Source: Gammaproteobacteria bacterium
GTDB taxonomy: Bacteria; Pseudomonadota; Gammaproteobacteria; Pseudomonadales; Pseudohongiellaceae
Assembly: GCA_018661465.1 (NCBI GenBank)
Contig: JABJIC010000006.1
Span: 1 to 64,000, forward strand
DNA: 64,000 nt
Direction of reading: 5' to 3'
Shown piece after piece: positions 1 to 64,000 of this stretch (position 1 is the first letter of the stretch; each line of letters starts with the position of its first letter). The translations under genes were made by a program, and so were the position numbers. The notes beneath the pieces were generated by a model. That model did not search any database. It saw only the letters and a program-made list of their open reading frames with translations, and had not been told where the DNA came from.

Positions 1-1
1 C

Positions 2-70
2 CGTGGGCAGATTAAATATTTAAGGAAAGTGAATCATATTCTTAGTGCCAAACTAGAAGAAGGTAAATAA
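2..70 (+). CDS. C-terminal end of an unidentified protein (partial, cut by window edge)
   Basis: A reading frame open from the window edge gives 22 residues (ending in SAKLEEGK) and a TAA stop at 68-70. It is rich in basic and helical residues. It may be the tail of a gene starting left of the window, but a frame this short can stay open by chance and I cannot name a family. It would belong to the same accessory region as the genes that follow. Confidence 0.3.
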   Translation, partial: RGQIKYLRKVNHILSAKLEEGK

Positions 71-125
71 ACCGTTCTTATACTGGTGGTGCAGCAGCAT
101 TTTAAACTGTACAGGATTATAAACA

Positions 126-192
126 GTAAGCTTTGAGTACCTTTTAAGTCCCTTTACATAGTGAAGGGACTTAAAAGGTACTCAAAGCTTAC
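126..192. repeat. Perfect 29-bp inverted repeat with 9-nt loop
   Basis: The arms at 126-154 and 164-192 are exact reverse complements and enclose the loop TACATAGTG (155-163). The hairpin ends 3 nt before an ATG at 196 and lies between the possible gene end at 70 and the orphan gene. No T-run follows on either strand, so it is not a standard intrinsic terminator. It could be a regulatory RNA hairpin, a single-strand origin or recombination structure of a mobile element, or a small palindromic element; the sequence does not decide. Confidence 0.85.
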
Positions 193-234
193 GAGATGCC
201 TCCCGAATTTAGCCAACTTCGACAGGTAACGAAT

Positions 235-1041
235 ATGAATGATATAACTAAATTGCGAAAAGATTTGGAAACACTAAAAACCAGATTTGGTAAATGCCCT
301 GACATGCTTTGCTCAACTTGCGGTGGGTATGGGCATCATATTTTTAGTGTTCTTGGACCTCAAGATATAGAAATTATTAAATCAACTTTAGAATCAGCGA
401 CTTTAACTGAATATGATTTGCTCGGGGAATGGCGAGAATTAATTGAACGGAAATTTCCTATTCAAGTAAGAGATATAAATGTCCGTACACAAGATATAGG
501 CATTAGAAAATCAAACCTGATAAATCAAAATGACCTTGCTTCATTTTTAGAATCAGCAACTTTGGCTGAACTTGGTCTGCTCGATGAATGGGAAAACTCA
601 GTGCAAGGGAAATTCCCTGATCAGGTGTTGGATATATTTATTCGGGAATCAGAAACGATGGACCAACATAACCCAGAATCATTAGGAAAATTCATCTTTA
701 TGGCAAGGGACTTAATAACGTGGCCGGGGGTGGTGAAACCACGTAGCGGCCTGTTCTCCGCAATAACAAAAGTGGCTAGTGAGAAATGGAAGGATATTTA
801 TGAGTCAGTACTTGATCAAGCCTTTGCGATCGCTAAGAAGACGAGAGACGTTTCGCTCATAGAAACTTTAGTAATAACTCATAAAGGCCAAATTTTAGAA
901 GATAGGCCATTCTTAGACATGGCAATTGCTGTTTCAAAGACACACCCTGAATTACAAAGAGTGTTGTATAACTTTCTTCGCGAGGAAGTAGAGGATGTGC
1001 GTGACTTTACCGGAAGCGGAGGCTCTATCCGTCCTTACTAA
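235..1041 (+). CDS. Orphan protein with an internal duplication and CxxC motif
   Basis: The product is about 268 residues and I do not recognise its family. Near the N-terminus it has a zinc-finger-like CSTCGGYG. Two similar blocks of about 37 residues follow in tandem, each with ESATL, a D/GEW, a KFP and a QV-DI motif, which points to an internal duplication. The rest looks helical; no signal peptide or membrane segment is visible. An upstream in-frame ATG at 196 lies 3 nt from the perfect hairpin and has no free Shine-Dalgarno. The ATG at 235, preceded by ACAGGTAACGA, is the better start. It lies in the accessory left end with no recognised partner gene. Confidence 0.6.
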   Translation: MNDITKLRKDLETLKTRFGKCPDMLCSTCGGYGHHIFSVLGPQDIEIIKSTLESATLTEYDLLGEWRELIERKFPIQVRDINVRTQDIGIRKSNLINQNDLASFLESATLAELGLLDEWENSVQGKFPDQVLDIFIRESETMDQHNPESLGKFIFMARDLITWPGVVKPRSGLFSAITKVASEKWKDIYESVLDQAFAIAKKTRDVSLIETLVITHKGQILEDRPFLDMAIAVSKTHPELQRVLYNFLREEVEDVRDFTGSGGSIRPY

Positions 1042-1305
1042 TCGTGACAAACAACTTGTGAATTGGATGTGGATATTAACTCCCAGCCCAATTAAATAAA
1101 GGGTAACTAAGAGTAATATTCTTCTTCTAATTTGAGAGTCTCATATGCGTTCCCTGACCTTTTAAGGAAGTCTAGATGCTCAATCCCCCCTTGATCTGGT
1201 TAGTTCTAAGGAGTACTTTGAGCAAGTCAGAAGCCAGTATATAAGGGCGTGTAGACGGCCTGAGAGCCTGTGTAAGAGCGTTTAAACCAGCAATAAGAGA
1301 CAGCC

Positions 1306-1572
1306 ATGCAAGATTTCGCTAGTTATAGAGACACCCCTGATTCAGGGGCTTCTGAAGCCAACAGTACCGCTTGGACTCCTGATGTCCCCAGCATTATCTT
1401 CGGAGTTCTTATAGGCGTCTTCGTGGCCTTCATAGGCTTAAAGGCAGCCGAGTATAGGGCAGACCAAGCAGTGTTTGTTGAGGTTCCGGCGGTTGAGGAG
1501 ATTGAAGACAAGTCTTTTGTGTTTGAGTTTTATGAGGCGCTGAAGAGTTATGAGGTTTTGCCTAGAGGTTGA
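1306..1572 (+). pseudogene. Truncated SPOR/FtsN-like membrane protein (N-terminal part only)
   Basis: This is an 88-residue product with a short cytoplasmic N-terminus, one membrane helix (about residues 29-48, SIIFGVLIGVFVAFIGLKAA) and a juxtamembrane piece ending FEFYEALKSYEVLPRG. That layout, especially the F-x-FY-x-L...EV-P signature, resembles the start of SPOR-domain (FtsN-like) division proteins, where a linker and a peptidoglycan-binding SPOR domain of about 75 residues should follow. Here a TGA comes directly after the signature and no SPOR domain is found downstream. An AAGAGACAGCC stretch precedes the ATG. It is either a gene fragment or a small membrane protein in its own right; assignment to SPOR proteins rests on the motif only. 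Confidence 0.45.
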
Positions 1573-1618
1573 TTTTTGAAACAAGTTTCTACATAAAAGA
1601 AAAATAAGAGCTAAACTT

Positions 1619-1882
1619 ATGTTCTCAGACTTAGATAATACCCAATTTTTTATAATGCTACTAATCCAGATACCGTTCTGGGTAGGTATAGCGTGGTGGT
1701 GGCTTGGGTTTGAGTTTGCTCTTTACGTCGGAGCGTGGATTGTTTATTTTCCTATAGACAGGTTCACGACTTTAGGTAATATTTGGGCTATTATCTTGAT
1801 CGGTATTTTAATCGCATTTCATCTCTTCGGTGGTGGCGGTGGAGGTCCAGAATCTGGCGGTATGGACGGCGCTAATTACTAA
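1619..1882 (+). CDS. Small two-helix membrane protein with glycine-rich tail
   Basis: The 87-residue protein has two or three hydrophobic stretches (about residues 10-30, 33-45 and 54-70), with tryptophans clustered in WVGIAWWWLGF. It ends in a GGGGGG run and a small polar tail. It lies 46 nt after the SPOR-like fragment on the same strand, so the two may be co-transcribed. Small membrane proteins of this kind occur in prophages and phage satellites, but there is no specific family match and the function is unknown. Confidence 0.5.
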   Translation: MFSDLDNTQFFIMLLIQIPFWVGIAWWWLGFEFALYVGAWIVYFPIDRFTTLGNIWAIILIGILIAFHLFGGGGGGPESGGMDGANY

Positions 1883-1927
1883 GTACCTTCACACAAGGTT
1901 CCTAATATGAAAACAATACGGAACCCC

Positions 1928-2013
1928 CCCAACTACTTAACACCCCAAAATCTCTAAAACTGTAAAGCCACTAGTATATATAGATAGGGGGTGGCATGAC
2001 CTCCTGCGTACCC
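1928..2013. repeat. Direct repeat DR1, copy 1 (86 bp)
   Basis: It matches 2675-2760 at 81 of 86 positions in the same orientation. It includes a TA-rich core (CTAGTATATATAGATAGGG) followed by a G-run and GTGGCATG. The two copies flank the segment with the 41-residue secreted peptide. The TA-rich core resembles a promoter -10 region, so the repeat may be a duplicated control segment or the scar of a duplication. Confidence 0.9.
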
Positions 2014-2336
2014 ACCAGAAGGCCCTTCAGAGCCTTACAGAAGCCCGTCAAGACACGCTAAAGCTTGATAGACGTCAGACTAACCCTTAAATCAGAGGTT
2101 CAGAAAATCTCTAGAGTTTTAGAGGCTTCCGGAGACTTTAGAGTCACAGTAGACCAAACGGTAGACCAGAATAATCCTTTGACAATGAACTAGGTTTCGG
2201 TAAATCATTGATATATATAGACTGAGTAAGAAGTTAGTTCCTGAGTAAGGATGTGACCCTCTCTGGGGGAGACAAAGAGAACCAGATGTTGTTGCTGAAT
2301 TCAGGAATAGATGATTTGAACCTGACTCTTAGGGCT

Positions 2337-2462
2337 ATGAACAAACTACTCTTCTCAATCCTACTACTCTGCTTTTCTGTTGCTGCTAATGCAGAGGTTT
2401 GGTTTTGTGAAGCAGTACAGACGGCCACACAAGCAATCTCTACATGCTTTATAGAGTGTTAG
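2337..2462 (+). CDS. 41-residue putative secreted peptide
   Basis: The ATG at 2337 opens a frame with a clear signal peptide: MNK, a hydrophobic core LLFSILLLCFSV, then an AANA-type cleavage site near residue 19. The mature peptide is about 22 residues with three cysteines (EVWFCEAVQTATQA...C...EC). The frame continues upstream to 2253, but that extension would bury the signal peptide, so the later start is chosen. No family was recognised. It lies inside the segment bounded by the two 86-bp repeats. It could also be the start of a longer gene cut short by a stop. Confidence 0.4.
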   Translation: MNKLLFSILLLCFSVAANAEVWFCEAVQTATQAISTCFIEC

Positions 2463-2674
2463 CGGTCGCAGGAAGCAGCATAAAGCCTTAACCGACAACC
2501 TCCACAGTCCAATGCCTATCCTCCGTCTCTTCAGCACTAGACAGTTCTGACCACCCCCTGTTTCCTAGTAACCGACCAGCCAGCACCCCACCCTAGGGGC
2601 CACACCCCGATAAGTCAGAATGGTTCCATTGCTCCCGTATACATATTATTCCGAAAGTCAGATTACCGGTTGAT

Positions 2675-2760
2675 CCCAACTACTTAACACTCCAAAACTT
2701 CTAAAACTGTAAAGCCACTAGTATATATAGATAGGGGGTGGCATGGCCTCCTGCATACCC
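2675..2760. repeat. Direct repeat DR1, copy 2 (86 bp)
   Basis: Second copy of the 1928-2013 repeat, with five substitutions. It is followed by CAAGTTTTTGCTACATTTTGTGCTACAC, shown here only to note the twofold TGCTACA, the sort of short repeat seen near integrase arm sites. No integrase gene is present in the window. Confidence 0.9.
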
Positions 2761-2860
2761 CCAAGTTTTTGCTACATTTTGTGCTACACTTTGAGTGTTT
2801 TAGGCGGTTCTATCACCGCTGTAAGCCAGAGAATACGGCAGTAAAAAAGTGACGGAAGAT

Positions 2861-2883
2861 CCTGCCTCTTCCGCCAAATTATT
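2861..2883 (+). other. Possible attachment site: tRNA-Ser-like 3' end
   Basis: The run TCCTGCCTCTTCCGCCA (2867-2883) has the layout of the 3' end of a tRNA: a T-stem strand (CCTGC), a 7-nt acceptor strand (CTCTTCC), discriminator G and an encoded CCA, most like tRNA-Ser. No tRNA body precedes it. Instead GGAAGA lies just upstream, forming a small palindrome with TCTTCC. Elements that integrate into tRNA genes leave such a 3' fragment at their far end, which would make this the boundary between accessory DNA (left) and chromosome (right). This is inference; the intact tRNA gene is not in the window. Confidence 0.4.
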
Positions 2884-3095
2884 GTCTTCCCCGGTTATAC
2901 TCCTCCTATCCGTCATTCTCACTGCCATACTCAATAACCTTGTTCCGTTGCTGTTCTGAAAACCAGAATACTGAATAATGTGACAGGAAGAATGAGAAAG
3001 CAGCTTGAACAGATTTGATCGGCTTTTGCTTGATCTTAAAGGCTGCTATTGTTGCGGCTGCGAAAAATGAACTAGTAGCTAAGGGTGAGTTAGAG

Positions 3096-3416
3096 ATGAT
3101 AAATATTTTATTCATTGAGCATGATGGAACAGAACATCCTGTTGAAGTTAAAGCTGGAGGCTCGGTGATGCAGGCAGCGGTTAGCAATGGCGTGCCGGGG
3201 ATTGATGCAGATTGCGGAGGCTCCTGTTCCTGCGCTACTTGCCACGTTTATGTCGATAGTGAGTGGATTGATAAGCTCGAAACTATTGGTCCAACTGAAG
3301 AGGCAATGTTAAGCCTCAGTACGGACCGTCAAGAAACCTCACGACTTTCCTGCCAAATTCCAGTGGCAGAAAATCTCGATGGTCTAGTGGTAAAAACTCC
3401 GGAATTCCAGTTCTAG
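3096..3416 (+). CDS. [2Fe-2S] ferredoxin, P450 redox partner type
   Basis: The 106-residue ferredoxin is of the adrenodoxin/putidaredoxin class. It passes single electrons to a cytochrome P450 in the cytoplasm. The cluster ligands fit Cys40, Cys46, Cys49 (in DCGGSCSCATCH) and Cys86 (RLSCQIP), the C-x5-C-x2-C...C pattern of this class; Cys44 is extra. The start at 3096 follows AAGGGTGAG and gives a normal N-terminus (MINILFIEHDG); a longer in-frame extension to 3015 has no homology-like content. The P450 gene follows 102 nt downstream on the same strand, so the pair is probably one operon. No ferredoxin reductase gene is nearby. Confidence 0.93.
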   Translation: MINILFIEHDGTEHPVEVKAGGSVMQAAVSNGVPGIDADCGGSCSCATCHVYVDSEWIDKLETIGPTEEAMLSLSTDRQETSRLSCQIPVAENLDGLVVKTPEFQF

Positions 3417-3518
3417 ATAAGCTGCGTAGGATCCGAAAGTGCAGGGCTAGAGAGCTTCAGATAATTGAATTCTTGTAAGTGTTTGATATGAAGAATTGAC
3501 CAATGAGTTTTAGGAAAG

Positions 3519-4787
3519 ATGACAGAAAATATTATTCAGGGAAAGAAGAAGCCCAGTAAATGGAGCATGGTAGGAAAGGATGCCTCGTCTATGCCGTTGA
3601 AGGACATTGACTTGTCTCATCCCGGGATCTGGCAGGCTAACGAGTATCTGCCATTCCTGGCGAGGCTACGCAAGGAAGACCCTGTCCACTATTGTGAGAA
3701 TTCTGCGGTCGGCTCCTATTGGTCTGTAACCAAGTACAAAGACATAATGGAAGTGGATACGTCTCCGCAGATTTATTCTTCAGAGCCTACAATCGGTATG
3801 GTCGATACTTTCGAAGAATTCAGCTTCCCTGCATTCATCTCCATGGACCCGCCTAAACATGATGAGCAGCGAAAAGTAGTTCAAGGAGTGGTTGCTCCGG
3901 CAAATCTTAAAAATCTCGAAGGGCTGATACGGCAGCGAGTGTGCAATATCCTTGATAGCCTGCCGCTTGAAGAAGAATTTGATTGGGTAAATAGAGTGTC
4001 TATTGAGTTGACCACGCAGATGCTGGCTACTCTTTTTGATTTTCCTTTTGAGGATAGATATAAACTCACTCGCTGGTCAGACGTGGCCACTGCTATTCCC
4101 GGCCATGGTGTTATTAATTCAATTGAAGAGCGTTGGGAATCTATGGAGGAGTGTCTTGCTTACTTCACCCGACTGTGGAATGAGAGGATAAACAAAGAGC
4201 CAGGCAATGACCTGGTTTCCATGCTTGCCCATGGAGAATCTACAAGAAATATGCCGCCTACGGAATTTCTAGGGAATATCATACTTTTGATTGTTGGGGG
4301 CAACGACACAACACGAAACTCCATTTCGGGTGGAGTCCTCGCTCTTAATGAATTTCCCGATGAGTACGAGAAATTAAGGCAAGACCCAAGTTTGGTGAAA
4401 AATATGATTTCTGAAATCATTCGGTGGCAAACTCCTCTTGCGCATATGCGTCGCACTGCAAAAACTGACGCTGTACTTGGGGGTAAGCAGATCAAGGCTG
4501 GCGATAAAGTTGTAATGTGGTATGCCTCGGGAAATCGCGATGAGGAAGTAATTGATCGGCCCGATGTTTTTTGGATTGACCGGCCTAATGTGCGGCAGCA
4601 CCTCTCCTTTGGTTTTGGTCTGCATCGATGTATGGGTAATAGATTGGCCGAAATGCAATTGAGCATTCTCTGGGAAGAGATAATGCAACGTTTCCACAAA
4701 GTAGAAATTGTGGGCGATGTCGAGAGAGTGTATTCCAGTTTCGTTAAAGGCTATACACGGATGCCTGTGGTGCTTCATCCAAAGTAG
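3519..4787 (+). CDS. Cytochrome P450, CYP153 family (alkane terminal hydroxylase)
   Basis: The 422-residue protein is a soluble bacterial P450. The heme-thiolate Cys371 sits in LSFGFGLHRCMGNRLAEMQ, the I-helix oxygen-binding motif is GGNDTT (260-265), and the ExxR pair is E299/R302. The stretches AFISMDPPKHDEQR, LLIVGGNDTTRNS, EIIRWQTPLAHMRR and VMWYASGNRDE are hallmarks of CYP153, which hydroxylates the terminal carbon of medium-chain alkanes and related compounds, using a ferredoxin such as the one encoded just upstream. Length is normal for the family. An AGGAAAG stretch lies just before the ATG. Exact substrate range cannot be read from the sequence. Confidence 0.93.
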   Translation: MTENIIQGKKKPSKWSMVGKDASSMPLKDIDLSHPGIWQANEYLPFLARLRKEDPVHYCENSAVGSYWSVTKYKDIMEVDTSPQIYSSEPTIGMVDTFEEFSFPAFISMDPPKHDEQRKVVQGVVAPANLKNLEGLIRQRVCNILDSLPLEEEFDWVNRVSIELTTQMLATLFDFPFEDRYKLTRWSDVATAIPGHGVINSIEERWESMEECLAYFTRLWNERINKEPGNDLVSMLAHGESTRNMPPTEFLGNIILLIVGGNDTTRNSISGGVLALNEFPDEYEKLRQDPSLVKNMISEIIRWQTPLAHMRRTAKTDAVLGGKQIKAGDKVVMWYASGNRDEEVIDRPDVFWIDRPNVRQHLSFGFGLHRCMGNRLAEMQLSILWEEIMQRFHKVEIVGDVERVYSSFVKGYTRMPVVLHPK

Positions 4788-5017
4788 GTCATTTTCCATT
4801 CTTTCTTGTTGCTCTCCCCGAGTAATCCTTCTTCATTAGGTTCCAATTCAGATTGCTGACGGTTTGACACAGGTCAAGCTGTAGTAGCCTCGTACTGCTA
4901 TGTTTGAGAGGTAAAATTCCTGCTAAGCTCGTCCTTTACGATTACTCGCTTCAGGGTTGTAGTCATTCTCTGAAAATATTGTTTATAGATTAGAAGTATC
5001 GATATCCGGAGATTCTC

Positions 5018-6535
5018 ATGTTTGAAGCTGCCGAAGTTGGGCGAACCCTTAGTAAAAAAGATTTCAAACAGCTAGAGCCAGAGGTGCATAATCTTTTTTT
5101 GCAATTGCAAAGACGTCTTCGTGAGTCGGACAAGACGCTGGTAGTAATTATCGCTGGCGTAGAAGGGGCTGGAAAAGGAGAAGTAGTAGACAAGATAAAT
5201 CGATGGTTTGATACAAGAGATGTGCAGACCCATGCCTATTGGGACGAAACTGATGAGGAGAGCCAGAGACCAAGGTATTGGAGGTTTTGGCGAAACCTCC
5301 CCATGCGCGGCACCATTAGTGTCATGTTTGGCTCCTGGTATACCAGACCCATTGTTGATCGAGCGTTTGGCAAACTGGATGAAGCTGAGCTTGATCAACA
5401 ACTGAAAAAAATATCAGAGTTAGAGCGAACATTAAGCGATGGAGGAACAATCTTTGTAAAACTGTGGTTTCACTTATCGAAGGCAGTGCAACAACAGAGA
5501 CTGGAGGAAGATGTAAAAATCAGTAAGTTCAAGAAATCACCTCTCTTGGAAAAGTTTTCTAAATCCTATGACAAATTCGCCAAGATTTCAGAAAGAGCAC
5601 TTCGGCTTACCGACAGTGGATGTGCACCATGGAATATCATTGAAGCTAGTGATGCAAGATATAGAGATATATCAGTTGGAAACATTGTTATCTCTGCCCT
5701 GCAAGAAGGGCTGCTCAGCAACGAACCCGAAAATACCAAAATTTCTGAAACCAATACGGTGGAAGCTTCATCCGCTATAAAAAATGCTCTGGCCAGCAAA
5801 TCCTCCACAATTACGGTTCTTGATACCATTGACCTTAGTCAAATACTCACAGAGTCCGATTACAATAAGCAGCTCGACCAACTGCAGCTTCGATTGCATA
5901 AATTGGCTTGGCAGATGTATGCAGAGAAACGAAACGCCTTGATGCTATTCGAAGGTTGGGACGCTGGTGGTAAAGGCAGCGCTATTCGCAGGGTTACTTC
6001 CGCTATCGATGCCAGATTGTATAGGGTGATTCCCATTGCAGCCCCGACCGATGAAGAAAAAGGGCACCATTATCTCTGGAGATTTTGGCGGCACATACCC
6101 CGTGCCGGTTATATGACCATCTATGACAGGTCTTGGTATGGCAGGGTGTTAGTGGAAAGAGTTGAAAAATTTGCCAAGCCCCATGAATGGTTGCGCTCTT
6201 ATCAGGAGATAAATGACTTCGAGGAGCACCTTGTGGATCATGGTATGGCGCTCTTTAAATTCTGGATACATATCAGCCCAGAGGAGCAATTACGACGATT
6301 CAAGGAGAGAGAGAAAGATCCACGCAAGCAGCATAAAATTACTGATGAGGATTGGCGCAATCGAGAAATGTGGGAGGACTATAAGCAGGCCGTAAATGAT
6401 ATGGTGGCTCACACTAGTACCGATAGAACTCCCTGGACAATAGTGGCGGGGAATAGCAAGTTATTTGCTCGAATTCAAATTCTTGAAACAATATGCGAGG
6501 GCTTGGAAAAAACTCTCTCAACGGAGAAAAAATGA
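5018..6535 (+). CDS. pap: Polyphosphate:AMP phosphotransferase (two PPK2 domains)
   Basis: This cytoplasmic enzyme uses polyphosphate to phosphorylate AMP to ADP (PPK2 class II). The 505 residues contain two fused PPK2 domains. The first (about 10-235) has a Walker A of GVEGAGKG (47-54) and FGSWYTRP. The second (about 280-500) has GWDAGGKG (313-320) and YDRSWYGR (369-376). In known enzymes of this class the C-terminal domain is the active one. Here too the first domain has lost the YDRSWY consensus (FGSWYT), consistent with a structural role. Length matches the family. The gene stands alone between the P450 and the convergent AstE-like gene, 12 nt from the latter's stop. Confidence 0.93.
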   Translation: MFEAAEVGRTLSKKDFKQLEPEVHNLFLQLQRRLRESDKTLVVIIAGVEGAGKGEVVDKINRWFDTRDVQTHAYWDETDEESQRPRYWRFWRNLPMRGTISVMFGSWYTRPIVDRAFGKLDEAELDQQLKKISELERTLSDGGTIFVKLWFHLSKAVQQQRLEEDVKISKFKKSPLLEKFSKSYDKFAKISERALRLTDSGCAPWNIIEASDARYRDISVGNIVISALQEGLLSNEPENTKISETNTVEASSAIKNALASKSSTITVLDTIDLSQILTESDYNKQLDQLQLRLHKLAWQMYAEKRNALMLFEGWDAGGKGSAIRRVTSAIDARLYRVIPIAAPTDEEKGHHYLWRFWRHIPRAGYMTIYDRSWYGRVLVERVEKFAKPHEWLRSYQEINDFEEHLVDHGMALFKFWIHISPEEQLRRFKEREKDPRKQHKITDEDWRNREMWEDYKQAVNDMVAHTSTDRTPWTIVAGNSKLFARIQILETICEGLEKTLSTEKK

Positions 6536-6547
6536 GTAGTGGAGTTT

Positions 6548-7615
6548 TTATTCTTCGTCGGGTACTGTTAAATAGAACAAGCAATCCTTGCGGGCGATTT
6601 CCGGATTTGTTGTGACCATAAACAGCTTTAAAATTTTCTTCGGATAGAGCTCACCTTCTCTCAATTCGAAATATTCTCCAATCAATTCCCGTCCTTCCAT
6701 ATCCTTCGCTGTAAGGTTTTGTTCGATATCTCCGTAAACAAATCCCAATCTGGAATCAGGGGTGACGAAGCCGAAATTGAAATGCTCTATTTCGGGCAGC
6801 AGAGTTACACCATCTTCTAGCAAGCAATGATCTCCATAGGCTATTTCGCTTCCCTCTTTCAGTTCGAGGCGAATTGGATTGTGGAAGAATTCCAGAGACA
6901 TATCTGTGTGACCTACAGAGAGAACGTCATCGTAGGTTAGGTATCTGCCAAGACCTTCGGTGACCATGAGATTCGATTCAGGATCCTGAACGCCGCCACA
7001 CTCAATAGTAACGGTCGGCATCATGGTCTCGCTAATTTCCATTAGAGCTCCCAGAGAGAGATCAGTGACAATCATACGGTGAGTGAATAAAGACACCAGC
7101 GCATCATGAGTGGAATCCATGAAGGTTGTAACACCGAAGGAAGGGCTCGAGCCCGATGTGTTATGGATATCAATAACACACTCTGGATGTATGGTCTTCA
7201 AAGACTCAATAATTTCTTTCGCCAGATGATCTTGTTCGGTTTCGCCGAAGGGAGATTTGAAACAGCGATTTAGATCTTTATGATGGGGAAGCATTCTGTA
7301 TATGAAGCCGGGAGCCTGCTTAGCCGCATCGACACTTCCGATATAGATGTGTATATCGACAGCGGGCTTCAGGCCCAGCCGTAGAATTTCATAAACACCG
7401 TGCAAGCCTGAAGGTTCGTTACCATGAAGCAGGGTGACTACTGCGCGGCTACGACTACGATCTTTTCCAGTTATCTTGATGTGGGTCGGCCCCGAGAGTA
7501 GATGCAAAAATTCAACACTACTCTCGCCAACCTCATTCGGTGCTGGGTTATTCCAGACATTTAGTTGCGGATTTAAGCCAGCGTTGTTGCTCGTTGTTAT
7601 TGTCGGGTGAGTCAT
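6548..7615 (-). CDS. Succinylglutamate desuccinylase/aspartoacylase-family zinc hydrolase
   Basis: This M14-like zinc carboxypeptidase fold of 355 residues would remove an acyl group or cleave an amide at an amino-acid-like substrate. The zinc motif HGNEPSG, the conserved DIHNTSG and a late glutamate (TIECGG) are those of the AstE/AspA family. There is no signal peptide, so it is cytoplasmic. The ATG at 7615 lies 5 nt past the stop of the upstream GCS2-family gene; a GTG at 7630 would overlap it. The tight coupling suggests the two enzymes act on one small molecule, one making and one breaking an amide bond. It is not part of an arginine-succinyltransferase operon, so a role in arginine catabolism is unlikely. 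Confidence 0.8.
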   Translation of the reverse strand: MTHPTITTSNNAGLNPQLNVWNNPAPNEVGESSVEFLHLLSGPTHIKITGKDRSRSRAVVTLLHGNEPSGLHGVYEILRLGLKPAVDIHIYIGSVDAAKQAPGFIYRMLPHHKDLNRCFKSPFGETEQDHLAKEIIESLKTIHPECVIDIHNTSGSSPSFGVTTFMDSTHDALVSLFTHRMIVTDLSLGALMEISETMMPTVTIECGGVQDPESNLMVTEGLGRYLTYDDVLSVGHTDMSLEFFHNPIRLELKEGSEIAYGDHCLLEDGVTLLPEIEHFNFGFVTPDSRLGFVYGDIEQNLTAKDMEGRELIGEYFELREGELYPKKILKLFMVTTNPEIARKDCLFYLTVPDEE

Positions 7616-7620
7616 CGCTG

Positions 7621-9096
7621 CTAGCGCCACTGAGCGACAGGAATATTTTTGGCGCTATTGGTTCGATACTGAGAAAACATTTCAAATAATGCTTCTCGCT
7701 TATGCATATCTTTTCGTAATTCTTGCAGTTTGTTCAATTGCCACTGGGCTCCGGTTTGTTTTGTTGAGAGTCGTTCTTCGATTACCTTTAGTAAAGGTTG
7801 GAAGTCTGAAGGGATAAATCCCATTGACTCTAATTGCTCCGGCAGTTGAGGAAGTAGCTCTTGTATGATGTCAGCAACAGGCCGGTATTGAGGTTCACTT
7901 TGAAATCGAGAAGGCCAGAACAACTCTGCATCCATGCCTTTTTTCGCTGCTCGATAGAAATTAGCGGTACAGTAAGTAAAAGGTATTGCTGGTAACAATT
8001 CTTTAATTCCTGGCTGCATGAGTTTGGCTAAGCCAATCGCGAGAGCAGCATTTGCCAGCATGTCGACTATGCTCGGTCCTGCAGGTAGTGAACGAAGCTC
8101 GATTCGTAAATGACCTCCATCGGCTGGGTCATAGACAGGCCGGTTCCAGAGCCAAATAGATCCCTGATGTAATCGTAATTCGTGTAATTTCGGAATGCCT
8201 CCACTCTGGATAACTGCCATTGGATCTTCATCTGAGCAATCTGGCAGTATTGGGCGATAGAGAAACGCAGCTTCTTCGAATAGCTCAATCGCACTCTCTC
8301 GTAACCAGTTGTTTCCAAAATTTACCCTCGCTGGAATAGGGTTAAGGGAATCCTGTGGCCGGCAATCGATTGATTGTTTGAACAGTGGGATTCGGGTTTC
8401 TTGCCAAAGCCTATGACCAAACAAGGTAGGTGAATTTGCAGCCATCGCTACTACGAGAGGGGTAACCAGTTGCACGGCATTGTAAAAATCAGCAAATTCT
8501 TTCGGTGGGACTCTGAGATGCACTTGAAAGGAAGTATTTGCCCCTTCTAGCGTTACGTCATCCATGGCTAGCTGTAAAGTTTCATCGCCCTCGATGGCTA
8601 TTGTAAATGGTCCTCCGCGAATATCGGTCAGTTCCTTAGTCAGCGCTTCAAACCTCCCCAGCTTGGTCATTGCGTGATACCCGATATCAGATTGTTCTAG
8701 CGTTGGGAGGATGCCTACAGGAACGACGCTTCCATTCCACTGCGCTGCGCAGGCATTAACTTTGTCAATTGCCGCTTGTGCTTCTATTTCGGTTTTTGAA
8801 AAACAGCTGTCTTTCAAAAGAACCGGACTGAAGTTGTATTCAAGGTTGTAGCGGTTGAGTTCAAGAGTCAGCTGCGGGTCATTGAGCTCAGCAATGATTT
8901 CTTGATTCAAATAGAGAGGCCGTCCTTCTGGATCTACAATATATAGCTCTAACTCAGCACCAAATGAAAGTTCCCCTTCGCCAAAATCTGGTCTGGCAAG
9001 TAAGGACTCCAGAGCCTTTATGTTTGAACGAAGTCGATTACTGAAGTTACTAAAATCCTGTTCAGTAAAACTGGTGTTTTCGATTTCCAGACCCAT
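7621..9096 (-). CDS. GCS2-family carboxylate-amine ligase (glutamate-cysteine ligase-like)
   Basis: The 491-residue member of the glutamate-cysteine ligase 2 (YbdK-like) superfamily would be an ATP-dependent carboxylate-amine ligase. Supporting segments are FGAELELYIVDPEGRPL (ATP/metal-binding glutamates), ANTSFQVHLRVP, ARVNFGNNW and LRIELRSLPAGPS. It is not the usual proteobacterial GshA. An AAGG lies about 12 nt before the ATG. The downstream AstE/AspA-like hydrolase follows directly, an arrangement suggesting a dedicated amide-forming and amide-cleaving pair; the substrate is unknown. True glutathione synthesis is possible but not supported by a neighbouring gshB. Confidence 0.8.
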   Translation of the reverse strand: MGLEIENTSFTEQDFSNFSNRLRSNIKALESLLARPDFGEGELSFGAELELYIVDPEGRPLYLNQEIIAELNDPQLTLELNRYNLEYNFSPVLLKDSCFSKTEIEAQAAIDKVNACAAQWNGSVVPVGILPTLEQSDIGYHAMTKLGRFEALTKELTDIRGGPFTIAIEGDETLQLAMDDVTLEGANTSFQVHLRVPPKEFADFYNAVQLVTPLVVAMAANSPTLFGHRLWQETRIPLFKQSIDCRPQDSLNPIPARVNFGNNWLRESAIELFEEAAFLYRPILPDCSDEDPMAVIQSGGIPKLHELRLHQGSIWLWNRPVYDPADGGHLRIELRSLPAGPSIVDMLANAALAIGLAKLMQPGIKELLPAIPFTYCTANFYRAAKKGMDAELFWPSRFQSEPQYRPVADIIQELLPQLPEQLESMGFIPSDFQPLLKVIEERLSTKQTGAQWQLNKLQELRKDMHKREALFEMFSQYRTNSAKNIPVAQWR

Positions 9097-9189
9097 ATGA
9101 GCGACCTTTTATAGTTGCCTGTTGTTTTGTTAATCGGTTCAAGTGAGCAATGGAATGCATCCTGCTGATTCAAACTATAACTTTCTACT

Positions 9190-9229
9190 AAAACAAAGCT
9201 GCTTCTCTCAAGAGTAGCAGCTTTGTTTT
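9190..9229. terminator. Bidirectional terminator downstream of the cytochrome lipoprotein gene
   Basis: Perfect 14-bp inverted repeat (9190-9203 and 9216-9229) with a 12-nt loop. The stem ends in A4 and T4, so it works as an intrinsic terminator in either direction. It lies 53 nt past the stop of the minus-strand cytochrome gene and separates that gene from the GCS2-family gene on the same strand. Confidence 0.85.
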
Positions 9230-9281
9230 CATCAGGTAAAGAGAGTTGATCGCGCTCGAAGAGCCTTCAATTGAATGCTTC

Positions 9282-9779
9282 TTAGCGTTCTGCCGTAGGT
9301 GATAGTTCACCGAAGATATTCATGGTTGGCAGATCGGGCTTGAAGTCAATGTGGCAAGACTCGCAAATATCTACAATTTCGTCGCCAGCCCTGGAAATTA
9401 GCTCAATGTCTTGGGAGCGGGCCGCGTTGACAGCGCGTGCAGCGGCTGCAGACAGTTGTTCGGAGTACTCCTGCCATTCGTTACGTTGGGTCCAGGCTTC
9501 GTCTGCTGGACCTGTGCCCGGTATTGATAGAAGAGAGCCCCCTACTTGTAGTTGACGAGCAAGGTGTTCCAATTCTCTCCAGTCGCGATCATTGGTGGGG
9601 TTGTTCCAGGCGGCAATCCAAATAGGATCAGCTGAGTGATTAATCAGTGATGCCATTACTTCATTTATACTGATGGGCAGCCTCAATTCCTCCGTATTCT
9701 CTGGCGCCTCGTTGCATGCTACCAAAGCAATAGTGCTGATCATTATAGTAATTAGTTTTGTACAGTTCCAAATAGACAT
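9282..9779 (-). CDS. Lipoprotein c-type cytochrome-like protein with one CxxCH
   Basis: The 165-residue exported protein has a lipoprotein signal (ISTIALVAC, lipobox cysteine) and a single heme motif CESCH about 25 residues from the C-terminus. A C-terminal CxxCH after a helical domain is the layout of class II (cytochrome c'-like) proteins. Role in electron transfer or gas/heme sensing cannot be told apart. AGGAG lies 7 nt before the ATG at 9779, so this start is preferred to a codon 18 nt further up. An FNR/ANR-like box at 9857-9870 suggests oxygen-controlled expression. Confidence 0.7.
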   Translation of the reverse strand: MSIWNCTKLITIMISTIALVACNEAPENTEELRLPISINEVMASLINHSADPIWIAAWNNPTNDRDWRELEHLARQLQVGGSLLSIPGTGPADEAWTQRNEWQEYSEQLSAAAARAVNAARSQDIELISRAGDEIVDICESCHIDFKPDLPTMNIFGELSPTAER

Positions 9780-9856
9780 TTTCACGCTCCTAATCAATTT
9801 TACACCTTCAGTCTGCTCCGTTAACTATGAAGGCGCAATTAATTCCGAGAGAGTGA

Positions 9857-9870
9857 TTGACCCACATCAA
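9857..9870 (-). promoter_or_regulatory. FNR/ANR-like box upstream of the cytochrome gene
   Basis: TTGACCCACATCAA matches the FNR/ANR consensus TTGAT-N4-ATCAA at 9 of 10 defined positions. It lies in the intergenic space after the selB stop, 78-91 nt upstream of the cytochrome start. A site there could activate that gene when oxygen is low. The match could be chance, but its location before an electron-transfer gene fits. Confidence 0.6.
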
Positions 9871-9899
9871 TAGCGGCATGGAGAACAATTGGAGAGCAG

Positions 9900-11891
9900 T
9901 TATTTTCCGAAAACATTCTCTTTCTCAGTTCTAAGAAATCGGATATTTCCATCTCTTCGGGTAAAGCCGATACTGTCAAAATACTCCAATATTTCGATAC
10001 AAAGATTACGGCCGATTCCAGACTCGTCGCGAAATCCAATAACTGAAAACCCGTCTTCGTCATTCTGTTCTGCAGCTAGCTTCTCGGTAAATTCTGCGAG
10101 GGACATGATTGTCTCAGGAAGATAGTACCTATTATCGGCAACTTTAATCAGAGTGCCTGCCTTGGCTGATTGCCTAAGAATTCGATCTAGAGCAGAGAGG
10201 GGAATTCCTGTACTTTCAACTAGCTCTCTTGTGCGGGGCGCGACATTGCCAGCTTTCAAAAGAATGGGTCTAATCTTTTCCAGAAAATCCGTTTCTTCTT
10301 TGCTAAGAGAGATTGCATGGCCGGGAAGGTGAAGCAGGGTGCCTGTTTGCTTTACAGAGTGCTCTGTTTGTAATCTTGTCAGTAAACTGTGAAAGAGTTT
10401 ATGGGGGCCAGAAAAACCAACCGCTCTACTTAGAGCAGGTTCACTAATTCCTTGTTGGTTACTGAATTGCGAGTGGAAAACTTCTATCTGAGTAAGAATT
10501 TCCTGACAATATTGATGATAGAAATTTTGATGCAGTAGTATGGATTGAGACCGATCTTGTAAATTCAGCTCTACAAATTGAATACCGATGTTTTTTAATT
10601 TGAGAACAAGGTTTTCCAGTGCAGAAGACATTAGGTTTCTGGAAAGGGTGAAGTTTTCCAAATCCACTCCGTTGGGCTGCAGCTCTACGAGTGATGTCAG
10701 AGCATCCAGTGGATTCTGGTCCATGGCCTGCAAAACCCTTAAACGCATCTCACTGCTTCTACTCTTGCGTGGTACGAAGATATCGATTACTTCTCCACCG
10801 CCGATTGTATCTTGAGAAGCCGGGTCCCGAATTATGAATCGGTCACCGTATAGGGTATTCATGGGTTCATGGCATTTTATTTGATAAATATTCTCATCAT
10901 CCTTGCTTAGCTTTCTTATGGTGACAACATGATGTGATGCTCCCAGAAAAAGGTGGTACTGAGCGTTGCTGCGTAGCTTACCCTCGCTATCTGTGAGATT
11001 AAGTCTTGCATCTATTCTGTTGACGGGGTTAAAAATAGCCTCGGCCAAGATCCAGTCGCCGCGGCTGAGTTGTTTGTGATCAATATTTATATTTAGCGCA
11101 ACCCGTGTTCCTTTTTCAGCTGTTTCCAGATCATTCTCGTCCAATCGAATTCCACGAATTTTGCACTTGGCAGATGTAGCACTGTGGATAAACTCGCTTT
11201 CTTTCGCTGCCGAACCTGATCTCACCGTGCCAGTAACTACAGTTCCAATGCCTTTAACGCTGAAACTTCGATCCACCAGGAATCTGAAATGTTCTCCATA
11301 GCGCTTAGAGGCTGAATCATCGAGTTGTTCGGTTTCTTCTACAATCATGGAGCAGAGGTGGCTTTTGAGTTCGGCTATTCCGGTGCCTTCAGTATTGGAA
11401 ATTTCAAATACGGGTGAGTCCACGAGCATGGTATGGGATATCAGGTTTTCAACTTCTTGCTTGACTGTAGAGACCCTGGAATCATCACAGCGGTCGATTT
11501 TTGTTAAGGCGACAGCGGCTCGGGAGACATTTAGGAAATCCAGAATAGCGAGATGTTCTCTTGTCTGTGGCATGATCCCGTCGTCTGCTGCTATTACCAG
11601 AAGAGCGGCATCAACTGCGGCAACGCCGGCGAGCATATTGTTGATAAAGTCTGTGTGGCCGGGCACATCCACAAACCCAAGCGTATGAGTATTGTTCTTA
11701 TCTTCGGAAGAAAAATGGAGATAGGCGTAACCCGGCACAATAGTAAGTCCGCGTTTCTTCTCCTCTTCGAGTCGGTCCGTATTGGTGCCAGTAAGTCTGC
11801 CGACGAGGGATGTTTTTCCGTGATCGACATGTCCAGCCGTTGCAATAATCAGCGTGCTGGAGTGGCTTGATTTGGAATTAATGTCAGACAT
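9900..11891 (-). CDS. selB: Selenocysteine-specific elongation factor SelB
   Basis: SelB is a GTPase that carries selenocysteyl-tRNA to UGA codons marked by a SECIS hairpin. G-domain motifs are AGHVDHGKTSL (G1), DVPGHTDF (G3) and LTKIDR (G4). EF-Tu-like barrel domains follow, then a long C-terminal winged-helix region that binds SECIS RNA. The 663 residues are a little longer than E. coli SelB (614). ATG at 11891 is chosen; a TTG at 11906 is possible. The gene lies 60 nt downstream of the lactate permease on the same strand and may be read from its promoter. selA is 10 kb away on the other strand. Confidence 0.95.
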   Translation of the reverse strand: MSDINSKSSHSSTLIIATAGHVDHGKTSLVGRLTGTNTDRLEEEKKRGLTIVPGYAYLHFSSEDKNNTHTLGFVDVPGHTDFINNMLAGVAAVDAALLVIAADDGIMPQTREHLAILDFLNVSRAAVALTKIDRCDDSRVSTVKQEVENLISHTMLVDSPVFEISNTEGTGIAELKSHLCSMIVEETEQLDDSASKRYGEHFRFLVDRSFSVKGIGTVVTGTVRSGSAAKESEFIHSATSAKCKIRGIRLDENDLETAEKGTRVALNINIDHKQLSRGDWILAEAIFNPVNRIDARLNLTDSEGKLRSNAQYHLFLGASHHVVTIRKLSKDDENIYQIKCHEPMNTLYGDRFIIRDPASQDTIGGGEVIDIFVPRKSRSSEMRLRVLQAMDQNPLDALTSLVELQPNGVDLENFTLSRNLMSSALENLVLKLKNIGIQFVELNLQDRSQSILLHQNFYHQYCQEILTQIEVFHSQFSNQQGISEPALSRAVGFSGPHKLFHSLLTRLQTEHSVKQTGTLLHLPGHAISLSKEETDFLEKIRPILLKAGNVAPRTRELVESTGIPLSALDRILRQSAKAGTLIKVADNRYYLPETIMSLAEFTEKLAAEQNDEDGFSVIGFRDESGIGRNLCIEILEYFDSIGFTRRDGNIRFLRTEKENVFGK

Positions 11892-11951
11892 AGGCAATGC
11901 TACCAATTGATATGGCAGGCTACTCTTTTCTTCTCTAGTTTAGATATTTAC

Positions 11952-13742
11952 TCAGGGAACACTGCTGCGATTGAATTTCACTATGAAATAAATCATGGTT
12001 GCGACAATCAAGCCTGCTATCAAGAAGCCTGCATTCAGCATGCCGCTGCTCAAGTTTACTATCCCGTAACCTAATGAGCCGGTAATCAGCGCGTAGTAGG
12101 CGAAAGGCAGCAAGGTCTTTCTAATTACAGCACCTTCTTTTCCTATCAATCCCACAACTGCAGAGGCAGCCACAACATTGTGTACGCAGATTATGTTACC
12201 GGAAGCTCCGCCAACAGCTTGTAGTGCAACTATCCAGGTTGGGTCAACCAATATGCGTTCACCGACACCAAATTGGAATAATGAAAACATCATATTGCTT
12301 ACTGTATTACTGCCCGCGACAAATGCGCCCAGGCCGCCAATAAATGTGGAGAAGAATGGCCATGCAGATCCGGTGAGATTAGCTACACCTTCAGCGAGTG
12401 CTATGGGCATCTGTTCATAACCGGCAGCACCACCGCTGGAGTTTATAAATACCTGAACCATCGGCACGGTGAATACTAGTGCAGTAGATGCAGGAATAAG
12501 TGTTTTCAGGGAAGACTTAAAAGCATACTTGTATTCTGAACCTTTTAACCCGTGCAGGAGAATTGTAATCAGTGAAACAATAATAAATATGGTACCCGGC
12601 GACCACAGAGGTTGAAATGATGCAGTGATATCACTACCAAAAATTCCTTCCCAAGACCAAGTGATGAATTGATTTGCGTGACGCAAATACTGCTCCAGAT
12701 CCAATGCGCGGAGTCTTGTAATGATAAGAAGGCCAGCAACAAACAGATAGGGCGACCATGCCTTAACGATGCTCATCAATGGCTTATCTGCGTCTTGTGG
12801 GTCTGCATTGCCTTGAAGTGTTCCTGTCCATTCTTCTTCCCAGTCTTCCTTGTCTTCAAAATTCCAGACTTCATCAGCAGCTGGAATTAAGAACCCAGCC
12901 TTGGCAGTACTCACAACAATTGCGAGACCTATCATGCCTCCAAACATTGAAGGGAATTCAGGCCCTAAGAATCGAGCAACCAAGTAGTAGGGAATTGTCA
13001 TGGAAAATGCAGCGAAAAGTGCGAACTTCCAGACTCGGAAGCCGTCGGCAAAAGATCGATCCTTGCCGAAGAAGCGGGTCATTATTCCGGCGACGAAAAG
13101 GGGAATAAAAGTGCCAGCTATAGCATGGAGTAATGCAACCTTAGCAGCGATAAAGCCAAGAAATTCATCCCATTCAGCATAACCAAGGCTCAAAGCATAA
13201 CTAGCCATCGCTGGGTCAGCAGACAGGCCAGTATTTACTCCTACCAGAATAGGGGTACCCATAGCGCCAAATGAAACCGGTGTGCTTTGGATAATCATGC
13301 CGGCGACTACAGCGGCCATAGCGGGAAACCCCAAGCCCACCATAAGAGGCACAGCAACGGCTGCTGGAGTTCCGAATCCGGCAGAGCCTTCAATAAATGA
13401 GCCAAATAACCAGGCAATGATGATGACCTGGATTCTACGGTCAGGTGTTATATCTGAAAAACCCTGTCTAATGGCGCGAATGGCGCCACTTTGCTGCAAG
13501 GTGTTCAGCAGCAATATCGCTCCAAAAATTATGTAAATCAGGGTGCCTGCTACCCAGAGCCCATTTGCGCTTGCCGCAAGTACTTTGTTGCCGGGGACTT
13601 GCCAGACAAAAAGAGCGAGTGCTGCGGCCACTATATAGGCTATGGGCATGGCTCGACTTGCTGGCCATCTTAGGACTACGAGAAAGATTGCAACCGAGAT
13701 AATTGGGAGTAGGGATAGAAATGCAAGAACGCTGCTGCTCAT
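11952..13742 (-). CDS. lldP: L-lactate permease (LldP family)
   Basis: This is an inner-membrane transporter of 596 residues with a dozen or more hydrophobic helices. The family signatures are visible: a glycine/alanine-rich [27 protein letters not shown] segment (first part [15 protein letters not shown]), APVSF-like [15 protein letters not shown], and a late [12 protein letters not shown]. It imports L-lactate or related 2-hydroxy acids with protons. The frame extends 55 residues upstream, but that part is polar; the ATG at 13742, preceded by AAGAAGAAAAATT, starts a normal first helix. A cytoplasmic loop of about 70 acidic residues (near [10 protein letters not shown]) is slightly unusual. 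No lactate dehydrogenase gene is adjacent. Confidence 0.9.
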
Positions 13743-13968
13743 AATTTTTCTTCTTTTTTTTAATAGAGAGCGGACTTTCAGCTTATCAGATAAATTCCTG
13801 ACAGAAAAACCCAATTCCTGATGATCCTTCGCTGATTTGGGCAAAGCTGGGAAATGGACTGAAATTCGGTTCCCCTTAGGCGAATATAAGTGGAATAATG
13901 GGTCCATCGACTCTCTACCTAGAGAGTTCCCTGATTGAACTCTTCAGTAATTATTTAGGAGAAAGACT

Positions 13969-14565
13969 ATGGAAATCTCAACTATCGTAGTGCTGGTGAT
14001 TATTGCAGCCCTCTTTTTTTACGTAATAGGGATATATAACCGCCTGGTTAGCTTAAAGAATAGATATCAGAACGCGTTCGCACAGATTGAGGTTCAATTA
14101 AAGAGGCGTTATGACCTCATTCCCAATCTGGTAGAAACAGCAAAGAGCTACATGAAGCACGAGAGGGAAACACTCGAGGCTGTAATATCTGCTAGAAATT
14201 CTGCAGCGGCGGGTCTTGCAGCTGCGGCTGCCGATCCAGGCAATGCTGCGGCGATGTCTGAGCTGATCGGCCAAGAAGGGGCTTTAGCTGGAGCGATGAG
14301 CAAGTTTAACGTCGTTATGGAAGCCTATCCTGATTTAAAGGCTAATCAGAATATGATGCAGCTCAGCGAAGAGCTTACAGCCACTGAAAATAAAGTAGCA
14401 TTCTCCAGACAAGCTTTTAATGACCAGGTCATGGCATTTAATACTTACAAGCAGTCGTTTCCTCCAGTAGCAGTTGCTGGAATTTTTGGTTATGGGGCTG
14501 ATGCAAGTTTGTTGGAATTTGAAGACAGTGCAGAAATTCAGGAAGCGCCAAAAGTTTCGTTTTAA
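13969..14565 (+). CDS. lemA: LemA family protein
   Basis: The 198-residue protein has one N-terminal membrane helix (about 5-24) and a helical domain with the LemA hallmark [20 protein letters not shown] and [15 protein letters not shown]. LemA proteins are membrane-anchored, and many are encoded next to membrane proteases or phospholipid-associated proteins, as here with an M48 peptidase 27 nt downstream. AGGAGAAAG lies 5 nt before the ATG. The cellular role of the family is not settled. Confidence 0.93.
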
Positions 14566-14592
14566 TTAGCGAGAAAAAGTGACTATCACTAT

Positions 14593-16494
14593 ATGAATTT
14601 CTTTGAGTCGCAAGATACAGCTCGCCGAAACACGGGGAAACTCATCCTGTTGTTTTCTCTTGCCATATTCTCTCTAATCATAGTGACCAATTTGTTGGTT
14701 ATGGTGGTTTTCGGTTTTGCTGGCTCGGGGATTGATAGCGTCTCAACGACACAAGCTATTACCTTCAATTGGGAAACTTTTTTGTGGGTTGGTGTTGCTG
14801 TTACTTCTGTTGTGCTTCTGGGTAGTCTTTATAAAATAAGCGCCTTATCTGGAGGAGGGGCGAGAGTCGCAGAGATGATGAATGGGCGGCTGCTTGTTCA
14901 AGGAACCCAGGATTTGCAGGAAAGAAAAATCCTGAATGTTGTAGAAGAAATGGCTCTTGCATCCGGTACGCCGGTACCACCTGTTTATCTTATGGAGGAG
15001 TCAGGTATTAACGCCTTTGCCGCAGGATTTTCTCCAAGTGATGCGGTAATTGGGATTACTCGTGGCGCTATTAAAACCCTTAGTCGAGACCAGCTACAAG
15101 GCGTAGTGGCTCACGAATTTAGTCACATCTTACATGGTGACATGCGAATAAATATTCGACTTATCGGAGTGCTTCACGGAATTATGGTCCTGGGCCTGAT
15201 TGGTTACTATTTGCTCCGAGGCGGGGTTTATAGTCGCCGCTCAAAGGAATCAGGAGGGATTGTTTTTCTCGGAATTGGCCTTGTTGCAATTGGTTTCGTA
15301 GGAACGTTTTTCGGGAATCTCATTAAGGCGGCAGTAAGCAGACAGAGGGAATTTCTGGCAGACGCTTCCGCTGTTCAATTTACACGCAACCCTGATGGCA
15401 TAGGTGGCGCGTTGATGCAGATAGCTACCCATTCACAACATTCCTATCTAGATAACCCCAATGCTGCTGAAGTTTCCCATGCTTTATTTGAGGAAGGAAG
15501 AGTGTCGCCGTTGAGCGGGCTCTATGCTACTCACCCACCTTTAGATAAACGAATTAGTGCGATACTGCCGAATTGGGATGGCGAGTATGTAACAAACCGG
15601 TCATTCACTCCTGAGGAACCGGTGAAGAAGGAAGATTCGGGGACTGTGCAAGATAATATGAGCGCAATTTTGACCGGATCAATTTTAGCGGGATCGAGCC
15701 TGCTTGATCAGGTTGGTAACCCTGATGCTCAACATTTGAAACATGCCCATGAGGTGCTAGGTCGAATTCCCAAGTCGTTTTTGGAAGCGGCTCATGAGCC
15801 CCACGGTGCTCGCGCCTTAGTTTATTGTCTGGTACTACACGGAAATGAATCGACTAGCCAGCAGCAACTCGACCTACTGAGTCGTCAGGCAGACGATGGT
15901 GTTTATGACGAATTGCTTAAGCTAGAAGAAAAGAGGGATGTGCTAGAGGCTGATTTTCGATTGCCTTTGATCTCTATTGCACTCTCTAGCCTGCGTCAAT
16001 TGTCTGAAAACCAGTACGAGTTATTCAAGCGTAATTTCAACGAGCTGATTCTGCTAGATAAGAAAATCAGTTTAATGGAATGGTCTCTGCAGAAAATTAT
16101 TTTTCATAATCTTGATCAGGTATTCAAACATTCACCGACTATGCTTTTCGGAAAGAAAAATATTAGGGGCTGTGCCGATTCAGTTTCAATACTATTTTCC
16201 CTCTTAGTTCAATCTTCTGAGCAGGATGGAATTACAGCAGAGCAGGCATTCGAAAAAGGCTCCTTGGAATTAGACCTTAATTTGGATATCCGCAATGTAG
16301 GTACTTTGGGATTTGAAGATTTCAATAGCGCTTTGGATGAACTGGCTCTGATAAAGCCACTCCAAAAACCCGCTCTTTTAAAAGCTTGTCTGGCTTGTAT
16401 CAGCGCGGATGGAAAGTTTGCAGCAATAGAAGTTGAATTGTTAAGAGCGGTGTCGGCGACATTGGATTGCCCAATGCCGCCGATCAAACTTTAG
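14593..16494 (+). CDS. M48-family membrane metalloprotease (HtpX-like) with long C-terminal domain
   Basis: The 633-residue zinc protease has membrane helices at about 17-41 and 63-81, then HEFSH (174-178) with the catalytic glutamate, two further helices (about 192-209 and 220-245), and a third metal ligand in [10 protein letters not shown]. Up to about residue 330 it follows HtpX, which is about 290 residues. The remaining 300 residues are soluble, helical and tellurite-resistance-TerB-like at the very end ([20 protein letters not shown]), an arrangement known from LemA-linked M48 proteases. It likely degrades misfolded membrane proteins. It lies in an operon with lemA; the stop codon overlaps that of the convergent ppdK by 2 nt. 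Confidence 0.9.
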
Positions 16495-19238
16495 CTGTTG
16501 CGCAATTTAGCCTGAGCTGCCGCCAAGCGAGCGATAGGTACTCTAGGCGGTGAACAACTCACGTAATCGAGACCTGCTTTGTAACAGAACTCGATGGAAT
16601 CTGGATCTCCAGCATGCTCCCCACAGATACCAAGCTTGATGTCGGGCTTTGTTGAGCGTCCTTTTTCTACTGCAAAGTCGATTAGTTTTCCTACACCTCG
16701 ACGGTCGAGGCTTGCGAAAGGATTCTTGTTGTAGATTTCCTTGGATTGGTACTGATCGTAGAAAAGCCCCATATCATCTCGGCTTAAGCCTAGTGCAGTT
16801 TGAGTCAAATCATTAGTGCCAAAACTGAAGAAGTCCGCTTCTTTTGCAATTTCATCAGCAGTGATTGCAGCTCGTGGAACCTCTATCATTGTGCCTACTA
16901 GATAGTTGATACGAACTTTGCGTTTTTTCATTACTTCCTTGGCAACTTTATGAACTATTTTCAGCTGGTCTGCCAACTCCTCTCGAAATCCGACAAGAGG
17001 AATCATAATCTCTGGCTGTACCTTGATTTTCTTCCCACTCTTGAGAACTTGAGCGGCAGCCTCAAAAATAGCGCGTGCCTGCATTTCAGTAATCTCAGGG
17101 TAGAGAATACCAAGTCGACACCCTCGACAGCCAAGCATAGGGTTCTCTTCATGAAGAGCCTTAATTCGCTCGATGACAAAATCGAATGGTACATCTAGTT
17201 TCTCCGCCAATTGACGTCTAACAACATCATCATGGGGAAGAAATTCATGTAGCGGAGGGTCCAAGAGACGGATGGTGACGGGTCGACCATTCATCGCCTT
17301 GAAAATACCTACGAAATCCTTTCTCTGAAATGGCAGTAATTTCTTTAAGGCTGAGCGACGTTGAACTTCATCCACCGCGAGAATCATCTGCCGCATATAG
17401 TCAATTCGTTCGCCTTCGAAGAACATATGCTCAGTTCTGCACAAGCCTATCCCTTCAGCTCCGAACGCAACTGCCTGTTTGGCCATGGACGGAGTATCTG
17501 CATTTGTTCTGATGTTCATGGAGCGATGTCGATCTGCCCATTTCATTACAGTCTGGAATAGTTCATAGGTATAGCTTTTGGATGGTTTTAGACCGCCATC
17601 CAAAACTCGCTTGACCTCTGAGTCAGCACTCTCGATCATTCCTTGGTAGATCAGCCCGGTGCTGCCGTCGATAGAAATATAGTCTCCTTCCTGGAGAGTT
17701 ATTCTTCCAGCCGTGAGGGTCCTCTTTTCATAATTTATGCTTATTTCTCCTGCCCCGCAGATGCAAACCTTGCCCAGTTGACGAGCAACGAGAGCAGCAT
17801 GAGACGAAACACCTCCACGAGACGTGAGGATGCCTTGAGAATAGAGCATGCCTTTAAGGTCATCTGGAGAGGTCTCAGTACGACAAAGCACGACTTTATT
17901 ACCTTTGCGTGTTTCAAGCTCAGCATTGGCTGCTGTAAAGGCAATGCGACCAGTTGCAGCGCCAGGACCGGCAGGCAGTCCTTGGCCAATAACATTTGCG
18001 GCTTTCAGGGCTTTAGGGTCGAAAACAGGCACTAATAAGGTGTCGATTGATTCAGCAGGTATCTTTAATAGAGCAGTTTGTTGATTCATTAAGCGTTCTT
18101 TCTGCATTTCCACGGCAATTCTTACTGCAGCGAGCCCTGTTCTCTTGCCATTTCTGGTCTGTAGAATGAATAACCGGCCATTCTCGATGGTGAACTCAAA
18201 ATCCTGCATATCCTTGAAATGTTTTTCCAATTTAGTACGTACTTTCTCTAAATCTTTAAAGCTAACTGGTAATTCAACAGACATTTCGCTTATAGCCTTG
18301 GGGGTGCGTACTCCAGCGACTACGTCTTCTCCCTGTGCGTTTAGCAGATACTCTCCGTAGAACAGTTTCTCGCCATTTGCCGGATCACGGGTGAATGCGA
18401 CGCCAGTGGCGCTATCATCACCAGCATTCCCGAAGACCATAGCTTGAATATTGACCGCGGTTCCCCACTCGGCGGGGATGCCATATTGCTGACGATAGAG
18501 TATTGCGCGCTCATTTTTCCATGAACCAAATACAGCGCTAACGGCTCCCCAGAGTTGTTCCATTACATCTTGGGGAAATTCTTGGCGAGTACGTTTTTTG
18601 ATTAATGATTTGTATTGTTTTACAAGTAATTTGAGATCTGTAGTGCCTAGATCGTTATCGGCTTCGATACGTAGTGATTTTTTTAAGTTAGAGAGCAACT
18701 GATGGAATGGGTCTTCCTCTTCTTCAGTGCGGGCTTGCACGCCCATAACTACATCGCCGTACATTTGAATGAATCTTCGGTAGCAATCCCAGGCAAACCG
18801 AGGATTGCCAGATACGTCGGCAAGACCTTTTACAGTTTCGTCATTAAGTCCAAGGTTAAGTATTGTATCCATCATTCCTGGCATCGAGTCTCGTGCTCCG
18901 GAACGAACTGAAACTAACAGAGGGTTTTTGCGTGCTCCGAAATTCTTTTTTAGTTGCGATTCAATTTGTTTTACGGCTTCGTTTACAGATTTCAATAGTG
19001 CTTTCGGATAGCTCTTATCGTGATCATAGTAGTAACTACAGACCTCGGTGCTAATTGTGAAGCCAGGCGGAACTGGAAGTCCTATGGCCGCCATCTCGGC
19101 CAGGTTTGCACCCTTGCCGCCGAGCAGCTCCCTCATGGAGGCATTGCCATCGGTTTTGGTACCGAATGCATATACGTATTGTTTTTGTGTGCGAGTTGAT
19201 TTCTTAGTAGGGGATTTGCGAATAATACTTTTTTTCAT
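16491..19238 (-). CDS. ppdK: Pyruvate, phosphate dikinase
   Basis: The cytoplasmic enzyme interconverts pyruvate + ATP + Pi and phosphoenolpyruvate + AMP + PPi. At 915 residues it has the N-terminal ATP-grasp domain ([27 protein letters not shown]), the phosphohistidine domain with His480 in [14 protein letters not shown], and the C-terminal PEP/pyruvate barrel ([11 protein letters not shown], ending near CGEHAGDP). The residue two before His480, phosphorylated (Thr) by the regulatory protein in plants and some bacteria, is Ser here. The N-terminus has a lysine-rich 20-residue tail. Together with lactate permease and acetyl-CoA synthetase it would support gluconeogenesis from C2-C3 acids; the PPi it makes could feed the membrane pyrophosphatase at 52.3 kb. 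Confidence 0.96.
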
Positions 19239-19438
19239 GTGTCGATACTAACCTGTCTGCTACTTCTGCTGCGCTGCATGGGGTGCTTTGAACATAAGAA
19301 ATCGTAGAAAAAATAAGCAGTTAGCTCGCGAAAATTTCAGCTGTTCGAAGCCATTAAGGCGCCGATAAAATTATGGAAATCCATAGATTTTGGGTACCCG
19401 GTACGGGTAGGGGAGGATAAATCAGTTGAAATCTAAAA

Positions 19439-19460
19439 TCCAGCGCCTGATGGCGCTGGA
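19439..19460 (-). terminator. Putative terminator of the GNAT-like gene
   Basis: A 9-bp perfect stem (TCCAGCGCC and GGCGCTGGA, loop of 4) lies 67 nt past the stop of the minus-strand gene at 19527. Read on the minus strand it is followed by TTTTAGATTT, a weak U-tract. It sits before ppdK on the same strand and would insulate it. Confidence 0.6.
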
Positions 19461-19526
19461 TAATTGATTCGGTGATTTGAAACCAGTTACGAATGACAGA
19501 AATTAGACTGTCAATTCCTGTCTGCG

Positions 19527-20147
19527 TTACGCCATTGTAGAGGTATGTGTGAGAGTTTTAGACTTCGGCGATTGCACTTTTCGACGCTCTCGACTTCTAT
19601 ACTCCAACCAATATTTCGGCAAGTTTGAGACAAGCTTCCATCGAGTTGTATATGCAACTCGAATGGTGTTGAAGCTCTCATCTCCCGGCAATAACGCAGG
19701 GGATCCCATGTAAAGTATTTCCGGGTTTGTTAAGCTATGAAGATATTCGACATTCCTATTTTTTGAATTTCCCATTAATAGAAGATATTTTTTCTTTGAG
19801 AGAAAGATGTCCTTAATTATTTGCATCCAGATTCTATATTGTAATCGGGGTTCCTTGATTTGAGAGCCTATCCAGAGACCATTAACTTCCATCATTTCGT
19901 AAGGGTCATTTCTAAAAAAGCTTTTTGACTTTTTTTGCTTATCAGGAACAAAGAGTAAACTGCGAAAGTTAGGTGTCGTTACTAGCATATAACCAGCCAC
20001 CATTACTTCTTCAATATAGACACCAATTACTTTTGCTCCCTGCGCATAATTAAGCGGAAGGTTTACATTAGTGTAGTTGAAGAATTTTCCCAAAAACATC
20101 TTTAGGTCTTCTTCTTTGTCGATAACTTTGAATACTAACTTTTCCAT
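19527..20147 (-). CDS. Unidentified protein, possibly GNAT/acyltransferase-like
   Basis: The 206-residue cytoplasmic protein has no recognised motif beyond a general N-acyltransferase look (alternating strands VIGVYIEEVMVAGYMLVTT and a basic segment before a helix). The C-terminal 25 residues are basic and disordered-looking. Its start overlaps the end of the methyltransferase-like gene by 13 nt, so the two are probably translated together. The membrane cyclase gene is divergent, 649 nt away across the methyltransferase. Acyltransferase identity is a guess from sequence texture; a fold prediction would decide. Confidence 0.6.
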   Translation of the reverse strand: MEKLVFKVIDKEEDLKMFLGKFFNYTNVNLPLNYAQGAKVIGVYIEEVMVAGYMLVTTPNFRSLLFVPDKQKKSKSFFRNDPYEMMEVNGLWIGSQIKEPRLQYRIWMQIIKDIFLSKKKYLLLMGNSKNRNVEYLHSLTNPEILYMGSPALLPGDESFNTIRVAYTTRWKLVSNLPKYWLEYRSRERRKVQSPKSKTLTHTSTMA

Positions 20148-20698
20148 ATTGCTATCCTCGGTAGAAACATACCAACTTTATTTCTATATTCTCGATACTC
20201 TCTCGAGTATTCAGTTTTTAAAATAGCTTTTTCTTCGCTCCTCGCCGAGAAAATATAAAAAGCTATAAGGTAAGTAAGTGTAATCCACAAGATCAAGGAA
20301 TTGAACAGTAGGGTATTGCAGAGCCAAATTAATATGTAGGACAAGTAAAAAGGGTGTCGCACTATCGCGAATGGCCCTGAAGTAATGATTCCAAGTTTTG
20401 GCTCCCCCAAAGCAAAATTCATGTTTTTTGCAGTCTTTAGAGACCAAATAAACAACAACAACGAAAACAATAGGACCAATACAGCTATATAAGAATCAAT
20501 GTAGCCCTGATAATCGAATGAGGGAAAAAGCCAATACCAATAAGGTGCACCGATCTGAATTGCGACAATGGGATCATAAATAAGTGCGCCTAATCTCGAT
20601 TTCTTCGAGCTTACAGTAAAAACTCTAAATCTAGCCCAAATTAGGCTAAACACGATAGCAGTAAATAGGATTATAAGGACAGTGTTTGTGGAATACAT
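20135..20698 (-). CDS. Isoprenylcysteine carboxyl methyltransferase-like membrane protein
   Basis: The 187-residue integral membrane protein has about five helices and the C-terminal signature of the ICMT/PEMT/NnrU superfamily: TSGPFAIVRHPFYLSY, then EEKAILKTEY-REYREYRNKVGMFLP. These residues bind S-adenosylmethionine at the membrane surface. Bacterial members methylate small molecules, lipids or carboxyl groups; the substrate here is unknown. The gene is first in a two-gene unit with the 206-residue protein, overlapping it by 13 nt, and is divergent from the cyclase gene with 97 nt between starts. Confidence 0.8.
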   Translation of the reverse strand: MYSTNTVLIILFTAIVFSLIWARFRVFTVSSKKSRLGALIYDPIVAIQIGAPYWYWLFPSFDYQGYIDSYIAVLVLLFSLLLFIWSLKTAKNMNFALGEPKLGIITSGPFAIVRHPFYLSYILIWLCNTLLFNSLILWITLTYLIAFYIFSARSEEKAILKTEYSREYREYRNKVGMFLPRIAIWKS

Positions 20699-20795
20699 GG
20701 GTTAGATTTCTAAAGAATGATAATATTATGCCGCCAATCAAGTGGTGACGGCCGAATAGCTGCATTTGGTCAGGTAAATAATTCTAATTGATGGA

Positions 20796-22220
20796 ATGGC
20801 TGAAATTTTGAGTAATAGAAACCCGAATCGAAACAAGTATTCAGTATATTGCAAAGAGCATAGCGCTGATTTTGCGAATGAATTACGAGACACTGCGTCT
20901 ACAGCTCTAATGGGGTGGCCGGGGAGAACCCTTGCCATTCTCCTTTGCACTTCGTCATTGTATACATTTTATACTAATACTGCATTGGAGAATCCTTATG
21001 CAGTATACACACTTTTTACATATGTAATTCCTATTCTAATTGTGGTGCTTTACCCCATATGTTCCATGATGCTGTCTTCACTCGAAAAGTTTAGCCCGCT
21101 AGTCTTAGATTTATTATGTCTTTCATCACTATTTGGATATGTCTTAACCCTACAGCTCGTATTTGCTGGAGCTAACTCTACAGAAGATTTGCAAAGTCTT
21201 TACATGACGTTAATTGGTCAGACAAATTTTGTTCTCTTGCTGAGCATTGCAATTTCATATCACGTATCTTTTGTTGCGACTCTGGGAAGAAATATCGTTT
21301 ATACTTTTTTCTTGATGGCCTCTCTTTACTATGTAAACGAAGAATTCTTTGGAATTAATTTTATGCAGCTAATCCAAGGATTTTTTGCTGGAAGCCTGGT
21401 TGGTTGGATTTTTTTTGAAAGTATAAGAGTTAGGTTTTATCTCCGGTCAACAGACGCAGACACCAGACAGCATCTTTATAACCAACTCTCAAAACTTGTA
21501 TACCCTCATCAGCTGGAAAGAATAAAGCTGGGCGATGAGCTTGAAAACACAATGCCTCTTAAGGAAGGAAAAGCGATAGTCAATGTTTTTGATGTGCAAC
21601 GCTCAAGCGACATTAGGCATGAGAAAACTCAAGATTTTTTCCTGGGAGTCTTTCAATCTTTTCTTCAGATATGTATGAAAGGTTATGAGCACAATCCTCT
21701 TCGCTCTCGAGCATTTAGATTGAAGGAAACGGGCGATGGTTTTATTAGCACTATCGGTTATCCTTTTTTACCTATTGAATCTCGATCCCTGGCAGATAGT
21801 GCTGTTGCTACAGCGTTATCGATGTTTGAAGCATTCAATGTAGAAGTTGAGAAGTTTAACTATTCTCGTCCTATAAAGGGAGCTATGGGCTTGGCCTATA
21901 ATTCGGTTCAAGGAACGTTCCAAAGTGGTGGAATACGTTCTTATGACTTGTTTGGTGACGCTCTTATTCAAGCTTCAAAGTACGAGGAGCTGCGTAAGCA
22001 GCCTGTAATTTGGAATATCTTAAAAAACCATGCCAACGAACTTGGGCTGGATGACTTCCATATACTTATTGTTCAAGAGGTTGTGTATAACTCTTTGAGT
22101 CCTTCATATAGGGATCTGTTTACTGAGATAGGTCTCAACGATGCCCGACTATCTCAAAATAACTTCTCAATGATGTATGACAATGAAGCTAAGTATATGT
22201 ATTTCCATATTCTTGAATAA
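20796..22220 (+). CDS. Membrane class III nucleotidyl cyclase-like protein with altered active site
   Basis: The 474-residue protein has about six membrane helices (45-210), a linker LSKLVYPHQLERIKLG typical of class III cyclases, and a cyclase homology domain (about 258-420). The two metal-binding aspartates are kept (Asp266 in VFDVQRS; Asp314 in KETGDGF), as are the adenine-selecting pair Lys310 and Asp384. The transition-state Asn and Arg, expected in a GDTVNLAARLE-type motif, are Ile391 and Lys395 in FGDALIQASKYEEL. It may bind nucleotide without normal cyclase activity, or use a modified mechanism. The start at 20796 has only a weak Shine-Dalgarno. It is divergent from the methyltransferase-like gene. 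Confidence 0.75.
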   Translation: MAEILSNRNPNRNKYSVYCKEHSADFANELRDTASTALMGWPGRTLAILLCTSSLYTFYTNTALENPYAVYTLFTYVIPILIVVLYPICSMMLSSLEKFSPLVLDLLCLSSLFGYVLTLQLVFAGANSTEDLQSLYMTLIGQTNFVLLLSIAISYHVSFVATLGRNIVYTFFLMASLYYVNEEFFGINFMQLIQGFFAGSLVGWIFFESIRVRFYLRSTDADTRQHLYNQLSKLVYPHQLERIKLGDELENTMPLKEGKAIVNVFDVQRSSDIRHEKTQDFFLGVFQSFLQICMKGYEHNPLRSRAFRLKETGDGFISTIGYPFLPIESRSLADSAVATALSMFEAFNVEVEKFNYSRPIKGAMGLAYNSVQGTFQSGGIRSYDLFGDALIQASKYEELRKQPVIWNILKNHANELGLDDFHILIVQEVVYNSLSPSYRDLFTEIGLNDARLSQNNFSMMYDNEAKYMYFHILE

Positions 22221-22376
22221 CAACGATTGCTAGATAGCTATATACATCGTACACCAAGCAAGCTAATTTGATTTTTCGGTTCTATTCCTAATCCATTCTC
22301 ATTGCGCTAACACTCAATTTTTCGTACATTTGAATTCACGATAATTATTCTGATGGATAAACCCAGGGAAGCCCTC

Positions 22377-23813
22377 ATGGAAAGCATTAACACGAAGCTG
22401 AGTTCTCTGCCTTCTGTAGAGAAGCTTCTTAAGACTGATGTGCTCAGCCAACTAGTTGGCGAAGTTGGACATGAAAGTGTGAAGAATGAGATCAGGCGTA
22501 AGTTGTCATATATTAGAAGCTCGGTATCGGAAAACAATGAATCGGTAATCAGTCAGCTTTCTTCCCCCTCATTTTCTGGTGATTTAATTTCCTCCATTAA
22601 AGCTGCTGTACTCGAGCAATTTTCCAGTTCAATGATATCCGTTGTTAATCTTACTGGAACCGTAGTCCATACAAACCTTGGCAGAGCGAGTTTGCCTGTA
22701 GAGGCTATAGCAGCTATGGCCGAGGCAGCTGCTCATCCCTGCAATCTGGAATACAACCTTGAGACAGGGAAAAGGGGGGACAGGGACAGTCATTTGGAAA
22801 AAGTTTTGTGCGAACTTACCGGAGCAGAGGCAGTGACGGTTGTGAATAACAATGCGGCTGCTGTTCTATTGGTTCTGAATACATTGGCCCAGAATAAAGA
22901 AGTAATTATTTCTCGGGGTGAGTTAGTCGAGATCGGTGGAGCATTTCGAATTCCTGATGTTATGAAGAGTGCCGGAAGCATCTTGCGCGAAATTGGCACG
23001 ACTAACCGAACTCATCTTCGTGACTATGAGTCTGCGCTGAATGAGAAAACGGGCCTTCTTATGAAAGTTCATACCAGCAATTATGAGATTCGAGGGTTTA
23101 CAAACTCGGTAGGTGAGAGTGACCTTGCTCAATTGGCGAAGAAAAAAGAGATTCCCTTTGTCTCCGATCTGGGCAGCGGGTCTTTAGTGGACCTTGCTCA
23201 ATACGGCTTGCCTGATGAGCCTACTGTTCAAGAAACTCTCCTTAGCGGGGCCGATCTGGTCACCTTCAGTGGTGATAAGCTGCTTGGAGGACCTCAGGCG
23301 GGAATTATAGTAGGACGGAGGGATCTCATTGAAAAGATTAAGGCTAATCCGCTAAAGCGGGCATTGCGAATCGATAAAATCACACTGGCAGCGTTGTTAC
23401 AGGTTCTCTATCTCTATAAAGACCCTCATAGAATAAATGAAAGGCTTCCGTTGTTGGCTGATCTCACCCGGCCAGTAAAGGAAATAGAGGCATTGTCTAA
23501 AGAGATACTGCCGCTTATGCAATCTCATCTTGCAGGGCTAGCCGAAGTAAGTGTCTGCAATTGTAAGAGTCAGATTGGGAGCGGTGCGCTGCCCCTGGAT
23601 TTGATGGAGAGTCGGGCTCTTTCAATCATTCCTGTTTCATCCAATGGCGGAACTGACAAGGCATTAAGAAATCTTGCTGCGCGATTCAGATCCTTGCCCA
23701 GACCGATTATAGGAAGGATTTCAGACGGGAAATTTCTACTGGACCTCAGGTGCCTTAGAGACACTAAGGAATTCCTCGAACAAGTAAAGCTTCTCGACCT
23801 AAAGGGCTTATAG
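22377..23813 (+). CDS. selA: L-seryl-tRNA(Sec) selenium transferase SelA
   Basis: SelA converts seryl-tRNA(Sec) to selenocysteyl-tRNA(Sec) using selenophosphate and PLP. The PLP lysine is in TFSGDKLLGGPQAG; NLTGTVVHTNLGRA and EYNLETGKRGDRD are family hallmarks. From the ATG at 22377, which has GGGAAG 5 nt upstream, the protein is 478 residues and the N-terminus (NTKLSSLPSVEKLL) lines up with E. coli SelA (463 residues). An ATG at 22353 adds eight residues but has no ribosome site. Neither selC nor selD is adjacent, and selB lies 10 kb to the left on the other strand. Confidence 0.95.
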   Translation: MESINTKLSSLPSVEKLLKTDVLSQLVGEVGHESVKNEIRRKLSYIRSSVSENNESVISQLSSPSFSGDLISSIKAAVLEQFSSSMISVVNLTGTVVHTNLGRASLPVEAIAAMAEAAAHPCNLEYNLETGKRGDRDSHLEKVLCELTGAEAVTVVNNNAAAVLLVLNTLAQNKEVIISRGELVEIGGAFRIPDVMKSAGSILREIGTTNRTHLRDYESALNEKTGLLMKVHTSNYEIRGFTNSVGESDLAQLAKKKEIPFVSDLGSGSLVDLAQYGLPDEPTVQETLLSGADLVTFSGDKLLGGPQAGIIVGRRDLIEKIKANPLKRALRIDKITLAALLQVLYLYKDPHRINERLPLLADLTRPVKEIEALSKEILPLMQSHLAGLAEVSVCNCKSQIGSGALPLDLMESRALSIIPVSSNGGTDKALRNLAARFRSLPRPIIGRISDGKFLLDLRCLRDTKEFLEQVKLLDLKGL

Positions 23814-23834
23814 ATTAGGGTCAAAACTAATCTA
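23811..23834 (+). terminator. Hairpin spanning the stops of selA and the convergent efflux gene
   Basis: TAGATTAG (23811-23818) and CTAATCTA (23827-23834) pair perfectly around an 8-nt loop. The left arm begins with the selA stop codon, the right arm ends with the stop of the minus-strand efflux gene. On the plus strand GGACTTTTT follows, so it can serve as a modest terminator for selA. Confidence 0.55.
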
Positions 23835-25022
23835 GGACTTTTTGATAACACCCAATCGAAAACTGACCAGTGATAGAACTGAGGCAGTTAGCATTAATAG
23901 GAGAAGTGGATAGACAGTTCCATTAAAAATAATGGCTACTGATTGTGCGGCGATGGCGGAAAAGAACATTTGTAGAAACCCGGTCAACCCTGAAGCGCTT
24001 CCTGCGTATCGAGGGAATTCGTTGATCGCCGCTGCTTGAGCATTGGGTAGGGTGATTCCATTCCCAAAGACTGCAAGAGAAACTGGAGCAAATAAAGCAA
24101 GTGGCTGGTGGAAACCCAGCAGTTGTAAAATTATCGCGAGACATATGCCTCCTACACCAATTGTCGCTCCTATACTGATCATTCGGTCAATGTCGAATAC
24201 CTTTCCATAATGTCTGGCAACATAGTTCCCAGTCATGAAGCCCAAGGGGATCATTATGAAATAGTAGCCATATTCAGTTGGTGGTCGTTTCAAGACGGAA
24301 ATCATGATCTCGGGAGCAGCGGAGATAAAGCTGAAGAATACGACAGACACGAAGGAAACACAGAATGCGTAGCCGCTGAATGCCTTCGATTTAAACAGGA
24401 GGGCAAAAGTACCTAACATTGAGCCGATTCCTTCAAAAGGGACGGGCTCCTCCAATGTCTCGGGTAAGCGAATAACTAAAACCAGAAAAATAAGAAAGCC
24501 GAATAATGCCATAGCAATAAAAACGGATTCCCATCCGAACCTGGCCATTAACTCTCCGCCCAAAGCAGGAGAGATCATTGGCAGTACCACCATGACCATT
24601 ACAAGTGTAGCTATAACCCTGGCGGCCTCTTCGGCACCATAGACATCTCGAACTATTGCTCTCGCTAATACCAGACCCACGGCGGCTCCGAATGCCTGCA
24701 CGAAACGCGCAGCAATGAGTAATTCAATAGTGTTAGCAAAATAACAAAAGACCGATCCGATCAGCATGACAACCAATCCAATAAGCATTATCGGCCTTCG
24801 GCCAAATTTGTCTGAGAGTGGTCCGTAGGTCAGGGTTCCTAGAGCTATAGCCAACATCGATAAACTGAGTGTAAGTTGAGCGACTTCGGTGCTGACTTCA
24901 AAAGTGCTTTTTATCACCGGTAGTGCGGGCAAAAGTATCTGCATAGATGCAGGCCCTAGCGCAGATGTTGCTGCCAGCATGACGATCAATGATTTGGAAA
25001 GCCGAGAGGAACGTTCTTGCAT
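23832..25022 (-). CDS. Bcr/CflA-family MFS multidrug efflux transporter
   Basis: The 396-residue major facilitator protein has 12 predicted helices and the drug:H+ antiporter motif A, YGPLSDKFGRRPIML, after helix 2. MQILLPALPVI and LARAIVRDVYG...AARVIATL match the Bcr/CflA subfamily. It sits in the inner membrane and exports drugs or metabolites with proton uptake; some relatives export cysteine-pathway or sulfonamide compounds. It is a single gene, convergent with selA (18 nt between stops) and with no local regulator. Confidence 0.9.
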   Translation of the reverse strand: MQERSSRLSKSLIVMLAATSALGPASMQILLPALPVIKSTFEVSTEVAQLTLSLSMLAIALGTLTYGPLSDKFGRRPIMLIGLVVMLIGSVFCYFANTIELLIAARFVQAFGAAVGLVLARAIVRDVYGAEEAARVIATLVMVMVVLPMISPALGGELMARFGWESVFIAMALFGFLIFLVLVIRLPETLEEPVPFEGIGSMLGTFALLFKSKAFSGYAFCVSFVSVVFFSFISAAPEIMISVLKRPPTEYGYYFIMIPLGFMTGNYVARHYGKVFDIDRMISIGATIGVGGICLAIILQLLGFHQPLALFAPVSLAVFGNGITLPNAQAAAINEFPRYAGSASGLTGFLQMFFSAIAAQSVAIIFNGTVYPLLLLMLTASVLSLVSFRLGVIKKS

Positions 25023-25088
25023 AGGTAATTTCGAGAAGACGCTTTTGATAAGGGTTTAGAGACAAAGCGTTACTTCAGAACCCGAAGA

Positions 25089-27149
25089 TTAACGCTCCAG
25101 AACAGTTTCTCTATTCTGTTGGATATTGCGATTTGTCTGGGAACTGAGAATTACACTCGAGCCAAGCAAGATAGATCTTTGTGCCTTGCTTATGTCAAAG
25201 CCCAACCCGAATACTTGGGAGTGAAAAGTTCTGCTCATATGCTGAGCATTCCATTTACTGCTTTCGTTCTCAGAGAGCGACGCAGTGTAACATGACAGGA
25301 TTTCTTCTGCTGGTGTTTTCAAGCAAGTTGATAAGTCAGGATCAGTTTTGATTTCAAGTATCATTCCTGTTTCTGCCCTATGAAATCGTGGAGAGCCTTC
25401 CAGGTAAGATTCCACAAGCGCGCTAAATTCACTGGCATCTCTTTGGATTTTCACGGGCAGGCTTATTCCGAGACGCCTGACTATGCTGGGGTCTTGTCGG
25501 TAAGCAGCCTCGAAGAAGTTTAGAGCGTCATCACTCTGGTCGAGCCTTAATGATGCGGAGCCCATGCGTGCTAAGATGCGCGCTTGAAGTAGCGCTTCTT
25601 CTGCAGGGAGTAATTCAAGTGCTCTGGCACCAAGCTCCAGGATTAATTGATCGTCTTCTTGTATCGATGCTATTTCTGTTCGATAGGAGAAGTAATAACC
25701 TTCATTAAGCGAGAATGCACCATTGGCTCGAGCTCTATCCAAAGCATTAGACATGACCCCGGTACCTAGTATCGATACGATTTCGGGTTCAAGCCATTCC
25801 GGGATATGAACATCCAGTGGTGCATAAGGCCTTAGCCTATTCTGCAACACATCAAATTCAGCAAATAAAGAAGCGGCTCTTTTTCCTGATCTCCATGCTG
25901 CGATCCTAAACTGAGCGGCAGTGATTCTTGCATTAATGGATTCTAGGAAATCCATGCTGGAAATATCTTCACTTAGAATCTGATACTCGGTCATATTGGC
26001 AGCCATATTCATTAATGCAGCTGCTGAGTCTTTCTGAGAATCGTCGGCACTGTACGAGCCATTACGATCTGGTTGATTAAGTGCTGTCATACTCAATGAG
26101 TTTGCATCTTCAGCGTATCCAGCCAGTAAAAGGAAGCTGGCACTGGCTAGATAATGCTCTGCTCGATTCATGACATTTACTATGGGTTCCTGTGATTCTC
26201 TCCAGATCAACATGCGATCCAGAGCATCTTTTGCTTCCTCGAATCGACCCTGATTCAAAGTTAGGTAGAGTTTATATATCCAGGGGTTTGCTACGCTGTT
26301 GGGATTGATATTTCTGGTGGCTCGATCCAGAAATTCCTCAGCTTTGTCCATCTGCAATAAACTTAAAGCTACCTCTGAGGCATTGCTCAGATATACAGTG
26401 TCGTTGTCATTCGATGGGTCAGAAATATTTTCATCTTCATCGATAGCTTTATCACAGGCTGCAATATTGTCTCTCGCACGAATATTGGCTAGTTCAGCTG
26501 CGCAAAGAGTGTTCCAGGCCCGAGCTCGCTCATTTTCGTTTTCACTGGTTTGTAGAACTCGATTAGCACTTTCTTTGGCTGCTTCATAGTCTTTCAGTTT
26601 TATAAGAGGCCAGCCTCTGAAAGACTCAACGTCCTGCCCGTAAACTTCGTTTAACTTATCCAGATAGGCCAATGAACTCAGCTGATCACCCATAAGCTGA
26701 TGAACATAGGATAATTGGCTCAGGGTCAGGTAGTGCCACTGAACATTGCCAGAGGCAAATGCATCTTCAAGGGTTTGATAGTTTGTTAATTCCTCGGCTC
26801 GGTTCAAATGAAATAATGCCCGAGGCATATTTCCTTCAATTGTGAGTAATACTTCAGAGAGCGCAAATTGGGCGGCAGGAGAATCAGGCTCACGTCGAAT
26901 CCATTGTTCGCTGAGCTCACGAGCTTTTACGTTTTGCTTTACATTGAGTGCATCACATATTGCAAGAGCACGAAGATCACTTATATCCCTAAACCCGAAG
27001 CAGAGTGGCCTTTGCGACTGTGGAATATCAATCTCATCAATTGACGTAATAGTACCGTCCTGCGCAGAAAGTGCAGCTCCTAGAAGGGAGATTGCAAGGA
27101 GAGCAGCTGCTTGGAGAATTTGCTTTGTTAGCTTGTTGCAGTGTTGCAT
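25089..27149 (-). CDS. Exported TPR-rich protein, last gene of the DUF58/MoxR operon
   Basis: The product has 686 residues with a signal peptide (about 1-30, LLAISLLGAALSAQDG) and then helical repeats of the tetratricopeptide kind (for example ARELSEQWIRREPDSPAAQFALSEV, first part ARELSEQWIRREPDSP). The C-terminal 80 residues look globular. It is probably a periplasmic scaffold. The frame extends upstream to 27239 inside the MoxR gene, but the ATG at 27149 starts directly on the signal peptide and lies 34 nt past the MoxR stop. TPR proteins commonly travel with MoxR/DUF58 systems; the client is unknown. Confidence 0.75.
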   Translation of the reverse strand: MQHCNKLTKQILQAAALLAISLLGAALSAQDGTITSIDEIDIPQSQRPLCFGFRDISDLRALAICDALNVKQNVKARELSEQWIRREPDSPAAQFALSEVLLTIEGNMPRALFHLNRAEELTNYQTLEDAFASGNVQWHYLTLSQLSYVHQLMGDQLSSLAYLDKLNEVYGQDVESFRGWPLIKLKDYEAAKESANRVLQTSENENERARAWNTLCAAELANIRARDNIAACDKAIDEDENISDPSNDNDTVYLSNASEVALSLLQMDKAEEFLDRATRNINPNSVANPWIYKLYLTLNQGRFEEAKDALDRMLIWRESQEPIVNVMNRAEHYLASASFLLLAGYAEDANSLSMTALNQPDRNGSYSADDSQKDSAAALMNMAANMTEYQILSEDISSMDFLESINARITAAQFRIAAWRSGKRAASLFAEFDVLQNRLRPYAPLDVHIPEWLEPEIVSILGTGVMSNALDRARANGAFSLNEGYYFSYRTEIASIQEDDQLILELGARALELLPAEEALLQARILARMGSASLRLDQSDDALNFFEAAYRQDPSIVRRLGISLPVKIQRDASEFSALVESYLEGSPRFHRAETGMILEIKTDPDLSTCLKTPAEEILSCYTASLSENESSKWNAQHMSRTFHSQVFGLGFDISKAQRSILLGSSVILSSQTNRNIQQNRETVLER

Positions 27150-27183
27150 GCAGGAATCTCTTTGCCTCAGGAATTGAAAAAAC

Positions 27184-28278
27184 TCAAGCCAGTGTACTTC
27201 TTGCAAGTTGTTCCATAGGAGCCTGCATGGCATCTCCAAGAACTTTGTTAATATCCGCCACCCCAGGAGCCAACTCTATTCTATGACCTAGTACGCGGGG
27301 CAGGAGCAGTTCAATGTCCTCGGCACTTACAAAACTTCTTCCGCGAAGAGCCGCGGAAACTTGAAGGGCGGGCAACATCAGAACCATGCTCCGAGTAGAA
27401 TTTCCCTGTAAGACCCTGTCATCCTCGCGAAGATTTCTTGATATATCCACCAAGGCACTCTTAATCGCACTATCAATATCAACGCGTTCCTCTATTTCTT
27501 TTCTGGCCGCCAGGAGTTCCTCCCTGCTGACCGTAATTTTTTCGGAGCTTTGGTCTTTTCGTTCCTTGTAAGTATTTAGAACATCCAGCTCCGATTCCCG
27601 ATCGATATGATCCATCGAAATTTTAAATAGGAACCTGTCCAGTTGAGGAGTAGGTAGTGGATAGGTGCCTACCAGATCCAGCGGATTTTGTGTGGCGATT
27701 ACAAAAAACAAATCATCCAGAGCATAGGTCACATTATCTACCGTCACCTGTTTTTCCCCCATCGCCTCAAGCATTGCAGACTGGACTTTTGGTGATGTTC
27801 GATTTATTTCATCTGCCAAAACAACATGAGCGAACAGAGGACCGTGCCGAAAATGGAATGCGCTGCTATTCGCGTCAAAAACGGGGACGCCAGTGACATC
27901 GGAGGGCATTAGGTCGGGAGTGAATTGAATTCTACGAAAGGGAACTATCTGTTCGCTGCTGGTAGAAGAATCACTCGGATCGATAATTGCTTCGCCTAGA
28001 GATTTGGCTAGAGTTGTTTTCCCTGAGCCCGGAAAATCTTCCAGCAGAACATGTCCGTCGGCAATAAGGGCTATAACAGCGAGTTCAATCACATCGTCGC
28101 GTCCAATAACCTGACTTTTAACCGCCGAGATTAATCTATTGAGCACTTCATTTGCGCTTTGCAAGGTCTGAGCAGCCGAAGGCTCAAGCTGAGCCAATGC
28201 TTCGGTCGTTGTTGCAGGCTCTGTTGCTGGTTCTGTAATCGACTCTGCAGCCGACTCTTCAATAACACTATCTGGCAT
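27184..28278 (-). CDS. MoxR-family AAA+ ATPase
   Basis: The 364-residue cytoplasmic ATPase has a Walker A of DFPGSGKTTLAKSLG, a Walker B of VVLADEINRTSPKVQ, sensor ATQNPLDLVGTYPLP and ends with the C-terminal lid. MoxR proteins act as chaperones that help assemble or metallate enzyme complexes, usually with a DUF58 partner. The first 35 residues are an alanine/threonine/glutamate-rich tail not usual in the family. It is the third gene of the unit (DUF58, transglutaminase, MoxR, TPR), with a 141-nt gap before it. Confidence 0.93.
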   Translation of the reverse strand: MPDSVIEESAAESITEPATEPATTTEALAQLEPSAAQTLQSANEVLNRLISAVKSQVIGRDDVIELAVIALIADGHVLLEDFPGSGKTTLAKSLGEAIIDPSDSSTSSEQIVPFRRIQFTPDLMPSDVTGVPVFDANSSAFHFRHGPLFAHVVLADEINRTSPKVQSAMLEAMGEKQVTVDNVTYALDDLFFVIATQNPLDLVGTYPLPTPQLDRFLFKISMDHIDRESELDVLNTYKERKDQSSEKITVSREELLAARKEIEERVDIDSAIKSALVDISRNLREDDRVLQGNSTRSMVLMLPALQVSAALRGRSFVSAEDIELLLPRVLGHRIELAPGVADINKVLGDAMQAPMEQLARSTLA

Positions 28279-28383
28279 TCATTGGTTCTCCCTATGTGTG
28301 CCTTTGTCGAATAATAAATGGAGACTAATAGACAGATTATGAATCTGCTTTGTGTCACTCTCTTTGTTCAGAATTTAGTTTTC

Positions 28384-28435
28384 TAGAACTGAATTACCTA
28401 GAACCAAATTATTTAGTACCTATCTGCTGAGAACC
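28384..28435. repeat. Four degenerate 15-nt tandem repeats at the end of the transglutaminase gene
   Basis: Plus-strand units start at 28385 (AGAACTGAATTACCT), 28400 (AGAACCAAATTATTT), 28415 (AGTACCTATCTGCTG) and 28430 (AGAACCCATGAAAAA), spaced exactly 15 nt. The third spans the stop of the minus-strand transglutaminase gene; the fourth lies inside its last codons. Similar exact-period repeats occur at three other gene ends in the window. Confidence 0.6.
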
Positions 28436-30564
28436 CATGAAAAAGGATTCAAAATCGCCAGGTATACTTTCCAGGAATCTGCATTTTCCCTGATTTCCTG
28501 ATTAACACATTCGTTTAGAGCTAGCCACTCAACTCGCTGACAAGATGTTCTATCTTCACTACCCAGGGTCATCGACAGATGTTGACGGGTCAACTTCTTC
28601 ATTGTCGGAGCGATGGTGCTAGCCCTCGCTGCAAATTGTTCCCGGCTCTCTCCAGTCTTTCGATAGATTCCAATGGCGGACAATTGATCGAGAGCAGATC
28701 GATAGCTCAATCGATATTGTGATTTTAAAGCCGCCCTCGACGGGATCCAAAGACGATATATTTTTATGAGATAAGCTGTAACGATGGCAGACAATACCAA
28801 AATATAAAATACGGTTAACAGTCTCTCCAAGCTTATAAGAGAGGACTGCTCGGATTGAAGAAAGTCCTCGAATGAGGCATCGTTTCGAAGCATATCTCCT
28901 AGAAGTTGCTGAAGGGTATCCTGTGGATCCGTAGTCATATCAACAAGTGTTTGTTGTGGTGCTGGGTCTACGATTACCCAGCCAATGTCTTTGAAATAAA
29001 TTTCTGGCCAGGCATGCCCGTGAATAGCTTGAACGAGCAGCGAAGAGCCTCCAGCTCTATTTGCGGCTGGAACGGAGTACCCGATGCCAACACGTGCGGG
29101 AATTCCCAAGCTTCTAAACATATAGGTAGCGGAAAAGGCAAAGTGCATGCAATAACCCGTAAGATCTCCAAAGAGAAATGATGCAGCTGGGTCCGTCTCG
29201 TAGGCATGTTGATTTTTTAGGCTATAGATTCCATTTTCGTCGAGATAAGTTTTGATTGACCATGCTTTGGCGAAGGCATCATCAGTATATTCCGTCTTTA
29301 AATTTCCTATTATGCTTTCTGCCAGTTCCTTATAGCGAGGATCATCTGGAAGTTGGAGATACTCTTCCCAAACTTCGTCTGACCAGTCATCTCGACCAAG
29401 TTCACGACCTAACAAATAGTCAAAATCATAAGTTGGTGCAAGTGAATATGCATCATAGGTGCGTTTGAATCTCAAATTATTGGGGTTCGGAGTATTCTCA
29501 AAGCCAATAGGGCTTTCCAAGCCAAATGGTCTTCTATGTGAAACCAGCATCCCGATGCTGGTTCGCACAGGAATTCTTTCATCAGTTGCACCCGGTAATA
29601 ATCCGCTGTCTGAACGATTACTAGTGAAATGGTCGATAAGATCCCTATCCATGTCATCTCGCGAGGTAACATCCAGCATGGTTCCTCTGTATTGGGAATA
29701 AGCAGACTCTCTAAAATAGTAAGCACCATTCAAAGGCTCATAGTCATCTCTGAATACAACAACCGCTACGGGTGCCTCCATGTCATTGGCATCGTTTTCA
29801 CCATCCCGAAAAGGATTTTCCCGTTGACTGCCATTTCCGTTCTGTTCCTGGCCCGTTAAACCGAGGTCATCGGTCATGCTTGGGGTCGGCAGGCCAAACA
29901 TCTGCACGAAGATCACTAGAGAGAAACATATCAAGCCAAGCGCAGTGAAATGATAAGGCAGCCGACGTTGATTATTTTCGATCATCAATAAAGCAGCTAG
30001 AGAGAGTACCGCCGCACAACCAAAAGAAAGCAAAATCGTAGAAGGATCTATGCCTCGAATTAAAGCAAAATCACCGATGAAAAACGGTCGGTGAATCATT
30101 CCATTTCGATGTGCCGACAGAGTTACAACGAAAGCGATAGCAACGAATAGAATTTCCAGAATGGAGCCAAAGCTGGTTCGATGGGAAAGTGTTCTTAGTG
30201 AGAGAGTCAACGAAAGGCTAATTCCAAACCATTTCAGTACTTCTCCGAGTTCAAACCCAGCGATGGGCGAAAACAAAGTCGAAATCAAATTTGTGCTTAC
30301 AACAAGTGAAGCGACTAGAATTGCAGCCAGAAAGAGACTCAAGGAGAAAAGAAGAATTGCTGTAGTTCGCAATTTATCAAGAGGATCTTTGCGAATGTTC
30401 AGGTCGATAAAGAAACAGGCAAATATGCAGCCAGCGATTGCTGCGATGGAACCAGCGGTGACAGTCAATGACAAACTCAAAAACCAATACGCACACGCCA
30501 GGATTACGGCCCGTAATAATGTCGGAAGAGAGCGCTGCTGTATGTTGTCATTCGGCACTGTCAT
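28420..30564 (-). CDS. Transglutaminase-like membrane protein (TgpA family)
   Basis: The 714-residue protein has about seven helices in the first 210 residues, a long periplasmic transglutaminase core, and one more helix near 590 followed by a cytoplasmic tail. The catalytic triad fits Cys in LTGYCMHFAFSATYMFRSLG, His in GHAWPEIYF and Asp in IVDPAP. Relatives (TgpA of P. aeruginosa) are essential or important inner-membrane enzymes with a periplasmic active site; the substrate is unknown. It lies 68 nt after the DUF58 gene. Length and layout are normal for the family. Confidence 0.88.
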   Translation of the reverse strand: MTVPNDNIQQRSLPTLLRAVILACAYWFLSLSLTVTAGSIAAIAGCIFACFFIDLNIRKDPLDKLRTTAILLFSLSLFLAAILVASLVVSTNLISTLFSPIAGFELGEVLKWFGISLSLTLSLRTLSHRTSFGSILEILFVAIAFVVTLSAHRNGMIHRPFFIGDFALIRGIDPSTILLSFGCAAVLSLAALLMIENNQRRLPYHFTALGLICFSLVIFVQMFGLPTPSMTDDLGLTGQEQNGNGSQRENPFRDGENDANDMEAPVAVVVFRDDYEPLNGAYYFRESAYSQYRGTMLDVTSRDDMDRDLIDHFTSNRSDSGLLPGATDERIPVRTSIGMLVSHRRPFGLESPIGFENTPNPNNLRFKRTYDAYSLAPTYDFDYLLGRELGRDDWSDEVWEEYLQLPDDPRYKELAESIIGNLKTEYTDDAFAKAWSIKTYLDENGIYSLKNQHAYETDPAASFLFGDLTGYCMHFAFSATYMFRSLGIPARVGIGYSVPAANRAGGSSLLVQAIHGHAWPEIYFKDIGWVIVDPAPQQTLVDMTTDPQDTLQQLLGDMLRNDASFEDFLQSEQSSLISLERLLTVFYILVLSAIVTAYLIKIYRLWIPSRAALKSQYRLSYRSALDQLSAIGIYRKTGESREQFAARASTIAPTMKKLTRQHLSMTLGSEDRTSCQRVEWLALNECVNQEIRENADSWKVYLAILNPFSWVLSR

Positions 30565-30632
30565 TTTCTAGTTGTTGTTCCTTGGAGAAAATTTGATATT
30601 CGGTTCATCGAAGTATTGCCGCCGTGCTTGCC

Positions 30633-31943
30633 TTACTGAATTTTACGCAAATGATGATCAAAGCTGTTTCCGGTTTTTCTGTCTACAAGTAATGCTGATT
30701 CTGCTAGTTGACCAATTTCAGTCAATAATTTGATGAGTTCCTGACGGCTCGTATTTACCGGACCCTGATTAAGGCCTTGTGTGCCGTCTCGTAACAAGAG
30801 CCTGCTCCAAATGCCAGGCGTTGTTTTTTCTTCCAGGCCATCAGTAGCCAATACCAAGGTAAACTGACCGGAATAGCTGGAAATAGTATTCCTGATTGGC
30901 AATAACCAAGGCGCAGACTCTGCTGCTGCAAATACTATACAGTGAGTAGCGGTTTGAGCCGAGGCTTTACTGAGAAAATCATTCAGTCCATATGGGTAGG
31001 GTTCACGAATAGCCCTCGATTTGGCAATAGCAGATAAAGAGGAAGCTAGATCGCTATACACACCTTCTGATCCATCTGCTGAAAACACCCAATCATCCCC
31101 CAATGCGCCGCTTTCAAGCGCGGCTCTTGCAACCGCCGAAGCAGCTTCATCGTGCTTGCTGCTTAGAAGGTAGGCGACTGTCCGATTACTTTGAAATACG
31201 CTTTTCTCGGCTAATCGGACATTGAGCTGGCGGTTTCGAGCATAGTTCTTCCACATGATATTTCTAACTGAATCTCCGGGGACATAGGGACGAATTTCCA
31301 TGCGATCACCTTCCGGGTTACCGGTGGGATTAGGTATGCCATCCTCAGCTGTCAAAGAGCGAAGAAAGGGCAGGCTCTTGACCGTGTTAGCCCTAGGTAA
31401 AACCATACACTGGGCGTCCTGTTTCTGCATCCAGGAATATTTGCAAAAGCCTAATACGTCAGAAACTGTAAATCGGCGCTGAACGGATTGGGTCAGACAG
31501 CGTTTCTCTGGAACGACTTCCTCACAAAGGTTGGCATCTGAATCTGTTCGAATTCTCGTTTCAAGATAATCGGGGTATTCAATAATCCAGGACAGTTTTA
31601 TCAGAGGAACATAAATTGGAGCTCTAATTTTGAAACCCGTTTCGTTGGGATAACCGGCTTCCAAATTTAGGGTATTTACTAAAGGGTTTTCGTCAATAAA
31701 ATTTCGAACTTTTCTCTGAATGAAGATTCCGCTTATGACACAACTGAAAAGGCTAAACAACAGGATCGCTAATGCACATATAGCGAGTGAAAATACAACC
31801 AAATCCATTGAGCCATAACCGTAGATGCTGAGCGCAAAAGCAGAAAGCAGCAGGCTCGCAACTCCCTGCAAGGTTAACGGGAAAAGGCCCACTAAGGTCC
31901 GCATTGAGGTAAAGAAAATATGCTGATTAGAGGAATTACTCAC
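30633..31943 (-). CDS. DUF58 domain protein
   Basis: The 436-residue protein starts with two membrane helices (about 13-33 and 38-70), followed by a soluble region with the DUF58 signature EIRPYVPGDSVRNIMWKNYAR and a von Willebrand A-like C-terminal part. DUF58 proteins are regular partners of MoxR ATPases and TgpA-type transglutaminases. Here it is the first gene of the operon, ahead of the transglutaminase, whereas MoxR is usually first. Confidence 0.88.
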   Translation of the reverse strand: MSNSSNQHIFFTSMRTLVGLFPLTLQGVASLLLSAFALSIYGYGSMDLVVFSLAICALAILLFSLFSCVISGIFIQRKVRNFIDENPLVNTLNLEAGYPNETGFKIRAPIYVPLIKLSWIIEYPDYLETRIRTDSDANLCEEVVPEKRCLTQSVQRRFTVSDVLGFCKYSWMQKQDAQCMVLPRANTVKSLPFLRSLTAEDGIPNPTGNPEGDRMEIRPYVPGDSVRNIMWKNYARNRQLNVRLAEKSVFQSNRTVAYLLSSKHDEAASAVARAALESGALGDDWVFSADGSEGVYSDLASSLSAIAKSRAIREPYPYGLNDFLSKASAQTATHCIVFAAAESAPWLLPIRNTISSYSGQFTLVLATDGLEEKTTPGIWSRLLLRDGTQGLNQGPVNTSRQELIKLLTEIGQLAESALLVDRKTGNSFDHHLRKIQ

Positions 31944-31997
31944 TGGCTAATCGTTTTGACATGGGAAATACGGCAACTAGAGGCCCTTGTGGAATTA

Positions 31998-32456
31998 CTA
32001 AATGTTGATTTCAATTTCAGTGTTTACTGAATTGGCGATAAAGCAATTTTCGTGGGCAAGATGATGAAGAGATTTTTCTACTTCTTTCGTTGGTCGCTTG
32101 TCTCCTGAATAGACGACTTCAGGAGAAATTACTACTCGGGTCATGGAAGTCTTGCCATTGCTGTTTTTTGACATTAGACCTGAGGGCTTATCGATATAGG
32201 AATCGATCTGAAAACCATCTCTAGATGCAAACGAGAGGAAGAAGAGCATGTGACAGGATGAAAGTGATGCGACAAATGCCTCTTCTGGATCGATATGCTC
32301 TTCCGCGGTCCATGGCGCAGGTACAATGTGAGGAGAGGCTGTTGCCGTTAGCTCTGCACCGCCATCGAATTTCCATTGATGAGCGCGAGAATACTTATTG
32401 TTAATAAAGTCTTCGCCGTTCCGATTCCATTCTATGGTTGCTGTGTAATTTGACAT
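31998..32456 (-). CDS. OsmC-family peroxiredoxin-like protein
   Basis: The 152-residue protein reduces organic hydroperoxides through two cysteines. They are visible as SLSSCHMLFFLSFA and the later HENCFIANS, the usual spacing of about 65 residues. PEEAFVASLSSC is the typical lead-in. No signal peptide, so it is cytoplasmic. It lies 11 nt from the stop of acs on the same strand and may be read through from it. OhrR-type regulators are absent nearby. Confidence 0.88.
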   Translation of the reverse strand: MSNYTATIEWNRNGEDFINNKYSRAHQWKFDGGAELTATASPHIVPAPWTAEEHIDPEEAFVASLSSCHMLFFLSFASRDGFQIDSYIDKPSGLMSKNSNGKTSMTRVVISPEVVYSGDKRPTKEVEKSLHHLAHENCFIANSVNTEIEINI

Positions 32457-32467
32457 GATATTCCAGT

Positions 32468-34405
32468 TTACTTATTAGCTCGGTTATCAATAAGCTGCTT
32501 GACTACTGTTGGGTCGGCCAGCGTGGTTGTGTCTCCCAAGCTTTCCAATTCGTTCGCTGCTATTTTCCTCAATATGCGACGCATGATTTTTCCTGAACGC
32601 GTTTTGGGAAGGCTGGGTGCAAACTGAATAATTTCAGGCTTGGCGAATGAGCCAATTTCTTTCGCGACGAATTGAACCAGGTCACTTCTCAATTCTTCGG
32701 ATTCATCTTCCCCTGTCATGAGAGTTACATAAGCGTAGATGCCCTGACCCTTGATGTCGTGTGGGTAGTCAACAACTGCCGCCTCCGCAACGCTGTGATG
32801 AAGTACCAGAGCGCTCTCAATCTCTGCAGTGCCCAGACGATGCCCAGAGACATTGATTACATCGTCAACTCTTCCAGTTATCCAGAAGTCACCGTCGTCG
32901 TCACGTCGCGCACTATCTCCTGTGAAATAGTATCCAGGGTAGGTTGTAAAATAGGTATCGATACAGCGCTGATGATCTCCGTACACACTTCGAAGCTGAC
33001 TCGGCCAGCTTTGGCTAAGTACCAGATTTCCCGTCGCAGCACCTTCCAGTTCCTTTCCATCGGCGTCTAGCAAGGCTGCTTTTACACCAAAAAATGGCAT
33101 GCTTGCAGCACCGGGTTTGAGATCTGTAACCCCTGGTAGAGGGGTAATCATGATCGCGCCCGTTTCAGTTTGCCACCAGGTGTCGACGATCGGGCATCGT
33201 GAATCGCCAATAACATGGTAGTACCATTCCCAGGCTTCAGGGTTTATAGGTTCTCCAACAGAGCCCAGCAATCTGAGTGAAGATCGTGAAGTTTTCTTTA
33301 CTGGATCGTCACCTGCAGCCATTAAGGCCCTGATTGCAGTTGGTGCCGTGTAAAAAATATTAACCTGATGTTTGTCAATCACCTGCCAGAAACGACTTGC
33401 GTCTGGATAGTTGGGCACTCCCTCAAACATAAGCGTTATAGCTCCGTTAGCGAGGGGTCCATAAACAATATAGGAATGACCAGTTACCCAGCCTACATCG
33501 GCAGTACACCAGTAAATGTCTCCTTCATGATAATCGAAGACATATTTGTGGGTGATGCTGGCGCCCAGAAGATATCCGGCAGTGGTGTGCAATACACCCT
33601 TCGGTTTTCCAGTTGATCCAGAGGTATACAAAATAAACAAGGGGTCTTCTGCATCCATCATTTCAGGCTCGCAGTCTGAGCTGACGGCTTCGGTAGCCTT
33701 GTGGTAGCAAACATCCCTGTCTTCAAGCCAGGGAACTTGTGCATTGGTTCTTCGAACTACGAAAACAGAATGAACACCCGGGCAGGACTCAAGAGCTGCA
33801 TCTACATTTGCTTTTAGAGGAATGGTTCTCCCCCCACGAACGCCTTCGTCTGCTGTAATAACTGTCTGACAATCAGAATCGAGAATTCGATCTTTTATGG
33901 ATTCTGGTGAAAAACCTCCGAAGACAACAGAGTGGACTGCGCCGATTCGAGTGCAGGCAAGCATGGCATATGCAGCTTCCGGAATCATCGGCATGTAAAT
34001 ACAAACTCGATCTCCCTTGCCTACACCTCTCGCTTTTAATGCGTTAGAAAATTTACATACTGCTTCATGCAGTTCTCTATAACTAATGTGTTTGGAATCT
34101 TCCGGGTCATCACCTTCCCATATGATCGCAGTTTGCTCTGCTCTTCTTTCAAGATGGCGGTCAATGCAATTGAAACTGACATTGAGTTTTGCTCCAGTAA
34201 ACCAGCTTGCTTCGGCTTTTCGAAAGTCACTGCTGCAGACTGATTGCCATGGTTGGTGCCAGTGAATTAATTTTCCCGCTTGTTCGGCCCAAAATTCTTC
34301 CGGTGAATCAATGGATTGTTGATAGAGTTCGCGATAGCTTTCAAGGCTCAGGTGGCTATGATTTTTACTGGATTCGCTTACTGGGTAGACCTTCTCTTCT
34401 GACAT
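32468..34405 (-). CDS. acs: Acetyl-CoA synthetase
   Basis: The cytoplasmic enzyme makes acetyl-CoA from acetate, ATP and CoA. At 645 residues it carries the AMP-binding motif [20 protein letters not shown]-like [13 protein letters not shown], and the C-terminal [17 protein letters not shown] with the catalytic lysine that protein acetyltransferases modify. ATG at 34405 has AGGAAGAG immediately upstream and is preferred to one 18 nt earlier. Its place after panBC matches the Pseudomonas gene order, where panD and pgi lie between; both are missing here. In Pseudomonas CbrAB and Crc influence such acetate genes. Confidence 0.96.
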
Positions 34406-34591
34406 TTCTCTTCCTGGCTCCATTCTATATCTATTTGATATTAATAAGAATAATTTGGAATCCCCTTTAGTTTTCGAGCACCTAGCGGGTTGGATAACTG
34501 GAAAAAATGGGGAATGGCAGTATGCCTCAAAGCACTTTAAGGCACAACAAATCAGAGGCTGTAGAAAGGCTGTCTTTGATGTAGATCGGTA

Positions 34592-35446
34592 TTACTGTGG
34601 AAGTGTAAATCGGATATTGTCGATAAGACGACAGATACTTAATTTGGTCGCTGCGAGGATGACTAAATGATTATCTTCCTGTTGGGCAGCTTTCAGATTT
34701 TCGGCATTGCAGATGGAGAAATATTCAGGATGCAATCCAGCTGCCTTGAGTATTTCTATAGCGCTCTTTTCAAGATCTCTAAAATCACGCTCACCTTGCA
34801 GAACCCGATTAGAAACTTCCATTAGATTTTCATAGATTAAGGGTGCTAATGCCAGTTCCTCGGCAGTGAGGTAGGAATTTCGCGAGCTCAATGCCAGGCC
34901 TTCGGAGTTCCTTTCAATCTCAACTCCTTCAATCGAAATATCCAGAGAAAGATCCCGAGTTAGTTTCTTGATAGTTAGAAACTGCTGGTAGTCCTTTAAT
35001 CCAAAGAAGGCGCTGTTAGGCTGTACCATATTGAAAAGCTTGCAAACTATTGTGGCAACGCCGTCAAAGTGTCCGGGTCGGCTTGTGCCGCAGAATCCAT
35101 CAGTGATACCTGGTACTCGAATCAGAGTTTGTTCTTCCATTGATGTGCCGTAAATCTCTTCAACTTCCGGCAGGAATAAAAAGTCGCAGCCAGCTTCTCT
35201 CAATTTGTCTTCATCTGCTTCCAGGGTCTTCGGGTAATTTTCGAGGTCTTCATTTGGACCAAATTGAAGAGGATTTACGAAGATTGAACATACTACTATG
35301 TCAGAATTTTTCCTTGCTGCACGAACTAACTTGAGATGGCCTTGATGGAGGTTTCCCATTGTTGGCACTAGAGAAATATTTAGCTTGCTGACTCGGTGTG
35401 TTTCAAGAGCGTCTCTTAGGGAGGAGACTTTAGATAAGATAATCAT
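34592..35446 (-). CDS. panC: Pantothenate synthetase
   Basis: PanC joins pantoate and beta-alanine to pantothenate, using ATP. The 284-residue protein has the nucleotide-binding PTMGNLHQGHLKLVR (HIGH-like), FVNPLQFGPNEDLENYP and LALSSRNSYL motifs of the family. It follows panB by 19 nt in the panB-panC unit. The usual third gene, panD, is not present downstream, so beta-alanine must come from elsewhere. Confidence 0.97.
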   Translation of the reverse strand: MIILSKVSSLRDALETHRVSKLNISLVPTMGNLHQGHLKLVRAARKNSDIVVCSIFVNPLQFGPNEDLENYPKTLEADEDKLREAGCDFLFLPEVEEIYGTSMEEQTLIRVPGITDGFCGTSRPGHFDGVATIVCKLFNMVQPNSAFFGLKDYQQFLTIKKLTRDLSLDISIEGVEIERNSEGLALSSRNSYLTAEELALAPLIYENLMEVSNRVLQGERDFRDLEKSAIEILKAAGLHPEYFSICNAENLKAAQQEDNHLVILAATKLSICRLIDNIRFTLPQ

Positions 35447-35465
35447 TTTCGTTTAAGATCTGCGC

Positions 35466-36278
35466 TTAATTGAAGCAGTGGTCATCAGAAGGAAATGTCA
35501 GGTTTTTAACGGAGTTCACATAGCCTTCGATAGCTCCGGGAATGCCGTTATCTGAGTCAGTCAAAAAGTTTTTTACAAACTTTGGTGTAATGGGCGAAAC
35601 GCCCAATACATCGTGGAGAACCATAATTTGGCCACTAGTATCTGGTCCTGCACCAATTCCAATTACGGGAATATTTAGAGAGTCTGTGATTTTTTTGCCG
35701 AGGGCTCTGGGTACGCATTCCAGCAGGAGGGTACTGGCACCGGCATCCTGCAGTAGTTGAGCTTCTTCAATGATCATTTCAGCCTGTTCTGTGTTACGAC
35801 CTTGGACATGAAACCCACCGATTCGGTTAACCGATTGCGGGGTCAATCCCATGTGGGCACAAACTGGTATGCCTCTCTCAGCCAGTAATCGAGTCGTATT
35901 GGCAATCCAGGCTCCGCCTTCCAATTTGACCATATGAGCGCCAGCTCTCATTAGGGACGCTGCATTTTCCAGGGTTTGGGTTTCCGATGCATAGCTCATG
36001 AAGGGCAAGTCAGACATGATTAATGCTCCCCGATTACCGCGTTTTACACATTCAGTGTGGTAAATCATGTCTGCCATGGTTACTGGAAGGGTGCTGTCGT
36101 GTCCTTGAAGTACCATTCCTAGCGAATCACCCACCAAAAGCACTTCCACACCCGCCTCACTCAATATTGTTGCAAAGCAGGCGTCATAGGCTGTCAGGCA
36201 GCTGAACTTCTCTCCACGGGCCTTTAGGTCCAGTAAAGTAGTGAGGGTTACTGCCTTGGAGTTCGATTGACTGCTCAT
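35466..36278 (-). CDS. panB: 3-methyl-2-oxobutanoate hydroxymethyltransferase
   Basis: PanB transfers a hydroxymethyl group from methylene-tetrahydrofolate to ketoisovalerate in pantothenate synthesis. The 270 residues contain [39 protein letters not shown]-like [12 protein letters not shown] and IGIGAG, all family signatures including metal ligands. It starts a two-gene unit with panC, 135 nt after the deoxynucleoside kinase. Confidence 0.97.
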
Positions 36279-36375
36279 AATGATAATTGCTTGATTTTGC
36301 CGGTTTTATTAAGGCTTGCGATAGTAAGTGTTGGTTTACAGCTATTCAAGGCAAAGATGCCGGAAAAATGGCTTA

Positions 36376-36416
36376 AGGTCTATATGAGCCTTAGGTCTAC
36401 ATTTGAGTTAGGTCTA
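36376..36416. repeat. Three 17-nt tandem repeats at the end of the deoxynucleoside kinase gene
   Basis: AGGTCTA recurs at 36376, 36393 and 36410, exactly 17 nt apart, with similar spacer sequence (TATGAGCCTT, CATTTGAGTT). The third unit contains the kinase stop codon (minus strand). On the minus strand each unit reads TAGACCT. Confidence 0.65.
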
Positions 36417-37079
36417 TAAAAGAGAAGGGCGAGGATTGAAGTATTGTGTGCCAGTGGGGCGTGTCAGTATATGGCGAACCAGCATCTCATAGTCTTCTTC
36501 GTTGTCGACAAGATCGATTTCAGCACTGTTAACTATCAATAGTGAAGTCTTATCAAAATAGTGAAAAAACTCTGTATAGGACTGATTTAAACTTTCCAGG
36601 TAGTCAACTTCAATGAGTTGCTCGGATTCGATACCACGTCTCTGAATTCTATCTAGGAGGATATCAGTAGGTGCTTGTAGGTAAATGACCAGATCAGGTA
36701 CGGGAGCGTCAATTGTCAGGTGTCGATATACATTGAGATAGAGTTCGTACTCATCGGGCTCAAGGTTTTGTTGTGCAAACAGTTGATCCTTTTCTATTAG
36801 AAAGTCAGCGACGCGAACAGGTTGAAACAAGTCGTTCTGGCGAAGTTCCTGAATCTGCTGTGTACGTTGAAATAGAAAAAACAGCTGTGTTGAGAGAGCG
36901 TGTTGCTTTGGATTTTGATAGAAACGATCGAGAAAGGGATTATTCTCGCTATTCTCCAGCAAGAGATCGTAGTTGAAAGTTTCAGCCAGCCTCTTGGTAA
37001 GAGTAGTTTTACCAACACCAATGGGCCCTTCGACGGCTATGTATTGAGGTAATTCTCTACTAAGGCTGTTTTGAGGCAT
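36414..37079 (-). CDS. Deoxynucleoside kinase family protein
   Basis: The 221-residue kinase phosphorylates deoxynucleosides (dAdo/dGuo-kinase-like) with ATP. Walker A is EGPIGVGKTTLTKRL; the ERS-type base-recognition region reads VRVADFLIEKDQLFA; the lid is RIQRRGIESEQ. Its start codon shares one base with the pcnB stop (TAATG), so it is translationally coupled. In Pseudomonas folK (pterin pyrophosphokinase) occupies this place between pcnB and panB; no folK is found here. Confidence 0.88.
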   Translation of the reverse strand: MPQNSLSRELPQYIAVEGPIGVGKTTLTKRLAETFNYDLLLENSENNPFLDRFYQNPKQHALSTQLFFLFQRTQQIQELRQNDLFQPVRVADFLIEKDQLFAQQNLEPDEYELYLNVYRHLTIDAPVPDLVIYLQAPTDILLDRIQRRGIESEQLIEVDYLESLNQSYTEFFHYFDKTSLLIVNSAEIDLVDNEEDYEMLVRHILTRPTGTQYFNPRPSLL

Positions 37080-38434
37080 TAGTGACTATCGCTGTTGGTC
37101 TTGCGTCGGGGGCGACGCTTTCGACGACTATTTGATGAGTTCAGTTTTTCAATCATCTCATCTCTTTGCTTTGTATCACCGATTTGAAAATCCGTCCACC
37201 ACTGACCGGCTTCACCGAGATTTTCTCCTGACTCCTCTCTAAGAAGCAGAAAATCATAGGCCGCACGAAAACGAGGATGGGCGAAGCAGCTATTTACGTT
37301 TCGACGATTGCGTCGCTCCAACCGATTCTGCAGATCCCAAATTTCGCGGGATGCGGCTGTAAACCTTTTTGGTATTGACGTAAAGGTCAGTTGTTCACTA
37401 ATACAGCTGCTCACAGCCTCAGAATAGATCTGGCCTGGGTTCTGTTCTTCACTCTGTTGCATATTTATTTTTTTCTGGAGCACAGGCCAGAGCAGGGCCG
37501 CATAGAGGAATGCTGGTGTCACAGATTTGCCGATAGCCAATCGACTATCAGTATTTTTTAGTGCGAGTTGAAGTAGTTTACTCGCAGGAGCTTCCGCATC
37601 TTCAATGGCTTCAATAGTAGGGCCGAACAAATATTTCCCGGGATCAAATTCAGCCAGTAGGGCAAAGGTATCAACCGCTTGGCCGCCAGTTAGAAGCTTC
37701 ATTGACTCGTCGAATAATCGAGCAGAGGAGATAGACTCTAGCAAATGTGCCAGGCGATTGATGGGCTCTCGTGTCTCTTTCTCAATTTCAAATTTCAATT
37801 TGGCTGAGAATCGTAATGCCCTGAGCATTCTAACTGGGTCTTCCCGATAGCGCTCTTCTGGATCGCCTATCATGCGAATCTGCTTCGACTGTATATCATT
37901 CAGCCCGGAGCTGAAATCCAGGATTTCAAAATTATCTACAGTGTAGTAGAGGGAATTCACAGTGAAATCTCGCCGCAGCGCATCTTCGTCGATGTTTCCG
38001 TAGACATTATCTCTCAGTATCATTCCTGAGCTGGAATGGGCTGAGTCCAGTTCCTTGATTCGCTTCCGCGGAGCATCATCAGCAATTTCATTTAAGGCTT
38101 CATGAGGGGCCCTGAATGTAGTTACTTCGATAATTTCTCGACCAAAACGGATGTGAACAATCTTGAATCTTCTGCCGATTATTCGAGAGTTGCGGAATAT
38201 TCTGCGAATATCTTCTGGCTCAGCATCAGTTGCTATATCAAAGTCTTTTGGTTGATTTCCTAAAAGCAGGTCGCGGACACCGCCACCCACCAGATAGGCA
38301 TTGAAGCCTTCTTCCCCCAGCTTATACAAAACCTTGACGGCGTTTTTAGAAATATTCTTTCGAGAAATGCAATGTTCATCGCGGCTCAGGCGAATGGCAT
38401 TTTCAATGCCAGGAGGTGAGTTTTGAGGTTTCAT
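37079..38434 (-). CDS. pcnB: Poly(A) polymerase I
   Basis: PcnB adds 3' poly(A) tails to RNA and so marks it for decay. The 451 residues include the nucleotidyltransferase core AYLVGGGVRDLLLG and KDFDIAT (metal carboxylates), RRDFTVNSLYY and RYREDPVRMLRALRFSAK, all more like PcnB than the CCA-adding enzyme. The C-terminal 20 residues are arginine/lysine-rich. It follows the CrcZ-like region and is coupled to the kinase gene, as in the Pseudomonas cbrB-crcZ-pcnB order. Confidence 0.95.
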   Translation of the reverse strand: MKPQNSPPGIENAIRLSRDEHCISRKNISKNAVKVLYKLGEEGFNAYLVGGGVRDLLLGNQPKDFDIATDAEPEDIRRIFRNSRIIGRRFKIVHIRFGREIIEVTTFRAPHEALNEIADDAPRKRIKELDSAHSSSGMILRDNVYGNIDEDALRRDFTVNSLYYTVDNFEILDFSSGLNDIQSKQIRMIGDPEERYREDPVRMLRALRFSAKLKFEIEKETREPINRLAHLLESISSARLFDESMKLLTGGQAVDTFALLAEFDPGKYLFGPTIEAIEDAEAPASKLLQLALKNTDSRLAIGKSVTPAFLYAALLWPVLQKKINMQQSEEQNPGQIYSEAVSSCISEQLTFTSIPKRFTAASREIWDLQNRLERRNRRNVNSCFAHPRFRAAYDFLLLREESGENLGEAGQWWTDFQIGDTKQRDEMIEKLNSSNSRRKRRPRRKTNSDSH

Positions 38435-38640
38435 CGATCCAGGCTACCTGAATGAACAGCATTGGATTCTCTAAAAGCGGAGAATAGAATTTTCAATAAA
38501 GGTACCAGCTTTTCTTTTGTGTGTTGCCAGAGTGAATCGAACAGATGAGTGCTTCATCTGAATCGCCGTGTAGACGGCATAATACACTGAACCACTGCAA
38601 ATTGAATCTACAGGAGAGACAGGGAAAGAGGGGAGAAATT

Positions 38641-38896
38641 TTGGGGGTGGATACCACCCCCCTAGGAAGTAATAATTATTATTATTTTAAACAGTATTTA
38701 TTATTTTTATTAAGCGGATTCCGATACCGAAACCCTAATATGAGGTGGTTAACATGAAGCCTGGTGACAATATGCCGCTTTAGCTCCAACCCTACCTTCT
38801 ATTATTTGATGCACTAACCTTAGTTGTATAACTCAGTAATGCTATTTTTATTTTTATTAAGCTTATTATTATTATTATTTATTTTTATTATTATCC
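38641..38896 (-). ncRNA. crcZ: CrcZ-like small RNA with AANAANAA (Hfq/Crc) motifs
   Basis: The predicted minus-strand transcript starts near 38896, 12 nt past a sigma-54 promoter. It begins GGATAATAATAAAAATAAAT. A-rich AAUAAUAA or AAUAAAAA motifs (AANAANAA) occur at 38863-38892 (several overlapping), 38845-38858, 38698-38705 and 38676-38686. In Pseudomonas, CrcZ lies between cbrB and pcnB, is made from a CbrB-activated sigma-54 promoter, and carries such motifs to sequester Hfq/Crc and relieve carbon repression. Position, orientation, promoter class and motif content all agree here; primary sequence is not otherwise claimed to be similar. The 3' end is uncertain: an 8-bp GC-rich hairpin (38643-38661) is offered as the boundary, but it lacks a U-tract. 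Confidence 0.7.
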
Positions 38897-38906
38897 CTAC
38901 AAACAG

Positions 38907-38923
38907 TGCAGTTACCGTGCCAA
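38907..38923 (-). promoter_or_regulatory. Sigma-54 promoter of the CrcZ-like RNA
   Basis: On the minus strand TTGGCACGGTAACTGCA matches the -24/-12 consensus TTGGCACG-N4-TTGCA with one mismatch. The GG and GC doublets are 10 bp apart as required. The start of transcription would be near 38896. The neighbouring cbrB encodes a sigma-54 activator with an intact GAFTGA loop. Confidence 0.8.
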
Positions 38924-38996
38924 TATGGTTTATGTGATTAAAAACAAAGACTTAGTATTTTAATAATCAGTATCTGAATTCTGAAATCCCAAAAGC

Positions 38997-39040
38997 GTTA
39001 CGTATATACCCTTTTGTGTGGGTATAAGCGTAGCGGTAAC
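38997..39040. promoter_or_regulatory. Nested palindrome, probable CbrB upstream activating site
   Basis: GTTAC (38997-39001) and GTAAC (39036-39040) enclose TATACCC (39005-39011) and GGGTATA (39020-39026), so two inverted repeats are nested. The array lies about 75-115 bp upstream of the -24 element of the sigma-54 promoter, the usual distance for an enhancer. It is the obvious candidate for CbrB binding; this is inferred from location and symmetry. Confidence 0.5.
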
Positions 39041-39122
39041 AAAAAATCATTGAGAATTAGTTGAATGAGGCATCGCTGTAAGTGCTGAGGATCAGGGCTT
39101 ATGTGTGATAGCTGAGAGCGGT

Positions 39123-40502
39123 TTATATTGCGTGTTTTTTCTTTCGAGGAATTCCAAATCTCTGGCGGCGCTCCCAGAGGCATTTACGACTAATTCCCAA
39201 TTTTTTGGCCAACTGTGTTTCATTCATGGAGTCTTGATGCTCGAGAACGAAGTGCTGGAAATAGTCTTCAAGAGACATTTCCTCTACTGGCTCAGGTGGG
39301 GAGATTTGAGAATCATTTGCCGAGATGTCGCTGACGCTGGTAACTGCTTCACTCTCTATCGCCAATAACTCGGCGGCAATAGTTGTTTCCTCGGCTAAAA
39401 CTACTGCTCGCTCAATCGCATTTTCGAGCTCTCTCACATTTCCAGGCCAGGAATAATTCGCGATTGCGAGGCTGGCTTCATTGCTGAATTTCAATACGGC
39501 TGTTTTAAGTCTTTTACAAGTTCTTAGAAGAATAGCATCCGCCAGTTCAAGAATGTCATTGCCTCTTTCTCGTAGAGGTGGAATCAGAAGCGCCATTACA
39601 TTGATGCGATAGTATAGATCCTCTCGAAACAGACCATCGATTACCAATTGTTTTAAGTCTCGATGAGTGGCAGCAACCAATCTAACGTCGACTTTCTTGG
39701 ATTGCACAGAGCCAACTTTTCGAATTTCATTTTCCTGAAGTACTCGCAAGAGTCTTGCTTGAGCCTCAAGAGGAAGTTCTCCAATTTCATCAAGAAATAG
39801 CGTGCTGCCGCTGGCGGCTTCAACTAAGCCAGTTCGTGTAGCTGTGGCTCCAGTAAAAGCGCCTTTCTCATGCCCGAATAATTCAGACTCGATCAGGTTT
39901 TCTGGAATGGCCGCGCAATTCACTGAGATCATTTCTTCTTTGTTTCGATTGCTGAGATTATGAATTGCTCTGGCGACTAATTCCTTACCTGTACCCGACT
40001 CACCATTTACCAATACAGTTGAATTGGTTAGGGCAACTTTTCTAATTCGTCGGAAAAGCTCCATCATCTGAGGGCAACTGCCAATCATGCCGTGAACAGG
40101 TGGTTCAAAGTCATTAGCTGGGGCAGGGATGTCTTGTTTGCGGTTGCCATGTTCCCGTATTACTTTTGCAAGCGATTCGATAATTTCGTTGTGCTCGAAG
40201 GGTTTAGCAATATAGTCGACGGCACCAAGTTTCATTGAATCAATAGCCGAACGAATACTCGAATAGCTAGTCATGATTAGAACGGGAGTTGAAGTTGCCT
40301 TGATAAGGTCGGTTCCTGGAGCGCCTGGCAGACGTAAATCACTAATGATTACGTCGAAGTCATCCATGTTGAAATTATCGAGTGACTCCTTAACTGAGCC
40401 GGCTTCGCTAACTTGGTATTCGTGCCGTTCGAGTAGGCGCTTCAAAGCAGTGCGAATTACCGCCTCGTCTTCAACTACTAAAACCTGGGTTAATGCTGTC
40501 AT
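39123..40502 (-). CDS. cbrB: Sigma-54-dependent response regulator CbrB
   Basis: CbrB-type NtrC-family activator of 459 residues. The receiver domain (1-120) has the phosphorylatable aspartate in [10 protein letters not shown] and Lys in IAKPFE. The AAA+ domain has [12 protein letters not shown] (Walker A), the sigma-54-contacting GAFTGA in [16 protein letters not shown], and FLDEIGEL (Walker B). A Fis-type helix-turn-helix closes it ([20 protein letters not shown]). In Pseudomonas CbrB drives crcZ and catabolic genes under carbon/nitrogen imbalance. It is followed by the CrcZ-like RNA, and cbrA precedes it by 115 nt. Confidence 0.92.
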
Positions 40503-40617
40503 GGATTTTTATCAATGGATTCTATGAAGTATAACTTAAGAACTCTTGCTTGAGTTCACTCTATTCTCTACTAGATATCATGTTTACGCCTGAAGTTTAT
40601 TCAAGCCGAATCTTATC

Positions 40618-43554
40618 TTAACCCTCATCAGTGGTGTGCTCTGAGCTTTCATCATAGCAGGGAAAGCGTAAAATTACTCGCGTCCCTGTTCCTCGCTCAT
40701 GGTCGACCGGGCTAATTATATCAATATCTCCACCCAAATCCTCCACAATACTGAAAACCAATGAAAGGCCCAAGCCTGTCCCCTCTCCCGCTTCTTTGGT
40801 AGTGAAAAATGGGTCAAACACTCGGTCTTTTATTGCGGCGGGAATACCGATACCTTCATCAGTGACTGAAATTCTGACTTTGCTTCTCACTATTTCCGCA
40901 CACATGAAAATTTTGCTGTTCTCCTGACTTGCATCCCGGGCATTATTAATCAGATTAACCAGTACCTGTAACAAACGTTGAGAGTCTCCAAGAACCTTCG
41001 CAGCTGGATCGCATTCAATATCAAACTCCAAGTCTTTTCGATTCTTATCCAGTGAAATAAAAGTCTTCGCTTCATCCATGCAGTCACTGATCAACACGAC
41101 CTCGTTTGCGTAATGAGTTTTGTTAGTTCCAGCGTGGGCGAAATTAACAAGTGATTGCAAAATCTTGGATGTCCGGTCTGTTTGTTCGATGATTTGTTCT
41201 GAAAGGCTGTTTAACTCATCACTAGGAAATTCATCCCGAATTGTCTGAGCAAGACAGGCAATGCCTGTAATAGGATTGCCAATTTCGTGAGCAACTCCGG
41301 CGGCTAGTCTTCCTATAGACGCAAGTCTTTCACTGTGGGTAAGTCCAGCTTCCAATAGTTCGGTTTCAGTAATATCTTCAATCAGAATAATCAAGCCTTC
41401 GTGACTCGAGTCTTGATCACTATTCGTCTCAATCAGGGCTTTGTGAAGATTTACGGATTTCTTATGACCATTAAACTCAAAATTGTGTTTATAGGAATGA
41501 TTGGTGTCTTCGTTTATAAAATTCAGAATTAGACTGGACCAAGGTTCTTTTAATTCGATTAATTGTGAGCCGACTACATCGGCACTATTGATTTCGGTAA
41601 AGTCGGCAAGAGCCCGGTTCCACATGACCACTTCCTTGTCAAAACTTAAGGAACAAACTCCAAGAGGTAATTCCAAAAGAATCTGTCTGTGATACCTCCT
41701 GAGATTGTCGAGGTCAGCAGCCATGCCGGATAGGTTGCTTCTATAAGCTTCGATTCTATTCTCAATAACATTCAAGTCTGAGCTGCCATGCTGTGAAACG
41801 ATGCTATAGGGTAGATAGCCATCGATAATTTCACGAGCAATTGATGGGCCCAGAAGACCGGACAAATTTGCTTCCAGTCGGCCACGAAGAATCCGCATAG
41901 CATGGGGGCGTCGATCATCGATGCCGATGTTGAGATCTTGCAGTGCTTGTGTAACTTCTCGCGTAGCTGTTTTGTTTCCCAGCGGTTTACTAAGGCCCTT
42001 AATGAAGTCGTCAGGGGTCTTGGCTACCAGGCCGCTACGCTTTCGGCGTTTAATTGTATCGAGTGTACAAATATCTGCTGAGCTTCTTTCTTCGTCAGTG
42101 GTTTTGGTGTTTAGAGAGACCAGAACAAAAACCAGGCTGTTGCTCATCAATGAAAATACTGCAATCTCGCGCCAATTAATTGAGAGCAATGTTAACGATG
42201 CAGTTTCAATAACTAGGGGCAACATGAGAAATGCAAACCAGATACTAAATCCTAATAGTAGCCCGCTAAGAAAACCTTTCTTATTGGCTTGGGGCCAATA
42301 CAAAATTGACAAAATTCCAGGCAAGAATTGCAGGCACGCCGTGAATGACACGGTTCCGATTACATGAAGACTTATCTGTTGCTCAGGTAGAAAATAGAAT
42401 AAAAAACCCGCCCAAATAAGAGCGCTGATAAGTATTCGCCGCTTCCAGGCCAGCCAGCGATAAATATTGTCTCTGGGTTTGGGTTGGTAAATCGGAAGAA
42501 TGAGGTGGTTCAAACACATATTTGAAAGTGCCAGCGTAAGCACTATGATTAAGCCGCTGGCTGCAGACAATCCGCCAAGGTAGGCAATTAAGGTAAATAC
42601 GGGCGATCCATATTCCATGCCGATGGCAACAGGAAAATACTCAACTTGAATTTCGCTCCCTGATTGTAAGCCCGCCCACAAAATAGGTAGCACCGGCAGG
42701 CTGATTAACAGGAAGTATAGGGGTAATCCCCAGCTGGCAACGGAGAGAGCGCGTCGCCCGTTGTTCTCATTGAAAATTGCATAGAACATATGAGGCATGG
42801 CAACCGCGGCAGTAAAGAAAATCAATGCCATTACGTGGAACGAACTGAAATAGTTCGTATTCTTCAGGGTATCTAGCAACTGAGGCTGTTCCTGAAGCCA
42901 GAGATCGAGGCCATCCAAGCCGCCAAATCCTCCACTAATAGCGAAAATTCCAACAGACAAGAAAGCCAGAAGTTTAATCAGGGACTCGAATGCTATTGCC
43001 ATCATCAGGCCGTCGTGCTGATTTCGTCTTGCTCGTTTCGATGTGCCAAACAAGATAGAAAAAAGAGTGATGATTATGCAGAAGCCAAAAGCCAGTGCAT
43101 TTTGAGAGGTCTGGGGAGAAAGAATGTCAGCAGTTTCTGCAACGGCTCTGATCTGTAATGCTATTAACGGAGTCACAGCAACAAGCGTAACCAGGGTTAT
43201 TGCTGTGCCTGCCCAGGGAGAACGGTATCTAAAAGCCAATAAGTCTGCCAATGAGCTAAGTTGATAGGTACGCGTTAGCTCAAGTAGTGGACGAAGAAGA
43301 AGAGGGGAGAATATAAATACAATGGATATGCCAATTGACTGAGCCAGATATCCATAGCCATCGGTGAGTGCATTTCCAACAGAGGTGTAATAAGCCCAAA
43401 CGCTAGCGAAGACTCCCAAAGATAAGACATACACAATCGGGTGGCGAACAATTTTTTCTGGGATCAAACCGCGGTCAGTTGCAAATGCTATTCCGAAAAG
43501 CAGGGCAAGGTAGGAATTACCCAGAATCAGAAGTGTAGTTAACTCAAAGCTCAT
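40618..43554 (-). CDS. cbrA: Sensor histidine kinase CbrA with SLC5 transporter domain
   Basis: The 978-residue protein has an N-terminal sodium/solute-symporter (SLC5) domain of 12 or more helices (about 1-500), a linker/STAC-like region, a PAS domain (about 600-720), a HisKA domain with the phosphohistidine in VAHEIGNPITG and an HATPase with VLVNLINNARDA, DEGIGIP and GTGLGLSLVF. This is the CbrA architecture, in which transport or substrate sensing (histidine in Pseudomonas) is coupled to phosphorylation of CbrB. ATG at 43554 has AGGA 5 nt upstream and overlaps the cbrX end by 11 nt. The frame runs 33 nt further up but without better signals. Confidence 0.93.
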   Translation of the reverse strand: MSFELTTLLILGNSYLALLFGIAFATDRGLIPEKIVRHPIVYVLSLGVFASVWAYYTSVGNALTDGYGYLAQSIGISIVFIFSPLLLRPLLELTRTYQLSSLADLLAFRYRSPWAGTAITLVTLVAVTPLIALQIRAVAETADILSPQTSQNALAFGFCIIITLFSILFGTSKRARRNQHDGLMMAIAFESLIKLLAFLSVGIFAISGGFGGLDGLDLWLQEQPQLLDTLKNTNYFSSFHVMALIFFTAAVAMPHMFYAIFNENNGRRALSVASWGLPLYFLLISLPVLPILWAGLQSGSEIQVEYFPVAIGMEYGSPVFTLIAYLGGLSAASGLIIVLTLALSNMCLNHLILPIYQPKPRDNIYRWLAWKRRILISALIWAGFLFYFLPEQQISLHVIGTVSFTACLQFLPGILSILYWPQANKKGFLSGLLLGFSIWFAFLMLPLVIETASLTLLSINWREIAVFSLMSNSLVFVLVSLNTKTTDEERSSADICTLDTIKRRKRSGLVAKTPDDFIKGLSKPLGNKTATREVTQALQDLNIGIDDRRPHAMRILRGRLEANLSGLLGPSIAREIIDGYLPYSIVSQHGSSDLNVIENRIEAYRSNLSGMAADLDNLRRYHRQILLELPLGVCSLSFDKEVVMWNRALADFTEINSADVVGSQLIELKEPWSSLILNFINEDTNHSYKHNFEFNGHKKSVNLHKALIETNSDQDSSHEGLIILIEDITETELLEAGLTHSERLASIGRLAAGVAHEIGNPITGIACLAQTIRDEFPSDELNSLSEQIIEQTDRTSKILQSLVNFAHAGTNKTHYANEVVLISDCMDEAKTFISLDKNRKDLEFDIECDPAAKVLGDSQRLLQVLVNLINNARDASQENSKIFMCAEIVRSKVRISVTDEGIGIPAAIKDRVFDPFFTTKEAGEGTGLGLSLVFSIVEDLGGDIDIISPVDHERGTGTRVILRFPCYDESSEHTTDEG

Positions 43555-43720
43555 CGGAATCCTGTTCACGATGTGACCAGGCTGCAACTATGATTACTAA
43601 AAATCCAACTAGGAACGGTCGATACCAGGTGCCATCACTCTGGTTGATCCAATCTACGCTTAGCAGAAACAATAAGTAGATTATGATAATTAGTGTCAGT
43701 ATTGATCGAGGTATATACAC
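43544..43720 (-). CDS. cbrX: CbrX-like small membrane protein
   Basis: A GTG at 43720 opens a 58-residue frame: VYIPRSILTLIIIIYLLFLL, then SVDWINQSDGTWYRP, a second hydrophobic segment FLVGFLVIIVAAW and a charged tail. Length, two-helix layout and the YIPRS start and DW--SD-WY-P centre resemble CbrX of Pseudomonas, encoded in the same place between gluQRS and cbrA. Its stop overlaps the cbrA start by 11 nt, so it probably controls cbrA by translational coupling. It starts 10 nt after the gluQRS stop. Confidence 0.8.
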   Translation of the reverse strand: MYIPRSILTLIIIIYLLFLLSVDWINQSDGTWYRPFLVGFLVIIVAAWSHREQDSDEL

Positions 43721-43730
43721 GTCAGAATCG

Positions 43731-44654
43731 CTATTTTGCTATGTCTTCAGGGATAGTAGCTAACTTGGGTACGGCCTGTATATCCCAGTTTTCGATGCCC
43801 CATTTAAGGATTGTTGCTGGGGATTCCAGCATTAGCTCTTTCGCTGGGTTCTGCCCGAGGAAGCGTAGAGACTTTACCAGCAGCTTATTAGCGTCCTCTG
43901 TATTTACTGAGGGCGCAAAATGTTGTTTGCTTAACTTCTGACCGCTGCTGTTTACAACAATAGGTATGTGACCATAGATTGGCTCAGGGAAGCCTAATTT
44001 ACTTTGTAAGTGGATTTGCCGAGGTGTTGAATCAAGAAGATCAATACCTCTAATGACGTGACTGACTTGCTGATAATCATCATCAGCAACAACAGCCAAC
44101 TGATAGGCAAACAATCCATCTTTGCGAAGAATCGTAAAATCACCTATGTCCTGTTTTAGGTTTTGAGCATACTCTCCCTGGATCAAGTCTTGAAAAGATA
44201 TGAGCTTATCTTCGACTCTAACTCGAATCCCATAGTTAGTAAGCGGAGGACTCGCTCTACTGAGGCAGGAACCATCATAAACATTTCCCATCATTTTGAT
44301 CTGAGGGCGAGTGCAGTCACAGGGAAAGCACAGTCCATCTTGCTGAAGCTTTTCCAATAAGCCTTGATATTTCTCTAGTCTGCTACTTTGAAATAGTACG
44401 TCTCCATCCCACTTAAGGCCAAAGTCCTGAAGCTGTTGCAATATCAGCTCTGCGGTTCCCGGTGGCTCTCTTGGCGGATCCAGATCTTCCATGCGGATGA
44501 GCCACTGACCTTGCTGAAATCTTGCGTCGAGAAAACTTGCAACAGCCGCCATCAGAGAACCAAAATGTAAGGGTCCTGTGGGAGAAGGTGCAAAACGGCC
44601 TATATAGCTCTTGTTAAGAGAGTGCTGGTCGCTATGAGTTGCAGGATCAGTCAT
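43731..44654 (-). CDS. gluQ: Glutamyl-Q tRNA(Asp) synthetase
   Basis: GluQ-RS attaches glutamate to queuosine in the anticodon of tRNA(Asp). The 307 residues match the catalytic half of glutamyl-tRNA synthetase without the anticodon-binding domain: GRFAPSPTGPLHFGSL (HIGH type), zinc ligands in CFPCDCTRPQ and a later GSCLSR, and KLSKQH (KMSKS type). It lies downstream of dksA, 128 nt away, as in most gammaproteobacteria. Confidence 0.96.
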   Translation of the reverse strand: MTDPATHSDQHSLNKSYIGRFAPSPTGPLHFGSLMAAVASFLDARFQQGQWLIRMEDLDPPREPPGTAELILQQLQDFGLKWDGDVLFQSSRLEKYQGLLEKLQQDGLCFPCDCTRPQIKMMGNVYDGSCLSRASPPLTNYGIRVRVEDKLISFQDLIQGEYAQNLKQDIGDFTILRKDGLFAYQLAVVADDDYQQVSHVIRGIDLLDSTPRQIHLQSKLGFPEPIYGHIPIVVNSSGQKLSKQHFAPSVNTEDANKLLVKSLRFLGQNPAKELMLESPATILKWGIENWDIQAVPKLATIPEDIAK

Positions 44655-44704
44655 CTTGAAGGTCTACTATTCGGGGTCTTGAATTGTAGCAGATGAGAAG
44701 AAGT

Positions 44705-44731
44705 AAGCTGACACGGGTGGCATGTCAGCTT
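44705..44731 (-). terminator. Hairpin between dksA and gluQRS
   Basis: AAGCTGACA (44705-44713) and TGTCAGCTT (44723-44731) pair over a 9-nt loop, 52 nt past the dksA stop. On the minus strand it is followed by ACTTCTTCTC, only partly U-rich, so it may attenuate rather than stop transcription into gluQRS. Confidence 0.4.
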
Positions 44732-44782
44732 CGATAAATACAAGGAGTCGGTTTAGGGCTGGAGTATTACAATTGGGAGCTG

Positions 44783-45226
44783 CTAGCTGCCCAATTGCTT
44801 TTCCTTAATTTCATCAAGAGTTTTACAGTCGATGCATTTGTCAGCTGTTGGTCTCGCTTCGAGACGACGTATTCCGACTTCGATACCACATGATTCGCAA
44901 TAGCCGTAATCGTCCTGTGCAATTAATTCGATAGTATTATCAATTTTCTTGATGAGCTTTCGCTCTCTATCTCTTGTTCGAAGTTCGAGGCTGAACTCTT
45001 CTTCCTGGGTAGCGCGATCCGCAGGGTCCGGATAGTTCGCCGCATCGTCTTGCATGTGATGTACAGTACGGTCCACTTCCTGCATCAACTGGTCTCGCCA
45101 ATCGAGCAAGATCTGCTTGAAGTGCTCTCGTTGTTTTTCGTTCATATACTCTTCGCCTTTCTTAGGCTTGTACGGAACGAAATTTTTTAAAACTGGTTCA
45201 GAAACCATCGCTTGAGAATCAGACAT
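44783..45226 (-). CDS. dksA: RNA polymerase-binding transcription factor DksA
   Basis: DksA binds the RNA polymerase secondary channel and works with ppGpp in the stringent response. The 147-residue protein has the coiled-coil with the tip acidic pair ([13 protein letters not shown]) and a four-cysteine zinc module CESCG...CIDCK. Length agrees with Pseudomonas DksA (about 147). The start used gives MSDSQAM; its regulatory region is the 349-bp gap to the right. Confidence 0.97.
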
Positions 45227-45575
45227 GGACTCTAATGCCTCTGTATATCCTTGATTATGAACAAAAGTGAGTGCTATTAAGCTAGCAAGTCACGCAAATC
45301 AAAGTGTTAGTTGAATATTTCCCTATTCGTTCTATCGCTACAAGAACGAAAAATGAGTCTGTTGTTCTCTTAAAAACAGCCTGTGTTAAACGGCCGATTT
45401 TCAGAAAGCTCGGTAAACTACCAGATTCTTTCGGGGGATGCTATAAAAATTAACAGGAATGTCCCGAGCTGGCTGGATGGAGTTGGAGCCTAAATATCCC
45501 TGTTCATGGATAAAAACCATCCTCTATAATGACTCTTAATTCTAGTCCGAGTCCGAATTCAAGGAAGACATCTCC
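45227..45575. other. Divergent promoter region of dksA and the aminotransferase gene
   Basis: This 349-bp gap holds the upstream regions of both genes. The only clear signal is the TATAAT listed separately; no coding frame or repeat was found. Confidence 0.5.
45503..45530 (+). promoter_or_regulatory. Putative sigma-70 promoter of the aminotransferase gene
   Basis: A perfect -10 TATAAT (45525-45530) has a weak -35-like TTCATG 16 nt upstream. The start of transcription would be near 45537, some 40 nt before the ATG. Confidence 0.45.
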
Positions 45576-46751
45576 ATGTCCCAGCAGTTTTTAAAACCCA
45601 GTTCTCTTTTATCGAAAGTCAGCCCCTTCAGGGTAATGACTGTAATGAAACGAGCAGATGAGCTGGAGCAACAGGGACGCAAGATTGTTCACATGGAAGT
45701 AGGGGAGCCAGATTTCTCCACTGCGCAACCCATAATTGATGCAGGGAAGGCTGCTCTTGATAAGGGGCTAACACAATATACTTCTGCGCCAGGCATCACT
45801 GCTCTTCGGGATTGTCTGTCTAAGCAGTATAAAGAGAAATACGGAGTGGATGTGGATCGAGAAAGGATTCTAATCACACCTGGTGCCAGTGGAGGACTAA
45901 CCTTGCTCGCTAACTTGCTGGTTAATCCGGGAGATGGAATTCTTATAGGCGACCCAGCATATCCCTGTGTGAGAAATTTCATTCAGCTAATGGCTGCTGA
46001 GCCGCAATTGGTTCCCGTTGGTCTTGAGGAAAATTTTCAACCAAATTTGGAATTACTAAAACAGCATCGCAATTCTGCTAGCAAAGGAATCTGGTTAGCA
46101 TCTCCCAATAATCCTACGGGCACAATTTTGGAAAGGAGTGAGCTTGAGTCAATTTGTAACTGGGCCAAGTCAAATGGACTTCATGTGTTAGTAGATGAGA
46201 TTTATCATGGGCTACATTACGTGGATGATCTTCCCTGTGCGCTGGAGATAGATCAGACATGCTTCATTGTTAATAGTTTTTCAAAATACTATGGGATGAC
46301 TGGATGGCGTCTCGGTTGGATCGTTGTTCCTGAACAGTTTATTGAGCAGGCGAACATTCTTGCGCAAAATCTTTACATCTCAGCTTCCTCAATCGCGCAA
46401 TATGCTGCATTGGCTGCCTTCACTGAAGAGGCAAGCAAAATATTTGAAGAACGCCGCGACTCTTTCAGGCAGCGAAGGGACTATTTGATGGAGGCCCTGT
46501 CTGAGCTAGGTTTCGGTTTATCCAGGAACATTGAAGGGGCTTTCTATATCTATGCTGATATCTCGAATTTTTCAGACGATAGCGAGGAATTTTGTCATGA
46601 CATGTTGGAAAACCACGGCCTGGCTATCACTCCGGGCACGGATTTCGGTGATTTTGAAGCAAAAAAACATGTTCGAATTGCATTCACAACTGATATGGAA
46701 AATCTTCATCTTGCTGTGAGTCGATTGCGTTCAGCATTGGGTAAGTCCTGA
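45576..46751 (+). CDS. Class I/II pyridoxal-phosphate aminotransferase
   Basis: The 391-residue cytoplasmic enzyme has the fold-type I signatures MEVGEPDFSTAQPI, TPGASGGL, SPNNPTG and the PLP lysine in SFSKYYGMTGWRLGW, with a terminal arginine region HVRIAFTT that binds substrate carboxylate. It resembles the aspartate/aromatic group of subfamily I-gamma. The dksA-linked location matches an aminotransferase in Pseudomonas. Substrate cannot be stated. sfsA follows by 8 nt in the same direction. Confidence 0.9.
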   Translation: MSQQFLKPSSLLSKVSPFRVMTVMKRADELEQQGRKIVHMEVGEPDFSTAQPIIDAGKAALDKGLTQYTSAPGITALRDCLSKQYKEKYGVDVDRERILITPGASGGLTLLANLLVNPGDGILIGDPAYPCVRNFIQLMAAEPQLVPVGLEENFQPNLELLKQHRNSASKGIWLASPNNPTGTILERSELESICNWAKSNGLHVLVDEIYHGLHYVDDLPCALEIDQTCFIVNSFSKYYGMTGWRLGWIVVPEQFIEQANILAQNLYISASSIAQYAALAAFTEEASKIFEERRDSFRQRRDYLMEALSELGFGLSRNIEGAFYIYADISNFSDDSEEFCHDMLENHGLAITPGTDFGDFEAKKHVRIAFTTDMENLHLAVSRLRSALGKS

Positions 46752-46759
46752 GATTCTAA

Positions 46760-47488
46760 ATGAAATTTGAGAATCCACTGCAGTCCGCACGACTAATAAA
46801 ACGTTATAAACGGTTCCTTGCAGACATTCGTCTGGAGGATGGGTCGGAGATCACTATTCACTGCCCTAACACAGGATCTATGAAAAACTGTCAAACTCCT
46901 GACAGCAGAATTTGGTATACAGACTCAGCCAACCCCAAGCGAAAATATCCTTGTACTTGGCAGTTTATAGAGACAATTGACAAGCTCACACAGCATTTAG
47001 TCGGAGTGAATACAGGGCTCGCCAACAAGTTGGTTGTTGAGGCCTTAGAGAAAAATGTGATTGCCCAGTTGCAAGGCTATCAAAAATTGAAAACTGAAGT
47101 GCCCTACGGAGATCAAAACAGCCGCATTGATGTTTTTCTTTCGAATCACGATGGGGCAGAGCCCGACTGCTATGTTGAAGTCAAAAATGTGAGTCTTGGC
47201 TTAGGTGATGGATTAGCTAGTTTTCCTGACTCAGTAACCACCAGGGGGCAGAAACACTTGCAAGAGTTAATGCTGGTAAGAAAGCAAGGATTCCGGGCAG
47301 TGTTGCTTTTCTCGGTGCAACACACGGGTATAGACAGAGTTACCCCAGCTGATGATATTGATCCTGAGTACGGAAGATTGTTGAGATTGGCTGCCGCCAG
47401 TGGGGTAGAAATTTTCGCTTATGGCGTGGAAGTAGATGTAGAGACTTCAAGCGTATCAATGCAAGGTCAGATTGAAGTTTGTCTCTAA
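46760..47488 (+). CDS. sfsA: Sugar fermentation stimulation protein SfsA
   Basis: The 242-residue protein matches SfsA throughout: RFLADIRLEDGSEITIHCPNTGSM (first part RFLADIRLEDGSEITIHCPN), GVNTGLANKLV, RIDVFL, CYVEVKNVSLG and FPDSVTTRGQKHL. The fold combines an OB-like N-terminus with a nuclease-like core; the D...EVK residues are kept. Its function is not settled (once proposed as a sugar-operon regulator). It is in an operon with the aminotransferase, 8 nt apart. Confidence 0.96.
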   Translation: MKFENPLQSARLIKRYKRFLADIRLEDGSEITIHCPNTGSMKNCQTPDSRIWYTDSANPKRKYPCTWQFIETIDKLTQHLVGVNTGLANKLVVEALEKNVIAQLQGYQKLKTEVPYGDQNSRIDVFLSNHDGAEPDCYVEVKNVSLGLGDGLASFPDSVTTRGQKHLQELMLVRKQGFRAVLLFSVQHTGIDRVTPADDIDPEYGRLLRLAAASGVEIFAYGVEVDVETSSVSMQGQIEVCL

Positions 47489-47507
47489 ACCAGCGCGGGG
47501 ATCGTAC

Positions 47508-47840
47508 TCAGCGATTTAGTCGAGTTTCATCAATAGTGATCATGCCGTTGTCGATAATAAAGGGAACGGCCTGAAGATGCTTACCCACACAGGGTCCTGC
47601 AAGGCATTTTCCATCTTCAATCTGGAACAAAGCTCCGTGGGTAGAGCACTGAATTAGCGCGCCATCTGCATCGAGAAACCGGTCTTCTTCCCATTCCAGT
47701 GGAGTACCAAGATGTGGACATCGATTCCAGTAGAGGAAGATTTGCTCGTCTTTTTTTACGGCGAACATATAGAGGTTATCAACCTCCACTCCCTTGGAGC
47801 TTCCTTCTTCAATAGAGTCGACAGAGATTAGTGTAAGCAT
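47508..47840 (-). CDS. Rieske [2Fe-2S] ferredoxin
   Basis: A small soluble Rieske protein of 110 residues. The cluster ligands are CPHLG and, 17 residues later, CSTHG, giving C-x-H...C-x2-H. It would carry electrons for an oxygenase or reductase. ATG at 47840 is chosen as a normal N-terminus; an upstream extension overlaps the PLP-enzyme gene end. It lies 7 nt after that gene and is convergent with sfsA (19 nt between stops). No oxygenase component is nearby. Confidence 0.88.
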   Translation of the reverse strand: MLTLISVDSIEEGSSKGVEVDNLYMFAVKKDEQIFLYWNRCPHLGTPLEWEEDRFLDADGALIQCSTHGALFQIEDGKCLAGPCVGKHLQAVPFIIDNGMITIDETRLNR

Positions 47841-47847
47841 TCTGGGA

Positions 47848-49077
47848 CTACCCGAGAGCTTTTTCGAAATCAGCAAGAAGATCTTCGACATCTTCAATGC
47901 CTGCTGAAAAACGAATCATTGAATCTGCTATACCCATGGAAGCTCGTCGCTCAGCACCCATTTCATAATAGATTGTATGAGCAACGGGAATAGCAAGGGT
48001 ACGCGTGTCTCCTAGATTGCTAGAAGAGACTACGCTATCAAGTTTATTAAGAAAGTCGAAACAATCCAATTCGTCTATCAAGTCGATACTAAATAAAGCT
48101 CCAAACCCTCGAAACAATTCGGCAGCTCTTTTGTGCTGAGGGTGACTGGATAATCCTGGGTAGTAAACATTTTTAACCTTGGAGTGCTTATCGCAAAATT
48201 CTGTAATCGCTTTTGCATTTCTGCAAGCCTTTTCCATGCGCAATGAGAGGGTTTCAGAGCCCACTGCTAAATGATGGGCTGCCTCTGGTCCTAGAGATGC
48301 ACCCATATCACGCAAACCTTTCTTCTTTATTTGAGTGATCCCCCAGAGGGAAGGGTCCTGTCCTTTGTAGGAGTCACTAATATTCGGAAATTGTTCCCAA
48401 TCGAAAAGTCCGGTATCAGTAATAGCACCTCCAAGTGCATTACCGTGTCCTCCAATATATTTGGTCAAAGAATTTACAACCAAACTTGCGCCTACTGATT
48501 TTGGTGTAAATAAATGTGGAGAAGTCATGGTGTTGTCTACACAATAAATCACGCCTTTCTCTCGGCACAGTTGGCCAATTGGGAGTAAGTCAGCAATTTG
48601 AGTAACCGGGTTAGCAATGGTTTCGACAAAAACTAATCGAGTATTATCTTTTATCGCCGCCGCAACATTCTCTACATCGGTTGCATCCACAAAGCTAACT
48701 TCTATGCCTAAATTTTGAATTGTTCCAAAAAAGCTATTGGTGTTGCCGAACAAATAAGCACTGGAAACGATATGGTCACCCTGCTTAAGTAGAGACAGTA
48801 TGGTTGAAGAAATGGCTCCCATTCCGGTAGCGAATGCAGCGCTAGCTAGGCCGTCTTCCATGGCGCTGATTTTATTTTGCAAGGCAGTAACGGTTGGGTT
48901 GAGCTGCCTGCCATAGTTGTAACCTGGCCGCTTACCCTGAAACACTTCCGCCAATTCCCGCGCGTCTTCATAGCCATAAGCCACAGACGGATGGATAGCC
49001 TTGTGCAATACCCCGTGTTCTGGATTATCTTTTCGATCCAGGTGCAGGTTTGTGGTGTTAAAGCCCTTCTTGCTCAT
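47848..49077 (-). CDS. Cys/Met metabolism PLP-dependent enzyme (cystathionine gamma-synthase family)
   Basis: The 409-residue transsulfuration-family enzyme has the PLP lysine in NSLTKYIGGHGNALGG, the phosphate-binding FATGMGAISS, and YGRQLNPTV. This group includes cystathionine gamma-synthase, methionine gamma-lyase and homoserine sulfhydrylases; sequence reading alone does not settle which. Length is typical. It is transcribed with the Rieske gene just downstream, an unusual partner. Confidence 0.88.
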   Translation of the reverse strand: MSKKGFNTTNLHLDRKDNPEHGVLHKAIHPSVAYGYEDARELAEVFQGKRPGYNYGRQLNPTVTALQNKISAMEDGLASAAFATGMGAISSTILSLLKQGDHIVSSAYLFGNTNSFFGTIQNLGIEVSFVDATDVENVAAAIKDNTRLVFVETIANPVTQIADLLPIGQLCREKGVIYCVDNTMTSPHLFTPKSVGASLVVNSLTKYIGGHGNALGGAITDTGLFDWEQFPNISDSYKGQDPSLWGITQIKKKGLRDMGASLGPEAAHHLAVGSETLSLRMEKACRNAKAITEFCDKHSKVKNVYYPGLSSHPQHKRAAELFRGFGALFSIDLIDELDCFDFLNKLDSVVSSSNLGDTRTLAIPVAHTIYYEMGAERRASMGIADSMIRFSAGIEDVEDLLADFEKALG

Positions 49078-49261
49078 GATGGTGACTCGACTCTATTTTC
49101 AGCTTGATTAAGTTGGCGGTGTTATACACCAGCAGGGTCATTTTTGAAAGAATGAGAGGTAGTTTATCATTGATTTAAAAGGAAATAACTGAAGTAGTGG
49201 AAGGTAATGGAGCGTGGTCGAAGTAGTTTGAATAGATAATTCGCTAGAGTTTGAGCATAGT

Positions 49262-49624
49262 CTACTGTTGGCGATCACTCTGATCCTGGCAACTCAGGCA
49301 GAACTTTGCTTCGGGTTGAGCCATAAGTCGAGGAGTTGAGATAAGCTCATCGCACTTTTTGCAATAACCATAGTCTCCGGAGTTCATGCTGTTTATTGCT
49401 TGCTTAACGTTCTTTAAGCGTCTTCTGCTCTTTTCTCTGGTGGAGACAGCCATACTCTGCTGCTGCATGGCATCGATTCGAGAGACCCTGCCGACCGAAG
49501 TCTGATCGAGGGTTACAATTCCTGCAGCCGATTTGCTAATTGAGAGTTGTTCGTCTAAATCTTTTTCCATCTTTAGCAGCAGATTTCTCAAGGTCGACAG
49601 AGTTTTTGTATCCAGCTCTTCCAT
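49262..49624 (-). CDS. DksA/TraR-family zinc-finger protein
   Basis: The 120-residue protein has a helical N-terminal region and a C-terminal four-cysteine zinc module CKKCDELISTPRL...FCLSCQ. The coiled-coil tip lacks the DxxDxA motif of true DksA, so it may bind RNA polymerase with different effect. ATG at 49624 is used rather than a TTG 6 nt earlier; AGG lies about 9 nt upstream. The gene follows the 443-residue membrane protein by 15 nt, giving a two-gene unit. Confidence 0.85.
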   Translation of the reverse strand: MEELDTKTLSTLRNLLLKMEKDLDEQLSISKSAAGIVTLDQTSVGRVSRIDAMQQQSMAVSTREKSRRRLKNVKQAINSMNSGDYGYCKKCDELISTPRLMAQPEAKFCLSCQDQSDRQQ

Positions 49625-49639
49625 ATTCAAAGGCCTAAG

Positions 49640-50971
49640 TTAAATAGTTAAGCCGCTGAACAGGGGGCGGTCCCCAATCAATTGTTTGATCTCTGCTAGC
49701 CGCTGCTGATATTCCGGGCTGTTTCTGTCTTCATAAATAGCATTGAAATCAGATTCGGAAAGGCCATCTCGATTGCTTCCAACCTCTGGCATGTAATCGT
49801 TTTCACTTTCAATTTCCTTCATCCTCTGTTGCATCAGTAGGGCACTTTCCTTACTACTGGTAGCAAGGCGGGCCATCGCGACCCCTACACTATTTGCAGT
49901 TAAGTCAGAGAATGAGAAGCCTGATCTGTAGCGGGCATCGTATGCTTCCTTGGTGGTTGAAACTAATTCTGCCAGATCTGCTCCTGCTGATGCCGTTATG
50001 GCGGCAATAGAAATCAAATGCTGAGCCAGGTCTTGACGTCTCTGCAGTCTTACTTCAATAAATTTGGCTGGGCTGATCTGTGATGCTTGTTCCTCGCCAA
50101 GCAGTTGGCTGATGGACTCTTGATTGACATATATAGCCAGTGTCTGGAATAGGGTTCTGTTCTCGGCTATTGGGTCGCTGCCCGCTGCTGCATTTTCCGC
50201 GGCCGTTGCAAACAGCGGTACCAGAAAGCTACTAATAGAAACTGCGCGAATGTCACTGGGAATGGTAACTGCTATATCTGATATTTGTTGATAGTAATTC
50301 CTGATTCTTCGCTGATCCTGCTCCGAAATAAACAAGAGCTGAGCTTGATTCCCAATTCTTGTCGCTAACTCAGGATCCCAGCGCAAGGAAACATCCACGC
50401 TCTGGTCTGTGAGTTTTACAGAATTGACATTGGATAAGAGTTCGTTGAAATCGCCGTAGCCGGAATCTGGAGAGAGCAGGTTCTGTTTCAGGCGATTGAT
50501 AGTGTAGTCAAGAAACCGTTGAGGTATTGTCAATTTTCCTATTTGCAGCGATTGCAATTCCAGCAGCTTATCAGTGCTCGCAAATTCGCCTCTTATGTTA
50601 AGAAACAGCGGCAGAGAAGAAGCAAATAAGTTCAGGCTAATTTCTCCAGTCAGCTGCTGAGACTCTAATGCGAGCTGAGCTGCCCATTGTGGCGTCTGGT
50701 TTGTGATTTCCAAGGCATATCTTAATAGGAGATTTAGCTCTTCCGAATCTAGATGAATCTCCTGCTGCTGCTCGCTGCCTGGAGACTCTGGTGCATTTTC
50801 CAGCAAAAGGCGTTCTATCCTCGAAATTTCGGCAGGGCTAATTGATTGTTCGATTGAAACTGAAGGAGCTGTTTGAACAGATAGCAAAAGAATTACGATG
50901 GGGGCACTAACAAGCAGTACCAGGAAAGCACGCAAAAAATGACGGAGTAAGTTTGAAGTTTGGGCTGTCAT
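49640..50971 (-). CDS. Membrane-anchored periplasmic protein of unknown function
   Basis: The 443-residue protein has one N-terminal helix (about 13-30) and then a long soluble domain that should face the periplasm. It has a beta-rich half (about 65-230) with ETAN-like repeats absent, and a helical C-terminal part. I see no catalytic motif. It is of the type annotated as a conserved hypothetical in gammaproteobacteria and is co-transcribed with the zinc-finger gene downstream. No function is proposed. Confidence 0.75.
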   Translation of the reverse strand: MTAQTSNLLRHFLRAFLVLLVSAPIVILLLSVQTAPSVSIEQSISPAEISRIERLLLENAPESPGSEQQQEIHLDSEELNLLLRYALEITNQTPQWAAQLALESQQLTGEISLNLFASSLPLFLNIRGEFASTDKLLELQSLQIGKLTIPQRFLDYTINRLKQNLLSPDSGYGDFNELLSNVNSVKLTDQSVDVSLRWDPELATRIGNQAQLLFISEQDQRRIRNYYQQISDIAVTIPSDIRAVSISSFLVPLFATAAENAAAGSDPIAENRTLFQTLAIYVNQESISQLLGEEQASQISPAKFIEVRLQRRQDLAQHLISIAAITASAGADLAELVSTTKEAYDARYRSGFSFSDLTANSVGVAMARLATSSKESALLMQQRMKEIESENDYMPEVGSNRDGLSESDFNAIYEDRNSPEYQQRLAEIKQLIGDRPLFSGLTI

Positions 50972-51223
50972 ATGGGCTTAACGATATTGGCCGGTCATGG
51001 TTCTTCGAATGAATTCTCAGTGAATATTGCCGATAACAGCCAAGGATGCCGTCGGATTGCTGACAATTTTACTGACAAATGCGGTGTTTATCGCTAAAAA
51101 GTATGACAAAATCGACAAAATCCGAAATTAGTTTAAAAAATAATTTAATAATCAATAGCTTGGATGTATATTTCCAGAGCATACCAGCCAGATTAATCGA
51201 ATGTCCCCACAAAGGAGATGGCG

Positions 51224-51877
51224 ATGAGAATGTTAAAATCAGTCAAAACAAGCAGTTCACGAACCAGGTCAGCAATAGGGCGAGCCATTGCTGGTGTTCT
51301 GCTCATGTCTTTTCTAGTGGCTTGCTCAACTGAATCGGCTCGAGAGGCCGAGCTTGCTCGAGAAGAAGCTGTAAGAGTGGCTTCAGAACAAATTGCTGCA
51401 CAGATGGCTCAACAACAGCAAGCCGCAGAGGCAGCCGAGGCTGACCGTGCGAGAGAAGAGCTGCGAGCAGAACAAGCCCGTCTGCAGGCTCAGCGAGAGC
51501 AACGTGCTGCTGAAGCCACGGCACGAGCTGAGCAAGAACGACAGCGGCGCGAAGTCGTTGAGCGAAGGGAACAAGAAAGGCTTGCGGCTATAGCTGCAGT
51601 TCAGGCTGAGCGTCAAGCCAAGGTTGATCGCATCGCCGATCTTGAGGAGCAAATTGCTGCTTTCTCCGATACTTCAGTTGGCGATGACGACAGTGCCGAA
51701 ATTTTACAGCAAGCCATTACCGTCGCTGAAGAATTATTGGATGTCTTGAGCGTAGAGCAGGCCAAGTATGAGGAAACGGACGCCCAGGGTAATACGCTTG
51801 AGCCATTGCAAAAAGACTTAATCGCTGAGTTGCAGGCGCGAAAAGATGATCTGGTCAGAAGAGCAAGAGCCCAGTAG
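51224..51877 (+). CDS. Coiled-coil lipoprotein
   Basis: The 217-residue exported lipoprotein has a signal peptide with lipobox LVACS (Cys near residue 34). About 100 residues follow of almost pure Ala/Glu/Arg/Gln coiled coil (EQIAAQMAQQQQAAEAAEAD and onward), then a short helical C-terminus with charged residues. It is likely attached to the outer membrane and elongated. AAAGGAG lies 6 nt before the ATG at 51224. The repeat-rich region resembles TolA/MltA-like spacers in composition only; its function is unknown. Confidence 0.75.
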   Translation: MRMLKSVKTSSSRTRSAIGRAIAGVLLMSFLVACSTESAREAELAREEAVRVASEQIAAQMAQQQQAAEAAEADRAREELRAEQARLQAQREQRAAEATARAEQERQRREVVERREQERLAAIAAVQAERQAKVDRIADLEEQIAAFSDTSVGDDDSAEILQQAITVAEELLDVLSVEQAKYEETDAQGNTLEPLQKDLIAELQARKDDLVRRARAQ

Positions 51878-51945
51878 GCTCAAGAGCCCACACTCTCCAG
51901 GCATCACCGGGGCGGCGCATTTGCCGTATTTTCTGGTGAAAATGG

Positions 51946-52131
51946 ATGTCTGAGAAAGAAGGTTCAGACAAGGTAGTTGACTTCGAAGCCGGTAAGCTAG
52001 AGCACTTGCATAAACGCAAAGAAGCTAAAGTGGAATCTCTTAGACAAGCCTTTCGCTTGGCCCGGGGAGATGACTCTCCCGCCCAGTCCCGTAAGAACCG
52101 TAAAAAGCGCGGCAAAACCTCAAGAAAATAG
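51946..52131 (+). CDS. Small basic protein of unknown function
   Basis: The 61-residue product has an acidic start (MSEKEGSDKVV), a central helix (LEHLHKRKEAKVESLRQAF) and a strongly basic tail (KNRKKRGKTSRK). It could bind nucleic acid or ribosomes. It lies between the lipoprotein and the pyrophosphatase on the same strand. Weak Shine-Dalgarno (GGTGAAA) and short length leave some doubt. Confidence 0.5.
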   Translation: MSEKEGSDKVVDFEAGKLEHLHKRKEAKVESLRQAFRLARGDDSPAQSRKNRKKRGKTSRK

Positions 52132-52295
52132 CGTTCATTAGCCTAATTCCAAGGCTTCTAAAGCCGGTCTCGAATATTCATCTGAATTGCATTAAATTGC
52201 TGATATTCAGGCTCTCTGACTGCTTTTTTTGCGGCGTGGGTTATGGTAAAGTGCGCGCCTTTAAAATAAACATTCCAATTTGGGGAAACTTTTAG

Positions 52296-54425
52296 ATGTC
52301 GGGCATAACAATTACAGTTACTACAGTTCTGTCACTGCTAGGTTTGGGGATTGCTTTCTTTTATATGAAGAAGGTAATGAGTGTACCGCTGGATCTAGGA
52401 CTGGAAGAAGACGAAGCAAAGCGTCTTACATTCATTCATGGTGCTATTGCAGACGGCGCGATGGCCTTTTTGAAGCAGGAATATAAAGTCCTGACTATCT
52501 TCATGGGGGTTTTCGCTGCCATTATTGCGATTCTGATTAATGATACTCATACCCCGAATATCCATGAGGGGATTTATACCGCCATAGCATTTTTGTTCGG
52601 TGGTGTTATTTCCATCGCTTCTGGCTATATCGGAATGAAAGTTGCTACTCAAGGCAACGCTCGAACTACCGTTTCTGCGAAGAAGGACATTGGTGCTGCA
52701 TTCGATGTAGCTATCAATGCTGGCGCAGTGATGGGTTTCGCCCTGGTTGGTCTCGCAACTTTAGGTCTGGTAATTATTTATGTCGTGATGAGTTTTCTAT
52801 TGTCCGACCTTGGTCCTGAAAATAACCATATCCTGATGGAAGTCATTGCTGGCTTTGGTCTGGGTGGCTCGACTATTGCGCTATTTGCTCGCGTTGGTGG
52901 TGGTATTTTTACCAAGGCTGCTGACGTTGGCGCTGACCTGGTAGGTAAGGTTGAGCAGGGCATTCCTGAGGATGACCCCCGTAACCCAGCGGTTATCGCT
53001 GACAACGTTGGTGACAACGTGGGTGATGTAGCTGGTATGGGCGCTGACCTCTTCGGCTCTTGTGCTGAAAGCACATGTGCAGCCATGGTGATCAGTGCGG
53101 TTGTTTTTGCTGGCAACCCTGATGCTTTGTTATTCCCAATACTAATCAGTGCAATAGGTATTCCTATTAGTTTGCTGACTAAATTATTGGTTGGCGTAAA
53201 AACTGAAGATGATGTTGCTCCGGCTTTGATGAAGCTCCTGATTATCTCCAGTGCTTTGATGGCAGTGGTTATGTATTTCTTTACCATAGCCTTGATCCCA
53301 GAGACGTTTAATCTGGGTGGCGAAGAGTACACCAGCTTGGGTGTCTATTTCTGCTTTCTGGCAGGTCTCATTTCGGGACTGACTGTTGGATTATTAACCG
53401 GCTACTACACTTCAGAGAAGTACGGTCCGGTTCAGGAAGTTGCGAAGTCTTGCGAAACTGGTGTTGCTACTAACATCATTTACGGACTGGCGTTGGGCTA
53501 TAAGAGTAGTGTTCTGCCTTACCTTGCCATTGCTGTAAGTATCTTTGTCTCATGGGAGCTAGCCGGCATGTACGGCGTTGCAATCGCTTCGCTGGGTATG
53601 TTGGGCACATTAGTACTTGCTCTGACTATCGATGCCTATGGCCCGGTAGCAGACAATGCTGGTGGTATCGCCGAAATGGTAGGTCTGGATAAAGAAGTAA
53701 GACGACGTACTGATATTCTCGATTCAGCTGGTAATACTACAGCGGCTATCGGTAAAGGTTTCGCTATTGGCGCAGCCATACTAACGTCTCTGGCGCTGTT
53801 CGCAGCCTTTATTACTCTTGCGGAAACGTTAAGCGGTGAGCCAATCACTATGAGCTTGCTTGAGCCATTGGTTTTTACCTTTGTGTTTATAGGTGCGGTT
53901 CTACCTTTCCTGTTTTCAGCCATGACTATGAAGTCAGTTGGTATTGCAGCTTTCGCAATGATTGAAGAAGTCCGTCATCAGTTCAAATCCATTCCAGGAA
54001 TCATGGAAGGTACAGGTACGCCTGACTACGCAAAATGTGTGGCTATATCAACTCAGGCGGCACTGAAAGAGATGATTGCTCCAGGTATATTGATCATGGG
54101 CTCACCGATCGTAATCGGTTTTCTGTTCGGTGTTGAAGCCGTAGCAGGAATGCTGATTGGATCCTTGGTTGCTGGTGGTGTGCTTGCTATCTCCTCCTCA
54201 AACAGTGGTGGTGCTTGGGATAATGCCAAGAAATACATCGAATCTGGAAATCTGGGAGGCAAAGGCTCGGACGTGCATACAGCAGCGGTTGTAGGCGACA
54301 CAGTAGGAGATCCTATGAAAGATACATCCGGACCTTCGCTGAATATCCTGATCAAGCTATCTGCGATTCTTAGCTTGGTATTCACACCATTCTTTGTACA
54401 GTATGGTGGAGTTTTGGTGGGCTAG
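52296..54425 (+). CDS. hppA: Membrane-bound ion-pumping pyrophosphatase
   Basis: The enzyme splits cytoplasmic pyrophosphate and pumps H+ and/or Na+ across the inner membrane. It has 709 residues, some 16 helices and the catalytic motifs [21 protein letters not shown] (beginning [12 protein letters not shown]), [17 protein letters not shown] and, near the end, [17 protein letters not shown]. The [10 protein letters not shown] segment carries Ala where K+-independent enzymes have Lys, which marks the K+-dependent class. GGGGAAAC lies 9 nt before the start. A strong terminator follows. It can recover energy from PPi made by PpdK, Acs and biosynthesis. Confidence 0.97.
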
Positions 54426-54454
54426 ACTTATAGCTTACAGTTAAGAATAAAAAA

Positions 54455-54478
54455 GGGGTCTTAAGACCCCTTTTTTTT
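54455..54478. terminator. Strong intrinsic terminator of hppA
   Basis: An 8-bp palindromic stem (GGGGTCTT/AAGACCCC, 54455-54470) is preceded by six A and followed by eight T, so it works in both directions. It lies 29 nt past the hppA stop. Confidence 0.95.
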
Positions 54479-54560
54479 GCTTTGTGTTTTCGGACAGCTG
54501 AAAGGATTTTCGAGCGCTAGTACTGCGGGCAAGGCTTAAGAGGTATTGATATTCTAAGGC

Positions 54561-55094
54561 TTACAGATCTCTTCGAGATTCAAAATGATAAAGCACCCAT
54601 TCCTGATACTCATTTTCTGAATTGTCACTAAGATTAGTCCAGTTGGTTGTTATGGTCTTTACGCATTGATAGATTCGGAATGAGTCTGTGTCTTCAATGA
54701 TCAAGTTTCTTACAGAAGGATTAAGTGTGTAATTGGAAATTTCAACCAGCTTCCAATTCTCTTCCAAGGTTCTATCCAGGCACTCATCTTCCGCAAGAAG
54801 ATCAATGTATTCGAACTCTATATCTGCATAGCCTTCTGGTGGAACTTTTAAACCGATTTCGATATAAACATCTTTGCTATCTTCGTCACTTCCGTGAAAA
54901 TTTATTGAATTTATCTGAACATCATTGGTAGTTCGATTCAAAGCGACCAGTCGTAATCCGTCATCAGTATTTTCTCCCCATGCCGAAGAATAGAATGCAA
55001 ACTTGAGGTCCGTCTCTTCCATATGCTCGGCGACTGACGGGACTGATAGCAAAATGCTCGAAGTCAAAATTGCTGCGCTTAAAACCCTACTCAT
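54561..55094 (-). CDS. Exported protein of unknown function
   Basis: The 177-residue protein has a signal peptide (AAILTSSILLSVPSVAEH) and a soluble beta-rich domain containing two cysteines (AEDECLD and IYQCVK) able to form a disulfide. No family was recognised. It is a single gene, convergent with hppA with the terminator between, and divergent from mrp. Confidence 0.65.
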   Translation of the reverse strand: MSRVLSAAILTSSILLSVPSVAEHMEETDLKFAFYSSAWGENTDDGLRLVALNRTTNDVQINSINFHGSDEDSKDVYIEIGLKVPPEGYADIEFEYIDLLAEDECLDRTLEENWKLVEISNYTLNPSVRNLIIEDTDSFRIYQCVKTITTNWTNLSDNSENEYQEWVLYHFESRRDL

Positions 55095-55342
55095 TTTGTG
55101 CCTTTTCCCAGTTTCTCACTTAAAGCCTGAACCGATTAGGCTGATACCTTGATTCTAGCGGTCTATGCAGTCTCCTGTCATGCCCATTTTTGTCCGTGAA
55201 CGAGACTAGTGAGAGGTATTGGCAAATTGAGTAGTCTTATCTTGGATTTTTACATCGAATAAATGATAATCCCGCAGGTCGTGCTTTGATGCTTACCTTA
55301 AGCAGTCTGCTGTATTCATTAGGGTAGCTCCAATGAGCTATC

Positions 55343-56200
55343 ATGGAACTATCGAAGAACTTATCAAGGAAGAAGAATAGATTGAATTCCCTCGAAAATA
55401 TTAAACACATCATCTGTGTGGCGTCCGGAAAGGGCGGTGTTGGTAAGTCTACTACAGCAGTCAATTTGGCCTTGGCTCTGAGTAGAAGGGGGCGCCGAGT
55501 TGGTATTTTGGATGCCGATATATATGGACCGAGTCTTCCCTTGATGATGGGAGTGGCGGAAGGTACACGCCCTCAAATCAAAGACAAAAAGTTCATGGTT
55601 CCACTCTCAGCCCATGGCGTTGAATGTAATTCAATGGGCTTTCTTGTGGATCCGCAGACGGCGATGGCTTGGCGGGCCCCCATGATTAATTCGGCATTCA
55701 AGCAAATATTAGGCGACACCCTCTGGTCTGAGCTGGATTATCTGATTGTGGATATGCCGCCTGGTACTGGAGATATTCAGCTTAGTCTGACTCAGTCAGT
55801 GAAGCTAAGCGGCGCTGTGATCGTCACAACACCTCAGGATGTAGCCCTGCTTGATGCTCGAAAGGGAATTGAACTGTTCCGTAAGGTTGATGTGCCTATT
55901 CTGGGAATTGTGGAGAATATGAGTACCCATGTCTGCAGTAGCTGCGGACATGAAGAGGCCATTTTTGGCAGCGGGGGCGGTGATCGTCTTTCTGTTGAAT
56001 ACGGTGTGCAGCTTCTAGGCCGTTTGCCGCTGGATCTTGCAATCTGCGAATCAACTGACAGAGGTAATCCTGTGGTAGCATCAATGGCTGAACATCCAGC
56101 GAGTAGGTCCTATATTGAGATCACAGAACGAATAGAGGCCAGGATCGCCGAAGTTACTGACTCAAACGCTATGCCCACGATAAGTATTGAAGAAGACTAG
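55343..56200 (+). CDS. apbC: Mrp/NBP35-family ATP-binding iron-sulfur carrier
   Basis: The 285-residue P-loop ATPase carries and delivers Fe-S clusters. It has the deviant Walker A ASGKGGVGKSTTAVNLA, DADIYGPSLP, a DMPPGTGDIQL motif and the bridging CSSCG pair that binds the cluster between subunits. The N-terminal DUF59 domain found in many Mrp proteins is absent, so it resembles the short ApbC form. The gene is alone; AGCS follows 44 nt later in the same direction. Confidence 0.93.
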   Translation: MELSKNLSRKKNRLNSLENIKHIICVASGKGGVGKSTTAVNLALALSRRGRRVGILDADIYGPSLPLMMGVAEGTRPQIKDKKFMVPLSAHGVECNSMGFLVDPQTAMAWRAPMINSAFKQILGDTLWSELDYLIVDMPPGTGDIQLSLTQSVKLSGAVIVTTPQDVALLDARKGIELFRKVDVPILGIVENMSTHVCSSCGHEEAIFGSGGGDRLSVEYGVQLLGRLPLDLAICESTDRGNPVVASMAEHPASRSYIEITERIEARIAEVTDSNAMPTISIEED

Positions 56201-56244
56201 CATGGGTTCTTTTATCAGAATAAAAATCAAAATGGGGTATTACA

Positions 56245-57915
56245 TTGGACGCAGTTAATGATTTTCTAATTTTTCTGGATGGCTTTTTAGGCAGTGCAAT
56301 CTGGTTTCCAACTTTATTGCTGTCAGTAGGTGTGTTTTTTACACTCTATCTTGGGTTCCCTCAGATTCGCTATTTCAAACACGCTATCGGTGTTACTACA
56401 GGGAAGTTTGATAAAAAAGGCGCCAAGGGCGATACCTCTCATTTTCAGGCGTTAGCAACCGCACTCTCGGGTACAGTGGGTACAGGCAATATTGGCGGCG
56501 TTGCACTGGCCTTACACCTTGGGGGTCCAGCCGCCTTGTTCTGGATGTGGATGACTGCTTTTTTTGGCATGACCAGCAAATTTGTTGAGGTTACGCTCTC
56601 TCATAAGTACCGTACTCAGGTCGAAGACGGCTCCATGGCTGGCGGCCCGATGTATTACATGGAGGGAGGCCTGAACGCTAAATGGCTGGCAGTGATATTT
56701 GCTATCGCAACTGTACTCAGCTCCTTCGGCACCGGCAATCTCCCACAGATCAACAGCATAGCAGCGGGGCTGGAAAGCAGCTTTGACCTAGATCCGTTAA
56801 TTACCGCCAGTGTGTTTTCTGTGTTATTGGCCCTAGTGATTATTGGGGGTATTTCCCGTATCGCCAAGGTGGCGGCGGCGATCGTTCCTTCAATGGCTTT
56901 CATTTATCTTATAGGAGCCTTCGCGGTAATTATTCCCAATCTGGGCAATATCATTCCTTCATTTGCGTCTATCTTCAGCGATGCTTTTACCGGGTCCGCT
57001 GCTACTGGTGGATTCTTAGGAGCCACATTTGCCTATGCATTTGATCGCGGTGTCAACCGTGGCTTGTATTCCAATGAGGCAGGGCAGGGGTCAGCTGCTA
57101 TCGCTCACGCTGCAGCTCGAACTGATGAGCCTGCTGATGAGGGAATGGTCTCAATACTCGAGCCCTTCATCGACACTATTGTGATTTGCACCATTACAGG
57201 CCTGGTAATTCTTTCGTCGGGTGTGTGGATGGAGAAATTTGAGAACGAATTTCAGCGTGCAGACATGAACTTTCTGGCGGGCTCCTTCAGTGAATCCAAT
57301 GAGGCAGACGTACCGGAATTGTTTGCTTACCTAAATGGTGATGAATCTTCAGCTAGTGCATATTCTGGATCAATAAGTTTGCGTGATGGAGCCGTGCTCA
57401 ATGTAGACGACTTCACTCTTATTAGTGCTCGGTCTATTGCCGAAAACGTGGTGTATTCGCGGGATGGTGAAGGTATTAGTGGAAATATTGTAGTAAGTGA
57501 TGGGCAACTGGAAGATACCTCTATCGTGGTTACAGGAGAGTCCTTACTACACTCAGTCCCACTGACGGCTCAAGCATTTTCCACGGGCCTCTTTGGAGAT
57601 GCCGGTAAATATATTGTCACTATAGGACTTATGCTATTCGCATTTTCAACGGCCATCGCCTGGTCTTATTACGGTGACCGTGCAATGACTTATCTGGCAG
57701 GACCGAAATCCGTATTACCCTATCGAATAGTGTATGTAATGGGGTTTTTCTATGCGGCGCTGGCAGATACAACGATTGTTTGGAATGTGGCGCTAATTAC
57801 CATCGTATTAATGACAGTACCAAACTTGATCGGCATTCTGTTCATGCACAAAGAGATGAAGCAGACAGTAACGGAGTACTGGGAAAAAACTGAACATGGC
57901 AAGCACCGCACTTAA
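56245..57915 (+). CDS. AGCS-family sodium:alanine/glycine symporter with a soluble insertion
   Basis: The 556-residue inner-membrane transporter has the AGCS motifs [23 protein letters not shown] and [19 protein letters not shown]. It would import alanine or glycine with Na+. Family members are about 450 residues; here a hydrophilic insertion of some 105 residues (about 331-435: beta-like, acidic, with [12 protein letters not shown] and EDTSIVVTG) sits in the loop before the final helices. A TTG start at 56245 is preceded by GGGG 7 nt upstream; no ATG fits. It lies 44 nt after apbC. Confidence 0.88.
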
Positions 57916-57931
57916 AGAACAAGTGCGAGGC

Positions 57932-59620
57932 CTACCTTGGAATAGCTTCACCAGGTAATCTAATGTTTTCAACTATTTCCTGAACTTCCGCGGGGGGTTC
58001 AGGATAGAGTTTGGCGAACACAGTAGCGAATGCTAGATTTATCAGCGTACCCATAGTGCCTATACCTTCTGGCGAAATTCCGAATAACCAACTGTCCGCA
58101 TTGTCTGCCGCTGGATTGATAAATCTGAAATAGATTATGTAGCCCGCTGTAAAGGTGAATCCAGCAATCATGCCGGCAATCGCACCCTGTTTGTTCATCT
58201 TCTTGTTAAAAATTCCCAATACGATAGCCGGGAAGAAAGAAGCTGCGGCTAATCCAAATGCAAATGCAACAACCTGTGCCACATAGGCAGGCGGATTGAT
58301 GCCAAAGTATCCTGCTATGAGTACCGCTACAAATATCGATAACCTAGCGTAAAGCAATTCTTGCCGTTCAGTAATTTGAGGCATAAAGGTACACTTCAAC
58401 ATGTCATGAGCCACAGAAGTTGAAATTACCAATAATAGTCCCGCTGCTGTTGATAAGGCAGCAGCAAGTGCGCCTGCAGCCACTAATGCAACAACCCAGT
58501 TAGGAAGCTCGGCTATTTCTGGATTCGCCAGAACCATGATATCTCGATTGACGTTAAGCTCATTGGCGACCGGGTCACCAACATACTGAATTCGGCCATC
58601 GCCATTCTTGTCATCAAATGATATTAATCCAGTGGTTTCCCACTTGCTAAACCATTCAGGGGCGGAGCTGTATTCCAGATTGCTCACTGTATTAATTAAA
58701 TTGGTTCTGGCAAATGCGGAAACAGCCGGTGCAGTGGTGTAGAGAATGGCGATAAAAATCAGTGCATATCCAGCAGATCTTCTGGCATCTCTTACATTGG
58801 GCACTGTAAAGAAGCGGATGATTACGTGGGGCAGTCCTGCAGTACCAAACATCAGAGCAGCGGTGATAAAAAAGACATCCTGAGTACTGCGTTGACCTTC
58901 GGTGTAGGTTGCGAAACCTAGAGCCTCACTCATTCCATCCAGTCTATCCAGCAAATAACCGCCGCCATAAGCTTCAGTGAGCTCCGAGCCGAATCCGATT
59001 TGGGGGATAGGCTGCCCAGTCATCATGATTGAGATAAATATGGCAGGAACCATGAAGGCAAAAATCAACACGCAGTACTGAGCAACCTGCGTGTAGGTTA
59101 TTCCCTTCATTCCGCCCATAACGGCATAGAAGAAGACGATAGCCATACCGATGATGACACCGGTAGTTATATCCACCTCGAGGAAGCGGGAAAATACTAT
59201 CCCTGCACCTTGCATCTGACCACAAACATAGACGAATGAAACAACAATCGCACAAAAAACAGCGATGAGGCGAGCGGATTGCGAGTAATATCGGTCGCCA
59301 ATAAAGTCGGGCACAGTAAATTTGCCGAATTTGCGTAAGTAAGGAGCTAGCAGCAATGCCAGGAGAACGTACCCTCCGGTCCAGCCCATGAGATAGAAGG
59401 TACCGTCTCTTCCCAAAAAGGAAATTAGACCCGCCATGGAGATAAATGAGGCGGCGGACATCCAATCTGCAGCGGTAGCCATGCCATTGGCTAGAGGATG
59501 AACTCCGCCACCCGCCACATAAAACTCACTTGTGGACCCGGCGCGAGACCAGATTGCGATTCCTATATACAGACCGAAGGTCAGGAAAACAAAACCGTAA
59601 GTCCAGATTTGAACACTCAT
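57932..59620 (-). CDS. Sodium:solute symporter (SSS family, acetate permease-like, DUF4212-linked)
   Basis: The 562-residue transporter has some 13 helices and SSS-family motifs: EFYVAGGGVHPLANGMATAADWMSAASF (core NGMATAADWMSAASF), the helix-2 region, and GTAGLPHVIIRFFTV. It belongs to the group annotated as VC_2705-type transporters, close to ActP, which take up acetate or other short acids. Its start overlaps the DUF4212 gene end by 4 nt (ATGA), so the two are coupled. It converges on the AGCS gene. Confidence 0.92.
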   Translation of the reverse strand: MSVQIWTYGFVFLTFGLYIGIAIWSRAGSTSEFYVAGGGVHPLANGMATAADWMSAASFISMAGLISFLGRDGTFYLMGWTGGYVLLALLLAPYLRKFGKFTVPDFIGDRYYSQSARLIAVFCAIVVSFVYVCGQMQGAGIVFSRFLEVDITTGVIIGMAIVFFYAVMGGMKGITYTQVAQYCVLIFAFMVPAIFISIMMTGQPIPQIGFGSELTEAYGGGYLLDRLDGMSEALGFATYTEGQRSTQDVFFITAALMFGTAGLPHVIIRFFTVPNVRDARRSAGYALIFIAILYTTAPAVSAFARTNLINTVSNLEYSSAPEWFSKWETTGLISFDDKNGDGRIQYVGDPVANELNVNRDIMVLANPEIAELPNWVVALVAAGALAAALSTAAGLLLVISTSVAHDMLKCTFMPQITERQELLYARLSIFVAVLIAGYFGINPPAYVAQVVAFAFGLAAASFFPAIVLGIFNKKMNKQGAIAGMIAGFTFTAGYIIYFRFINPAADNADSWLFGISPEGIGTMGTLINLAFATVFAKLYPEPPAEVQEIVENIRLPGEAIPR

Positions 59621-59910
59621 GAGCTTTCCTCCGCTGATGCAGAGCTTTCGGTAGCGGAAGATGAGGTGTTGTATTTTTTGTCCAGCTTGTCCATCTGATG
59701 GATATAGATATAGATAAGCGCGACGAAGACGAAGATAGATCCCTGTTGGGCGATCCAGAAGCCCAACTTAAAGCCACCGAATCTGAAATTGTCCAGAACA
59801 TCCACAAGCAGGATGCCGCAGCCAAATGAAATGAAGAACCAGACAGCCATAAGACTGAGGACTAACTTGATATTGGATTTCCAATAGGAGTTGGCATTAG
59901 CGTCAGACAT
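59617..59910 (-). CDS. DUF4212 small membrane subunit
   Basis: The 97-residue protein has two helices (about 13-35 and 46-66) around FGGFKLGFWIAQQGSIFVF, the DUF4212 signature, and a serine/glutamate tail. It is always found before VC_2705-type symporters and may be a small subunit. Its stop overlaps the transporter start by 4 nt. The order resembles YjcH-ActP. Confidence 0.93.
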   Translation of the reverse strand: MSDANANSYWKSNIKLVLSLMAVWFFISFGCGILLVDVLDNFRFGGFKLGFWIAQQGSIFVFVALIYIYIHQMDKLDKKYNTSSSATESSASAEESS

Positions 59911-60063
59911 TCCGATCCTCGTTTATCTTGTTATTTTGGGTTGTTTCTAGAGATTTTGGGCCTCTTAGAGGTGGGCTGTTCTCGAACAGCGAAAAGATAT
60001 TATCACTTAACAATCGGAGCGTATAGGCGAGTCTAAAGGGCTGAGAGCGGAGAATTGAGCAGT

Positions 60064-60606
60064 CTAGGAGCTAGATAAGAGCTGCTCATGCAAATGATTG
60101 ATCAGTTTTTTCCTTAGCCGAACTCTGGCATTCTCATCGGCGCGGCTGAACTCTCGATAAATCTGACGTAGAAATTGTCGTTCCAGACTAGGGTGTAATT
60201 CAAGAAGCTGATTTATTTCAGGGTCTCCTGCCTCGAGAATCTTGTCGGTCCATTTATCTGCTTCCGGCTGATTTGGTTCTAAAGCTTGGCGAGGGTTTGT
60301 CAGTTTTTCAATCTGCCTGGTAATTGCGTCGTAATCGCAATCGCGCATTAGCTTGCCAATAAATTGAAGCTGACGTCTTCTCGCTCCGTGACTGTTGGGT
60401 AGGCGGTTGAATTCCTCTATGGCTGCAAGCAGACGGCTGTTTAAGGAGAGCATCTGAAGAATTGTGGGTTTAAGAGTAGTTAGCTCTACTCCCAGTTTTT
60501 GAAGTTTATTTGCTTCTTCTTTTAGTTGGGTTTTACTCGGGGGCTCATCTTCCAATTCAACTTCGGATTTTTTATTGGCTGTGGTATTCATATCAGGTGT
60601 TCCCAT
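60064..60606 (-). CDS. darP: Ribosome biogenesis factor DarP/YjgA
   Basis: The 180-residue cytoplasmic protein matches DUF615/YjgA: PPSKTQLKEEANKLQKLG, the arginine-rich SHGARRRQLQFIGKLMR (beginning SHGARRRQLQFI) and the C-terminal REFSRADENARVRLRKKLI. It binds the 50S precursor and promotes late assembly. GTG or ATG alternatives exist nearby; the ATG at 60606 is kept. The gene lies 34 nt after mgtE in the same direction. Confidence 0.93.
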   Translation of the reverse strand: MGTPDMNTTANKKSEVELEDEPPSKTQLKEEANKLQKLGVELTTLKPTILQMLSLNSRLLAAIEEFNRLPNSHGARRRQLQFIGKLMRDCDYDAITRQIEKLTNPRQALEPNQPEADKWTDKILEAGDPEINQLLELHPSLERQFLRQIYREFSRADENARVRLRKKLINHLHEQLLSSS

Positions 60607-60640
60607 AATCTCGTCTCTGGTTTTATTGTCTATGAACAGC

Positions 60641-62023
60641 TTACAGATAGAACATTTGGGCGAGCCCGAGAAATGTAAAGAAGCCTATTGAGTCTGTCAC
60701 TGTAGTTAGTGCTACAGAACCTGCCAGCGCTGGGTCGATATTAATTCGTTTTAGAAAGAGAGGAAGATAGGCGCCGGCGAAAGCAGCAACTACCAGATTG
60801 ATCATCATCGCAGCGCCAAGGATATAACTGAGCGGCAAATCCCGATACCAAGCATATGCGATCACTGATACAACGAAAGCCCAGAGTACGCCATTTATTA
60901 GCGCAACTCCTAGTTCTCGAATAAGTAACCATCGACTGTTAGAGGGACTGATATGCCCCAGGGCGAGACTTCTGATCACTAATGTAAGAGTCTGAGTTCC
61001 GGCAACACCTCCCATATTAGCAACAATCGGCATGAGTACAGCGAGGTAGACTACTTGATCTAAAGTGTCTTGGAAAAGGTAGATTACACCAGAGGCAAGT
61101 ACAGCTGTCATTAAATTGACGCCGAGCCAAAGCGCTCTTCTTCGAGCAGTCTTAACAACGGGTGCGAATGTATCGTCTTCTTCATCGAGTCCCGCCATGC
61201 TCATCAATGAGTGTTCGGCGCTATCACGGATTACATCCACAACATCATCGATCGTAATACGGCCTACCAATTTCCCATTTTTATCAACTACAGGAGCCGA
61301 AACCCAATCATGTTGTTCAAATAACTGTGCAACTTCTGTTGCTTCCATGTCGACATGAATCGCTTCAATGTCTTTGCGCATAACATCTCTTACATCGGTA
61401 TTCGGGTCTGAGATAAGTAGTCGGTTTAATGGAAGAATGCCGAGGAATTCATCTTTCCTGTTTACAACATGGATATTGTCAGTCATCTCAGGGATGCTGT
61501 CGTGGCGACGGAGATATCGAAGCACTAATTCTAATGTGTGGCGAGGGCGTACAGTAATGGTGTCCGTGTTCATCAATCCGCCAGCTGTATCCTCATCGTA
61601 GGAAAGAATTGATTCCACTCGGTGACGATCTTGTTCGTCCATAGCCAGCAGCACCTGAGAGCTAACCTGCAGAGGTAGTTGCTGGAGAATATCGGCCATG
61701 TCATCTGTTTCCAGGCCTTCAGTGAGCTCAACCAATTGCTGAGCATCAAGTTCACTCAGAATTTCCTGCTGAAGGTCCTCATTGAGGTATTGAATAATTT
61801 CGCCTTCGGCGTCTTTATCAATAAGCTCCCAAATTACAGTCCGCGTCTTTGGGGGAGAGGATTCAAGTAGGTGGGCAATACCGGCACTCGGCAGAGTTTT
61901 AATCATCTGCCGAACTTGGAACAAAGATCCGCTATCAATCGCTTGGCTAACTTCAAGCGAGCGATGTTTCTTTGCTTGTGATTCCTGTACTTGAGGCATG
62001 GTGCTACTGAACCCTGAGTTCAT
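60641..62023 (-). CDS. mgtE: Magnesium transporter MgtE
   Basis: The 460-residue Mg2+ channel has an N-terminal helical domain (about 30-140), two CBS domains (about 140-265) that sense Mg2+, and five C-terminal helices with PIVANMGGVAGTQTLTLVIR and LAGSVALTTVTDSIGF, the ion pathway. Length is typical. The gene lies 174 nt after npr and before darP; the three genes run in the same direction. Confidence 0.96.
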   Translation of the reverse strand: MNSGFSSTMPQVQESQAKKHRSLEVSQAIDSGSLFQVRQMIKTLPSAGIAHLLESSPPKTRTVIWELIDKDAEGEIIQYLNEDLQQEILSELDAQQLVELTEGLETDDMADILQQLPLQVSSQVLLAMDEQDRHRVESILSYDEDTAGGLMNTDTITVRPRHTLELVLRYLRRHDSIPEMTDNIHVVNRKDEFLGILPLNRLLISDPNTDVRDVMRKDIEAIHVDMEATEVAQLFEQHDWVSAPVVDKNGKLVGRITIDDVVDVIRDSAEHSLMSMAGLDEEDDTFAPVVKTARRRALWLGVNLMTAVLASGVIYLFQDTLDQVVYLAVLMPIVANMGGVAGTQTLTLVIRSLALGHISPSNSRWLLIRELGVALINGVLWAFVVSVIAYAWYRDLPLSYILGAAMMINLVVAAFAGAYLPLFLKRINIDPALAGSVALTTVTDSIGFFTFLGLAQMFYL

Positions 62024-62197
62024 CGGTGAGATGAGAAAAATAGCTAACGGATATGTGCTGCCTTCTACTTAGGTCTTATCTATATAAGAAAGGCAATTCA
62101 GACATCAATTCTACCGTCAATTGACTAACAATTGAACGAGAGTTGCCGTATTTGGGCTTGGTTGGGGATTTAAGGACGTGATTTATTGCTGAAGAGT

Positions 62198-62464
62198 CTA
62201 TTCGCCTTCTTCGAAATAGTCCGCAATCAGAGCAAGAATGGCAGTCATGGCCTCTTGTTCGTCGGCACCGTCTATTTGAATTCGAATTTCAGTTCCTTTT
62301 GTAGCGGCAAGCATCATTAGCGACAGAATACTCTTTCCGTCAACCATCTTGTCGTGACCAATTTTGATTTCACTCCCAAAACTGGATGCCAGCTCCACAA
62401 GCTTGGATGCAGCTCTTGCGTGAAGGCCAGCTCTGTTAATTATTGTAGTTGTGTTTTCTATCAT
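62198..62464 (-). CDS. ptsO: Phosphocarrier protein NPr (HPr-like)
   Basis: The 88-residue HPr-family protein has His15 in NRAGLHARAASKL, the phosphoryl carrier, and Ser45 in GKSILSLMML. Following rapZ and ptsN, it is the NPr of the nitrogen phosphotransferase system (EI-Ntr, NPr, EIIA-Ntr) rather than a sugar HPr. Confidence 0.95.
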   Translation of the reverse strand: MIENTTTIINRAGLHARAASKLVELASSFGSEIKIGHDKMVDGKSILSLMMLAATKGTEIRIQIDGADEQEAMTAILALIADYFEEGE

Positions 62465-62515
62465 AGTGTTGTGCAGTATACGTGAATCCGAATTCTATTG
62501 GTTAAGCTCTTGATT

Positions 62516-62543
62516 CTTAGCTCTCTACTCCTAACTCTCTGTG
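62516..62543. repeat. 14-nt tandem duplication at the rapZ stop
   Basis: CTTAGCTCTCTACT (62516-62529) and CCTAACTCTCTGTG (62530-62543) are adjacent 14-nt units identical at 9 positions with a shared CTCTCT core. The first spans the rapZ stop codon (minus strand). A looser third unit (TTAAGCTCTT) lies just outside. Confidence 0.4.
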
Positions 62544-63380
62544 CCTCACCTGTACGTTACTGATGTTGTTTGAAAAATGTCGACCCAGTTTTTCCACCAG
62601 ATAAACTGATCGATGCTGTCCGCCAGTGCATCCAAGGCCAACAGTTATGTAACTGCGATTATTACTTTCGAAGCGCGGTAGCCACTTTTCCAGATAGTCC
62701 CGAATGTCTTCATACATCTCCTGAGCTTCTTGCTGAGCTTCAAGGAACTGGATTACGTCTTCGTTCAGTCCGGTTTGAGAGCGTAGTGCCGTGTCCCAAT
62801 AAGGATTTGGCAAGCATCGAACGTCATAGACAAGATCCGCTTTAACCGGAATGCCATTCTTGTAACCGAATGATTGAAACAAAAGAGCGAGGCTGGTTTC
62901 ACTATTTTCGATGAGTCGGTTTATTACAAGGTCACGCAGTTGGTGCAGAGACATTGTGCTTGTATCTATAGATAAGCTAGCCATCACAGCAATGGCTTCT
63001 AATAATTCCGATTCCTTGTCTATTGCTTCCCTAAGACCTATGGTTTCTGTGCTAAGAGGATGTTTCCTTCGGCTTTCACTAAAACGTTTCAATAGGGTTT
63101 GGCTATTGGCATCAAGAAAAACTATTTCGGTTGAAAAGTTTTTGTCTTTCAAATCTACTAAATATTCGGGCACTTTCTCCAAGTCAGAAGATATATTTCG
63201 AGCATCGATACTAACAGCTACATGAGGAATACCTGTCGAATCAGTTGATATTCGATTTGCTAGAGTTGGCAACAGACTCGCAGGCAAATTATCAATGCAG
63301 TAGTAACCACGATCTTCAAGTATATGAAGAACAGTACTTTTTCCAGATCCTGATCTGCCGCTAATGATGGTAAGTTTCAT
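62517..63380 (-). CDS. rapZ: RNase adapter protein RapZ
   Basis: The 287-residue P-loop protein has a Walker A of GRSGSGKST near the N-terminus, FLDAN and RRKHPLS family segments, and the C-terminal GCTGGQHRSVYLVEKL that binds GlcN6P/small RNA in E. coli. RapZ directs RNase E to GlmZ RNA. It lies between ptsN and npr, the standard order downstream of rpoN. Confidence 0.96.
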   Translation of the reverse strand: MKLTIISGRSGSGKSTVLHILEDRGYYCIDNLPASLLPTLANRISTDSTGIPHVAVSIDARNISSDLEKVPEYLVDLKDKNFSTEIVFLDANSQTLLKRFSESRRKHPLSTETIGLREAIDKESELLEAIAVMASLSIDTSTMSLHQLRDLVINRLIENSETSLALLFQSFGYKNGIPVKADLVYDVRCLPNPYWDTALRSQTGLNEDVIQFLEAQQEAQEMYEDIRDYLEKWLPRFESNNRSYITVGLGCTGGQHRSVYLVEKLGRHFSNNISNVQVRHRELGVES

Positions 63381-63451
63381 TTTGTGTTACTGTTTTTTGG
63401 GCAAGATATTACTAATATAAGATGTTGAAATATATTAATTAAAAGTACATT

Positions 63452-63901
63452 TCAATAGGTAACAGCTACATTGTATAAGTCTTCACCGTCGTTAGTATGA
63501 CGTAATGTAAAACAAAAATCTTCATCGTTAAAGAGAGTCGCTAGAGCCGCCAGTGTCTGTACATGTTCATCGGTTTTTTGCTCTGGAACAATAAGCGCAA
63601 ACAAAAGATCTACGGGTTTTCCGTCCACAGAATCAAAATCAATCGGTTCAGCCAGACTGATCAAGGAGCCTATAATCTTGTCACAAGGTGCGACGCGGCA
63701 ATGTGGAATTGCTATCCCATTTCCGAGACCTGTAGTGCCGAGTTTTTCTCTTTCCATTAAGGCATTAAAGACTTCAGGTGCTTCAAGAGCATCTATGTTC
63801 TTTGAAATCAATTCGCTAATATTGTTGAGTATTCGTTTCTTGCTCACGCCATCCATGTTGCATTGACATCGGTCAGGAGTAAGTATTTCTTCAAGCTGCA
63901 T
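63452..63901 (-). CDS. ptsN: PTS EIIA-Ntr protein
   Basis: The 149-residue EIIA-Ntr has the phosphorylatable His67 in GIAIPHCR and the TTGLGNG lead-in. It is the output of the nitrogen PTS and, in relatives, regulates potassium transport and sigma-54-linked processes. rapZ follows. The rpoN and hpf genes would be expected just right of the window. Confidence 0.95.
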   Translation of the reverse strand: MQLEEILTPDRCQCNMDGVSKKRILNNISELISKNIDALEAPEVFNALMEREKLGTTGLGNGIAIPHCRVAPCDKIIGSLISLAEPIDFDSVDGKPVDLLFALIVPEQKTDEHVQTLAALATLFNDEDFCFTLRHTNDGEDLYNVAVTY

Positions 63902-63927
63902 TTTTCTAGTCTCTCGTGTTTCTGTAA

Positions 63928-63963
63928 TTCTAGTACGGGTTCTAATTACGGTTCTAACAAGGG
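63928..63963. repeat. Three 12-nt tandem repeats upstream of ptsN
   Basis: TTCTAGTACGGG, TTCTAATTACGG and TTCTAACAAGGG follow each other at 63928, 63940 and 63952, exactly 12 nt apart; TTCTAG also occurs 24 nt to the left. The region is probably the intergenic space after hpf. It may be a protein-binding repeat or a slippage product. Confidence 0.6.
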
Positions 63964-64000
63964 CTCCAAGAACAGTCCCAATATCAATTTATCTACCCGG

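Follow-up and report, generated by a model that had tools for sequence, protein, structure and literature searches.

A CrcZ-type RNA between cbrB and pcnB in a Pseudohongiellaceae genome, a predicted Hfq decoy in a family where no Crc was found

The window analysed here, the whole 64,000-nucleotide stretch of contig JABJIC010000006.1, showed the minus-strand gene order gluQRS, cbrA, cbrB, an intergenic gap, pcnB, a kinase gene, panB and panC. The question raised by this locus is whether the gap between cbrB and pcnB encodes a CrcZ-type RNA and, if so, which repressor such an RNA would sequester. The host genome is 97.7% complete and consists of 37 contigs. The original prediction placed the RNA on the minus strand, past cbrB and before pcnB, and the coordinates of the protein-coding genes agree with that placement:

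40618-43587, minus strand: cbrA, SLC5-STAC-type sensor histidine kinase
39123-40502, minus strand: cbrB, sigma-54 activator and response regulator (Sigma54_activat and Response_reg domains)
37079-38434, minus strand: pcnB, poly(A) polymerase and downstream neighbour (TIGR01942, 500.9 bits)

CbrB was 64% identical to Pseudomonas CbrB and CbrA showed 49% identity to CbrA of Pseudomonas fildesensis over 984 aligned positions. Residues 10-600 of CbrA matched PDB entry 10ed with 624.8 bits, an entry deposited as CbrXA SLC5-STAC (PMC13022988). The Pfam search of CbrA detected the kinase domains and did not find an SSF domain. Within the 688 nt between cbrB and pcnB lie a CbrB-type site, a sigma-54 promoter and, over about 255-262 nt, a non-coding unit. 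The elements of the gap, in the direction of the minus strand, are:

39036-39041, minus strand: TGTTAC, forward CbrB-type subsite, 119 nt upstream of the -24 element
38997-39001, minus strand: GTAAC, imperfect reverse CbrB-type subsite, 79 nt upstream, with the last base of the GTAACA form lost
38907-38922, minus strand: sigma-54 promoter TGGCACGGTAACTGCA, identified from sequence, with -24/-12 sites equally placed in homologous gaps
38636-38897, minus strand: CrcZ-type RNA, predicted at about 255-262 nt from promoter geometry, a 28-sequence same-genus alignment and the RF01675 match
38845-38892, minus strand: 5' ARN block with 10 AANAANAA motifs, mostly AATAACAATAAATAATAATAATA in relatives
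38811-38842, minus strand: conserved hairpin GCATTACTGAGTT...AACTAAGGTTAGTGC (helix 1), 98.7% of cells paired in 28 sequences
38676-38711, minus strand: 3' ARN block with 5 AANAANAA motifs by motif count
38643-38662, minus strand: G+C-rich, terminator-like 3' hairpin (helix 4), two-sided changes in 5/9 pairs

The start position first proposed, 38896, lies 12 nt past the -12 GC (38909-38908) of the promoter. The ends of the predicted RNA, as judged from sequence, are near 38897 (5') and 38636-38643 (3'). The 256-nt stretch 38641-38896 contained 15 AANAANAA motifs in the sense direction and 0 in antisense, and these fell into the two main clusters already described, ten at 38845-38892 and five at 38676-38711. 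Dinucleotide shuffles of the same stretch (n = 1000) gave a mean of 1.6 and a maximum of 10 motifs, with 0/1000 reaching 15. The description of the motif as mostly AAUAAUAA holds for this species but not generally, since most aligned relatives have AATAACAATAAATAAT there. A small protein gene was ruled out because ATG reading frames in the 262-nt strand span 6 codons at most.

The 28-sequence alignment showed the same order along the RNA: the 5' ARN block, a hairpin, a structured middle, the second ARN block and the 3' hairpin. Helix 1 had little covariation because it was mostly invariant. The consensus structure had 97.9% of cells paired, compared to 40-54% in slid controls, with two-sided changes in 8/26 pairs; it was derived from the same alignment on which it was scored, which favours it over the slid versions. 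Folding was only mildly better than that of shuffles (z -1.85), which is weak evidence by itself. The 3' hairpin at 38662-38643 aligned with the 3' hairpin of RF01675. A U tract after this hairpin was present in some relatives, and in this species no clear one was seen and a terminator scan found none, which leaves the position of the 3' end uncertain and allows for read-through into pcnB.

Families and genera of the order are referred to by number, f1 being the window's own family, and f21 was taken as Pseudomonadaceae by its best RF01675 scores (more than 260 bits; two Pseudomonas genomes gave 350 and 358). In an Rfam scan of the window no family attained its gathering score. The RNA had been suggested to be missed by sequence searches, which proved incorrect: RF01675 (CrcZ) matched 38615-38878 over the whole model with 24.4 bits (E 1.9e-4), below the cut-off of 95 bits, and this gathering score is a curated cut-off and not a biological defining feature. 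RF01675 matched 0/14 control genomes at E ≤0.001 and 8/14 at E ≤1, so the place of a match counts more than its score. The window's own match was lost under the stricter filters of the order-wide search, and RF01675 alone proves little. With those filters, a search of 390 genomes of the order gave 71 at E ≤0.001 and 19 above the cut-off, and most other families of the order were likewise below it.

A second model, R1, was built on the promoter and 5' block from 43 training units, including those of the window and of Pseudomonas CrcZ. R1 was trained on several of the units later tested, and the units of f8, f27 and f29 and a second copy in a Pseudomonas-family genome were outside the training set. 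R1 recovered that second copy, and it matched a single place in the window's genome. No second RNA copy was found there at E ≤0.1 among the 150 of 643 first-look candidates that were scored. CrcY and CrcX of Pseudomonas species share the promoter and motif logic of the window's RNA and differ in being further copies elsewhere in the genome.

The occurrence of the unit was then scored over the order. A CbrB-related match was found in 137/137 f1 genomes, in some of them only a weak match or a paralogue, and the CbrB profile matched 324/390 genomes of the order at E ≤1e-125. The gaps scored were 90 from f1 (all f1 loci fetched, the window's own included) and 56 from 27 other families, the latter being a subset that omits six named loci (L092-L097), repeated loci from genomes already included and loci lacking cbrB. 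A unit was defined as a promoter score of at least 5 (simple consensus count) with at least three motifs in the following 250 nt. As anticipated for the cbrB-pcnB gap of relatives, a sigma-54 promoter followed by ARN motifs was found in 68/90 gaps of the family and in 53/56 of the others (25/27 other families), Pseudomonadaceae included. Counting the window's own family, the cbrAB-CrcZ module is thereby placed in 26 families of the order. The 146 gaps together contained 1883 AANAANAA motifs in sense vs 122 in antisense, and the first motif was located 12-20 nt past the -12 GC in 102/121 units (range 12-42).

The f1 gaps without a scored unit (22/90) were of several kinds. Two were truncated at the locus end (L022, L025) and seven held 6-17 motifs with no promoter passing score and spacing (L026, L028, L063, L064, L073, L079, L081). 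Five belonged to genus g3 and had 0-4 motifs (L056-L060), with cbrB retained. The remaining eight formed one clade of genus g1 (CbrB tree support 1.0; L065, L066, L069-L071, L075-L077), with gaps of 24-105 nt or none and with cbrB likewise retained. No R1 match to the RNA unit was found in these eight genomes at E ≤0.1, so the RNA has been lost there as far as that sensitivity goes. Outside f1, the gaps without a unit were one each from f7 (13 motifs, no promoter), f8 and f9.

Other arrangements were also observed. In two f8 genomes (L434, L435) a CrcZ unit adjoins pcnB and cbrB is located about 187 kb away (G325) or on another contig (G304). Weak R1 matches adjoining pcnB were found in f27 (E 3.5e-4), f37 (0.094) and f42 (0.048), and matches away from pcnB were found at L438 (f1 genus g3, 6.8e-4) and L445 (f8, 6.4e-4). 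Tandem promoter-plus-ARN units within one cbrB-pcnB gap were present in f6, f12, f30, f39, f45 and f47, with two units each at L252, L259, L270, L277, L281, L282, L283 and L287 and three at L278. The gap of Dasania (L097) likewise had two promoter sites. No R1 unit was found in the two f44 genomes searched (G517, G253), though CbrB-profile matches exist there.

The region upstream of the promoter was compared with the known binding pattern of CbrB. In P. putida, CbrB recognises a forward subsite TGTTAC plus reverse subsites (PMC6296734). TGTTAC or GTAACA was found within the 180 nt upstream of the promoter in 120/121 units, compared to 16.7 +/- 3.6 of 121 units expected from shuffles (200 shuffles, maximum 26), and forward CbrB-type sites were located 100-140 nt upstream in 112/129. 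The conservation of these sites suggests that the unit is tied to CbrB beyond mere position.

The anatomy of the unit, its conservation and its upstream sites can be read directly from the sequences compared. Given the 68/90 and 53/56 gaps with a unit and the 120/121 with upstream sites, CrcZ looks order-wide and the window's RNA looks like an orthologue. The original prediction of a diverged CrcZ homologue was therefore right as to homology, in view of the place, promoter class, CbrB-type sites, motifs, 3' hairpin and weak Rfam match, but the RNA is not a lone case. In a gap of 63% A+T, an A-rich intergenic stretch arising by chance together with an accidental promoter match would be conceivable, and weak RF01675 matches do turn up in control genomes at the lenient threshold. 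This explanation was refuted by the shuffles, none of which reached the motif count, and by the conservation over the order of strand bias, promoter spacing and upstream sites, and its probability is negligible.

The unit could also be no separate small RNA and instead belong to a long sigma-54-driven 5' leader of pcnB, in which the A-rich blocks would regulate pcnB in cis. In its favour, the unit precedes pcnB and is read the same way, no strong terminator separates the two here, and in the two f8 genomes the unit stays by pcnB with cbrB elsewhere. Against such a leader, the unit closes about 208 nt short of the pcnB start at a 3' hairpin that has two-sided changes and, in some relatives, U tracts after it, the gap of some relatives holds two or three tandem units, and Pseudomonas-family genomes carry a second copy elsewhere. 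A cis-acting leader is hence very improbable, and a separate CrcZ-type RNA is the reading followed below.

Crc, the protein that usually partners Hfq, was searched for next. Crc of P. aeruginosa, a co-repressor, has the exonuclease III fold and needs R140 for the Hfq/Crc/RNA complex (PMC6422490). Three proteins of the broad fold were found in the window's genome, and one exonuclease-III-like protein (E ≤1e-15; L186:5851-6621). The latter is the nearest relative of Crc found there, scoring 327 bits against the Crc profile; it has the catalytic N, E, Y, D, N, D, D and H intact, has G at position 140 and falls outside the Crc clade. The Crc clade itself comprised 30 sequences from 26 families with a support of 1.0 (0.998 in an enlarged tree). 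All 30 members deviate from the intact catalytic set at two or more positions and keep K139-R140-R141, and rph lay within the fetched stretch in 24/30.

In the tree of exonuclease-III-like proteins, 0 f1 sequences fell in the Crc clade. The Crc profile was run on 137 f1 genomes, of which 124 matched at E ≤1e-20, and the matching sequences read numbered 90, out of 89 genomes. All 90 keep the six catalytic residues tested, as do further f1 sequences where covered; R at both 140 and 141 was found in 25/90. No crc was found within up to 1.5 kb of rph at 22 rph loci from 22 f1 genomes (23 searched) representing all eight genera, and two matches near f1 rph loci (E 0.1 and 0.6) were attributed to chance. 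The absence of Crc is judged from sequence searches and trees over genomes many of which are incomplete.

The nearest exonuclease III relative was rejected as Crc, given its intact active site, the missing R140 and its position outside the Crc clade. In addition, an intact paralogue and true Crc coexist in sampled genomes of six families (f4, f9, f31, f32, f41 and f47), so these are two separate genes. It is thus unlikely that the RNA is a CrcZ orthologue still paired with a Crc-like protein, the intact exonuclease III paralogue filling the role of Crc: that paralogue has its 327-bit similarity and the retention of both arginines in 25 of the 90 family sequences in its favour, and it is opposed by the unbroken catalytic residues throughout the family, by G in place of the assembly residue R140, by the coexistence in those six families and by four family genomes (83-91% complete) which have no match at E ≤1e-20 and keep the RNA unit (G114/L072, G112/L074, G067/L080 and G071/L083).

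Crc also went undetected in some genomes outside the window's family. In 12/13 f29 genomes and 4/4 f44 genomes the Crc profile gave either no match or a distant one of at most about 76 bits, and the five of these that were read were intact. A CrcZ unit is present in each of the three f29 gaps examined, and none of the genomes they come from has a Crc-like match. As far as these searches reach, f1 and most of f29 have CrcZ and no Crc, and since CrcZ is kept where Crc was not found, the RNA is probably an Hfq decoy without Crc there. The label of Hfq/Crc decoy given in the original prediction could be kept in its Hfq part, as a prediction, but its Crc part is probably wrong because neither the genome nor the family sequences read yielded a Crc-clade protein; the RNA is better labelled an Hfq decoy.

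A single Hfq gene was found in the window's genome. Its product matches the Hfq families and shows Y25, Q33 and Q52, which are named as distal-face residues of Hfq in PMC4063720 and PMC6422490. In P. aeruginosa, CrcZ is 407 nt long, has six A-rich stretches and titrates Hfq via the distal face, and Hfq represses by itself, with reporter repression about halved without Crc (PMC4063720, PMC8266614). AANAANAA was not enriched at gene starts (-40 to +20) of the window, being present at 2/47 called genes with 0.71 per kb vs a background of 0.84 per kb.

Overall, the RNA is best read as an orthologue of CrcZ and a CbrAB- and sigma-54-controlled decoy whose sequestered repressor would most likely be Hfq alone, as no Crc was found (probability about 0.87). 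From the sequence features we infer transcription, CbrB dependence, Hfq binding, titration and a physiological role along the following lines. When carbon is poor, CbrA would activate CbrB, which would bind the TGTTAC and GTAAC sites and activate transcription from the sigma-54 promoter (38922-38907). The product would be a non-coding RNA of about 255-262 nt, whose blocks of A-purine-N triplets would bind the distal face of Hfq. Hfq would thereby be titrated off the start regions of catabolic mRNAs and their repression lifted.

The window's RNA and CrcZ of Pseudomonas and Azotobacter are alike in their place between cbrB and pcnB, the strand, the sigma-54 promoter, the TGTTAC-type sites, the AANAANAA blocks right after the promoter and the G+C-rich 3' hairpin. 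They differ in length (about 255-262 nt predicted, compared to 407 nt in P. aeruginosa; PMC4063720), in the score against the Rfam cut-off (24.4 vs 95 bits), in the spacer hairpins, in the one copy found and in the lack of a detected Crc-clade protein. Relative to the Crc/Hfq carbon catabolite repression of Pseudomonas, CbrA, CbrB, Hfq and the decoy RNA are also present here, and Crc was not found in f1. A similar logic is seen in decoys of the RsmY/RsmZ type, where, as is predicted here, repeated motifs in an RNA made under two-component control titrate a repressor that binds RNA; those decoys differ in the protein (RsmA/CsrA), the motif (GGA) and the regulators.

A 2022 review described CbrAB as unique to Pseudomonadaceae and the order cbrA-cbrB-crcZ only from Pseudomonas and Azotobacter (PMC8871633). 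No report of CrcZ outside these two genera was found in the open-access literature searched. The RNA itself is a CrcZ orthologue, and what is new here is the missing co-repressor Crc. Being spread over the order, the RNA is in itself less surprising, and it gains in usefulness from the absence of Crc: lineages that seem to lack Crc and have the decoy are natural experiments on whether Hfq alone is enough, on what Crc contributes and on which came first. A wider CrcZ model could also draw on the promoters and RNAs aligned here.

A broader reading, to which we incline only slightly, is that CrcZ is order-wide and is a Crc-free Hfq decoy in at least two families (f1 and most of f29), and that the ancestral switch may be CbrAB-CrcZ-Hfq, with Crc built from a copy of exonuclease III as a co-repressor. 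This reading is suggested because the crc locus, beside rph, still holds an intact nuclease in two f22 genomes (L402, L403), one f26 genome (L406) and one f29 genome (L407), and the sampled gaps of these families, including two from f22 and one from f26, hold the CrcZ unit. The intact nuclease at these four loci possibly represents the ancestral state of Crc.

Finally, the kinase gene downstream of pcnB (36414-37079, minus strand) encodes a 221-aa protein of the deoxynucleoside kinase family (PF01712, 141.8 bits), at the place which we take to be occupied by folK in Pseudomonas.
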